A stretch of DNA of 37,270 bases from positions 1 through 37,270 of the IMG/VR virus record IMGVR_UViG_3300041955_000624; one strand, written 5' to 3'. The notes under the pieces are model-generated. The model was not told the origin of the DNA and did not search any database. It worked only from the letters and a program-made list of their open reading frames with translations. Position 1 is the stretch's first letter. Each line of letters begins with the position of its first letter. The DNA comes from a virus. The translations under genes were made by a program, and so were the position numbers. Positions 1-37,270 of the stretch are shown piece by piece.

Positions 1-128
1 TGTATCCGTGCATCGCCAAGATCACCGGCGTTTACCAGGGAACCTACGGCGGCGTTTACTATGGGCGAATCGCCCAGGGCCAATTCGCCAGCTCGGGGAA
101 CTTCGGATTCAACAATCTCCTCAGCAGC
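1..128. repeat. Terminal direct repeat, left copy (circle closure)
   Basis: Bases 1-126 are identical to 37143-37268. Base 127 differs (G here, C at 37269) and base 128 matches again. Both copies lie in the same reading frame of one tail gene, so this is most simply the overlap left when a circular genome is assembled as a linear contig. A short true terminal redundancy cannot be excluded, but a repeat end inside a coding gene argues for circle closure. Confidence 0.93.
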
Positions 129-512
129 CTTTCCTCCGCGTTCCTGCCATCGCAGGCGAATTGCTGGATCACGAACAATTGGGAGCAGACGTACGGCGAG
201 CAGGCCCGCAGTGGGCTGGCGGTCGGCAGTTATGTCTGGGGGATCGTCGCGGGGTTTCCTCAATACTCGACCATCGCCGACGGCAACTCCAATTCCAATG
301 ACATTTGGTATCAGGTGTACACGTGGTTTCCGCCGCAATCCGCCGCGTTGACCCACCCGGTTCAGAACCTTGTCACGGACCAGACGGCGGGATCGGCTTA
401 CGGGATCAACGAACAGACCATGCTGAACAACTTAAAGACAGACGTGTCAAATATTCAGGCGGCGCTGTCCAATCTGTACGCCAATTTGAAAACGGCGGGC
501 TATTCGCTTTAA
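1..512 (+). CDS. Tail protein, C-terminal part (continues from 36599 across the circle junction)
   Basis: The reading frame is open from base 3 (TAT codon) to the TAA at 510-512. Through the terminal repeat it joins the gene that starts at 36599, giving one protein of 351 residues on a circle of 37,142 bp. I do not recognise the family. The C-terminus (from about 395) is a predicted helical tail ending in NLKTAGYSL. A NEQTML-type segment before it resembles the oligomerising ends of phage fibre proteins. It lies downstream of the tape measure, so a distal tail or tail-tip role is likely. The gene immediately downstream ends in the similar NLKNAGYF. Confidence 0.85.
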   Translation, partial: YPCIAKITGVYQGTYGGVYYGRIAQGQFASSGNFGFNNLLSSLSSAFLPSQANCWITNNWEQTYGEQARSGLAVGSYVWGIVAGFPQYSTIADGNSNSNDIWYQVYTWFPPQSAALTHPVQNLVTDQTAGSAYGINEQTMLNNLKTDVSNIQAALSNLYANLKTAGYSL

Positions 513-520
513 TGGGGGCA

Positions 521-796
521 ATGACGCGCAGGAGCTTTTTGTTCTCGATGTTGGCCAGCCTCGGGGGCGCATTGCCGCTGATTCAAAGCTTCAGGCGTTC
601 AAGGGCGACGGTGGGAATCGATCGAGGCAGCGGCAGCGATTTTTGCAAGGTTTGGATCCGGCGGTCGCTTGAGGCCGGATATGATCAAGGGGGGATCGAT
701 TGCGTTCGCGACGACAGAATCTTCACTGACGTTCACGAGCTACAGGCTCAGTTGCAGAGCTACGAGAGCAACCTCAAGAATGCCGGCTACTTTTGA
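521..796 (+). CDS. Small exported protein with Tat-like signal
   Basis: 91 residues. The start ATG at 521 follows a GGGGG ribosome-binding stretch; an ATG at 512 overlapping the previous stop is the alternative. The N-terminus reads TRRSFLF followed by a hydrophobic stretch of about 15 residues, like a twin-arginine signal or a short membrane anchor. The C-terminus is helical and ends NLKNAGYF, which echoes the NLKTAGYSL end of the preceding tail gene, so the two may dock to the same partner or one may derive from the other. No family was recognised. It is the last small gene before a phrase repeat. Confidence 0.6.
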   Translation: MTRRSFLFSMLASLGGALPLIQSFRRSRATVGIDRGSGSDFCKVWIRRSLEAGYDQGGIDCVRDDRIFTDVHELQAQLQSYESNLKNAGYF

Positions 797-868
797 CCGC
801 TTCGCGCAACTTCGCGGGACCCGGCGTTTGATCGCCGGGACCCCCTTCGCTTCTTCGCGGTAAATCTT
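797..868. repeat. Phrase repeat, TTCGCG family with GGGACCC insert
   Basis: Units of CTTCGCGCAACTTCGCG and CTTCTTCGCGGTAAATCTT flank an imperfect hairpin (CCCGGCG, loop, CGCCGGG). The same arrangement, including a GGGACCC insert, recurs at 12180-12246. It fills the gap between two genes and is followed at once by promoter module 1. Confidence 0.8.
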
Positions 869-881
869 GGCCAAGAACCCC

Positions 882-919
882 GCGCAAATTCAGACCGATC
901 TCCGCCTACTTAATGCATG
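882..919 (+). promoter_or_regulatory. 38-bp promoter/leaderless-start module, copy 1
   Basis: GCGCAAATTC at 882 and CCGCCTACTTAATGC before the ATG at 917. Aligned without gaps to the copies at 11607, 14209 and 17392, the spacing between the two blocks and the distance to the start codon are identical. There is no Shine-Dalgarno sequence upstream of the ATG. I read the blocks as -35-like and -10-like elements of an alternative-sigma promoter with transcription starting at or very near the start codon. Confidence 0.75.
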
Positions 920-1594
920 AAAACCATCCTCCTTTCGATCGTCTTCGTGGCGTTCATTTTGGCGGCGGAATTCTTTGTCGGCTCCCTGGCGGGATGCAGC
1001 CAGCTAACGCCGCCGGCCAAACAGGCCATTCAGAAGGGCCACGACCAGGCGGGGATTGAAGCGGGGAAACAGAAGGACCGTGCGACCACGCGAACGGCCC
1101 AGATCAACGCCAACGGCAAGATCAATGACGCCAACGCGGTGAACAGCCCCACGGCCCATCCGTTCGCCGCCACCAATTCCACGGTGAAGAGGGCCCGGAT
1201 CGAGCTTGGGGGATTGGCGCTGCTGGGCTTCATCGTGTTCGTCGTGAGCATGGGACTGCGATCGACGGCGCTGGCGGGGATCGCTTCGTTTGGAGTGCCG
1301 ATCGGAAGATCGGTGGCGGTGATTTCGTTCGCCACGGCCATCGCCCTGCCGTTCATCTTCAATCCTTGTGTCGCCGGATCAGTCTTCGGGGGAAGCCTCA
1401 TCTGGCTGATCGTTGAAATCGTGAAATACAAATCCGTCCCCGCCGGCTTCGAGGCGTTCGAGGCGGACATCCAACATCTGATCGCCGGGGTGGACGTCGG
1501 GAAGAACGAGGCGACGGTTTCAATGACGCCGGCAGAGTCACAGGCGGCGGCATCGGTGGAGACGGCGGTGACGGCCGCGATCGCGAAACTCTGA
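917..1594 (+). CDS. Membrane protein with lipobox and three TM segments
   Basis: 225 residues. Residues 1-27 form a lipoprotein-type signal ending L-A-G-C (Cys27). A polar stretch rich in Lys, Asn and Ala follows to about residue 95. Three hydrophobic segments lie at about 97-115, 118-145 and 150-172, then an Ala/Thr/Glu-rich tail. A processed lipoprotein with further membrane spans is unusual; alternatively the first segment is an uncleaved TM helix. Being the last late gene before a terminator and a membrane protein, it is a candidate lysis protein (holin or spanin-like), but no family match is claimed. The start lies exactly at the end of promoter module 1 without an SD, suggesting a leaderless mRNA expressed separately from the upstream tail operon. 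Confidence 0.75.
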   Translation: MKTILLSIVFVAFILAAEFFVGSLAGCSQLTPPAKQAIQKGHDQAGIEAGKQKDRATTRTAQINANGKINDANAVNSPTAHPFAATNSTVKRARIELGGLALLGFIVFVVSMGLRSTALAGIASFGVPIGRSVAVISFATAIALPFIFNPCVAGSVFGGSLIWLIVEIVKYKSVPAGFEAFEADIQHLIAGVDVGKNEATVSMTPAESQAAASVETAVTAAIAKL

Positions 1595-1659
1595 ATCAAT
1601 CGCGGCCTGGGGAGCGCCCCGAGCGGCCAAGCCGCAAGCGGCGCACAAGGGGGAGACGA

Positions 1660-1690
1660 GCGTGCGGCTCACAAGGCCGCACGCTTTTTT
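1660..1690 (+). terminator. Rho-independent terminator of the late operon
   Basis: A perfect 9-bp stem (GCGTGCGGC / GCCGCACGC) with a 7-nt loop is followed by TTTTTT. It lies between the plus-strand late genes and the convergent minus-strand gene at 1694-2119. Confidence 0.9.
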
Positions 1691-1693
1691 CTT

Positions 1694-2119
1694 TCAGGGG
1701 ATCGGACGTTCGAAAACGTAGATGGTCGATTGATCCGCGTCGGCCTCGATGCCGGAACGCTGAAAGCTGACCGAAGCGAACCTCCAGCCGTTCGATCCCG
1801 CCCAATTGAGAATTGGGGCAAGGCCCTGGTCCTTTTTCCCGGCCAGCTTTTCGGAAAGATTTTCAAAGGCTTTTTCGCCCTGGTGCGACGGCGGATCGCC
1901 GTGAGCGCTTTCAAAAAGGCAGTCTTTGGCGTCCGAACTCGGGCGCCACCATGCCGTGGCGTCGCCAATCGACGGGATCTCATTCACCTCCAGCGTGGCG
2001 TATTGCCATCGCTGCATCGGCGGCGAGCCGGGAACCGATTGGGCCGTAAGCTCCTTGCCCTCGATCACCAGGGCGACGGCGGCGAAGACGAACGCGAAAA
2101 CGATGAGCGGACGTTTCAT
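1694..2119 (-). CDS. Secreted small protein, DUF4177-like, probable moron
   Basis: 141 residues, read from 2119 down to 1694. The N-terminus is a typical signal peptide (MKRPLIVFAFVFAAVALVIEG), and GGGAGAGG lies just before the ATG as ribosome-binding site. The mature part contains RWQYATLEV, LNWAGSNGWRF and YVFERP, the pattern of DUF4177-type small domains (Trp/Tyr strand, LN..G..GW, closing strand); this assignment is tentative. A weak promoter can be drawn on the minus strand (TTGGCC at 2171-2176, TAAACT at 2147-2152, 18-bp spacer). It is the only minus-strand gene in the late half, convergent on the late terminator, with its own promoter region. That is typical of cargo genes expressed from a prophage. 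Confidence 0.75.
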   Translation of the reverse strand: MKRPLIVFAFVFAAVALVIEGKELTAQSVPGSPPMQRWQYATLEVNEIPSIGDATAWWRPSSDAKDCLFESAHGDPPSHQGEKAFENLSEKLAGKKDQGLAPILNWAGSNGWRFASVSFQRSGIEADADQSTIYVFERPIP

Positions 2120-2246
2120 GGCCTCTCCCGTGAATGTGAAGCCGTCAGTTTAGCCAGGTCGGGCACTGAGGGCCAAAAAAACGGACGTTGGCGACTCTCC
2201 CGACGGGCGGATGGCCGATATTGGGGGTGACTTTCAATCCTGGCTC

Positions 2247-2284
2247 GCGGCGTCCAGGCCGTTGCCCTGGACGCCGCTTTTTTT
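2247..2284 (+). terminator. Rho-independent terminator upstream of the control region
   Basis: A perfect 12-bp stem (GCGGCGTCCAGG / CCTGGACGCCGC) with a 7-nt loop is followed by seven T. It points in the plus direction although no plus-strand gene lies between 2120 and 2246. It would stop read-through from the late operon or antisense transcripts of the minus-strand gene before the early promoters. Confidence 0.85.
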
Positions 2285-2546
2285 ATTTCTTCACCCCCCC
2301 CATTCCGACGCCAGCCAGCCCGCCTGGACGCAACGTCGCCACGATTGGGGGCCGGGACGGGCGAATGGGCATGCCGGCTCGGCGACGCGCCAGCGTTGCA
2401 GCTATTGCGATAACCGAAGCGCGCATGCCGGCGCCTTCCGGCGATCGCGGAAGTTAGGTATCTGAGCGCAAAAGCGAATGCGGGCTTGCGTGAACGTAAA
2501 GCTATTATTATCAGCAACTTAACATAACATGCAGACCAAGATCGGC

Positions 2547-2574
2547 TTGACTTTGTTAGGGTGGTGGTGATAAT
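2547..2574 (+). promoter_or_regulatory. Predicted sigma-70 promoter for the early operon
   Basis: TTGACT (2547-2552), a 16-bp spacer and GATAAT (2569-2574), in a locally AT-rich stretch that stands out from GC-rich surroundings. It would give a leader of about 370 nt before the first gene at 2949. Confidence 0.6.
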
Positions 2575-2751
2575 AACGGCGGTCTCAGAGCAGGCGCGGC
2601 GACGGCCTCGGGAAGCGGTGGTGGGTGCGATAACTCGGCGGCGAATTTGGGGTGTGGCGGATTGCCACACCCGGCCGAAAAGGTCGCCCATGAAGCCCTT
2701 TGCTTGAGTGCCGGCAACCCGGCCCGCGCCTGTTCTGAACGTGCCCTGCTC

Positions 2752-2780
2752 TTGACATGACTGGAGAGGCGTGGTTAAAT
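2752..2780 (+). promoter_or_regulatory. Predicted second early promoter overlapping an inverted repeat
   Basis: TTGACA (2752-2757, consensus), a 17-bp spacer and TTAAAT (2775-2780). The spacer and -10 box coincide with the left arm of a 17-bp inverted repeat (2763-2779), so a protein or DNA structure using that arm would compete with RNA polymerase. Confidence 0.55.
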
Positions 2781-2924
2781 CTGCACAGAGTTGATCCCTT
2801 TCGCAGGGGATCAACGCCGGCTTGCGAGGCCGGTTCGTGTGGTGACTCAGTGGCGGTGACAAAGCACTGAGTTTAACCACGCCTCTCCCGTCACGCCACT
2901 TCGGCGGGCGGAGAGCTTTGTCAC
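2763..2924 (+). ncRNA. Cloverleaf-like structured element with alternative pairing
   Basis: The outer arms GGAGAGGCGTGGTTAAA (2763-2779) and its exact complement (2872-2888) form a 17-bp stem. It encloses three hairpins: 9 bp at 2790-2815, 6 bp (one G-U) at 2816-2834 and 8 bp at 2845-2872. The third loop contains GTGACAAAGC (2856-2865), exactly complementary to GCTTTGTCAC at 2915-2924. The segment 2849-2860 can also pair, with one bulge, with 2890-2901. These pairings are mutually exclusive or pseudoknotted. It could be a leader RNA switch, a structured small RNA or a DNA cruciform; no known RNA family was recognised. Confidence 0.5.
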
Positions 2925-2948
2925 TACGGTCAGAAGGTTTGGGCCATC

Positions 2949-3254
2949 GTGGCCCTGGCGATTGCGCGAACGTATTCCTTCCCCACGGCCAATTCCGGCC
3001 TCTCGCTTCACCAACTCAATGAAAATCTCCGCATGGCGGATTCCGCCATCGAGCAGGCCGCACGCCATCTGGCCGATGCGATGAACCACCTGGCCCCGAT
3101 CCGCATGGGGGCCGCCAAGCGAATCCGCCACCAACTTTGCGAGCAATACCGGGCGGTCGATGCCGCCCGACGCAATTTATCCCTCTTCGTCGCCCAGCGA
3201 AGCCGGGAGCTTTTTTCCAACCCATCATTCGCCAATTCCGAGGAATCGCTATGA
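2949..3254 (+). CDS. Small helical protein of unknown function, first early gene
   Basis: 101 residues from a GTG start at 2949. The protein is largely alpha-helical by composition (Ala, Arg, Glu, Leu), with a stretch rich in His and Met around residues 40-55, and no recognised motif. Its stop overlaps the ATG of the replication initiator (ATGA at 3251-3254), so the two are translationally coupled. The start is uncertain; an internal ATG at 3033 is also in frame. Confidence 0.5.
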   Translation: MALAIARTYSFPTANSGLSLHQLNENLRMADSAIEQAARHLADAMNHLAPIRMGAAKRIRHQLCEQYRAVDAARRNLSLFVAQRSRELFSNPSFANSEESL

Positions 3255-4285
3255 ACCCGACAGAGCCACGGATGGCTGCTGATTCAGAACCGGATCGACC
3301 GATGCACACCACGATCGTTCGAAGCGATGAAGTTCCGGCCCTTCAATTCGATCTCCACGCCCGCGCCTACATGAAGTTCATGATTGACCTTCGAACCAGC
3401 GGGCTTGCCAAGCATCTCAACGGCGCCGAGATGCGCGTGTTGGGCGTCCTTCTCGAATCCCTGGACATGGAGAAAATCGCCGGCGGCGAGCTGCTCACGC
3501 ATCCAATCGCCAAAAGCTGGATCGCCAAATGTTCCGGTCACTGGCTCGGGACGGTGGGGCGGGCGATTGACGAGTTGCTGCTGGCTGGGATCGCCATTGT
3601 AGAGGCCGGTGGGAGGGGGAGGGTGAACGAATACCGGCTGAGAATCCCCAGGCAGAATTTCCACAAACGAATCGACTCCCGGCGGGCGACGGAGGAGGAG
3701 AAAGTTGCGCAGGCGCGCCGACTCAAGTTGTGCCGGCACGTCAGGGGTAGCCGTGCCGGCACGTCATCACCTGACGTGCCGGCACGTCATTCAATTAGCG
3801 CGCCTGCGCAACTTAGCATTTTTGACACTACAGATATCTCTGGTGGTGGTATTAATACTATCTATACACCACCACCATCCGCGCCGGACTTCGAATGGAC
3901 GGAGGAGCTGAGGGAGGTGGTGGTGGGGCGGCTGCGCCAATGGGAAATCCCGGAAAGAAGAGTCAGAGGGAGCAAGGCGGCTTCCATCGAGGACCTTCTT
4001 TCGAGCGGGATCGGCCCGCTGATCGCGTTGGCCGCCATCGACGCCGCTCAGCAACGGCCCAAAGACAAACAGGCGGGCTACGCCATCACCCGGCTTCGCG
4101 ATCCCGGACTTATCCCGGATGCTTCGTTGCGAAGGGCTGAAGCCAAGCTATCCAGCCGCCGGCAAGTCACCCTAACCTCGCCAGGTCAGTCACGCGGTAC
4201 CACATCGTCGGAACCGGCGATGCCGCCGATCGACCAAGATCGCATCAAGCGGATCGCGGCGGAACTGGAAGCGGGGCGGCAATGA
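3251..4285 (+). CDS. Replication initiator, lambda O/RepO-like, winged helix
   Basis: 344 residues. Residues about 35-135 form a winged-helix type domain (YMKFMIDLRTSG, then LAKHLNGAEMRVLGVLLES and AIDELLLAGIAIVEAG), as in plasmid and phage initiators that open with an HTH_36-like fold. A low-complexity linker (about 150-210) follows, which at DNA level contains three 23-bp-spaced iterons and an AT-rich hairpin. A C-terminal helical part ends in a basic/acidic tail. An origin embedded in the middle of the initiator gene is the arrangement known for lambda O. It is coupled by ATGA overlaps to its neighbours on both sides. The family assignment rests on architecture and the iterons, not on a database match. 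Confidence 0.7.
   Translation: MNPTEPRMAADSEPDRPMHTTIVRSDEVPALQFDLHARAYMKFMIDLRTSGLAKHLNGAEMRVLGVLLESLDMEKIAGGELLTHPIAKSWIAKCSGHWLGTVGRAIDELLLAGIAIVEAGGRGRVNEYRLRIPRQNFHKRIDSRRATEEEKVAQARRLKLCRHVRGSRAGTSSPDVPARHSISAPAQLSIFDTTDISGGGINTIYTPPPSAPDFEWTEELREVVVGRLRQWEIPERRVRGSKAASIEDLLSSGIGPLIALAAIDAAQQRPKDKQAGYAITRLRDPGLIPDASLRRAEAKLSSRRQVTLTSPGQSRGTTSSEPAMPPIDQDRIKRIAAELEAGRQ
3703..3876 (+). other. Predicted replication origin: three iterons, flanking inverted repeat, AT-rich hairpin
   Basis: GTGCCGGCACGTCA occurs at 3730, 3753 and 3776, an exact 23-bp period. The last copy is part of an 18-bp palindrome (3772-3789). A perfect 16-bp inverted repeat flanks the array (AGTTGCGCAGGCGCGC at 3703-3718, complement at 3798-3813). 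Just downstream lies an AT-rich stretch and a 9-bp hairpin (GGTGGTGGT / ACCACCACC, 3842-3876) with a 17-nt AT-rich loop, a plausible unwinding element. All of it lies inside the initiator gene. Confidence 0.7.
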
Positions 4286-4680
4286 ATATCTGCCTCGATC
4301 CAATTTCGGGACGCGCCATGGGCGGCGAGGAAAAACAGCGTATCGAATTCGAGCAAGAGGCGCGCAGATGCGCAATTGCAGCAGCGGTGGCCCGCGAAGC
4401 GCAGATCGATGCGGCCCTGGCGAATCTTTCGGATGAAACGCTGGGAAGAATCCGCACGCGGCTGGCCGTCGAATTGGGGATGATCAATCCCCGGCTCGGC
4501 GAGAGCGCCCACAAAATGGACCCGCGCAAAGCCCCGCACATGCGGGCGAAAGTTTGGGAGATATTTTTTGCAACCGGGGCTGAAACACAAACAAACCCGG
4601 CCCGAGCCGGTCGGGCCGCGGGCCGAGCGTCGTCAACACCGGAATCTGTATCGGCACAAATCACGGAGGAAATTCGATGA
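4282..4680 (+). CDS. Hypothetical early protein
   Basis: 132 residues, coupled to the initiator by ATGA and to the methyltransferase by ATGA (4677). The N-terminal half is charged and helical (EEKQRIEFEQEARRCAIAAA), the C-terminal third Ala/Arg/Thr-rich and probably disordered. No motif recognised. Its position between the initiator and a ParB-like fusion suggests a role in replication, possibly as a helicase-loader-like partner, but nothing in the sequence shows this. Confidence 0.6.
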   Translation: MNICLDPISGRAMGGEEKQRIEFEQEARRCAIAAAVAREAQIDAALANLSDETLGRIRTRLAVELGMINPRLGESAHKMDPRKAPHMRAKVWEIFFATGAETQTNPARAGRAAGRASSTPESVSAQITEEIR

Positions 4681-6191
4681 GCGTTGCAACGCTGAGGGCC
4701 GCGACGATCAACGGCAAGCCGCCGATTAACGGGGACGGATACCGGAAATCCGCCGTCGCCGATCGCGTGATTCGAGTGAGGCCGGACGTCGAGACCGAGC
4801 GGCCGAAAATCAAAATCCATCCGCTGGCGGCGGAATTTCCGCGCATGGATGACGCCGAACTCGCGAGCCTTGCGGCGCGGATCAAGCTGGCCGGCAGGCC
4901 GATGCAGTTCCTTTTGGATGGGGAAATGCTGATCGACGACGCGAACGCCGCCAGGGCTTGCGAGATGGCCGGCGTTGAGTTAGACTTCCACCAATGGAAC
5001 GGCGAAGGCTCACTGCCCGAGATCATCGCGAAGAACAATCTTCCGCGCGTGCTGGATTACGATGCGCGGGCCGCGATCGCCGTTCCATTCGTCGAAGCCG
5101 CTGCCCAAGAAGGCTCTAAACGGCAGCGACAGGCTCTATCTGGAATTGCGTCAAAAACCGCGATTCCATCAAATCCCTCCGTCGTCCCAAATTTGGGACG
5201 ACGGGCGGACGGATATGATCGGGCGGTCGATCGATTCGCCCCGATCTTCGACGTTTCTTCCGGCTCGCTCTGCCTCGCGCAGCGGTTCTGTCGCGAGGAT
5301 CCCGCCAATTTCTGGCGGCTGAAACTCCCCCGCAGCCATCCCCAAAAGTTGAAGCTCAGCCGCGTCCAGGGCCTGCTTCAAAAAAATGAGAGGCTGAAAA
5401 AAATCGTCGGCATCGAGGAGAAACTTCCCCGGCGCAAATCATCGGACGATCTCATCGCGTGCGGGGACTGCCTGAAGGTGATGCCGAATCTTCCAGGAGG
5501 GAAATACGATTTGATCCTGCCCGACCCGCCTTACAACAATCGCACTGTTTATGACTCCGACCCCACCGGCGACAACCTGAAGGACCGCGACTATCTCAAT
5601 TGGTGCAAGAACTGGATGAGCGAATGCGCGCGGCTGCTCAAGCCGACCGGGTCGATTTTCGTGTTCATCGACGATCGCTGGTCCGACTTCTTCGGCATGG
5701 CGCTGAGGGAACTGCGCGACCCGCCGCTCTATCGCCGCAAGACGATCGTCTGGTGGGAGGAGTTCGGCCAGCACCAAAAAACGAATTTCGGGAACGCCGC
5801 CCGCTACGTCCATTACTTCACGCGCAATCCCAAGCAATTCACCTGGAACGGCGAGGAGATTTTGGAGCCGTCGAAGCGGCAGACCGAATATCACGACTCG
5901 CGCGCCCAGCCGATGGGTCGGGTTCCGGACAACGTGTGGGCCTATCCCCGCCAGGTGGGGAACAAGGCCGACACCGTGCCCTGGCCCGATCATCCGCCGC
6001 AGATTCCGGCGGCGCTGCTGGAGCGGATCATCAAAGTCGCGAGCAATCCGGGCGACAAGGTGTTCGACCCCTTCGCCGGCAACGGATCGGCGGGGCGGGC
6101 GGCGCTGAAGCTCGGCAGGGAATTCTTCGGGATCGAGCGGAGCAAATTGTACGCGGAACAAGCGAGGCTATGGATCGCGTGGCAAGTTTAA
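4677..6191 (+). CDS. ParB-like domain fused to beta-class DNA N4/N6 methyltransferase
   Basis: 504 residues. Residues about 42-125 resemble the ParB/Srx N-terminal fold (IHPLAAEFP, a helix with LASLAARI, GVELDFHQW, EIIAKNNLPR). The usual DGRNR-type loop is replaced by DDANA. A linker (about 130-250) follows. The methyltransferase domain has DPPYNN (D283-Y286, motif IV) before FDPFAGNGSAG (from F463, motif I/SAM binding), the order of beta-class N4-cytosine/N6-adenine enzymes. It would methylate phage DNA against host restriction or mark the origin. ParB-MTase fusions are known in phages and mobile elements. The linker DNA carries a perfect 26-bp palindrome (5179-5204). Coupled to the upstream gene by ATGA. 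Confidence 0.88.
   Translation: MSVATLRAATINGKPPINGDGYRKSAVADRVIRVRPDVETERPKIKIHPLAAEFPRMDDAELASLAARIKLAGRPMQFLLDGEMLIDDANAARACEMAGVELDFHQWNGEGSLPEIIAKNNLPRVLDYDARAAIAVPFVEAAAQEGSKRQRQALSGIASKTAIPSNPSVVPNLGRRADGYDRAVDRFAPIFDVSSGSLCLAQRFCREDPANFWRLKLPRSHPQKLKLSRVQGLLQKNERLKKIVGIEEKLPRRKSSDDLIACGDCLKVMPNLPGGKYDLILPDPPYNNRTVYDSDPTGDNLKDRDYLNWCKNWMSECARLLKPTGSIFVFIDDRWSDFFGMALRELRDPPLYRRKTIVWWEEFGQHQKTNFGNAARYVHYFTRNPKQFTWNGEEILEPSKRQTEYHDSRAQPMGRVPDNVWAYPRQVGNKADTVPWPDHPPQIPAALLERIIKVASNPGDKVFDPFAGNGSAGRAALKLGREFFGIERSKLYAEQARLWIAWQV
5179..5204. repeat. 26-bp perfect palindrome within the methyltransferase gene
   Basis: The arms are CCGTCGTCCCAAA and its complement, with no spacer, centred on CAAATTTG. 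It falls in the linker between the ParB-like and methyltransferase domains. It could be a binding site, or a palindromic insertion tolerated in a flexible linker. Confidence 0.8.
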
Positions 6192-6217
6192 CGCCGGTCG
6201 CCGGCGAAAGGTCCGTT

Positions 6218-6526
6218 ATGAGTTGGAGTTTCCATTTCATCGGCAAGGCGGTGGACGTCAACCGCGCAATCCATGCGGAGCGGCAAAAATATTCCGAGGG
6301 AACCCTTTCACGCCGCGAACTGGATGAAGCGGCGCCTCACATCGTCGCGCTACTGGAGCAGAATCAGTCGGAGGCGGCGACGAGCGGGCAAGCGCCGGAC
6401 GAATTTTTGATCTCAGTCCGCGCGTCCGGAAGTGCATCATGGAAGGACGGGCAAAAAACGAGCGGGTCATGCAATGTCGAAATCAAACGCCCGGACGGAC
6501 AGCACGTCACGGAACAAGGCCGATGA
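6218..6526 (+). CDS. Small hypothetical protein
   Basis: 102 residues. The ATG at 6218 follows CGAAAGG at a good distance. The N-terminal half reads SWSFHFIGKAVDVNRAIHAE with regularly spaced charged residues, and the C-terminal half has a short beta-like region (DEFLISVRASGSA... CNVEIKRPDG). This resembles small phage proteins of unknown function that follow methyltransferases. Its stop overlaps the next potential start (ATGA at 6523). Confidence 0.6.
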   Translation: MSWSFHFIGKAVDVNRAIHAERQKYSEGTLSRRELDEAAPHIVALLEQNQSEAATSGQAPDEFLISVRASGSASWKDGQKTSGSCNVEIKRPDGQHVTEQGR

Positions 6527-7071
6527 CCAATCAAATTCAAAACTCGAACGAAGAAGTCTCGCGCGGAGGCGCAAAGGCGCAGAGATCGGATTTTCCCCGA
6601 AAGGAGGTCCCTGACGATGATGCCGCTTCTCTGCGCCTCTGCGCCTCTGCGCGGGATAATTCGGAAATCAACGTCGGCGGGAGGATGCAACGGCCACAAC
6701 AAAACAGCCGCGGCCCGATCGGCCGCGGCTTGAAGGAAGCCTTCCCAGGCTTTTCGCCAATCCGTGCGTTCGACGAATTATCGCAGACGCGAAACCAAAA
6801 TACAACCCGGCGCGGCGATGGGGTAGAGCCCGCCCCATCGTCCGCGCCCTCGAAACCTTCCCCGATGGACGCCGTTCTCCGGAAATCCAAGGCCGGGGAA
6901 TTCGTGCGTCATCCGCTCCGCCGCGGCCTGACCCGCCGCCGCGGGGCTTTTAATCATCATCGCGCGCCGCGGCCCAATAGCAAATGGCGGATCATCTATT
7001 GGGTTTGCTTCGTCGCCATCTGGTTGTGGTGCTGCGCGGCGCTGACGTTCTGCGCGTGGAGGTTTGGATGA
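6523..7071 (+). CDS. Doubtful open frame with C-terminal membrane helix
   Basis: 182 residues from an ATG coupled to the previous stop. The first 45 codons are phrase-repeat sequence (an AATCAAATTCAAAACTCGAA unit and an inverted pair of GGCGCAGAG units), which suggests the true gene, if any, begins later (ATG at 6688 or 6864). The DNA also contains a 10-bp hairpin (about 6707-6731) preceded by an A-rich stretch, terminator-like on the minus strand, and a second (about 6918-6952) followed by CTTTT on the plus strand. Only the last 30 residues look protein-like: a tryptophan/cysteine-rich transmembrane helix (WRIIYWVCFVAIW). Confidence 0.3.
   Translation: MTNQIQNSNEEVSRGGAKAQRSDFPRKEVPDDDAASLRLCASARDNSEINVGGRMQRPQQNSRGPIGRGLKEAFPGFSPIRAFDELSQTRNQNTTRRGDGVEPAPSSAPSKPSPMDAVLRKSKAGEFVRHPLRRGLTRRRGAFNHHRAPRPNSKWRIIYWVCFVAIWLWCCAALTFCAWRFG
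6561..6655. repeat. Inverted pair of phrase repeats, GGCGCAGAG family
   Basis: The left arm (6561-6584) and the right arm (6629-6655) are nearly complementary runs of GGCGCAAAGGCGCAGAG-like units separated by 44 bp. They can form a long hairpin and resemble the CGCGAAG phrase units seen elsewhere in the window. Confidence 0.75.
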
Positions 7072-7079
7072 GGAATTTT

Positions 7080-7234
7080 TACCGCGAAGGCGCGAAGAGC
7101 GCGAAGTTGCGCGAAGGAAAGCGATTGGGCTGAGGTTCAGACTACGGATGCTTGTCTACCCGGCGAGGCCACAAGCCGCCTCGCAGACCTCATGCCCTAT
7201 CCCCCCTTCGCGCCCTTCGCTCCTTCGCGGCGAG
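7080..7234. repeat. Inverted pair of CGCGAAG phrase repeats in an intergenic gap
   Basis: 7080-7117 carries TACCGCGAAGGCGCGAAG-type units and 7205-7234 the inverted form CTTCGCGCCCTTCGC. The 188-bp gap 7072-7259 otherwise contains only a short open frame that is a translation of the repeat. Nothing else is visible. Confidence 0.8.
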
Positions 7235-7259
7235 AAATTTTCGGGATGAAAGGATTCGC

Positions 7260-7481
7260 ATGAGCTTCGAAACTTTTACGGACAAGGAGAAGGCGGAGAT
7301 TCAGACGGCGCTGATCGTCATGGGCAACCTGACGGCGCTGGCCAACACGGTCAAGGCCGAAACGCTGGAACTGGCCGCGGGCTGCGGACACCTTCTGCCC
7401 GAGTACGTCGAGCAGCTTCAGGCCGCGGCGGAATTCTGCCGCGCCGTCCGGGGAGAGAAGAAGGAGCGGGGGCGGTACTGA
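7260..7481 (+). CDS. Small helical protein
   Basis: 73 residues. The ATG at 7260 follows AAAGGA. The sequence is two predicted amphipathic helices (DKEKAEIQTALIVMGNLTALANTV and EYVEQLQAAAEFCRAVRG) around a CGH turn. No family recognised. Stands alone between phrase repeats. Confidence 0.55.
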   Translation: MSFETFTDKEKAEIQTALIVMGNLTALANTVKAETLELAAGCGHLLPEYVEQLQAAAEFCRAVRGEKKERGRY

Positions 7482-7574
7482 TCGGACAAAAAATAAAAAC
7501 CGGCGAGCGCTTGAAGGGACCTGGCGCGTCGCCGGAATTCACGGAAGGCCCTCAGCTTAATTCACGGAGACGTT

Positions 7575-8120
7575 ATGAGCAAATTCGATTCGTACCCCAC
7601 AGCCGAAAGGCTGAGGGAGGAACTGGCCGGAACGCAATCGCTGCTTCTGTCGGTCATCATGACCATGGAGAACGATCTTCTGCCGTCGCAACGGGAACGC
7701 CTGGAGGCCGCCGCCAAACGGCTTGCACTCTTGAACTTCCAACTTGAGGCTTACGAGGCGCAGATCATCGAATGGATCAATGCGGAAGAAGTGCAAGTGG
7801 CAAGTGCAAGTGGCAGGTCAAATCCAACTTGCACTTCCGGAGTCCCCATGAACTTCGCCGTCATCCCACCTGCGCAGACGCAGGCCATCACCGATCGGGC
7901 GATTCGCCAGGGGCGGCATTCGGCCGAGTTCCGCGCGTTTTGCCAGGGATGCCAAAAAATGGTCGGGTCGATCTATCACGTGACGATCGACCGCCTCCGG
8001 CTCTGCCCGGACTGCGCCGACAAGATCGGCTGCGGGCCGAACTCGTTCCGCGAATGGCAGGCGCGGCAGGAACAACGAATCGCCGCCATGCGCGCGGCGT
8101 CGAATGGAGGAACGCGATGA
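7575..8120 (+). CDS. Fused open frame: helical protein plus CxxC zinc-ribbon protein
   Basis: 181 residues. Residues 1-72 are a coiled, helical protein (start preceded by CGGAGACG). Residues 73-91 are a translation of the AGTGCAAGTGGCAAG phrase repeat (7791-7837). From Met92 (ATG at 7848) a second unit contains CQGCQK and CPDCADKIGC, a probable four-cysteine zinc ribbon. I think two small genes were joined when the repeat sat between them without a stop. Whether the cell makes one fused or two proteins (restart at 7848) cannot be decided. Function unknown. Confidence 0.6.
   Translation: MSKFDSYPTAERLREELAGTQSLLLSVIMTMENDLLPSQRERLEAAAKRLALLNFQLEAYEAQIIEWINAEEVQVASASGRSNPTCTSGVPMNFAVIPPAQTQAITDRAIRQGRHSAEFRAFCQGCQKMVGSIYHVTIDRLRLCPDCADKIGCGPNSFREWQARQEQRIAAMRAASNGGTR
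7791..7837. repeat. Phrase repeat, GTGCAAGTGGCAAG family, translated in frame
   Basis: Three direct GTGCAAGT units and one inverted ACTTGCACTT unit within a coding frame. Related copies lie at 9575-9596, 25397-25414 and 31538-31598. Confidence 0.8.
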
Positions 8121-8166
8121 AACTCGAAACTCGAAATCCGAATGACGAATCAAATTTGAAATCCGC
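8121..8166. repeat. Phrase repeat, AATGACGAATCAAATT family
   Basis: Units ACTCGAAACTCGAAATCC and AATGACGAATCAAATTTG between two small genes. Related copies lie at 6523-6550 and 16790-16835, where the ATG of the unit serves as a gene start. Confidence 0.8.
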
Positions 8167-8184
8167 CGAGGCGGGGGTACGGCC

Positions 8185-8583
8185 ATGAAGCCGAACCAGA
8201 TCGTTTATCGCGTCGTGCGCCTTCACAACTTCAAGGGCGCCGGGTCCATCGTGACGCTGACGGCGGAGGAAGGCGCGGGCGAGCATCGGCTGCGCATCAT
8301 CTCGCCGGCCGAATCGCTCCAGGTCATCAATCATCATTCCCTCGACGGCTTCGAGTTCGGATGCGCCCGGGCCGGCGCGGCGCAGCTTGCCCTGGCGATG
8401 CTGCTGGACTTCACCGAATCGAAATCCACCGCGGCCCATCTCTACCAGGCGTTCAAGATGGATCACGTCCTCCGCTGGGCCGGGGCCAGCGCGTCGATCG
8501 ACGGGGAAACGATCGGTCGGTGGATCGATCAAATGCAACGCGCGGCGGCGCACGCCGAGCTTCGGCAGGGGGGCAGGCTATGA
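8185..8583 (+). CDS. Small conserved-type phage protein (DUF6166-like)
   Basis: 132 residues. A beta-rich N-terminal half (VYRVVRLHNFKG, GEHRLRIISPAESLQVINH) is followed by SLDGFEFGCARAGAAQLALAMLLD and a helix with AHLYQAFKMDHVLRW. The pattern 'NHSPDGFEWGY..GPAQLALALLLD' is typical of DUF6166-type proteins found in phages and plasmids; the assignment is from memory and tentative. Function unknown. Coupled to the next gene by ATGA (8580-8583). Confidence 0.6.
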   Translation: MKPNQIVYRVVRLHNFKGAGSIVTLTAEEGAGEHRLRIISPAESLQVINHHSLDGFEFGCARAGAAQLALAMLLDFTESKSTAAHLYQAFKMDHVLRWAGASASIDGETIGRWIDQMQRAAAHAELRQGGRL

Positions 8584-9806
8584 AACCTTCTCCTAAAGAG
8601 CTTACCGCGAAGAAGCGAAGGGCGCGAAGTGACGCGAAGAAGATCGTTGATCCCCAAACCGATGCCGATTGGATGGACGCCGTAGATATGGCGCACGCAG
8701 CGCTCTCGCTCGACGCGGCCCGCCAATTTGGGCTTGTGGCCGGGGGGCCAATGGTGAACGTCGAGAGATGCGTTTGGATTGTGGAAAAGGGGAAAGCCAT
8801 GGGATTCGTGCCCAGGGCCGATGCGATTGAACGGTTTATAGTTCAGCTTCGCGCAACTTCGCGACCTTCGCGTCTTCCCGGTAAATCTTCACGGGACGGG
8901 TTCACGTTTATTGAAGTGCTTTTCGCCGTGATCATCCTCGGCATCGGGCTTGTCATGCTGGCCGGGATGTTCAGTACGGGCATGATCGGGACGGGCGCGG
9001 TGATGACGGACTCGCGAATCAACGAAGTTCTAGCCGATGCGCATGACACGATCGACACCCAGGCCGCATCGCTGGGGACTTCCGCTTTGCTCCCCGGTCA
9101 GGTCAATTCCAAGTTCATGCCGATCGTGATCCCGCTGCCTCCATCGTTCGCGTCGCGATTGGGCGATCAGGTGCTGCCATCGGACAACCGTTACGGTTAC
9201 ACCGCGTTCTACCGCCGCGACTCGATCAACAACGCCTTCGCGCAAATCTTCGTGATCGCGTTGCGCAACGAGAATTTCCCGCTCTACTCAAAAGCGATCC
9301 CCATCCCGCCGTCACTTTACGGCGCGCCGCCGCCGGCCATGCCGTCCATCGCCGGCACTCTTGCGTTCGACCAAAAATCCGGCACAAGCACGATCGCGTT
9401 CGCGTCGACGGTCAGCAACGCGGCGCAAGGCGCGTTCGTGTTGATCGCTGACGACGGGACAAACCCGCAGACGGAAACATGGACGGATGACAAGGGCGTG
9501 ATTCACACCTCGATCATTTACAACAACGCGCCCATGACCGGCAGATTTCTACGCCTTGCCTCCCAACTTCCAACTGACAACTTGCACTTGTCCTTCTCCC
9601 TTGAGCCAGGCCACGACCTGACCGCCAGCGATTGGGCATCACTCAACGCTGACGGGAACACGAGCGGGGTCGTGCTGACATGGCTGATCGGAAGGGCGCC
9701 GATGCCAAACGCGGCGATGGGAGATTTCTCCGGCCCGTTCGGCGGAGCGAACCAGGACGTCGGGGCGAATTCCTCCTTCACGGCCGTCAACCGGGCGAAC
9801 AACTGA
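8580..9806 (+). CDS. Pseudopilin-like protein (prepilin GFTFIEVL motif) in a fused frame
   Basis: 408 residues as one open frame. Residues 1-88 look like a separate small cytosolic protein whose start region (8602-8641) is phrase repeat. 8846-8893 is a second, inverted phrase repeat translated in frame. Then comes a prepilin signature: S-S-R-D-G107|F108-T-F-I-E112-V-L and a 20-residue hydrophobic helix with GIGLVMLAGMF, as in planctomycete PilV/GspI-like pseudopilins. The globular part is beta-rich and has an LEPGHDL element typical of that group. A prepilin would not carry a 107-residue leader, so translation probably restarts at the ATG at 8799 (preceded by AAGGGG), giving a 34-residue leader. 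Prepilin peptidase would be supplied by the host. A pilin-like gene in a phage is highly unusual. Confidence 0.75.
   Translation: MKPSPKELTAKKRRARSDAKKIVDPQTDADWMDAVDMAHAALSLDAARQFGLVAGGPMVNVERCVWIVEKGKAMGFVPRADAIERFIVQLRATSRPSRLPGKSSRDGFTFIEVLFAVIILGIGLVMLAGMFSTGMIGTGAVMTDSRINEVLADAHDTIDTQAASLGTSALLPGQVNSKFMPIVIPLPPSFASRLGDQVLPSDNRYGYTAFYRRDSINNAFAQIFVIALRNENFPLYSKAIPIPPSLYGAPPPAMPSIAGTLAFDQKSGTSTIAFASTVSNAAQGAFVLIADDGTNPQTETWTDDKGVIHTSIIYNNAPMTGRFLRLASQLPTDNLHLSFSLEPGHDLTASDWASLNADGNTSGVVLTWLIGRAPMPNAAMGDFSGPFGGANQDVGANSSFTAVNRANN
8602..8641. repeat. CGCGAAG phrase repeat at the start of the pseudopilin frame
   Basis: TTACCGCGAAGAAGCGAAGG and following units are translated as a run of Lys/Arg/Ala (TAKKRRARSDAKK) at the N-terminus of the fused frame. 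Confidence 0.8.
8846..8893. repeat. Inverted CGCGAAG phrase repeat just before the prepilin motif
   Basis: CTTCGCGCAACTTCGCGACC, CTTCGCGTCTTCCCGG and TAAATCTTCACGGG, in frame, encode LRATSRPSRLPGKSS just ahead of the prepilin cleavage site. Elsewhere in the window this unit is intergenic, so it marks the old gene boundary. Confidence 0.8.
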
Positions 9807-9809
9807 CCG

Positions 9810-10073
9810 ATGAAGAGTTTCGCCGCCAAGACGCGAAGGGCGCGAAGTGGGGCGAAGAATCGCATGAAAAGGGTTGCATTGGCCAGGACGTTCAAGCGAG
9901 CTTTCCTCGATGCGAATTTCCGCGCTCTTCAGCGGCAGGCCGGGAAGGACGTGGCGCATCACTACCTCGTTGGCCCTGGCAAGAGGTTCACGATCATTGC
10001 CGAATCAGGGGAACCGACGTTCGCGTTCGAGTGGCGCCGACGGCCGGCATCGAGAAGGAGCGCTCGATGTTGA
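9810..10073 (+). CDS. Small basic protein of unknown function
   Basis: 87 residues from 9810, or 69 from the ATG at 9864. The first 16 codons after 9810 are again a CGCGAAG phrase repeat (9816-9860), so the later start is more likely original. The remainder reads FKRAFLDANFRALQRQAGKD then a beta-like stretch (HHYLVGPGKRFTIIAESGEPTFAFEW). No family recognised. Its 3' end overlaps the next gene by 7 bp. Confidence 0.5.
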   Translation: MKSFAAKTRRARSGAKNRMKRVALARTFKRAFLDANFRALQRQAGKDVAHHYLVGPGKRFTIIAESGEPTFAFEWRRRPASRRSARC

Positions 10074-10657
10074 TCGACATCCTGGTTTTCTTCTGCTGGA
10101 TTCTTCTGAGTCCGGTTTGGATCGGCCGATGGATCGCCCGCGGGATGATCGGCCTGCTCGGCGGCGACGATTTCCCGCTGCCCTCATCTTCCCCGGCGGC
10201 AATCAGGCCGGAGTTCGATAGGCTCGAAATGAGTCCGGGGGGATGCGTCCGACTTATCCCCGGCCGACGCAACGTCTATGATCCCGCCAGCCGCACGCTG
10301 AGAGATGAGCCGCCGCTGGTGCAATGGGTGATCGACTTCAAGGGCCATCAGATCGACCGCTTCACTCAAAGATGCGTGCTATGCGGGGACAGGTCTGAGA
10401 AGATCGCGATCCGCCTTCACTCCTGCGCGGGCTGCCGGCTCTGGTCTCGTCCCCATCCGACCGATGCTGCCGATGGCTATTGCGCGCAATGCAAGGCCGG
10501 GGCAAGCGTCAAAGGCAACTTCTGCCCGCGGTGCGGGCGGATGAACCCGGCGCAATACGCCGTGATCCTCAGCGTCCCGCGCGAAGCGATAGAGCTTGGG
10601 CCCGATGATCCGATGAATCTTTACGCCGCTAAAGTCCAGATGAGGAAATCGCGATGA
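10067..10657 (+). CDS. Membrane-anchored zinc-ribbon protein
   Basis: 196 residues. Residues 1-30 form an N-terminal membrane helix (MLIDILVFFCWILLSPVW). The soluble part contains four CxxC pairs, CVLC, CAGC, CAQC and CPRC (about residues 107-165), enough for two zinc ribbons, followed by an acidic helical tail. The ATG at 10067 is preceded by GAAGGAG. Function unknown; membrane anchor plus zinc ribbon could mean a host-interaction or superinfection protein. Coupled to the next gene by ATGA. Confidence 0.65.
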   Translation: MLIDILVFFCWILLSPVWIGRWIARGMIGLLGGDDFPLPSSSPAAIRPEFDRLEMSPGGCVRLIPGRRNVYDPASRTLRDEPPLVQWVIDFKGHQIDRFTQRCVLCGDRSEKIAIRLHSCAGCRLWSRPHPTDAADGYCAQCKAGASVKGNFCPRCGRMNPAQYAVILSVPREAIELGPDDPMNLYAAKVQMRKSR

Positions 10658-10947
10658 CGGAAGTGCTGCTGTTGGGCGGGATCAAAATCATGCCGTCCGC
10701 ATATCTGCCGAAAGGATTGAAGGCGATGGCGGGTGGCGATGCGTTCGTTGTCAACAAATTCGACTTCAGGAAGCTTTGCGCGTGTGATTCGGAATTCGAG
10801 GCGATTCCGGTCTTCTTGGGGGTTGCTACTATCGTTGACGCGTTCGGCAATCCGGTGGCCATCGAAATGTGCCTTCCCCGGAAACCTATTCTTTGCGTCT
10901 TGGGGGTAAGTCTTCCCGATGACGTTTTGAAAGGAGACAGACCATGA
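10654..10947 (+). CDS. Small hypothetical protein
   Basis: 97 residues, ATGA-coupled on both sides (10654, 10944). A mixed alpha/beta composition with VNKFDFRKLCACDSEFEAIPVF and two further cysteines near the C-terminus. No motif or family recognised. Membership of a tight three-gene run (10067-11567) suggests a shared, unknown role. Confidence 0.6.
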   Translation: MTEVLLLGGIKIMPSAYLPKGLKAMAGGDAFVVNKFDFRKLCACDSEFEAIPVFLGVATIVDAFGNPVAIEMCLPRKPILCVLGVSLPDDVLKGDRP

Positions 10948-11567
10948 TCCGTGACTTCAAACCGAAAATTTCCGAGGCGTTCGGCCTCAAGCTGGTGGTG
11001 ACCGGGCGGGAACAATCCACCGGGGTGATACGGATGCGCCCGCGTGAGAAGGCCCGCCAGATCGAGCCGGGGTTGACGTCCGTGACCCTTGAAGCCTCCG
11101 ATTGCTCCTGGGAACCGATCGCCCACGCCTGCCGCTACACCGTCAATGGCCACGAGGTCGACCGCCAAACCTTCGCCGCCATCCAAAGCCTGATCGGCTC
11201 ACAACGGAGACGCGACGCCGGCCAAGGCCCTTGCAAACGCCCCGATTGGCTTGAGTGTACCTTCGTGGGCAAGGATGCGATCTCCGCCACCAAGCTTGTG
11301 AAGGTCATGGAGGACGCTCGGGACGAACTTTTTCCGGAGACGATAGCGGTTTTTGACGACGACGGTGGCCGAGTCTCTCTCTTGCTGAATCGAACTGCGT
11401 GCAGCCCGGGCCGGACGGAGGACGGCAAATTCAGGATCGCGCTGTATGGGATCAACGGCGGACAGACTCACGAACTGATCGAAGAAATGAACTCAACGCA
11501 GCGTGATTTGCGTCGAATCAGCGACAAAAAGTGTCTGCTCTGGGGAATTCCGCGCGGGGATGCGTAG
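10944..11567 (+). CDS. Hypothetical protein
   Basis: 207 residues. The ATG at 10944 overlaps the previous stop and is preceded by AAAGGAG. An alpha/beta protein with four scattered cysteines and a basic C-terminal helix (LIEEMNSTQRDLRRISDKK). No signature of a known enzyme seen. Last gene of its run; followed by a 74-bp gap that holds promoter module 2. Confidence 0.65.
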   Translation: MIRDFKPKISEAFGLKLVVTGREQSTGVIRMRPREKARQIEPGLTSVTLEASDCSWEPIAHACRYTVNGHEVDRQTFAAIQSLIGSQRRRDAGQGPCKRPDWLECTFVGKDAISATKLVKVMEDARDELFPETIAVFDDDGGRVSLLLNRTACSPGRTEDGKFRIALYGINGGQTHELIEEMNSTQRDLRRISDKKCLLWGIPRGDA

Positions 11568-11606
11568 GCCACGCCTCCGGCTTGGCCGAAGTGGCACGAC
11601 CGGCGT

Positions 11607-11644
11607 GCGCAAATTCCGATCCGTTCCCGCCTACCTAATGCATG
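11607..11644 (+). promoter_or_regulatory. 38-bp promoter/leaderless-start module, copy 2
   Basis: GCGCAAATTC at 11607 and CCGCCTACCTAATGC before the ATG at 11642. It differs from the other copies by one base in the core (C for T in CTACTTAA). Spacing and start position are identical to copy 1, with no SD. Confidence 0.75.
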
Positions 11645-12109
11645 GCCATCAAAATCCCCGAGGACGCCAAAGTCCTGAAAGACAGCCGGCTCACCGCGAT
11701 CGCCGCGATCGCCCTTGTCGTGAAATTCCACGTCCAAAAGCTCAAAGAGGACGTGAAGGCGGCGATGAAGCGCCGGGGCGTGAAATTCGCCGAGAGCGAT
11801 TTCGCCGTCGCCCACCTGCGCGATGGCGGCAATGCCACCTGCATCGACACGGCCAAACTTTTCAAGCTCACCACCGTACCGGGCAAGCGGAAGCTGACCG
11901 TGAACGAGTTCTTCCAATGCGTCCGGGCCAGCCGGGAGCGCGTGGAGGAATTTCTGTCACCCGAGGAGATCGAAGCCGTGTCCGTCCAGGCGCGCGAATC
12001 CGATTCGAGGCTGTACACGGAACTGATGCCCAACGCGGCGGTGAACTTCGACGCCATCGAACAGGCCGTCATCAAAGCGGTCACGCTTCAGCTATCGAAA
12101 GCCGCTTGA
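11642..12109 (+). CDS. Hypothetical protein with leaderless-type start
   Basis: 155 residues. The start ATG ends promoter module 2. N-terminal helix with KLKEDVKAAMKRRGVKF, a central beta-rich part (FAVAHLRDGGNATCIDTAKLF) and a C-terminal helical part. It resembles small phage proteins of unknown function, but I cannot name the family. As one of only four genes with this start module it is a likely target of the phage sigma factor. Confidence 0.7.
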   Translation: MAIKIPEDAKVLKDSRLTAIAAIALVVKFHVQKLKEDVKAAMKRRGVKFAESDFAVAHLRDGGNATCIDTAKLFKLTTVPGKRKLTVNEFFQCVRASRERVEEFLSPEEIEAVSVQARESDSRLYTELMPNAAVNFDAIEQAVIKAVTLQLSKAA

Positions 12110-12112
12110 GAA

Positions 12113-12246
12113 TTTTTACCGCGAAGCAGCGAAGCGGCGAAGGTACGCGAAGAAGATCGCAAGACCGGATTTTATCTGCCTTCGCGCAACTTCGCGTCTT
12201 CGCGGGACCCGACGATGAAATGTCGGGACCCCCTTCGCGGTGATCT
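12113..12246. repeat. Phrase repeat block with inverted units and GGGACCC insert
   Basis: TTTTTACCGCGAAGCAGCG units (12115-12153) face inverted CTTCGCGCAACTTCGCG units (12180-12209) and a GGGACCCGACG...CGGGACCCCC insert like that at 817-845, ending CTTCGCGGTGATCTTAAT. It fills the gap before the sigma-like frame. Confidence 0.8.
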
Positions 12247-12280
12247 TAATCCAGAGTCCAAATAAGCCGAAAAGCCTCAA

Positions 12281-12619
12281 GTGGCCGCTGAACCGGACAT
12301 CTGCGATCGAATCGCGGCCGCGGAGCTTCTCGAATGCGGTCCGCTCAAGCCCCTGATGGATCTGCTGACCAGCGATCCCGACTCCTGCCTCACCGCCGCG
12401 GGAAGAATCAACGTCAAGGGAGTGGCCCGGGCGCTGGGCATCAGCCATTGGGAAGCAAGGCAAATCGTGCAAGAAGCCCGCGACCTCCTGGAACCGGACC
12501 GTTCGATCACCACTGGCTCCCAACATTCAAGTCGGATCCATTCGGGCGGGCGAGCGACCCAGACCGACTCCTGCAATTGCTCAAGACCAACACGGGCAAT
12601 CGCAACCGCCGGCGCATAG
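12281..12619 (+). CDS. HTH-containing first half of a split sigma-like gene
   Basis: 112 residues from GTG 12281. Residues 1-75 are protein-like and contain a helix-turn-helix (VKGVARALGISHWEARQIVQEA). After about residue 75 (near 12500) the frame becomes unlike a protein, while the -1 frame carries on with a plausible sequence (next entry). A one-base deletion, an assembly error or a -1 frameshift near 12495-12510 would join them; I see no slippery heptamer there. Confidence 0.5.
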   Translation: MAAEPDICDRIAAAELLECGPLKPLMDLLTSDPDSCLTAAGRINVKGVARALGISHWEARQIVQEARDLLEPDRSITTGSQHSSRIHSGGRATQTDSCNCSRPTRAIATAGA

Positions 12620-12978
12620 CGCTGGCGCTCTATCTGATCTCGATGAACGTGGGCAAGCGTTTCCACTACGCCGACGATCGGGCCGAGGACGCCGCGGCCG
12701 AGGCGCTGCTGCTGGCCATCGAGCAGATCGAATTGTTCGACCGCCGGCGCCGGCACGCCGCCGGATATTTCGCCACGATGATGCGCAACAAGATGCGCGA
12801 GCTGCTGGCGGGCAACGATTACCTGGTCAAACGGCATCGGCGGCGCAGGCTCAAGCTGGACAGCCTGGACATGGGGGGCGATCGCCAGCCGGTGAAAAGC
12901 TTCGTCACCGCCAAGAAGTGGAAGCTGCGATATAACGTCGTCCACCCCGCGCTGCGCGCTGGATATGCGCAAAGGTGA
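12577..12978 (+). CDS. Sigma-70 region 2-like second half of a split gene
   Basis: 133 residues if begun at TTG 12577; the frame looks coding from about 12502 and no good start exists before the ATG at 12643. The core matches sigma region 2: a helix with LALYLISMNVGKRFHY, an acidic segment DDRAEDAAAEALLLAIEQIELFD and AGYFATMMRNKMREL, like the -10-binding helix (FATYA...NAIRE). A basic tail follows. No region 4 is seen after it; an HTH lies upstream in the other frame. The gene end overlaps the minus-strand tRNA-like element by 5 bp. It could be a decayed or frameshift-regulated second sigma factor. Confidence 0.5.
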   Translation: MLKTNTGNRNRRRIALALYLISMNVGKRFHYADDRAEDAAAEALLLAIEQIELFDRRRRHAAGYFATMMRNKMRELLAGNDYLVKRHRRRRLKLDSLDMGGDRQPVKSFVTAKKWKLRYNVVHPALRAGYAQR

Positions 12979-13142
12979 CGAGGAGATTCGAACTCCCGGG
13001 CCCGGTAGCGCGACCCTTCCTGTCCGCGGGGATTGCCACGACCGCGAACATTAACTGGCGGAAGGACCGTTGACCCAGGCCGCGCATGTTGGACTGGGCC
13101 TATTATTGCCCGCGCCGCCTTAAACCTCTCAGCCACGTCGCC
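12974..13142 (-). tRNA. Interrupted tRNA-Ser/Leu-like element
   Basis: Read on the minus strand from 13142. A 5' acceptor half GGCGACG pairs 6 of 7 with CGTCACC (12980-12974). A class II D-arm (TGGCTGAGAGGTTTAAGGC, 13135-13117) is followed by GCGCG (13115-13111), which pairs with CGCGC (13012-13008). A short variable region and a canonical T-arm GGGAGTTCGAATCTCCT follow. Between the two halves of the anticodon stem lie 98 nt with internal hairpins (CCTTCC/GGAAGG, CGCGG/CCGCG) instead of a 7-nt loop. The total of 169 nt is too long for a normal tRNA and the insert too short for a complete group I intron. Alternatives are a degenerate tRNA, a tRNA mimic, or an attachment site borrowed from a host tRNA gene. 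Confidence 0.5.
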
Positions 13143-13161
13143 TCGATCAGCTTCCCCCCAA

Positions 13162-13194
13162 AATCGGCAATTGGCAATCGGCAATCGGCAATCT
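13162..13194. repeat. Phrase repeat, GGCAATCGGCAATC family
   Basis: AATCGGCAATTGGCAATCGG and following copies, tandem units of about 8 bp, in the gap before the minus-strand HTH gene. Unrelated in sequence to the CGCGAAG family directly beside it. Confidence 0.75.
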
Positions 13195-13196
13195 CT

Positions 13197-13415
13197 TCAT
13201 TTTTTACCGCGAAGACGCGAAGAGCGCGAAGGGCGCGAAGAAGATTTGAAATTGGGATTGCCGACGGCGCGGGGCGCGAATTTTTCCAGATCGGATTTTT
13301 CGATGACGAAATCCCGCCCGACCCGGCGGGCGCGCAGACCGGATTTGATCCACCGATAAACGGAAAATTTGGTGGTGTGCCGCGCCGCCGCGGCTTCGGG
13401 GACGGTCAGAAACAT
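13197..13415 (-). CDS. Excisionase/MerR-type HTH protein
   Basis: 72 residues, read from 13415. The ATG is preceded by a perfect AAGGAGG on the minus strand, which decides this start. LTVPEAAAARHTTKFSVYRWIKSGLRARRVGRDFVIEKSDLEKF follows the pattern of HTH_17 excisionase-family proteins (TVxEAAxxxxVSxxTVYRWI, GR, RRVG, I.KSDLE). The C-terminus (SSSRPSRSSRLRGKK) and the stop codon come from a phrase repeat (13203-13243). It is the second gene of the minus-strand operon, near the integrase, so a directionality factor or lysogeny regulator is likely. Confidence 0.8.
   Translation of the reverse strand: MFLTVPEAAAARHTTKFSVYRWIKSGLRARRVGRDFVIEKSDLEKFAPRAVGNPNFKSSSRPSRSSRLRGKK
13203..13243. repeat. 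CGCGAAG phrase repeat supplying the end of the HTH gene
   Basis: TTTACCGCGAAGACGCGAAG and further units. On the minus strand the repeat is translated as the last residues of the HTH protein and gives its TAA stop. Confidence 0.85.
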
Positions 13416-13474
13416 GCGTTCCTCCTTGACGGGCCGCGCCGCCGAACGAACGCCCGACGGCGCGGCAAAGAGAA

Positions 13475-13822
13475 TCATTTGTCCCCGCCACGAGCTTCCG
13501 TATCGCGCTCAATTTGTTCTGCCCAGAGATCGGAGGCCATTTTCCAAATCGCTTCCGTTAGCCCTTGTGCTTCGTCAATTTCATCCGCGGTTGGTTCGCG
13601 CCCTTCAGTCATGGCCGCGAGAGCATCAAGCCTCGCCCCCTCAGTGGCCATGGCATTTCGGACTTCCTCTTCACCAATTCGGCACGAAGTACGGAGGCTA
13701 TCAAAGTCGCCCACGCTGGCAAACGTTTCCCATTCCGCGTGAGTGAGATTGCCCGGCGCGCTATCATCGCCGGCCCAATCAGCCATTACTTCGGCAAAAT
13801 CCTGAATCTCGTTCGCGCTCAT
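13475..13822 (-). CDS. Acidic hypothetical protein, first gene of the minus operon
   Basis: 115 residues, read from 13822, with AAGGAGA upstream of the ATG. Strongly acidic and helical (DFAEVMADWAGDD, TADEIDEAQGLTEAIW). No DNA-binding motif and no recognised family. Acidic composition could suit a DNA mimic or antirepressor, but nothing in the sequence proves it. Expressed from the promoter at 13884-13913 together with the HTH gene 59 bp downstream. Confidence 0.65.
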   Translation of the reverse strand: MSANEIQDFAEVMADWAGDDSAPGNLTHAEWETFASVGDFDSLRTSCRIGEEEVRNAMATEGARLDALAAMTEGREPTADEIDEAQGLTEAIWKMASDLWAEQIERDTEARGGDK

Positions 13823-13883
13823 TTGGTTCTCCTTCCGGCTTTCGCCGGCCCTGTCAGCGGGCCAATTCCCAACTGACGCCGGC

Positions 13884-13913
13884 ATTATACGCACCCATGG
13901 GTGCGGATTGCAA
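13884..13913 (-). promoter_or_regulatory. Minus-strand promoter with a palindromic operator in its spacer
   Basis: On the minus strand TTGCAA (13913-13908) and a consensus TATAAT (13889-13884) are separated by 18 bp. The spacer contains the perfect 16-bp palindrome CGCACCCATGGGTGCG (13890-13905). An operator lying between -35 and -10 is a classical place for repression. The ATG of the first gene is about 60 bp downstream. Confidence 0.75.
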
Positions 13914-14110
13914 GAGAAAAATCGCGATTTTTTGAATTATTTTGACGGTCGATCGGCCGCCCTGCCCCCAAAACCGCCGAAATGGCCCGATCGGGGCAAA
14001 ATTGAGGCTATGGCCGCAACGCTGATGCCCCTGCGATGGGGGGGGGTGCGGCATAGATACGTCGGCGGCTCCGACGCGCCAGAATCGCTCCTATTGCCAG
14101 TTACCGGACC

Positions 14111-14182
14111 AACCGCCAAGACGCCAAGACGCCAAGGAAGACCGAATTCTTGGCGTCTTGGCGTCTTGGCGGTTCGATTTTT
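14111..14182. terminator. Long CGCCAAG hairpin followed by T5
   Basis: A perfect 26-bp stem built from AACCGCCAAGACGCCAAG units (14111-14136) and its complement (14149-14174) with a 12-nt loop, then CGATTTTT. It may act as a terminator, isolating the leftward operon from the rightward genes. The same repeat type forms the hairpin before the tape measure gene (33819-33896). The rest of the 13823-14243 gap holds the minus promoter and module 3. Confidence 0.65.
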
Positions 14183-14208
14183 GCCCATGCGCGATAAGAA
14201 GCATTATC

Positions 14209-14246
14209 GCGCACGTTTTGCCCGGCCAGCGCCTACTTAAGGCGTG
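14209..14246 (+). promoter_or_regulatory. 38-bp promoter/leaderless-start module, copy 3, preceded by a hairpin
   Basis: GCGCACGTTT at 14209 and GCGCCTACTTAAGGC before the GTG at 14244. The left block overlaps a perfect 9-bp inverted repeat (GCGCGATAA at 14189-14197, TTATCGCGC at 14204-14212) that could be an operator. Same spacing as the other three copies. Confidence 0.75.
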
Positions 14247-14570
14247 GAAGTTCAAATCGGCAAAGCCGAAGGCGGGGGATTTTACCTCGGCCGGGTCATC
14301 CCGCCGCTCTTCCCCAGGCTGTTCGCGGCGAAACCCAATCGGCGCTTCCGGGTTCACCGCCGGCATGGCTACCTATTGCCGGGTTCAACGAACCGGCGGA
14401 CCCTACCCGGAGCCAGCGCGCCGGAAAGACCCGAAATAAAAACCACCGAGCGAGAACGCCGTCCAAGAAAAGGATTCGCCAAGGATGCGGAACTGGTGAG
14501 GATTAACAACGAGGCCAGGGCCGCGAGGATCCTCGGCAACGCCGCCGTCGCGGTGAACCTGGCGCAATGA
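14244..14570 (+). CDS. Basic hypothetical protein with leaderless-type GTG start
   Basis: 108 residues. GTG at the end of promoter module 3. The central part is rich in Arg, Pro and Thr (RRFRVHRRHGYLLPG, TTERERRPRKGF) and the C-terminal end is helical (AELVRINNEARAARILG). Its charge suggests nucleic-acid binding, but no domain is recognised. Coupled to the next gene by ATGA (14567). Confidence 0.6.
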   Translation: MEVQIGKAEGGGFYLGRVIPPLFPRLFAAKPNRRFRVHRRHGYLLPGSTNRRTLPGASAPERPEIKTTERERRPRKGFAKDAELVRINNEARAARILGNAAVAVNLAQ

Positions 14571-14878
14571 GCGAGCAAGAGATCAACGACGAAGGCGAGC
14601 GGTCGAGCATCGGGTTTTACCGCGGCTCGCGGCGAATGGTGTGCCACGTGAAGAAGCGGAGTTTGGCCGAAGAATTGCCGCATGGCCGCCACGCCAAGCG
14701 CCGCTATCACCGCGGCTCGGGGAAGTTCGACGACGTGCGCCGGCGCGTGAAACCGAAATCAAGGCAAGGAGTTTCGAATGACCGAATTGAATCCGGCAAG
14801 CAATGCGCCGAGATCGACGTCGACGCCGAGGCCGACCGGCGAGCGGAGCTTGAACGCGCCAGGGATGGAATCTTCTGA
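14567..14878 (+). CDS. Small basic hypothetical protein
   Basis: 103 residues, ATGA-coupled. The first 65 residues are basic and end in RRRVKPKSRQG; the last 35 are acidic and overlap the next gene, which starts at 14778 in another frame with a strong SD. No family recognised. The overlap of 101 bp is long for this genome, so the C-terminal part may be functionally unimportant. Confidence 0.5.
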   Translation: MSEQEINDEGERSSIGFYRGSRRMVCHVKKRSLAEELPHGRHAKRRYHRGSGKFDDVRRRVKPKSRQGVSNDRIESGKQCAEIDVDAEADRRAELERARDGIF

Positions 14879-15167
14879 CATGCGAGATTCGTATCCGATC
14901 AGCGACTTCGCGCGGCAGCGGCCGATCGAACGCCTGGCCGGCGACGTATCGTTCCCCAAGCTGGGCGACATCGTGCATTTCGTGGGTCATAAAACCCTCG
15001 GCGGCGAAACCGATCATCGGGCCGCGATCGTGACGCTGGCGCATGGGACATTGGTGATCGACCTGGAAGTGTTCGACACGATCGGGGCGATGAATTACAA
15101 GGTCGGATCGGTGACCTGGGACCCGACCGGCACGCGCGAGAATAGCTGGCATTGGCCGGAGCGGTGA
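14778..15167 (+). CDS. Conserved-type phage protein (HRAAIVT... WHWPE)
   Basis: 129 residues. The start is chosen because CAAGGAG lies 7 bases upstream; an ATG at 14880, right after the previous stop, is the alternative. After a disordered Pro/Ser/Thr N-terminus, residues about 55-128 contain GDIVHFVGHK, DHRAAIVTLAHGTLVIDLEVF and end NSWHWPER. Small proteins with a HxPAIVT strand and a terminal WHWPE are common in tailed phages, function unknown; I make this comparison from memory. Confidence 0.65.
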   Translation: MTELNPASNAPRSTSTPRPTGERSLNAPGMESSDMRDSYPISDFARQRPIERLAGDVSFPKLGDIVHFVGHKTLGGETDHRAAIVTLAHGTLVIDLEVFDTIGAMNYKVGSVTWDPTGTRENSWHWPER

Positions 15168-15179
15168 AGCGTCATTGTA

Positions 15180-15222
15180 AAGATCACCGCGAAGCAGCGA
15201 AGCAGCGAAGGGACACGAAGCA
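15180..15222. repeat. CGCGAAG phrase repeat
   Basis: GATCACCGCGAAGCAGCGAA and following GCGAAGGGACACGAAG units, single orientation, in the gap 15168-15271. Confidence 0.8.
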
Positions 15223-15271
15223 AATGAATATATGCAATTCCCCGCCGGGCGCAGCGATCATCTGAATCGAA

Positions 15272-15550
15272 ATGCAGCGGATGCAGCACACGATCGAGAT
15301 GGCCATGGCCGAAAAACTTGTGCAGATGGATGCCGAATGCAAAGCCGCCCTGGATGAAGCGATAAACTCGTTTGACTATGCCAAAGAGATTCGCGAATCA
15401 TCCGAACAGGTCATCAAGCACGCCATTCGTTGGGCCATCGAAAGGCAGTTTGACTTCGAGGCCGCGGGCTATGAGGCCATTCAGAATGTCGCGCGACAAC
15501 TGGTTGCGAATGCCTTTAAAGATCTTGGCGGCAACGGAATTCGAACATGA
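15272..15550 (+). CDS. Small helical protein upstream of the integrase
   Basis: 92 residues, almost entirely predicted helix (AEKLVQMDAECKAALDEAINSF, SSEQVIKHAIRWAIERQF). No SD is obvious before the ATG. No family recognised. Separated by 33 bp from the integrase start, so probably co-transcribed with it. Confidence 0.55.
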   Translation: MQRMQHTIEMAMAEKLVQMDAECKAALDEAINSFDYAKEIRESSEQVIKHAIRWAIERQFDFEAAGYEAIQNVARQLVANAFKDLGGNGIRT

Positions 15551-15583
15551 AATCCAGGACGGTTGAGCGGATCGGGGAACTCA

Positions 15584-16540
15584 ATGGGGGAAAACGAGAT
15601 TGTTATCTCGACGCCGGCGGCATCGCCGATCGCGGCGAGGTCGGCCGAGCTCAGTCCTGAAGCCAGGCTGATGCAATTGTGGCTCAATCGGTTTAACAGC
15701 CGGCACACGGTTCGCGCCTATCGCGCCCACTTCGAGATGTTCCGGTTCTTCTGTCCTCATCCGCTCGATCAAGTCCGCTATCAGGACGTGAGCGATTTCG
15801 CCCAGAGCTTGGTTGAGGCCAAATTCGGGGCCGCTTCCAAGCACGCGATCCTCTCGGCCGTGAAAAGCTTTTTCTCCTTCGCCGCCAGGATCGGCGCGCT
15901 GCCGTTCGACGTCGCCAGCCCGCTTCGATTGGGCGCGGTGGGCAAGGACACGCTGAACGAACGAATCCTCAGTCAGGACGAAGTCTTTCGGCTGATTAGC
16001 GCGGCGGATTCGATGAACCGCAACGCCGCGCGCAACTGGATCATTTTGGCGTTGCTCTATTTCTGCGGCGCCCGGCGCGAGGAGCTGGCGGCGCTCAGTT
16101 GGAAGGACTTGCAACCGCGAGGCGAAACGGGGCAAGTCACGTTTTATGGAAAGGGCGGAAAAACGCGATCGCTGTTGATGCCGGCGGAGATCTGGGCGGG
16201 ATTGATGGGATGGAGCCGAACAATCCCGATCGGAAGCGGCCAGGTCGGGCCGGTTTTCCCGGGGCCCACGGGAAAGCATCTGTCGGCGAGCCAAATTCTC
16301 CGCATCGTCAAGGCGGCGGCGAAGATCGCGGGAATCGTCAAGCCGGTGTCGCCGCATTGGCTGAGGCATTGCTATTGCTCCCACGCCGCCCAGCGCGGTT
16401 GCCCGATTCACCTGATCCAACGCGACGCCGGGCATTCCAACGAGGCGACGACGGCAAGGTATCTGCACGCGCGGCCCAACGACAGCGCGGCCAGCTATCT
16501 GCCGAAAATCCCGCGGGCGGCGGCGGCCAGGACGCCATGA
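15584..16540 (+). CDS. int: Tyrosine recombinase / integrase
   Basis: 318 residues. An N-terminal SAM-like core-binding domain (about 20-110, with RFNSRHTVRAYRAHFEMFRFF) and a C-terminal catalytic domain. Visible active-site residues are R164 (GARREEL), the Lys beta-turn GKGGKTR, H258 and R261 (HWLRH), H284 (GHS) and the nucleophile Y293 (TARYLH). All are present, so it should be active. The ATG at 15584 with GGGGAA upstream is preferred over TTG at 15563. It resembles XerC/D-like integrases of temperate phages and would integrate the circle at a host attB, possibly a tRNA gene. The next gene overlaps its stop (ATGA). Confidence 0.93.
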   Translation: MGENEIVISTPAASPIAARSAELSPEARLMQLWLNRFNSRHTVRAYRAHFEMFRFFCPHPLDQVRYQDVSDFAQSLVEAKFGAASKHAILSAVKSFFSFAARIGALPFDVASPLRLGAVGKDTLNERILSQDEVFRLISAADSMNRNAARNWIILALLYFCGARREELAALSWKDLQPRGETGQVTFYGKGGKTRSLLMPAEIWAGLMGWSRTIPIGSGQVGPVFPGPTGKHLSASQILRIVKAAAKIAGIVKPVSPHWLRHCYCSHAAQRGCPIHLIQRDAGHSNEATTARYLHARPNDSAASYLPKIPRAAAARTP

Positions 16541-16803
16541 AAACGCCCAAAATCGGAGACAAAGTCGCCTATGTCACGGGATTATCGTTCGAAGGGATTC
16601 CGATCCTCCGCGACGCCGAGATCGTGGCGATTCAAAACGCATCCTCGCTTACATGCGATCTGTGTGTTGGATCGCTCCAGGCCAGGTCTGTGCCATATTC
16701 GCGCGATCGGGCCAGCCCGCATTCGTGGTGCTGGTACAACGCCGCCGCGGCGGCCAGGGAAGCATGGCAGGAAAAACAGCGGCGGGCGAAGCTCGAAATC
16801 TGA
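16537..16803 (+). CDS. Small hypothetical protein
   Basis: 88 residues, coupled to the integrase by ATGA. The N-terminus KIGDKVAYVTGLSFEGIPILRDAEIVAIQ looks like a small SH3/KOW-like beta barrel; then SLTCDLCVG and a tail with HSWCWYNAAAAAREAW. No family is named with confidence. Confidence 0.6.
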   Translation: MKTPKIGDKVAYVTGLSFEGIPILRDAEIVAIQNASSLTCDLCVGSLQARSVPYSRDRASPHSWCWYNAAAAAREAWQEKQRRAKLEI

Positions 16804-16810
16804 AACCCGA

Positions 16811-17329
<519 letters not shown>

Positions 17330-17330
17330 C

Positions 17331-17375
17331 TTCTTCGCGGCAGTTCGCGCCCTTCGCTTCTTCGCGGTGAATCTT
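17331..17375. repeat. TTCGCG phrase repeat before promoter module 4
   Basis: CTTCTTCGCGGCAGTTCGCG and CTTCGCTTCTTCGCGGTGAA, inverted orientation. As at module 1, a phrase repeat stands directly upstream of the promoter module. Confidence 0.8.
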
Positions 17376-17391
17376 CGCGAAACCGACCCGC

Positions 17392-17429
17392 GCGCACAAT
17401 TTGATCGCTCAGCGCCTACTTAAGACGTG
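17392..17429 (+). promoter_or_regulatory. 38-bp promoter/leaderless-start module, copy 4 (sigma operon)
   Basis: GCGCACAATT at 17392 and GCGCCTACTTAAGAC before the GTG at 17427. The operon behind it encodes a membrane coiled-coil protein and an ECF-like sigma factor, so the module may be autoregulated by the sigma it helps to produce. Confidence 0.75.
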
Positions 17430-17732
17430 GCCGATGGGGGGGCAAAACGCTGGATCGATATGTGGCCGCTCGCCGCGGCGGCGATCGCCGTCGCGATCAC
17501 GTTCGGCGCCTTGCAGGAGCAGGTCAGCCGGCTTCGCGCGGACGTCACCGACATCCAGGCCGTCAAGCCGGACGTGCTTAAAGACCAGATCGATAAGCAA
17601 AAACAGGCCGAGGATCGGTTCCAGGCGGACGTGAAGGACGCGCTGAAGAGCATCGATCAGGACATGCGCCGGATCGACCGCGACGTGGCCCGGATCATCG
17701 GCAGCCTGCATATCGACGAGGCCAAGCCATGA
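17427..17732 (+). CDS. Membrane-anchored coiled-coil protein, leaderless-type GTG start
   Basis: 101 residues. One transmembrane helix (about 13-30, PLAAAAIAVAITFGALQ) is followed by a heptad-rich coiled coil to the C-terminus (EQVSRLRADVTDI, DRFQADVKDALKSIDQDMRRID). The shape fits small phage i-spanin, holin-like or structural anchor proteins. Because it is coupled by ATGA to a sigma factor gene, a membrane-bound anti-sigma or regulatory partner is another possibility. No family match is claimed. Confidence 0.7.
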   Translation: MADGGAKRWIDMWPLAAAAIAVAITFGALQEQVSRLRADVTDIQAVKPDVLKDQIDKQKQAEDRFQADVKDALKSIDQDMRRIDRDVARIIGSLHIDEAKP

Positions 17733-18385
17733 GGACGCAGCCGGTGGGCGGGGCGAACGACGATGATGCGACCATCGAGCAATTGGTCTCGCGATGGCGG
17801 AGATGCCGGCGGCGGCGTGAGAAGGATCGGATCTTCGCGGAATTATACCGCAAGGTGTTTGCCGCCGCGATGCGAACGTATCTGGCGACGGCCGGCGGCT
17901 TCACGGCGGATCGCGACGAGGTGGAGAGCGACGTGAATTATGCGATCTTCCGGGCGGCGACGGCGGCCCGCGAGGGGCAGCCGCTTTTGCCGCTGTTCCA
18001 TCGCGCCAGTCGCAACGCCGCGCTCGATGCCAATCGGGGACGGGAGAGGCTGAGGCGATCCAATGGGCTGCCGGTCCTGCCGATCGAGGAAAATATTTTG
18101 GGGCTGGCCCATTGCCCCGATCTGATCGGCGCCCTCATCGTTAAGGAGGAGAGACGGCGGATCTGGCGGAAGATTCGGCGGCAACTCGATCGGCGCGGAT
18201 GGCACGTATTGAAGAGGTGGATGCTGCTGGGGTGGAGCAAGGAGAGGATCGCCGAGAGTTTGAATCGGCGGTTCCCGCGCGGACGAAGATGGAAGCCGGC
18301 GGCCGTGAAACACCTGGTCTTTAGAGCGCGGAGCAAGTTGCGATTGAAGAAAAAAACGTCGAGCGCAAATTCGGGGCGTGGCTAA
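17729..18385 (+). CDS. ECF-like RNA polymerase sigma factor
   Basis: 218 residues. Region 2-like part, about residues 30-115: DRIFAELYRKVFAAAMRTYL, an acidic segment DRDEVESDVNYAIFRA, and FHRASRNAALDANRGRERLRR, the pattern N.ALD..R...R found after region 2.4 in ECF sigmas. Region 4-like part, about 145-210: RRQLDRRGWHVLKRWMLLGWSKERIAESLNRR followed by AVKHLVFRARSKLR, an HTH ending in the typical RARxKLR. Virion gene operons of some phages use such factors. It is placed after promoter module 4 and just before the virion operon, so it probably directs RNA polymerase to the four modules and perhaps to the late promoter. Confidence 0.75.
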   Translation: MRTQPVGGANDDDATIEQLVSRWRRCRRRREKDRIFAELYRKVFAAAMRTYLATAGGFTADRDEVESDVNYAIFRAATAAREGQPLLPLFHRASRNAALDANRGRERLRRSNGLPVLPIEENILGLAHCPDLIGALIVKEERRRIWRKIRRQLDRRGWHVLKRWMLLGWSKERIAESLNRRFPRGRRWKPAAVKHLVFRARSKLRLKKKTSSANSGRG

Positions 18386-18431
18386 GAATCATTTTGCCCC
18401 GCGCGCAATACGGTTGATTTGAGCGATTTTT

Positions 18432-18469
18432 GTGAACGAATTTGGGGGCGCGATTTTTATTAAGGCGCA
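18432..18469 (+). promoter_or_regulatory. Possible degenerate copy of the promoter module before the virion operon
   Basis: In the same 38-bp register, GTGAACGAATT and ATTAAGGCG agree with the left block and with TTAAGGCG of copy 3, but the CGCCTAC core is not conserved and the register does not end on a start codon. It is the best candidate I see for a late promoter in 18386-18654. Weak. Confidence 0.25.
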
Positions 18470-18486
18470 TAGCGGGTCTGGGAGCG

Positions 18487-18642
18487 GTGGGGGAGGGCGA
18501 TCGGGCGATCGGAGTCCCGAGGCTTTCTTTTCCGCAGGAACTGGAGGGATGCGTCGATTGGGGCCGGGCCGGGCCGGAAATCTGCCAAAGGCTGGAGATC
18601 CCGCTGCCTTCGATGGTCGATGGATCGTGGAACTTTTTCTAA
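18487..18642 (+). CDS. Possible small gene before the virion operon
   Basis: 51 residues from GTG 18487. The protein-like part is LSFPQELEGCVDWGRAGPEICQ followed by LEIPLPSMVDGSWNFF. A frame starting with GTG 18432 overlaps it entirely and looks less like protein. No family recognised, weak ribosome-binding site (GGAGCG). It could also be the tail of a decayed gene. Confidence 0.3.
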   Translation: MGEGDRAIGVPRLSFPQELEGCVDWGRAGPEICQRLEIPLPSMVDGSWNFF

Positions 18643-18654
18643 TCGGGGTGAAAC

Positions 18655-19158
18655 GTGGCTAATCTGGTTCAGGGCGATCTGGTGGTGACTGGGAACCTGA
18701 TCCCGGGCGGCTTGCAGGCGCCGGCGGGGTCTGTTTCGGCGTCCAATATCGGATCGCCGGCGGCGGGGCAGCCGGGGATCGCTTCATCCAAGCTCAATCA
18801 CCGGGAACACCACTTTTACAATCAACCGAACACCACGATCGTCGCGGCGACGGTTCCCATCTTCATCACTTACGGAACCGCCGGAACGGTGGTGTCGTTC
18901 AAGGCCGGATCCATCGCGGTCTGCACCGGCGCGGCGACGGTGACCGTCGATCTTTATAAGAACGGGAGCAGCATCCTCAGCGCGCCGATCGCACTGAACT
19001 CCTCCTCGGTCGCGCGGGTGGCGCAGGCGGCGACGATCTCGACGCCGGCGACGGCTGTGGGCGACTGGTTTGACATCGTGGTCACCGCGACGGCTGGGGG
19101 CGGCACGATCGGGACCGGTCTCTATGTCGAAGCCATCATCGACGAAAACCCGAGCTAA
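18655..19158 (+). CDS. Virion-associated beta-rich protein (head fibre/decoration-like)
   Basis: 167 residues from GTG 18655, preceded by GGGGTGA. The N-terminus reads NLVQGDLVVTGNLIPGGLQ, then PAGSVSASNIGSPAAGQPGI and SSKLNHREHHFYNQ, a layout seen in small phage head-fibre or decoration-like proteins. The rest is a beta sandwich-like Ser/Thr/Val-rich domain (ATVTVDLYKNGSSILSAPI). It precedes the terminase genes and its end overlaps the small terminase gene by 35 bp. Function inferred from composition and position only. Confidence 0.6.
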   Translation: MANLVQGDLVVTGNLIPGGLQAPAGSVSASNIGSPAAGQPGIASSKLNHREHHFYNQPNTTIVAATVPIFITYGTAGTVVSFKAGSIAVCTGAATVTVDLYKNGSSILSAPIALNSSSVARVAQAATISTPATAVGDWFDIVVTATAGGGTIGTGLYVEAIIDENPS

Positions 19159-19645
19159 AAAACCGCGGGCAAAACACCCGCAAAATAAAACCACCGCCCA
19201 AATCGCCTCGATCCTGGACGTAGACGCGGCCACGGTCCTGCGCTGGTGTGGCGAGGGGCTTCCTCATCAAAAATCCACGAACCGCAAAACGGGGAACCTC
19301 TACGACCTGGCGGAAGTGCGCGCCTGGATGGAGAGCAACCGGCGGAGCGGGGCGGTGGGGCGGCCGGCGGATGAAGGGACCGAAGACTTCGCCGCGTGGC
19401 ACACGCTGAAAGAAAAAGCCCTGGCGCTGAGGCGCGTCAGGGAAAACGAAATCGCCGACGGCAAATGGATCGATCGGCAAGCCGAGGAACGGCGCGACGT
19501 TCAGAAACTGGCCGTCCTCCGCTCCAGCCTTTGCGGGATGGGAGCGACGATCTCGCCGCAGCTTGAGGGGCTGAACGCGGCCGAGAGGCAGGAACTTATC
19601 GACCGGAGCGTCGAAAACATCCTTCAACAATTGGCGGCGCCGTGA
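19124..19645 (+). CDS. Terminase small subunit, Nu1-like
   Basis: 173 residues from ATG 19124. A basic N-terminal tail (TKTRAKKPRAKHPQNK) precedes a winged-helix DNA-binding domain like that of lambda gpNu1 (TTAQIASILDVDAATVLRWCGEGLPHQ, YDLAEVRAWMESN). A helical dimerisation region follows (HTLKEKALALRRVRENEIADG, EERRDVQKL). It recognises the packaging site and recruits the large subunit. The downstream GTG of the large subunit overlaps its stop (GTGA). Confidence 0.88.
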   Translation: MSKPSSTKTRAKKPRAKHPQNKTTAQIASILDVDAATVLRWCGEGLPHQKSTNRKTGNLYDLAEVRAWMESNRRSGAVGRPADEGTEDFAAWHTLKEKALALRRVRENEIADGKWIDRQAEERRDVQKLAVLRSSLCGMGATISPQLEGLNAAERQELIDRSVENILQQLAAP

Positions 19646-21510
19646 GCTCGATCTTCACCGAAGCCGAACGCAACGCCCTGCGCCCGCCGGAAAAACTCAA
19701 GGCCAGCGAATGGGCGGAGAAATATCGCATCCTTCCCGCCAGGGGAAACGCCGAGCCGGGGCGGCTCAATCTTGGGCGCACGCCATACATGCGCGAGATC
19801 CACGATTGCATCCACGAGCCGGGCGTGGAAGAGATCGTGTTTCTCAAATCCACGCAGGTCGGCGGTTCGACGCTCCTGGAAGATTTGATCGGCTACGCCG
19901 TGTGCAGCGATCCCGGGCCGATGATGCTCGTCCATCCCAATAAGGGGATGGCGAAAAAAATCGTCAAGCGCCGCATCCGACCGTTCATCAAAACCCAACC
20001 GCTGGCTTCGCACGTCTCGCGCCAATCTCACGACAGCACGCTGATCAGCATCGAGTTCGATTCCTGCCCGTTCGGCGTGGCCTGGGCGGGATCGCCAGCG
20101 GCATTGGCGGCGGACCCGATTCGATACCTCTTTCTGGATGAGGTGGACAAATATCCCAGGTCCACGGGGAAGGAAGCCGACCCGATCAGCCTGGCGCAGG
20201 AACGCACACGCACGTTTGGCTATCGGCGGAAGATCATCATCACCTCCACGCCGACGGTCAGGTCCGGGGCGATCTGGCGGGCTTGGGAGTCGGCGGCGGA
20301 CAAGCGGCGATTTTATTGCCCGTGCCCACACTGCGGCCAATACCAGTTCCTGATCTTCGATCAGGTCAAATGGCCGAAGTCCGCGATCGCGGATGCCAAC
20401 GCCGCGGCGGATGAGATTCAGCGGAAGGGGCTGGCCCGTTACGAGTGCGTTCACTGCAAAAAGTCGATCGAGGAATCGGATCGCCTGCGCATGGTGGGCA
20501 AAGGAAGATGGCTGAGCGAGGGGCAGACCATCGACAGAAACGGCGTGGTTGCCGGCGAGCGGCCGCGGGCCAAGCGGGTGGGATTCTGGATCAACTGCCT
20601 CTACTCGCCCTGGCTCACCTTCTCGGAAATCGCGGCGGAATTTTTGCGCAGCAAGGCCGACCCGATCCGGCTGCAAAATTTCAAGAATTCGTGGCTGGCC
20701 GAACCGTTCGAGGAGGTCGTGAAAGCTTCGCGGCTTTCGGACTTTCGCGAGCTGATGGTCGGAGCGCCGCCGGCGCTGATCGTGCCCAAATGGGGGGAAT
20801 ACATCGTTGCCTCCTGCGACGTGCAGAAACGCGAGCTGCATTGGATTGTCCGAGCCTGGGGGGCGGAATGGTGGTCACAGCTCATCACGCACGGGACGGC
20901 GTTCAGCTTCGACGAGCTTTATCGCACCGTCATGGAGACGCAATTCGTTCTGGCCGCGGGCGGATCGGCCCGGGCGCAAATGATGTGCATCGACACTCGC
21001 TACCGGCGCGACGAGGTTTACCAGTTCGCCAGGCGGGATGAGCGGATCTTCCCGGTCATGGGGGCGGACAAACAGACCATGACCGTTCAACGGTCCAACG
21101 CGGGGAAAAATTTCGGCGTGCAGCTCCACGTTCTCAATACGCAGCTTCTCAAGGACCGGCTGGCGGTGCTGCGCGGCAGCGGGCGGTGGCTGCTGAACGA
21201 CAAGGTGGATGACGATTACCTGCGCCAGCTTGCCAGCGAACACAAGACGATCGTGAAGGGGGTGGAATGGTGGCAACCGAAGACCGCCAACGCGGCCAAT
21301 CACCGCCTGGATGACGAGGTTTACAACGTGGCGGGGGCGGAAATCGCCCGCGTGGATTTGCTCGTCGCCGGCGAGGACCTGCCGCGATCGATCATCGCCG
21401 GAATCGGCGAGCATCGAGCCAATGGCAATGACGGACCTGGCGTGAGCGTGCCTGGCTCAGTCACGCCGGCGGAGTCACGGGAAACGACCGGCGAGGGCGG
21501 GATGTCGTAA
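19642..21510 (+). CDS. terL: Terminase large subunit, GpA family
   Basis: 622 residues, close to lambda gpA (641). The N-terminus (ASEWAEKYRILPA...GRLNLGRTPYMREI) is the GpA-family opening. ATPase: Walker A-like K69-STQVGGS, Walker B YLFLDEVDKYP (D166, E167), and IITSTPT as coupling motif. A zinc-like pair CPCPHCGQ / CVHCKK lies in the middle. The nuclease part contains SCDVQKRELHWIV and IDTRYRRDEVYQF with the acidic residues expected for an RNase H-like fold, and ends with a VEWWQPKTANAANHRLDDEVYN region. It cuts and translocates phage DNA into the prohead; GpA relatives cut at cos sites. Confidence 0.95.
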   Translation: MSSIFTEAERNALRPPEKLKASEWAEKYRILPARGNAEPGRLNLGRTPYMREIHDCIHEPGVEEIVFLKSTQVGGSTLLEDLIGYAVCSDPGPMMLVHPNKGMAKKIVKRRIRPFIKTQPLASHVSRQSHDSTLISIEFDSCPFGVAWAGSPAALAADPIRYLFLDEVDKYPRSTGKEADPISLAQERTRTFGYRRKIIITSTPTVRSGAIWRAWESAADKRRFYCPCPHCGQYQFLIFDQVKWPKSAIADANAAADEIQRKGLARYECVHCKKSIEESDRLRMVGKGRWLSEGQTIDRNGVVAGERPRAKRVGFWINCLYSPWLTFSEIAAEFLRSKADPIRLQNFKNSWLAEPFEEVVKASRLSDFRELMVGAPPALIVPKWGEYIVASCDVQKRELHWIVRAWGAEWWSQLITHGTAFSFDELYRTVMETQFVLAAGGSARAQMMCIDTRYRRDEVYQFARRDERIFPVMGADKQTMTVQRSNAGKNFGVQLHVLNTQLLKDRLAVLRGSGRWLLNDKVDDDYLRQLASEHKTIVKGVEWWQPKTANAANHRLDDEVYNVAGAEIARVDLLVAGEDLPRSIIAGIGEHRANGNDGPGVSVPGSVTPAESRETTGEGGMS

Positions 21511-21554
21511 TTAACAGGGGCGAAGCGCGCCTGGGGCTGGCAACCGGGGGTCCA

Positions 21555-21824
21555 ATGGCCTGTGACGAGTTCAGCGATGCGCAGATCCTTTCGGCCCTGC
21601 GCAAGGCCCTGTTCTTCTTCGCCGATGCCGGCAATGCCAACGAAGAATTCACCGTCGCGGGCCGGAGCTATCGCAAATCCGACGTCGAAAAAATCCAACG
21701 CATGATCGACCTGTACGAAAGCCGCGTGGCGGCGGCGTCTTCACCTTCGCTTGGAGGCGGGGGAATCCTGGTTCGCAAAAATGATCGCTGCGATGTCCAG
21801 CCTGGCTACGGGTTTCTGCCGTGA
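21555..21824 (+). CDS. gpW-like head-tail joining protein
   Basis: 89 residues. FSDAQILSALRKALFFF, then a short strand with EEFTVAGRSYRKSDVEKIQRMIDLYESRVA, matches the helix-strand-helix layout of the gpW family, and the lambda position between terminase and portal. The C-terminus (SSPSLGGGG...) is flexible. The stop overlaps the GTG start of the portal gene (21821). Confidence 0.8.
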   Translation: MACDEFSDAQILSALRKALFFFADAGNANEEFTVAGRSYRKSDVEKIQRMIDLYESRVAAASSPSLGGGGILVRKNDRCDVQPGYGFLP

Positions 21825-23344
21825 ACAACAATCAAATGAACATCCTCGATCGGATGATCGCCTTCGTGAGCCCGACCTGGGCCTATCAGCGTGCGGTCTT
21901 CCGGCATGGGCTGCGCGCGGCCTACGGCGGGATGAATCCCGGCCGCATGGGCACGATCTGGGGGCAGTCGGAATCGCTTTCGGGTTTGCCTCACCTGAAT
22001 TTGTGGGCACACCGGCAACTGCGCGATCGCGCACGCGGGCTTTGCGAGAACAACGCCTTCGCCGATTCGCTGGTGGAGATCGCCTGCCAGAACATCATCG
22101 GCAACGGGTTCTCACTTCAGATGCAATCGGCGGACGAGGGCTGGAACCGCAAGGCGGAAGATTTGATGAACGCCTGGTTCCCCGTGGCGGATTTCCACGG
22201 CCGGACCTGGGTCGAACACCAATACATGATGGCCCGCTGCCTGCTGCGCGACGGCGACTATGGAAAGATGCTCCTGAAGAAGGGGCAACTGGCGCTGGTG
22301 GAAGGCGATTACGTCTCTTCCCCGTACGACAAGCCGACGGCCTTCTTGCACGATGGCATTGAGCTGGATGATTTTTCCCGAGTGCTCAATTACTACGTAA
22401 TGTCCTATGTCGATCTGAAGAATCGGAAGTGGACGGCGGTGAAGGAGAAGGACTTCATCTTCGTCGCCAACAAGAAGCGGGCCACGGATCAGCGCGGCGT
22501 CACTTCATTCTCCACCACGTTCGAACTGCACGACCAGCACAAGGACATCTGGGAATCGGTCGTCGCGGCGATGGACATCGCGGCGAGCATTTTGCTCGCC
22601 AAGCTCAAAAGCCCGACGGCGAAGATCCAGGGCCTGACCGCCAGCCGCGGCGGCGCCGGCGAACAGGGGATGAAGGAACTGAAGGTCAAGAAGGGGATGA
22701 TCAATGCGATGGAGATCCCCGAAGACATCAAGCAGATCGATTCCAAGCAGCCGGGCGGGGATTTTTCACCGAACATCAAACTCCTCATGCGGCTGATGGC
22801 CCTGCCGTTCGGATTGGCGCTGGAATATGCGCTGATGGACTGGAGCGAGGTGTCAGGGCAAACCGCCAAGGCGGTGATGCTCGGATGCCAGCGGGCGTTT
22901 GAAAAAACGCAGAAGCTGCTGATCGACCGCGATCTTTCGCGCGTGACCAGGTGGCGCATTTCCAAATACATCAAGGAAGGCCTGCTGGAACCGCGGGCGG
23001 ATGCGTTCGCCCACGAATGGCACGCCGAGCCGTGGCCGTTCCTGGATCGCGTGAAGGAACTGCAGGGCGCGGGGCTGGCGATCGACCTGGGGCTTTCCAC
23101 CGAAGACCGCGAGAACAAGGCGCGCGGGCAGAACGGCAAGAAGATGCGCGTGGAACGCAGGCGCGAACTGGAAGAGAAACGCGCCGGCGGCATCCCCATC
23201 GTCCACATGACCCTCGTGCAGGAAATCGGCGTCAAGGCGCCGGCATCGGACCAGGAGCACGTGGGCACGCCCGATCCGGGCGGCGAACCGACCAATGAGG
23301 AGCTTACGCCGGAAGAGCTGGGCGAGAAACGGAACGCGGCATGA
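21821..23344 (+). CDS. Portal protein, lambda gpB family
   Basis: 507 residues. YGGMNPGRMGTIWGQSES, LRDRARGLCENNAFADSLVE, QNIIGNGF, ARCLLRDGDYGKML and MALPFGLALEYALMDWSEVSGQTAKAVML are the landmarks of lambda-type portals. A basic C-terminal part (EDRENKARGQNGKKMRVERRREL) and an acidic tail follow. It forms the dodecameric ring through which DNA enters the head. GTG start overlapping gpW; ATG 21836 is an alternative. Stop overlaps the protease start (ATGA). Confidence 0.92.
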   Translation: MNNNQMNILDRMIAFVSPTWAYQRAVFRHGLRAAYGGMNPGRMGTIWGQSESLSGLPHLNLWAHRQLRDRARGLCENNAFADSLVEIACQNIIGNGFSLQMQSADEGWNRKAEDLMNAWFPVADFHGRTWVEHQYMMARCLLRDGDYGKMLLKKGQLALVEGDYVSSPYDKPTAFLHDGIELDDFSRVLNYYVMSYVDLKNRKWTAVKEKDFIFVANKKRATDQRGVTSFSTTFELHDQHKDIWESVVAAMDIAASILLAKLKSPTAKIQGLTASRGGAGEQGMKELKVKKGMINAMEIPEDIKQIDSKQPGGDFSPNIKLLMRLMALPFGLALEYALMDWSEVSGQTAKAVMLGCQRAFEKTQKLLIDRDLSRVTRWRISKYIKEGLLEPRADAFAHEWHAEPWPFLDRVKELQGAGLAIDLGLSTEDRENKARGQNGKKMRVERRRELEEKRAGGIPIVHMTLVQEIGVKAPASDQEHVGTPDPGGEPTNEELTPEELGEKRNAA

Positions 23345-24849
23345 GCGATCAATTCCAACGTCAAAAACCGGAAGCGTTCGGCCGGGAAATCGTGCTGGCC
23401 AACGATCCGTTCGGAGCGTTTTGGAGGCCGCTAAGAAAATTGGCGATGGCGGCGCCGGCGGAGGTTCAAGGGTTCAAGGGTTCAAGAGATCAAGGCGCGG
23501 AAGCGAAGGCCGACGGCATCATCGTCACCGGAGAAAATGAGCCGGCGGCGGAGCCGTATCAGATGAACGGCTCAACCGCCGTCATCCCGATCCTGGGGCC
23601 AATAACCAAATACCCCAACTGGTTCGACGAAATGTGCGGCTGGACGTTCACCCTGCGCATCCAGGCGGCGATCGCCAAGGCGTTGGATGACGGCGCGGTG
23701 GAAAAAATAATTTTGCTGATCGATTCCCCCGGCGGGATGTTCGCCGGAACACCGGACCTGGGCGAGTTCATCGCCGAGGCGAAAAACCGCAAGCCCATCG
23801 TCGCTTATGTCTCCGACCTGTGCTGCTCTGGGGCCTACTGGCTGGCTTCGCAATGCACCGCGATCGTCGCCAACGAATCGGCATTCATCGGCTCCATCGG
23901 GGTTTACGCTGTCCTGGTGGACCAATCCAAGGTGGCGGAGAAATTCGGCGTGAGCCTCGTGCTGGTTTCCAACGGAGAATACAAGGGGATCAATGAACCG
24001 GGACTGCCGGTGGGGGAAAAAGCCGTCGCGGAAATGCAGCGGGTGGTCGATTCTTCCGCCCAACTTTTTCACGCGGCGGTGGGGCGCGGGCGACTTCTAT
24101 CGCCGGATGTCGTAATTCAATTGGCGGACGGACGCGTGCATGTCGCCGGCGAGGCGTTGGGCCTGGGGCTCATCGATGCCATCGGCACGATGGATGCCGC
24201 GATCGATTTTGGGGGACAAGAAATGAGCACACCGATCACTGGGGGCGGCAAGCCCAATCCGAAGCAAACCAAAGCGGCCGACGCCGGGACCGAAGGAGCC
24301 GAGGGAGGGGAGAGCTCCTCGCCCGACGTGGCCGAGGTCTGCGGAAAAATCCTGGACGCGGTGAACGCGCTCACCGAAATGGTGAAAAAGATCGTTCCCG
24401 CCGACGGCGACAAAGGCAAGGACGCCGATGAGGGCGGCCCGGAAGATGCCGGCAGTAAAGCTCTCGCCGCCGATCGGGCCAGGCTCAAGGCGATCAACGA
24501 CGCCTGCCCCGGCCGCGAGAAATTCGCCATGGAACAATTCTTGGCCGGCAAGACGGCCGTCGAGGCGCAAGCCGCGCTGGCGGGCGTGCTGGCCAAGGAA
24601 CTGGAAGCCGCGCAGCGCAAGATCGCCGCCGGGGAAGACGGCGCGGATCCCATCAGTGGCGCGCAGATCGCCGGGGGCGGAGTGCGGGCCTTGACGGAGG
24701 CGGATGAAACCGACCCGGAGAAGATCTGGGCGAAGAACGTCAACGGCGTCCAGACCACCTACCGGAAGAACAAAAACTATTTTCTCGTCGCGTTCAAGAA
24801 CGGCGTGACGCCGGCGCAGCTCAAGGCGAAGGCCGCCGAGGCGGCGTAG
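23341..24849 (+). CDS. S49 (SppA/gpC-type) prohead protease with C-terminal scaffold
   Basis: 502 residues. The protease domain is about residues 75-290: TAVIPILGPIT, LLIDSPGGMFAG, catalytic Ser163 in CSGAYWLAS, GSIGVYAVLVDQSK, and catalytic Lys215 in GEYKGINEPG. This Ser-Lys dyad is typical of phage S49 enzymes. The C-terminal 200 residues are Ala/Glu/Lys-rich, scaffold-like, and can be translated separately from ATG 24223. Residues 42-52 (VQGFKGSRDQG) are encoded by an in-frame TTCAAGGG phrase repeat lying between the N-terminal tail and the protease domain. Confidence 0.9.
   Translation: MSDQFQRQKPEAFGREIVLANDPFGAFWRPLRKLAMAAPAEVQGFKGSRDQGAEAKADGIIVTGENEPAAEPYQMNGSTAVIPILGPITKYPNWFDEMCGWTFTLRIQAAIAKALDDGAVEKIILLIDSPGGMFAGTPDLGEFIAEAKNRKPIVAYVSDLCCSGAYWLASQCTAIVANESAFIGSIGVYAVLVDQSKVAEKFGVSLVLVSNGEYKGINEPGLPVGEKAVAEMQRVVDSSAQLFHAAVGRGRLLSPDVVIQLADGRVHVAGEALGLGLIDAIGTMDAAIDFGGQEMSTPITGGGKPNPKQTKAADAGTEGAEGGESSSPDVAEVCGKILDAVNALTEMVKKIVPADGDKGKDADEGGPEDAGSKALAADRARLKAINDACPGREKFAMEQFLAGKTAVEAQAALAGVLAKELEAAQRKIAAGEDGADPISGAQIAGGGVRALTEADETDPEKIWAKNVNGVQTTYRKNKNYFLVAFKNGVTPAQLKAKAAEAA
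23462..23495. repeat. TTCAAGGG phrase repeat inside the protease gene
   Basis: GGTTCAAGGGTTCAAGGG and TTCAAGAGATCAAGG, uninterrupted by stops in the gene's frame. The intergenic copies lie at 24850-24892, 26391-26425, 30405-30432 and 32080-32109. Confidence 0.88.
24223..24849 (+). CDS. Nested scaffold protein, lambda Nu3-like internal start
   Basis: 208 residues in the protease frame, from an ATG preceded by GGGGGAC at 7-8 bases. It begins MSTPITGGGKPNPKQ right after the last protease residues, includes acidic, disordered and helical stretches, and ends with KNKNYFLVAFKNGVTPAQLK. In lambda, Nu3 scaffold is made from an internal start within gene C; the same arrangement is inferred here from the SD, the domain boundary and the composition. 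Confidence 0.6.
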   Translation: MSTPITGGGKPNPKQTKAADAGTEGAEGGESSSPDVAEVCGKILDAVNALTEMVKKIVPADGDKGKDADEGGPEDAGSKALAADRARLKAINDACPGREKFAMEQFLAGKTAVEAQAALAGVLAKELEAAQRKIAAGEDGADPISGAQIAGGGVRALTEADETDPEKIWAKNVNGVQTTYRKNKNYFLVAFKNGVTPAQLKAKAAEAA

Positions 24850-24892
24850 GGGTTCAAAAGTTCAAGGGTTCAAGGGTTCAAGAGCTCAAGGG
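24850..24892. repeat. TTCAAGGG phrase repeat between protease and decoration genes
   Basis: GGTTCAAAAGTTCAAGGG then TTCAAGGGTTCAAGAG and CTCAAGGGTTTG; begins immediately after the TAG stop. Confidence 0.85.
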
Positions 24893-24918
24893 TTTGACGG
24901 TTCTGAGGGGGAATTCTA

Positions 24919-25347
24919 ATGGGGCAATTAACGGTACCGACTCCGCGGTCGTGGGACATCGATCCTGACACCAGCGAGACCGCGCAACCGCAGGCCGCGG
25001 AAAAGATCTACGAGGGATCAGCGCTCAGCGACAAATCCGGCCTGGGCAACGTGCGCCAGCTCGTGAAGACCGAGAACTTCGTCGGCTTCGCGATGCAGAG
25101 CAACGACAATTCCGCCGGCACGGACGGTTCGACCACGATCACCGTAAAGGACAAGGGGACGGTCAATCTCTCCGTCACCAGCGCCTCCACCGTCTCGATC
25201 GGCGCCAAGGTCTACGCGACGGACGGGAACACGTTCACGGCCGCGTCCACCAGCGCTGTGGCGATTGGCGCCATCCGGCGCAAGATTCCCGGCTCGACCA
25301 CCTTCTGCAGCGTTCGCATCGCGGGCAAAGGCGTCCAGGCGGGATAA
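24919..25347 (+). CDS. Head decoration / capsid cement protein (DUF2190-like)
   Basis: 142 residues, GAGGGGG before the ATG. The sequence EKIYEGSALSDKSGLGNVRQLVKTENFVGFAM, TITVKDKGTVNLSVTSAST, GAKVYATDGNTFT and AIGAIRR follows the beta-tadpole pattern of DUF2190/gpD-type proteins, which trimerise on the expanded capsid. Position after protease/scaffold and before the capsid gene is that of lambda D. Confidence 0.8.
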   Translation: MGQLTVPTPRSWDIDPDTSETAQPQAAEKIYEGSALSDKSGLGNVRQLVKTENFVGFAMQSNDNSAGTDGSTTITVKDKGTVNLSVTSASTVSIGAKVYATDGNTFTAASTSAVAIGAIRRKIPGSTTFCSVRIAGKGVQAG

Positions 25348-25429
25348 ACAAAATTCAAGGGGCAAGGGGCAGGGGGATTCAGACCAAAAATCGCGCTGAC
25401 AACTTGCACTGATTTTTCCGGGGGGAAAA

Positions 25430-26383
25430 ATGGGCAGTTCATTTGATTATGTTTGGGTTCCGACGCTTCATGCCGCGTTCCTGACCGGCTACGAAGGCGA
25501 GGTCGCGGGCATCTGGGGCACGCCGCTCCTGCACGAGCTGACCGACACCGGCGAGTTCGTCAAGACCGCCGATCTGGGGACCGTCGGCGCCGTCCGGCAA
25601 TTCGTCGGGCCGCGCGTGCAGACCAAGCCGCGCGTATACGTCCAGACGCAGCAGAACCTGCCGTTCGAGCTTTCGTTTCAGATCGATGTCGAGGACGTGA
25701 ACCGCGACAAGATCGGGATCTGGGAAACCAAGGCCCGCGAGGTGGGCGCGAAATTCGCCGACCATCCGACCAAGCTGATGATCGCCCAGATCCTGGCCAA
25801 CCCCAACTGCTTCGACGGCACGGCCTTCTTCGGCACGCACGCCAATGGCGGCAACGCGATCATCAACGACGTGAGCGCCACGCAGATCCCCGGCTTGGCC
25901 GCAAGCACGGCCGCGGCGCCGACGGCCGTGGAAATGGCCGTGATCGTCACGCAATTGCTCGGGTATTTCGCCAGCTTCGTCGATGAGGCGGGGGACCCGA
26001 TCAACGGAACGGCCCGCGAATTTTTGTTCGCCACCAGCAACCCGGCCGTCGTGGCCGTGCTGGAAACCGTCTTCACCGCCATGCAATTGACGCAGGGCCA
26101 GACCAACCCGATCGTCGCCGGCTGGCGGCCCAAGGGATACAAGTTCGACGCGGTCCTGGACATCCGCCTGGGCGCGGCCAACGGCACCGTGTTCTACATG
26201 TTCCGGAAAGACTCCATCGTCAAACCCTTTATCTGGGCGGAAGAGCAGGCGATGCAGATGTCCTTCATCGGCGAAGGCTCCGAGATGGCGTTCCTCACCA
26301 ACAAGTACGCGTGGGGCGGGAAAGCCGTGCGGTCGATCGGAACGGGCCGATACCAGCACGCCGTTCGGGCGACGTTGTCGTAA
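25430..26383 (+). CDS. Major capsid protein, Mu gpT-like
   Basis: 317 residues with GGGGGGAAAAATG as start context. The segments FELSFQIDVEDVNRDK, IWETKAREVGAKFADHPTKL, ANPNCFDGTAFFGTHAN (F128 onward) and a late FLFATSNPAVV resemble the Mu-like major head subunit gpT family (HK97 fold). The order of the surrounding genes is lambda-like, so the capsid may have been exchanged from a Mu-like lineage. Co-expressed with protease and decoration protein. Confidence 0.88.
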   Translation: MGSSFDYVWVPTLHAAFLTGYEGEVAGIWGTPLLHELTDTGEFVKTADLGTVGAVRQFVGPRVQTKPRVYVQTQQNLPFELSFQIDVEDVNRDKIGIWETKAREVGAKFADHPTKLMIAQILANPNCFDGTAFFGTHANGGNAIINDVSATQIPGLAASTAAAPTAVEMAVIVTQLLGYFASFVDEAGDPINGTAREFLFATSNPAVVAVLETVFTAMQLTQGQTNPIVAGWRPKGYKFDAVLDIRLGAANGTVFYMFRKDSIVKPFIWAEEQAMQMSFIGEGSEMAFLTNKYAWGGKAVRSIGTGRYQHAVRATLS

Positions 26384-26390
26384 GCGACGG

Positions 26391-26425
26391 CTCAAGGGTT
26401 CAAAAGTTCAAGGGTTCAAGGGATT
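26391..26425. repeat. TTCAAGGG phrase repeat after the capsid gene
   Basis: CTCAAGGGTTCAAAAG and TTCAAGGGTTCAAGGG, ending 5 bp before the next ATG. Confidence 0.85.
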
Positions 26426-26430
26426 TTTCC

Positions 26431-26736
26431 ATGGCCTCAAAACTTGTGACCAAAACGGCGGCGGAGCTTCGCAGGGAATACGAGGCCGCGGCGGAGAAGT
26501 GCGCGGCGATCGCGGTCGCGATCAAGAAGGCGGAGCCGGAACTTCAAAAGCGAGTGCAGGCGGAACTGGGGAGAATGGGCCTGGACCTGCAAGGCGCCAA
26601 AGACGCCAAGCGGAAATTGTGGACGGCCTGGGAACAGGCGCGAGACGCGGAAGGCGCGGCGATCGAGCCTCCGGCCTCCATCGCGCAAGGCCAACGGCTG
26701 ATCGCGGGCGGGGCGGCGCAGTCGGCCGCGGCTTGA
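26431..26736 (+). CDS. Small coiled-coil protein in the gpFI position
   Basis: 101 residues. Long amphipathic helices (TAAELRREYEAAAEKCAAIAVAIKK, QKRVQAELGRMG, RKLWTAWEQARDAEG) and an Ala-rich tail. The position after the capsid gene and the small helical nature agree with lambda gpFI (packaging accessory protein), but sequence similarity is not evident. No clear SD because the phrase repeat abuts the start. Confidence 0.5.
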   Translation: MASKLVTKTAAELRREYEAAAEKCAAIAVAIKKAEPELQKRVQAELGRMGLDLQGAKDAKRKLWTAWEQARDAEGAAIEPPASIAQGQRLIAGGAAQSAAA

Positions 26737-26744
26737 AGAAGAAA

Positions 26745-26822
26745 ATTTGAACCGCGGGTTGCGCGGATGAGCACGGATCGCCAGAAGGCTCTATCCGTGA
26801 AATCCGCGTCATCCGTGGTTTC
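26745..26822. repeat. Phrase repeat, CGCGGATGAGCACGGAT family
   Basis: ACCGCGGGTTGCGCGGATGA and GCACGGATCGCCAG face inverted TCCGTGAAATCCGCG and TCATCCGTGGTTTC units. It can form a hairpin. The gap 26737-26845 contains nothing else. Confidence 0.75.
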
Positions 26823-26845
26823 TTTTTTTTGGGGCAGAGAGATAA

Positions 26846-27997
26846 ATGCTCGGCGGATTCGTCAACTCCGTTCCCCCCACGCGCAACGTCAACACCACCG
26901 CGCCGTTGACGGGAGGCTCGAACCTCTCGGGCGACGTCACCCTTTCAATCAGCACGTTTGGGGCGAGCGGCGCAAGCCACGCCGCGGGGGCCGTGCCCGA
27001 CCCCGGCGCCTCGGCGGGGACGACGCATTATCTTCGCGAAGACGGCACCTGGTCAGTCCCGCCATCGGGCACCGGCGCGGTGAGCAGCGTGGGGCTTTCC
27101 GCGCCGTCGATTTTGAGCGTGGCCAATTCACCGATCACCGGGTCGGGGACGTTGACTCTGACCCTGGCGAATCAAAACGCCAATCTTTTCTTCGCCGGCC
27201 CGGCGAGCGGCGGGGCGGCGACGCCGACGTTTCGGGCGATAGCGGCCGGCGACGTGCCGACGCTGAACCAGAGCACAACCGGCACGGCGTCGAACATCAC
27301 CGGCACTCTTGCCGTCGGCAACGGCGGCACGGGCGCGACCACGGCCGCGGCGGCGCTGAGCAATCTCGGCGGTCTAGCCCTGACCGGCGGCACGATGTCG
27401 GGCGAACTGCTGATCACCACTACTGAATCGCTCAGCAGCGGCAGGGCAAGCTCCCTTTCAATTAGCCCGACCCACGCGCAAACCGGCAGCGCCTCCAGCG
27501 CCGACATCCTCATCACCAGGACCGAAACGTCACTCGGCTCCGGCGGTCAAAGCTTCCTTGTGTGCAAGGTCGGATCGACTACCTATTTTGGCGTCGATCA
27601 TGCCGGCAACATCTCCGCGGCGGTCGGCTCGGGAAGCATCAGCCTTCAAACCGCGAACTTCGGCGGCACGCTAGGAGTGACCGGAGCCGCCACGTTCGCG
27701 GGCGGCGTCACGCTGACGAGCGGCGGCGTTTTGAAATTAGCCACCGGCGGCATCTCATTCGACGGTTCGGCTGCGGCCACTATCACCGACGACGGGGCGG
27801 GGGAACTTACATTCGTCTTCGTTTCGCTGGCCTTCTGCGCTGCCGGCGAGATCGGATTTTACGGCGCGACGCCAACGGCCCAGCCTTCCGCCAGCGGTTC
27901 GACCGGAACGGCGGGAGGCTCATACACAGCCAACGAACAGAAGATGCTCCAGGCCGTATTTAACGCGCTCAAGGCGCTGGGGTTGATCCCTTCATAG
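26846..27997 (+). CDS. Fibre-like structural protein
   Basis: 383 residues. Dominated by Gly/Ser/Thr/Ala repeats typical of trimeric fibres: PTLNQSTTGTASNITG, TLAVGNGGTGATTAAAALSNLGG and GTLGVTGAATFAGGVTLTSGG. The N-terminus could be the virion-binding end, and the C-terminus (SGSTGTAGGSYTANEQK, LQAVFNALKALGLI) is a helical ending common in tail-fibre proteins. Its place between head and neck genes is unusual; it could be a head fibre or a tail fibre carried in an inserted cassette. Confidence 0.75.
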   Translation: MLGGFVNSVPPTRNVNTTAPLTGGSNLSGDVTLSISTFGASGASHAAGAVPDPGASAGTTHYLREDGTWSVPPSGTGAVSSVGLSAPSILSVANSPITGSGTLTLTLANQNANLFFAGPASGGAATPTFRAIAAGDVPTLNQSTTGTASNITGTLAVGNGGTGATTAAAALSNLGGLALTGGTMSGELLITTTESLSSGRASSLSISPTHAQTGSASSADILITRTETSLGSGGQSFLVCKVGSTTYFGVDHAGNISAAVGSGSISLQTANFGGTLGVTGAATFAGGVTLTSGGVLKLATGGISFDGSAAATITDDGAGELTFVFVSLAFCAAGEIGFYGATPTAQPSASGSTGTAGGSYTANEQKMLQAVFNALKALGLIPS

Positions 27998-27998
27998 C

Positions 27999-29510
27999 AT
28001 GAGCGATCTTTCGACCATCTTCGGCTCGAACCTGCTGTGCTGGTGTCGCAACTGGTTCGGGGAAGACCCGCTTCCGACGATTTCCAGCACGATCTCCACT
28101 TCAAGGATCGATCCGACGCTTTTGAGCTGGCCGGACAAGACCTCCAACGCCATCAATCTGACCAGCTCGGATGCCAACCCGTGGTGCGTGTCTCTGTCCA
28201 AGGCGTTGCCTTATGCCGCGTTCGAGAACGGGGTCATCCCGGCGCTTTCGTTCACGATCCCCGATGGATTGCAGCCGGAGATTTTCACCACGCCCGGCGT
28301 CACGATCGGGATGATCGTCGATATTTCCACCTTGGTCGATGCCGACGTCGTCGAGGGCCGGAACGATGGATGCCTCTTCAATCTGCAACTGCTCGGCGGA
28401 ACGAACAAATCGCTGACCTTTGGCTTCGATCCTTTGGGAAGCGGCAACCTTGGAGTGCAGATCGGGATTGACGCTAATAACCTTTCGGCGATCAAGCCCT
28501 CGTGCGGGACCTGCCTTCTGATGTTCTCCAATTCCGGGACCGGGAGCATCGACCTTTATTACAACGGCCAGCACTCATCGGTTGCTCTTGCGGACAGCGG
28601 CTCGCTTGCAACGATGGTTCTCTCCAGCGGAACGATCGGCGCGACCGCCTCGGGATCTCCGCTCAATCTGAAATTGCGGGAATTTTTCATCGCCAACACG
28701 GCGATCACCTCCGCGCAGGCGGCGGCGATCCTCGCTTATGTTTCGGCCCCGTCGAATCATCCGCTGGTTGATTATGGCGCGACGCCCGAAGCGGCCAGGC
28801 TGATCGTGTTGGGAGATTCGATCAGCGCCGACAATGGCACGAGTGGCCAGAACGGATACGTGGACAAGCTCGTCAACCGCCTGAACGTGACCACGCCGAA
28901 TGCCTGCCGGCTTTTTAACTACTCCATAGGCGGGATCACTTCCACCCAGGTCCTGGCGGCCACTCCAGCCTGGCTGGCGAGCGGGATGGCGGGCATCCCC
29001 TCCGGCGCGCGGGCCGTCGCCCTGATCGAGGTGGGGACAAACGATCTGTTCCTGGCCAGCGGCAAGGTCAACACGGTCCTGAACAACCTCACCGCGATGG
29101 TGAGCCTGGCCAAAGCGGCGGGGGCGACGCCGATCGTGGTGAACATGCCGCCGCGAATCTCGAACTCGCCGCACAACACCGGCTATGCCGCCGATGCGGC
29201 GGCGGTGAATGCGCTGCTGGCGGAGTGCGGAGCGCCGGTCGTCGACGTCACGAAAATCTGGAATATCCAGCAGGTCAATTACGACAACTGCGCGGCCGGC
29301 AACACCAATCCGTGGGTGAACATCCATCCGAACGATCTGGGAAGCCAGGCCTGGGCGGACGTGGTCTATCCCGTGCTCGCGCCGTTGCTGGCCATGCCGA
29401 ATACGCCGAGCGCTCAGATCGCGGTGTCATTTCCCGTGCGGAAGATCTCCGCTCTGAGTCCGGCACTGACGCCAGATGGCGTTTGGTCGAACATTCCGGG
29501 AGGGGGCTGA
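27999..29510 (+). CDS. Adhesin/esterase: lectin-like domain plus SGNH hydrolase
   Basis: 503 residues. Residues 1-250 look like a LamG/concanavalin-type beta sandwich (LSWPDKTSNAINL, GVTIGMIVDISTL, IDLYYNGQH, LREFFIANTAITSAQAAAI). Residues 265-460 are an SGNH/GDSL hydrolase: GDS with Ser274 (LIVLGDSIS), a conserved Gly (YSIGG), VGTND (N348) and IHPND (His443). The Asp expected three residues before the His is Val440, so either another acid serves or the enzyme is weakened. Such proteins deacylate host surface polysaccharide during adsorption. Follows the fibre gene by 1 bp. Confidence 0.8.
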   Translation: MSDLSTIFGSNLLCWCRNWFGEDPLPTISSTISTSRIDPTLLSWPDKTSNAINLTSSDANPWCVSLSKALPYAAFENGVIPALSFTIPDGLQPEIFTTPGVTIGMIVDISTLVDADVVEGRNDGCLFNLQLLGGTNKSLTFGFDPLGSGNLGVQIGIDANNLSAIKPSCGTCLLMFSNSGTGSIDLYYNGQHSSVALADSGSLATMVLSSGTIGATASGSPLNLKLREFFIANTAITSAQAAAILAYVSAPSNHPLVDYGATPEAARLIVLGDSISADNGTSGQNGYVDKLVNRLNVTTPNACRLFNYSIGGITSTQVLAATPAWLASGMAGIPSGARAVALIEVGTNDLFLASGKVNTVLNNLTAMVSLAKAAGATPIVVNMPPRISNSPHNTGYAADAAAVNALLAECGAPVVDVTKIWNIQQVNYDNCAAGNTNPWVNIHPNDLGSQAWADVVYPVLAPLLAMPNTPSAQIAVSFPVRKISALSPALTPDGVWSNIPGGG

Positions 29511-29513
29511 CCC

Positions 29514-30404
29514 ATGGCGGGCGAACTTAAAACCCAATTCCTCACCGGCCAGACGGTCTATGCGGTCGTGCTGAACGCCGCGGGGCAGGCGTGGAGGACG
29601 GATAGCCAGGTCTTCGAATCACCCGCCTCCGCCAATTGGGCACACTACCCCGTCGCGATGACCGAGCAATCCACCACGGGGCTTTACGAAGGCGCTTTCC
29701 CGGCCGCGATCGCGACGGCGGGGGCGTATCCGGTCCTGTTCCGCCAGCAGGCCGGCGGATCCCCCGCGGCGACGGACGTCAACGCCGGGATGATCGGCGG
29801 AACGGTGTACTGGACGGGAAGCGGCGAAGCGTTCCCCCTGGCCAGCTCCGCCGCGGCCGCGACGAACGTGCTGATGGCCGGGAGCAATCTGGACGCCAAC
29901 GTCACCCAGTGGCTGGCGACGGCCGTGGGCCTGGCTTCCGGGCTGCCGAACGTCACGGCGGCGAACATGCTCTCCGCCGGGGCCATCGCCGCGGCAATCC
30001 AAAACCTCGGAGCGATCAGCTTCACCCTGGTCTCACCCATCATGCAAAACGGATCCATCAGCATCGTGGCCGGCGATGATTATTACAACGCCGACGGAAG
30101 GGCTCTCACCTGGACTTCTTCCGCCGGAGTATGGCCGAACCTCACCGGGGCGACGATTGCACTCACGGGCAATCTGTCACCGAGCATCCCGCCCAACGGC
30201 GGGAGCCGCTCGTACAACGTCGCCGGCGTCGTGTCCGCCGGCGGAACGGGGACTCAATCGGTGTACGTGGAACTGCCGAAGGCCACCACAATCGCCATGG
30301 CGGTCGGGGCGATGGCTTACGATTTCGCGCTGATCGCGACGTTGAGCGACGGGCATCTGGCCACGCTGGCGCAGGGGACGCTGACCGTGAAGGCGCAAAG
30401 TTAG
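29514..30404 (+). CDS. Structural protein, baseplate/fibre-anchor type
   Basis: 296 residues. LKTQFLTGQTVYAVVLNAAGQAW, ANWAHYPVAMTEQSTTGLYEGAFPAAI and GAYPVLFRQQAGGSPAATD form an N-terminal beta domain seen at the start of adhesion-related phage proteins. The middle is Ala/Asn-rich and helical; the C-terminus is another beta domain (VYVELPKATTIAMAVGAMAY). Three bp after the esterase gene, so part of the same cassette. Role inferred. Confidence 0.6.
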   Translation: MAGELKTQFLTGQTVYAVVLNAAGQAWRTDSQVFESPASANWAHYPVAMTEQSTTGLYEGAFPAAIATAGAYPVLFRQQAGGSPAATDVNAGMIGGTVYWTGSGEAFPLASSAAAATNVLMAGSNLDANVTQWLATAVGLASGLPNVTAANMLSAGAIAAAIQNLGAISFTLVSPIMQNGSISIVAGDDYYNADGRALTWTSSAGVWPNLTGATIALTGNLSPSIPPNGGSRSYNVAGVVSAGGTGTQSVYVELPKATTIAMAVGAMAYDFALIATLSDGHLATLAQGTLTVKAQS

Positions 30405-30478
30405 GGTTCGAGAGTTCAAGGGTTCAAGGGTTTTTCTTCGCGCAACTTCGCGCTCTTCGCGTCTTCGCGGTGATCTTT
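30405..30478. repeat. Two phrase repeats side by side
   Basis: A TTCAAGGG unit group (30407-30432) followed by CTTCGCGCAACTTCGCG, CTCTTCGCGTCTTCGCGG and TGATCTT (30437-30478), filling the entire gap between two genes. Confidence 0.88.
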
Positions 30479-30817
30479 ATGGAAGGGTTCGACAGACAAC
30501 TTCGCGCCGATGCCCACGCGGCGATCGAGGAGGCCGGGGAGTGGATTCAGTTCTTTCCCTGGCAACAGGCGCCGCTGCGAATCAAGGCGATCGTCGATCG
30601 GGAGCCGGCGTCGTCGCCGCGCGGGCTGAAAGGCGCATCGGTTTACAAGCACGAGATCCGCATCGAACGAAGCGAGTGCCATGGAGTCATGCAGATCAAC
30701 CTGGGGAACGATTATGTGTCCTTCGCCGGACGGATCGGCGGACAGGTGGAGAAGTTCAAGGTGATGAAGGTGTTCGGGCCGCAGGATGCGGGCATGTGGC
30801 ATCTCGGCGTGGGATGA
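30479..30817 (+). CDS. Head-tail joining protein, gpFII position
   Basis: 112 residues. MEGFDRQLRADAHAAIEEAGEW, LRIKAIVDREPASSPRGLKG, KHEIRIERSECHGV and DYVSFAGRIGG give a helix followed by an antiparallel beta fold, like head-completion proteins that close the neck. The lambda order (FII before Z, U and V) supports this. Its stop overlaps a possible ATG (30814) of the next gene. Confidence 0.65.
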   Translation: MEGFDRQLRADAHAAIEEAGEWIQFFPWQQAPLRIKAIVDREPASSPRGLKGASVYKHEIRIERSECHGVMQINLGNDYVSFAGRIGGQVEKFKVMKVFGPQDAGMWHLGVG

Positions 30818-30867
30818 CGCCGGGAAGAACGGTAGAGCAGTGGATCGGTGGAACAGTAGAGGGACAG

Positions 30868-31536
30868 ATGCCGGACGTCAGTTTTAGGTTCGATCAGATC
30901 CCGCGATTCGCCAGGGCGATGAGGTTCGCCTCGGAACCGGTCCTGGTGAGCAAGACCGCCGGGGCGCTGATCCGCATGGGGCGGGCGGACATCGAGAAGA
31001 TGAAGACCGAGCAGCTCAGCGGCGGAAGGTTGAACGTCCGCTTCAAGGGGTTCCGCAACTCTTTCAAATCCAAACTTCTGCCCCAGGGCAAGGCGCAGAA
31101 AATCGATCAGCTGCAATTGTCAGAGTACACCGGGGCCAAGCCGTTCGGGATTTTTCAGACCGGGGGAATCATCTCGCCTTCGCGGCGCAAGGTCTTGACC
31201 GTGCTGGCGCCGGGCGGAAGGAACGCCGCCGGACGCAGGAAATTCCCCGCCAAGGATTCGCTCGATTCGATCCGGGCCAAGATCAAGTCCGGCGAGCTGG
31301 TGGTCATCCAGACCCGCGGGGGGGCGGTTGTGGCCACGCCCCAGTTCAAGGCCACCAAGCGCGGCACGATGCGGCGGACGAACAAGGTGACCGTCGTCGC
31401 CTTCCTCCGCCCCAGCGTCAATGAAAAACAGCGCATCGACTTTTTCGGAAACTTCGAGGCCAACGCTTCGGAACACGAACGCATCCTGGGCGAAGCGGCG
31501 GATGCGGCGATCGTGGAGACGGTGGAAAGAGAGTAG
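30868..31536 (+). CDS. Tail completion protein, gpZ/gp10-like position
   Basis: 222 residues from ATG 30868, chosen because AGAGGGAC stands upstream. An ATG at 30814 would add 18 residues encoded by a GGTGGAACAGTAGAGG phrase repeat (30828-30862). The protein has RFDQIPRFARAMRFASEPVLVSKTAGALIRMGR, then KFKGFRNSFK-like basic segments, GIFQTGGIISPSRRKV and a long C-terminal helix. Proteins of this kind cap the tail tube end next to the neck. Confidence 0.65.
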   Translation: MPDVSFRFDQIPRFARAMRFASEPVLVSKTAGALIRMGRADIEKMKTEQLSGGRLNVRFKGFRNSFKSKLLPQGKAQKIDQLQLSEYTGAKPFGIFQTGGIISPSRRKVLTVLAPGGRNAAGRRKFPAKDSLDSIRAKIKSGELVVIQTRGGAVVATPQFKATKRGTMRRTNKVTVVAFLRPSVNEKQRIDFFGNFEANASEHERILGEAADAAIVETVERE

Positions 31537-31537
31537 T

Positions 31538-31598
31538 GCAAGCGGCAAGTGCAAGTTGAGAGTTGCGGTTTAACTTGCACTGACAACTTGCACTTGGA
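31538..31598. repeat. Phrase repeat, GTGCAAGTGGCAAG family, inverted pair
   Basis: GTGCAAGCGGCAAGTGCAAG (31538-31557) faces AACTTGCACTGACAACTTGC (31572-31591). Able to form a hairpin, it occupies most of the gap before the next gene. Confidence 0.85.
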
Positions 31599-31621
31599 AT
31601 TTTTTCTCGGGGGGGCTCACG

Positions 31622-32077
31622 GTGCTTCCGGTCGTGGAACTCATCGCGCAGAACGTGCTGGCGACGGTGCAGGGGATCACCACGGCCGCGGGGTTCAATT
31701 ACAACCTGACGGCGGCGCGGCATAAACGCACCGGGGACAAGCGGGAACATCTGCACGCCATCATCATCCAGAACGACCCCGAGGACGTGACCAAAACGCC
31801 CAACGTCAAGGAATGGCATCAGGTCTTCCGCGTCGGCGTGTACATCATGCCGGCGGAGGCGGACCCGACGCCGATCGACACTTACGTCAACCTGGTTCGG
31901 GCGGACATCGAGAAGGCGCTGATGGCCGACCGGTATCGCGGGAATAACGCGATCAACACCAAAATCCTCGATCCGAACACGGAGGAGGACGACGACTCCG
32001 TGACCACGCTTGTCGTAATTCATGCTGAGATCTACTACCGGACGGCCGAGATCGACCCGACCGTCAACGCAAAATAA
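31622..32077 (+). CDS. Tail terminator-like protein, gpU position
   Basis: 151 residues from GTG 31622 (GGGGGG upstream). VVELIAQNVLATVQGITTAAGFNYNLTAARHKRTGD, HLHAIIIQNDPEDVT, WHQVFRVGVYIMPAEAD, YVNLVRADIEKALMADRYRG and VVIHAEIYYRTAEID form the alpha/beta pattern of phage tail terminator proteins, which stop tube growth and bind the neck. Position before the major tail protein agrees. Confidence 0.75.
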   Translation: MLPVVELIAQNVLATVQGITTAAGFNYNLTAARHKRTGDKREHLHAIIIQNDPEDVTKTPNVKEWHQVFRVGVYIMPAEADPTPIDTYVNLVRADIEKALMADRYRGNNAINTKILDPNTEEDDDSVTTLVVIHAEIYYRTAEIDPTVNAK

Positions 32078-32079
32078 AA

Positions 32080-32109
32080 GAGTTCAAGGGTTTAAGGGTT
32101 CAAGGGTTT
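32080..32109. repeat. TTCAAGGG phrase repeat before the major tail gene
   Basis: GAGTTCAAGGGTTTAAGGG then TTCAAGGGTTTG; ends 10 bp before the ATG, which uses GGGGG as ribosome-binding site. Confidence 0.85.
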
Positions 32110-32119
32110 GGGGGGAAAA

Positions 32120-33040
32120 ATGCCGCTGATTAAATCGCTCCGCGTTTTGGCGGGGAAATTGGAAACGACGCCCGGAACCGGCGTGACTCTCACCACCGGC
32201 GTGGACGGGATCATCGACGCCTACGACGTCATGATCGACGGGGAGATGACGTACAACGAGCGCGTCGCGGCCGGGGCCTTCGGCCGGCAGACGGGAAACG
32301 TCGGCCTGCACGCCGGAAGCTTGAAATTCAAAGTGCCCGCCGTCGGCGGGGGAACGGCTGGGACCGCGCCGGCGTGGGCTTCGGTGTGCTTCGAATCGTG
32401 CGCCATGGCGCTCAGCGCGGGCACGTTCGCGCCCTTCTCAGCCTCCGCCACCCAGCAGGCCGCCACGTTTGGCGTGTATGAGAACGGGGCGATCAAGAAA
32501 TTGTTCGGGGCCATGGGCACGTGGACGTTCAACGGCGAGGATGGCAAGACTCCCTACTTCGAGTTCGATTACAAGGGAGTGTGGCAGCCGCCGGTGGACG
32601 GGACCATGTTCACGCCGCAGTTCGGCACGGTCGTGCCCCAGGCGTTCGAGGGCGCGACCCTCAGCTTCGGCACGCTCACGCCGCGGCTGTCGAAAATCTC
32701 CATCGCCTATGGCGCCACGGTGGAGCTGAGGCAGGATGCCGGCAACGCCGGGGGATACGTCTCCGCCATCATCACCGGCCGCAAAACCACCGGGAAAATG
32801 GACCCCGAGATGACGCTGGTCGCGGCGTACGACCAGTTTGGGATCTGGATCGCCGGCACGCCCGGGGCGCTGTCGATCGCGTTCGGGGCGGCCGGGGCGG
32901 GAATGACCATCGCCGCGCCGGTCTGCCAGTACACCGGGATCAAAGAAGGGGACCGCAATGGAATCGTGACCAGCGACGGGGATTTCCAGTGCTGCCAGAA
33001 CGGGAGCACGGTGGACTCCGAATTGACGATCGCGTTCTGA
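32120..33040 (+). CDS. Major tail (tube) protein
   Basis: 306 residues from ATG 32120. Beta-rich and Gly/Thr-rich: GKLETTPGTGVTLTTGVDG, IDGEMTYNERVAAGAFGRQTG, GTWTFNGEDGKTPYFEFDYKG, and a late GGYVSAIITGRKTTGKMDPEM. The IITGR...P sequence is typical of siphovirus tube proteins, and the position between terminator and chaperone genes is that of lambda V. Hexameric rings of it build the tail. Confidence 0.85.
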   Translation: MPLIKSLRVLAGKLETTPGTGVTLTTGVDGIIDAYDVMIDGEMTYNERVAAGAFGRQTGNVGLHAGSLKFKVPAVGGGTAGTAPAWASVCFESCAMALSAGTFAPFSASATQQAATFGVYENGAIKKLFGAMGTWTFNGEDGKTPYFEFDYKGVWQPPVDGTMFTPQFGTVVPQAFEGATLSFGTLTPRLSKISIAYGATVELRQDAGNAGGYVSAIITGRKTTGKMDPEMTLVAAYDQFGIWIAGTPGALSIAFGAAGAGMTIAAPVCQYTGIKEGDRNGIVTSDGDFQCCQNGSTVDSELTIAF

Positions 33041-33054
33041 GCGTTCTCGTAAAA

Positions 33055-33100
33055 ACTTTACCGCCAAGACGCGAAGGGCGCGAAGTCGCGCGAAGGGGGA
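33055..33100. repeat. CGCGAAG phrase repeat before the chaperone gene
   Basis: TTTACCGCCAAGACGCGAAG and GGCGCGAAGTCGCGCGAAGG; the GAAGGGGG at its end also acts as the ribosome-binding site of the gene at 33108. Confidence 0.85.
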
Positions 33101-33107
33101 AATCAAG

Positions 33108-33638
33108 ATGCCCGTGGCGCTCGATCCGAATGAAACTTATTCCTACGTGATGTCCACCGATCGGCTGAAACCTGAAGCCGAGCGGCCGACGCTGATTTTT
33201 TATTTTCCCACCGGGCGGGAGACCAGGCAGATTGCGCTGGCGTTCGATGATGCGATGGCGAAATCCAGGAGCGTGGACGAGTGGATGGACATGCGCTTCG
33301 ACGCCCTGCGGCCGATCCTGGCCGGGTGGAAGAATTTCCGCGATCGCAAGGGCAATCCGGTCCCGTTCGACCGCGACATGCTCGATACGGTTTTGAGCGA
33401 CACGGACCTGACGGAATTGGAATCGCGGCTGCTCAAGGAGATGAGCTTCGAGGAACAGGCAAAAAAAAAATCCGCCTTCTCTGCGCTATCGAATTCGGCG
33501 GGCTGTGCTCCAAATGCCGCGGCGGGAAATGCCGGCCTCCAACCGCCGCCGAGCCGGTCGAAATCGAATGCGTCGTCTGCAACGGACAAGCCGGCGGCAG
33601 GTGCGAGTCATGCGGAGGAGCCGGGCATTACCGATTGA
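33108..33638 (+). CDS. Tail assembly chaperone, short form (gpG-like)
   Basis: 176 residues. The first 118 residues (TLIFYFPTGRETRQIALAFDDA, VDEWMDMRFDALRPILAGWKNF, DTVLSDTDLTELESRLLKEM) match the helical layout of siphovirus tail assembly chaperones. After the A10 tract the 0-frame runs on for 57 residues of low-complexity Ser/Ala/Asn/Pro. The chaperone binds the tape measure during tail assembly and is absent from the virion. See the frameshifted long form. Confidence 0.8.
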   Translation: MPVALDPNETYSYVMSTDRLKPEAERPTLIFYFPTGRETRQIALAFDDAMAKSRSVDEWMDMRFDALRPILAGWKNFRDRKGNPVPFDRDMLDTVLSDTDLTELESRLLKEMSFEEQAKKKSAFSALSNSAGCAPNAAAGNAGLQPPPSRSKSNASSATDKPAAGASHAEEPGITD

Positions 33639-33820
33639 CTGGTTGCCCGTGGGAATCGATCGACCGCGACACCTTGCGGCTGATGAAGTTTGTGCGTCTG
33701 GCCGAACGCCACCTGCCGATCGCGGGCGGAATGCTTGACCAGACGCAAAGTTTTTGTGAGGCGCTCGATTGGATCACGATCGAGCGGCGAAGGTGGAAAG
33801 CGGAGTTAGGAATTAAGTAA
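33108..33820 (+). CDS. Tail assembly chaperone, -1 frameshifted long form with cysteine-rich domain
   Basis: 237 residues if ribosomes slip back one base at AAAAAAAAAA (33461-33470). The extension has CSKC (33506-33517), CVVC and CESC (33602-33613) with CNG and CGGAG spacing reminiscent of the DnaJ zinc domain. A helical end RLAERHLPIAGGMLDQTQSFCEALDWI follows, which resembles the C-termini of other frameshifted chaperones. The extension has no start or SD of its own. The -1 slip between gpG and gpGT is a conserved feature of siphophage tail operons. A zinc-binding extension is not something I know from the lambda protein. Confidence 0.75.
33461..33470 (+). promoter_or_regulatory. A10 slippery sequence for -1 frameshifting
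   Basis: Ten A after GGC, read as GCA AAA AAA AAA in the short-form frame. It allows tandem slippage into the -1 frame, which stays open to 33820. It sits where lambda-like phages carry their slippery site. A homopolymer sequencing error is the alternative. Confidence 0.75.
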
Positions 33821-33896
33821 ACCGCCAAGACGCCAAGGGCGCCAAGGCGCATCTGATTTCTTCTTGGCGATCTTGGCGTCTTGGCGGTTCGATTTT
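33819..33896 (+). repeat. CGCCAAG hairpin between chaperone and tape measure genes
   Basis: AACCGCCAAGACGCCAAG (33819-33836) and its exact complement (33872-33889) form an 18-bp stem, extended inwards by CGCCAAGG/CTTGGCG, followed by CGATTTTT and at once the ATG at 33898. The right arm covers the only SD-like sequence (GGCGG), so the hairpin may limit translation or terminate part of the transcripts. Same repeat as 14111-14182. Confidence 0.8.
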
Positions 33897-33897
33897 T

Positions 33898-35523
33898 ATG
33901 GCCACCAAACAGCTTGAAATCCTCGTGACGGCACGCGACCAGGCCTCCGGGGTCTTCCGCGGCGTCGGCGACTCGGCGGACGGCCTGAGCGGCCGGCTGG
34001 GGAGCCTCAACGAGATCGCGGAGGCGGGGCACGGGCTGCATTCGATCCTCCGCCAGGCGCGCAACGTCGCCATCGCGTTTGAGGTCATCCCGGTCGGCGT
34101 CGATGCGGTAAAGGCCGCCTGGGCCACGCTGACCGGCAGCGCCGAAGAAGCGGCGACGGGGCAACGCAAACTCTTCGATGCCATAAAGGAATTCCCGCTG
34201 ATCGGCAAGATCGTCGCCCCGGCGGCGGAATGGATCAGCTCAACCATCGCCCACGCCCTGGGGAGGGAATCCACCGCCGACATCGAAGCGGAGATGGCCA
34301 AGAAGAAGGCCATACTTGAGGACTTTGCGGCTGCATCGAAGAAGCTGAAGGAGGATCTGGCCAAGGAGGATGACAAGGTCGCGATGGCGGGGCTTTTCCC
34401 CTCCGATCAGCAGATTGCAAAAGCTCAAGCCGAATACGCCCATCAAATGCAGGAGGTCCATAACGCCAAGCGGGCGATTATCCTCGCCGCCGGCGAAGGC
34501 AAGGACGTGCGTGAGGCGATGGCCGAAGTGGAACGCGTCCAGGAGGATGCGGAGAAGGTCCGGCTGAACGAAATCCGCGAAGCGCATGCCAAGGAAATCG
34601 AGGAGGACGAGGCGTTCTCAAGCAAGCTGGTTCAATTGCAAAAGGCGCGTGAAGACTCCCTGGACGAATTGCAAAAACAGCAGGACCGCAAGTCGCTTGA
34701 GCAGCAGGGCCGAGGATTTGAAGCCAAGATCGCCGGCATCAACGACGCCGCCGATAAACAGATCGCCGCACTGAGGGCCGGCCTGCAAAAGCAAAAGGAG
34801 GAGACGCAGAAGCAAATCGAGCAGCTTCAGCCGATCGCGCAATCGGGAAGCCCCGACGCGGCCAAGGCGCAGCAGAAGATCGACAGCCTTTCCATCCATC
34901 AGGAAACCGCCGGCACGGAAGAGGCGATGCAAGAGAACCTGATCAGGCAAGGCGCGGCCAAGGATGCCCAGGCGGAACGTGATGCCGAATTGAAACGAAC
35001 GCAGCTTGACCTGCTTCGGCAGCAGGCCGCCGAGGGGGACAAGGCCGCGGCGGCACAAGTCAGGCAGCAGGAGATCGCCGACGATCTCAAGCAGAAGCGG
35101 GCCGCGATCCTGTCCATCCTCCAGGATGGCACGGATGAGGAAAAAGCCGGCGCCCGAGAGGCGTTGAAGAGTCTGGACGCCCAGCAAGCCAAACTGAAAG
35201 CGCTGCAGTCGGCCAAGGACCAGGCCGCCGACGCGAAGGCCGATGCCAAGCTCGATCGGGAAATCGATCGCGATGCGCTGAAGGATCAGAAGGCCGAGGC
35301 GAAACAAGCGAAGAAGGACGAGGCGGTGGGGCCGGCCGATTTGGAGGCTTCTCAATTCCTCACCGGCGTCACCGCCAAAGCGCAGCAGCAGAAGGCGGAA
35401 TACGATCCGATCATCCAGGCGCAGGACAAAACGACCGGGGCCGTGCAGAACCTCATCGAGGTGTTCAAGGAGTGGATGGGGATGGGGCAGAACCAGATCA
35501 GGGACGTGAAAGCGCTAACGTGA
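33898..35523 (+). CDS. Tape measure protein
   Basis: 541 residues. The N-terminus LEILVTARDQASGVFRGVGDSADGLSGRLGSL is typical of tape measure proteins, and a hydrophobic stretch (NVAIAFEVIPVGVDAVKAAWATL, and IGKIVAPAAEWISSTIAHAL) lies at about 60-115. From 125 on it is a long, Ala/Glu/Lys/Gln-rich coiled coil. 541 residues is short for the class and predicts a short tail. It lies directly after the frameshifted chaperone, the standard place. Confidence 0.85.
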   Translation: MATKQLEILVTARDQASGVFRGVGDSADGLSGRLGSLNEIAEAGHGLHSILRQARNVAIAFEVIPVGVDAVKAAWATLTGSAEEAATGQRKLFDAIKEFPLIGKIVAPAAEWISSTIAHALGRESTADIEAEMAKKKAILEDFAAASKKLKEDLAKEDDKVAMAGLFPSDQQIAKAQAEYAHQMQEVHNAKRAIILAAGEGKDVREAMAEVERVQEDAEKVRLNEIREAHAKEIEEDEAFSSKLVQLQKAREDSLDELQKQQDRKSLEQQGRGFEAKIAGINDAADKQIAALRAGLQKQKEETQKQIEQLQPIAQSGSPDAAKAQQKIDSLSIHQETAGTEEAMQENLIRQGAAKDAQAERDAELKRTQLDLLRQQAAEGDKAAAAQVRQQEIADDLKQKRAAILSILQDGTDEEKAGAREALKSLDAQQAKLKALQSAKDQAADAKADAKLDREIDRDALKDQKAEAKQAKKDEAVGPADLEASQFLTGVTAKAQQQKAEYDPIIQAQDKTTGAVQNLIEVFKEWMGMGQNQIRDVKALT

Positions 35524-35583
35524 ATGGATAATGGACAATTGAGAGTGGACAATTATCCACTGTCAATTCTCCATTGTCCATTT
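35523..35583. repeat. Phrase repeat, AATGGATAATGGACAATT family, inverted pair
   Basis: ATGGATAATGGACAATTGAG is followed by its inverted form (CTGTCAATTCTCCATTGTCC), making a hairpin in the gap after the tape measure gene. The family recurs at 36571-36601. Confidence 0.88.
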
Positions 35584-35603
35584 GCCGCCGGGGGGGCGGC
35601 ATC

Positions 35604-36569
35604 ATGGCGATCGCCACCGAACGATTTTCAAACGCCCTGGGCATCCGGGAGATTTCCGGGAACTGGACGGCCACGCGCGCCTGGGACGTGATCAATTTCA
35701 CCACCAGCGACCCGATCGACGAAGCGATCACCGCGACCGGCGTCCTCATCGGCAGCGTTTATCCCAACACCAACAGCCTGGTGTGCCGGCAGATTGGAGT
35801 CACCGAAAACAAGCTGACCAAGATGGTGGTGACGGCCAACTATGGCATCAGCCAGATCGTCGCCAACGACCCCAACCCGCTGCTGCGGGCGCCGATGGTT
35901 TCGTTCCGGTGGGGCAAGGAATCCAAGCAGGTCGACACGGACATCAACGGCAACCCGATCCTGAACAGCGCGCTGGACGCGTTCAAAAGCAACCATTCCA
36001 AAAACTTTTCCGTGCGGTATCTGACCATCACCCGGTACGAAAGCGATTACAACGAATCGCTGGCGGCGTCTTACGTGGACACGATCAACAGCGATTCGGT
36101 GACGCTCCAGGGGATCACGCGCAATCCAGGCCAGGTCTATTGCCTGGGGATCGCGCCGGCGAGCGAGTACCAGGTCGGCTCGCCTTACGTGCGAATCTCC
36201 TACGCGTTCGCCATCGCATCGCCCAACAGCGGCGGGCTGACGGCGCTGCAGGTGCGGCATCCGTGGCAGTTCCGCGTGCTCGACCAGGGCCTGCGGGCGC
36301 AGTACCAGGACCCGAACAATTCCAACAAGAAGACGCTGGGGAATTTCTGGCTGGGGGGAAGCAACCCGCAGCAATGCACGCGCGACGTGCTGCTGAACGG
36401 CCAGGGCGTGCCGATCGACAGCACGATCATGCTGACGCAGGCGGGGATCGCGGCGGTGACGCAGACCCTGCAAAGCGGAGTGCTGAGCGATACGACGTCG
36501 GCGGCGGCGACGTTCTTGATCTACATGGATTACGCGGAGCAGGCGTTTTCGCCGCTCGGGCTCTCGTGA
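35604..36569 (+). CDS. Tail protein of unknown family
   Basis: 321 residues from ATG 35604, with a G-rich SD. The N-terminus reads ATERFSNALGIREISGNWTATRAWDV, then mixed beta strands (TKMVVTANYGISQIV, YVRISYAFAIASPNSGGL) and a C-terminus with FLIYMDYAEQAF. Position after the tape measure suggests a distal tail or tail-tip component. A second long frame (+1, 330 codons) covers the same bases but is a GC-rich shadow. Confidence 0.7.
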   Translation: MAIATERFSNALGIREISGNWTATRAWDVINFTTSDPIDEAITATGVLIGSVYPNTNSLVCRQIGVTENKLTKMVVTANYGISQIVANDPNPLLRAPMVSFRWGKESKQVDTDINGNPILNSALDAFKSNHSKNFSVRYLTITRYESDYNESLAASYVDTINSDSVTLQGITRNPGQVYCLGIAPASEYQVGSPYVRISYAFAIASPNSGGLTALQVRHPWQFRVLDQGLRAQYQDPNNSNKKTLGNFWLGGSNPQQCTRDVLLNGQGVPIDSTIMLTQAGIAAVTQTLQSGVLSDTTSAAATFLIYMDYAEQAFSPLGLS

Positions 36570-36570
36570 A

Positions 36571-36601
36571 ATGAACAATTGACAATGGATAATGGACAAT
36601 G
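36571..36601. repeat. Phrase repeat supplying the next start codon
   Basis: TGAACAATTGACAATGGATA and ATGGACAATG. The last ATG is the start of the junction-spanning tail gene, and no other SD or start is visible before it. Confidence 0.85.
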
Positions 36602-37270
36602 ACGGAATTCCAGATCACCGAAGAGTTTGTGAACGAGTTCAACCGGATCCGGGCCAAGCTGGACGGGATGAATGGGTTCGGCGTGAGCAACACGCTCACG
36701 TCCATCACCATCGGGGACAACACCGTCGGCGTGGATGTCTCGCCGCAACAGGGCGAGCTGCTGCTGGCGGCGATCATCGGCGCGGAATCGGGCGGCGGGT
36801 ATTATCAGAGCTCGATCCTCTACGGCAACAGCAACGGCGGCAATGGGGGAAGCAACAGCAATCCGCCGGGATACGACACCTTCCAACTTCAGAGCCAGGT
36901 CAATCAAAGCGGCAGCGACGGACCGAAGCCCAAAACGAATCCCAACGGCAGCTGGGTCAACAATGCGCTGGTGGTGAACATGGCCGAGCCGTATGTCGGA
37001 TGGCCAGCCGGCGGCGGCGGCGCCCCGGGCAGTCACATTCTCTGGGGCAATACCGCGGACGTCATTTACGTCATCGGGCGCGTGATGGGCCAAACGAAGG
37101 AGACGAAGCCGCGCACGATCATCTACGTGAACAACTGGCCGCTGTATCCGTGCATCGCCAAGATCACCGGCGTTTACCAGGGAACCTACGGCGGCGTTTA
37201 CTATGGGCGAATCGCCCAGGGCCAATTCGCCAGCTCGGGGAACTTCGGATTCAACAATCTCCTCAGCACC
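36599..37270 (+). CDS. Tail protein, N-terminal part (continues at 1-512)
   Basis: Open to the end of the window; joined through the terminal overlap it makes a 351-residue protein. The N-terminus TEFQITEEFVNEFNRIRAKLDGMNGFG is helical. NTLTSITIGDNTVGVDVSPQQGELLLAAIIG follows, then a Gly/Ser/Asn-rich loop, WVNNALVVNMAEPYVGWPAGGG and DVIYVIGRVMGQTKETKPRTII. No family is recognised. Placed after the tape measure and one other tail gene, so tail tip or fibre. The ATG lies in a phrase repeat. Confidence 0.8.
   Translation, partial: MTEFQITEEFVNEFNRIRAKLDGMNGFGVSNTLTSITIGDNTVGVDVSPQQGELLLAAIIGAESGGGYYQSSILYGNSNGGNGGSNSNPPGYDTFQLQSQVNQSGSDGPKPKTNPNGSWVNNALVVNMAEPYVGWPAGGGGAPGSHILWGNTADVIYVIGRVMGQTKETKPRTIIYVNNWPLYPCIAKITGVYQGTYGGVYYGRIAQGQFASSGNFGFNNLLST
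37143..37270. repeat. Terminal direct repeat, right copy (circle closure)
   Basis: Matches 1-128 except for one base (37269). The coding frame is preserved across the join, which supports a circular molecule of about 37,142 bp. Confidence 0.93.

Follow-up and report, generated by a model that had tools for sequence, protein, structure and literature searches.

A probable iteron-type replication origin inside an orphan gene of an uncultured phage genome

Why should an open reading frame (ORF) of a phage carry, near its middle, the same word three times at exactly even spacing, directly followed by an unusually AT-rich stretch? We address this question for a locus near one end of a 37,270-bp virus sequence (IMG/VR record IMGVR_UViG_3300041955_000624; the window, analysed over its whole length). 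On the basis of the evidence set out below, we conclude that positions 3702-3877 are probably a replication origin (theta-type, iteron class) that lies inside the gene of its own initiator and is acted on by the encoded protein.

The first and last approximately 127 bp of the record (1-127 and 37143-37270) are near-identical, with one mismatch near the end, and an open frame of 353 amino acids crosses the join of the two ends. The record is therefore most simply read as a complete, circularly mapping genome of around 37,142 bp plus a duplicated end. The genes recognized include those for a gpA-type terminase, portal, protease, major head protein and tyrosine integrase, from which we take the phage to be tailed and probably temperate. 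Omnitrophota and Planctomycetota MAGs are among the genome matches, as are many Firmicutes. The relatives of the terminase share at most 44% identity and are thus too distant for a comparison of iterons. Nearly all genes are on one strand, and no helicase, primase or polymerase gene was recognized among the ORFs scanned.

The genome has several further features of interest. In the ORF at 8361-9806, residues 177-200 match the prepilin N-terminal methylation motif (PF07963), and the true start is probably internal; a pilin-like protein is unusual for a phage genome. A sigma-factor-like ORF (12334-12978) has a weak Sigma70_r2 match just under the Pfam cut-off, and another (17729-18385) was judged sigma-factor-like by eye only. 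There are two DNA methyltransferase genes, at 4677-6191 (N6_N4_Mtase) and 16571-17329 (Dam-type). The first of these contains a 26-bp perfect palindrome, CCGTCGTCCCAAATTTGGGACGACGG, at 5179-5204, the 18-bp core of which is present in one unrelated IMG/VR contig; it adjoins 5094-5175, the stretch of lowest GC3 anywhere in the 15 other genes that were scanned. Two more perfect inverted repeats with a length of at least 17 bp are found at 14111-14176, with several registers, and at 33820-33890. Upstream of the initiator operon, the intergenic segment 2750-2935 has a multibranched fold with a 27-nt closing stem (2753-2779 / 2872-2898; z -5.3) and no Rfam match, and is possibly a leader RNA or control element.

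The array itself is compact (Table 1). Three copies of GTGCCGGCACGTCA, identical over 14 bp, follow one another at exact spacings of 23 and 23 bp, as a preliminary description of this DNA had stated, and the last copy widens, also as described, to a perfect 18-bp palindrome, TGACGTGCCGGCACGTCA. Apart from the reverse reading of this palindrome, the 37,270-bp record contains no further exact copy of the 14-bp word. The array is enclosed by an inverted repeat, AAGTTGCGCAGGCGCGC, which had been given as 16 bp in length; it is indeed perfect, and extends over 17 bp. The AT-rich hairpin noted after the array is also present, with the arms TGGTGGTGGT and ACCACCACCA on either side of an AT-rich loop. 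Both arms of the 17-bp inverted repeat hold a degenerate core-like site, the left one exactly 23 bp (one period) before iteron 1 and the right one 24 bp after iteron 3. Matches to the core at 7 or more of 10 positions occur at 0.7% of positions, and the two arms are not independent of each other; the sites may act as weak outer iterons, bind a second protein or have a structural role. We also considered a single 113-bp dyad and rejected it, as the centres of the array (3757.5) and of the 17-bp inverted repeat (3758.0) differ, so that the whole is not one perfect dyad.

Table 1 Features of the candidate origin and its flanking ORFs
Feature	Position	Strand	Remark
Presumed replication initiator, 344 amino acids	3251-4285	+	Orphan protein; coding signal flanks the candidate origin segment
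Left arm of 17-bp inverted repeat	3702-3718	+	Holds degenerate core-like site GCGCAGGCGC at 3707, 7/10 matches
Iteron 1, GTGCCGGCACGTCA	3730-3743	+	
Iteron 2, GTGCCGGCACGTCA	3753-3766	+	
Iteron 3 (3776-3789) within 18-bp perfect palindrome TGACGTGCCGGCACGTCA	3772-3789	+	
Right arm of 17-bp inverted repeat	3798-3814	+	Core-like site GCGCCTGCGC at 3800, 7/10 matches
Presumed unwinding element, AT maximum	3810-3869	+	AT content 67%
Hairpin TGGTGGTGGT (3841-3850) / ACCACCACCA (3868-3877)	3841-3877	+	Closes the AT-rich segment
Next ORF, 132 amino acids, translationally coupled	4282-4680	+	Helicase-loader role suggested by position only

The repetition is far beyond chance expectation. Three 10-bp words within 200 bp occur at a mean of 0.017 per Markov-simulated genome, three clustered 12- or 14-bp words were seen in none of 60 simulations, and perfect 17-bp inverted repeats have a mean of 0.007 per simulated genome. 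Palindromes of at least 18 bp are expected 0.45 times per simulated genome; in a GC-rich genome such as this one, the 18-bp palindrome is therefore not significant alone and matters only in that it extends the repeat. Similarly, long inverted repeats are found at three other places in the genome, so an inverted repeat is by itself no marker of an origin. A scan for three or more 9-bp words at spacings of 17-28 bp returned this array as the sole one in the window and none in 20 stretches (approximately 350 kb) of terminase-related phages. The exact-word detector is simple and misses more-degenerate arrays, including that of lambda itself, so the empty control reflects the rarity of exact arrays and not an absence of iteron origins in those phages.

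Selection at this locus acts on the DNA and not on the peptide. A spacing of 23 bp is not divisible by three, so each copy is read in a frame of its own; the copies fall in codon phases 2, 1 and 0 of the ORF and yield the unrelated peptides LCRHVR, RAGTS and PDVPARH, and a repeated peptide thus cannot explain the repetition. The conclusion also draws on a collapse of GC3 beside the array: the 20 codons at 3818-3877 have a GC3 of 0.15, compared with a minimum of 0.30 among 5,449 20-codon windows from 15 other genes. With nine other genes as its training set, a codon model finds in-frame coding signal on either side of the segment 3700-3880 and a loss of it within; the frame stays open throughout. 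The same segment holds the most AT-rich 60 bp of the genome, with 67% AT versus a genome mean of 39%, and this maximum begins 21 bp past the last iteron.

The array occupies 46-52% of the ORF that contains it. At both of its ends this ORF is joined to a neighbour by an ATGA junction: its ATG overlaps the upstream ORF, and its TGA shares bases with the ATG that starts the next. The 344-amino-acid product is an orphan, with no Pfam, PHROG, NCBIfam, PDB, phage, plasmid or genome match. We found no relatives in IMG/VR, GTDB genomes, INPHARED (searched at E values of 0.01 and 10), PLSDB or PDB, in 58 related phage or genome records, or in 392 genomes of the phylum of a terminase-bearing Planctomycetota MAG; tblastn on phages at E values up to 10 returned only matches of 22% coverage with E values of 3 or worse. 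O-type and RepA_N profiles in Pfam, PHROGs and NCBIfam gave no match even at an E value of 10. Comparison by hhalign with ten O-type or replisome-organizer initiators gave a weak alignment, collinear with the DNA-binding domain of O, at a probability of 2.4%. AlphaFold2 (AF2) run with no alignment gave poor models (pLDDT of 42 for the whole protein and 52 for the N-terminal half), with which Foldseek identified no fold match. Relatives were likewise not found for the product of the 132-amino-acid ORF, which stands in the place of the lambda helicase loader P and may, judging by that position, share its function, or for the methyltransferase protein. As the 344-amino-acid protein has no homologue in these searches, the term 'initiator' is taken from layout only. 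The preliminary description had spoken of an iteron origin in a lambda O-like initiator gene: its anatomy (phased repeats, AT maximum and GC3 collapse) and layout bear this out, whereas homology to O does not (no profile match and an hhalign probability of 2.4%), and with no detectable homology 'O-like' covers layout only.

How might such an origin work? What we obtained here is the anatomy of the site, the constraint at the DNA level and the match in layout to lambda O; the protein–DNA steps we infer by analogy. Dimers of the product of the ORF at 3251-4285 would use their N-terminal halves to bind the three palindromic sites, which recur every 23 bp and are presented on about the same face of the helix. 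The resulting nucleoprotein complex would strain and open the adjoining AT-rich segment at 3810-3869, and the C-terminal half, possibly together with the 132-amino-acid product, would recruit the replicative helicase of the host, which is presumed to be used because no phage helicase or polymerase was recognized. We propose that the origin sits in the part of the gene that encodes a linker. Circular GC skew, a check suggested in the preliminary description, has no turning point at 3.7 kb and so lends the origin no support; the signal is masked because nearly all genes are on one strand. A variant that we consider doubtful is that the initiator belongs to a new and unrelated family that arrived at the lambda plan by convergence, with the 17-bp repeat and the sites at 3707 and 3800 forming a symmetric five-site array or a cruciform with a function that lambda does not have, for example bidirectional helicase loading or switching between bound and extruded states.

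Several explanations that need not involve an origin have to be weighed against this reading. The sites could be operators, with the palindromes bound by a regulator, either the ORF product or some other protein, that controls transcription or blocks readthrough, and with replication starting elsewhere, for example in the AT-rich intergenic region near 2499. Perfect GTGCCGGCAC-type palindromes two helical turns apart do resemble repressor operators, another locus (L177) has two operator-like AATAGTGCCGGCACTATT palindromes, and the second AT maximum of the genome, at 2499, lies beside the only promoter-like match. However, operators are normally found at promoters, whereas this array is 480 bp inside a gene within which the promoter scan had no match; the AT maximum and GC3 collapse beside the array would be left unexplained, and we found no iteron-like repeats in 2100-3100. 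We therefore consider operators unlikely. The RNA provides a different argument, as 3702-3820 can be drawn as one long nested hairpin followed by TTTTT (3819-3823), which might be a structured RNA element of the initiator mRNA or a hairpin that controls its transcription, and the fold of 3695-3880 (-97 kcal/mol versus -55 kcal/mol for shuffles, z -9.2) is strong. Such folding is, however, automatic when palindromes are repeated within an inverted repeat, and the iterons of lambda likewise form the most stable hairpins of gene O (PMC7466680). A hairpin needs neither the exact 23-bp phasing nor directly repeated GTCA arms, a terminator at this position would cut the initiator gene and there is no Rfam match; we judge this explanation to be less likely still.

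Two further readings are very improbable. Perfect inverted repeats of terminal type around approximately 80 bp, in a genome with repetitive-looking sequence elsewhere, would fit the in-frame insertion into the gene of a miniature mobile element, MITE or REP-like, bounded by 17-bp terminal inverted repeats. Against such an element, the genome has no second copy and no target-site duplication is visible; neither the paired 14-bp iterons nor the 18-bp palindrome has a match in IMG/VR, and the 199 genomes of the phylum tested gave only short matches at chance level. An inserted element would also leave the adjoining AT-rich coding segment unexplained. A pair of the 10-bp core does occur in IMG/VR, at 13 loci that are unrelated and for the most part coincidental occurrences in other coding genes. 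We give the same slight probability to a site that serves the ParB-like/DNA-methyltransferase protein (4677-6191), either in partition, like parS, or under control by methylation, and that would not necessarily be an origin. The gene for this protein belongs to the same operon, 0.4 kb downstream, and palindromic sites suit such proteins, but the ParB-like appearance of the N-terminal half was judged by eye and the profile search supports a methyltransferase domain only, nothing links the protein to the iteron sites and the adjoining AT-rich segment fits an origin better.

In-gene iteron origins are already known, and the case for one in this orphan initiator gene is well supported. Its identification assigns an origin and an initiator function to an otherwise unannotatable gene of a complete, uncultured phage on DNA-level evidence alone. 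The combination of helically phased repeats that change reading frame with a local collapse of GC3 after them separated the site cleanly from approximately 350 kb of other phage sequence, and this signature could help to find initiators that homology searches miss.

Three known systems place the origin within the initiator gene. In RepA_N plasmids of the pSK41 type, four Rep boxes lie centrally in rep and encode a dispensable linker, which connects a winged-helix domain at the N terminus to a C-terminal domain that is host-specific (PMC5703833), and the iterons are semi-palindromic (PMC7145576). The origin described here shares the (semi-)palindromic iterons and their central position in the gene; RepA_N plasmids, however, belong to Firmicutes, and our protein has no RepA_N Pfam match (E values up to 10) and no plasmid match. 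In Bacillus phage SPP1, oriL in gene 38 combines direct repeats with an AT-rich unwinding element inside the initiator gene (PMC6316719). Repeats and an AT-rich element are likewise found together within the gene here. SPP1 encodes its own loader and DnaB-type helicase, neither of which was recognized in our genome, and we found no sequence relation between the two.

The third system is the origin of lambda and its Stx and lambdoid relatives. Lambda iterons are imperfect inverted repeats (PMC7466680) that bind O dimers (PMC5043065, PMC7466680), and O binding opens a neighbouring 40-bp A+T-rich region, after which P and DnaB are brought in (PMC5043065). As lambda iterons are themselves inverted repeats, the earlier view that a palindromic iteron core is distinctive was overstated. 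The two origins do differ: there are three iterons here and four in lambda, the iteron sequences are unrelated, the core here is an uninterrupted palindrome, the perfect 17-bp inverted repeat around the array has no counterpart in lambda and no similarity to O is detectable in the protein. The same measurements on lambda O place its four annotated iterons, spaced by 20, 24 and 23 bp, at 39-48% of the gene; the 40-bp AT maximum of the gene begins 3 bp after the last iteron. Other O-type genes have arrays in the same part of the gene, with spacings of 21/21 bp (HK225), 24/24 bp (CBP1), 21/23 bp (K63) and 20/24 bp (Yersinia 21.09), and in three of these four the AT maximum is downstream of the array. 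The locus described here has the same plan: iterons 20-24 bp apart in the middle of the initiator gene, each an inverted repeat, an AT-rich unwinding stretch immediately downstream and translational coupling of the initiator gene to the next, as at the O–P junction.
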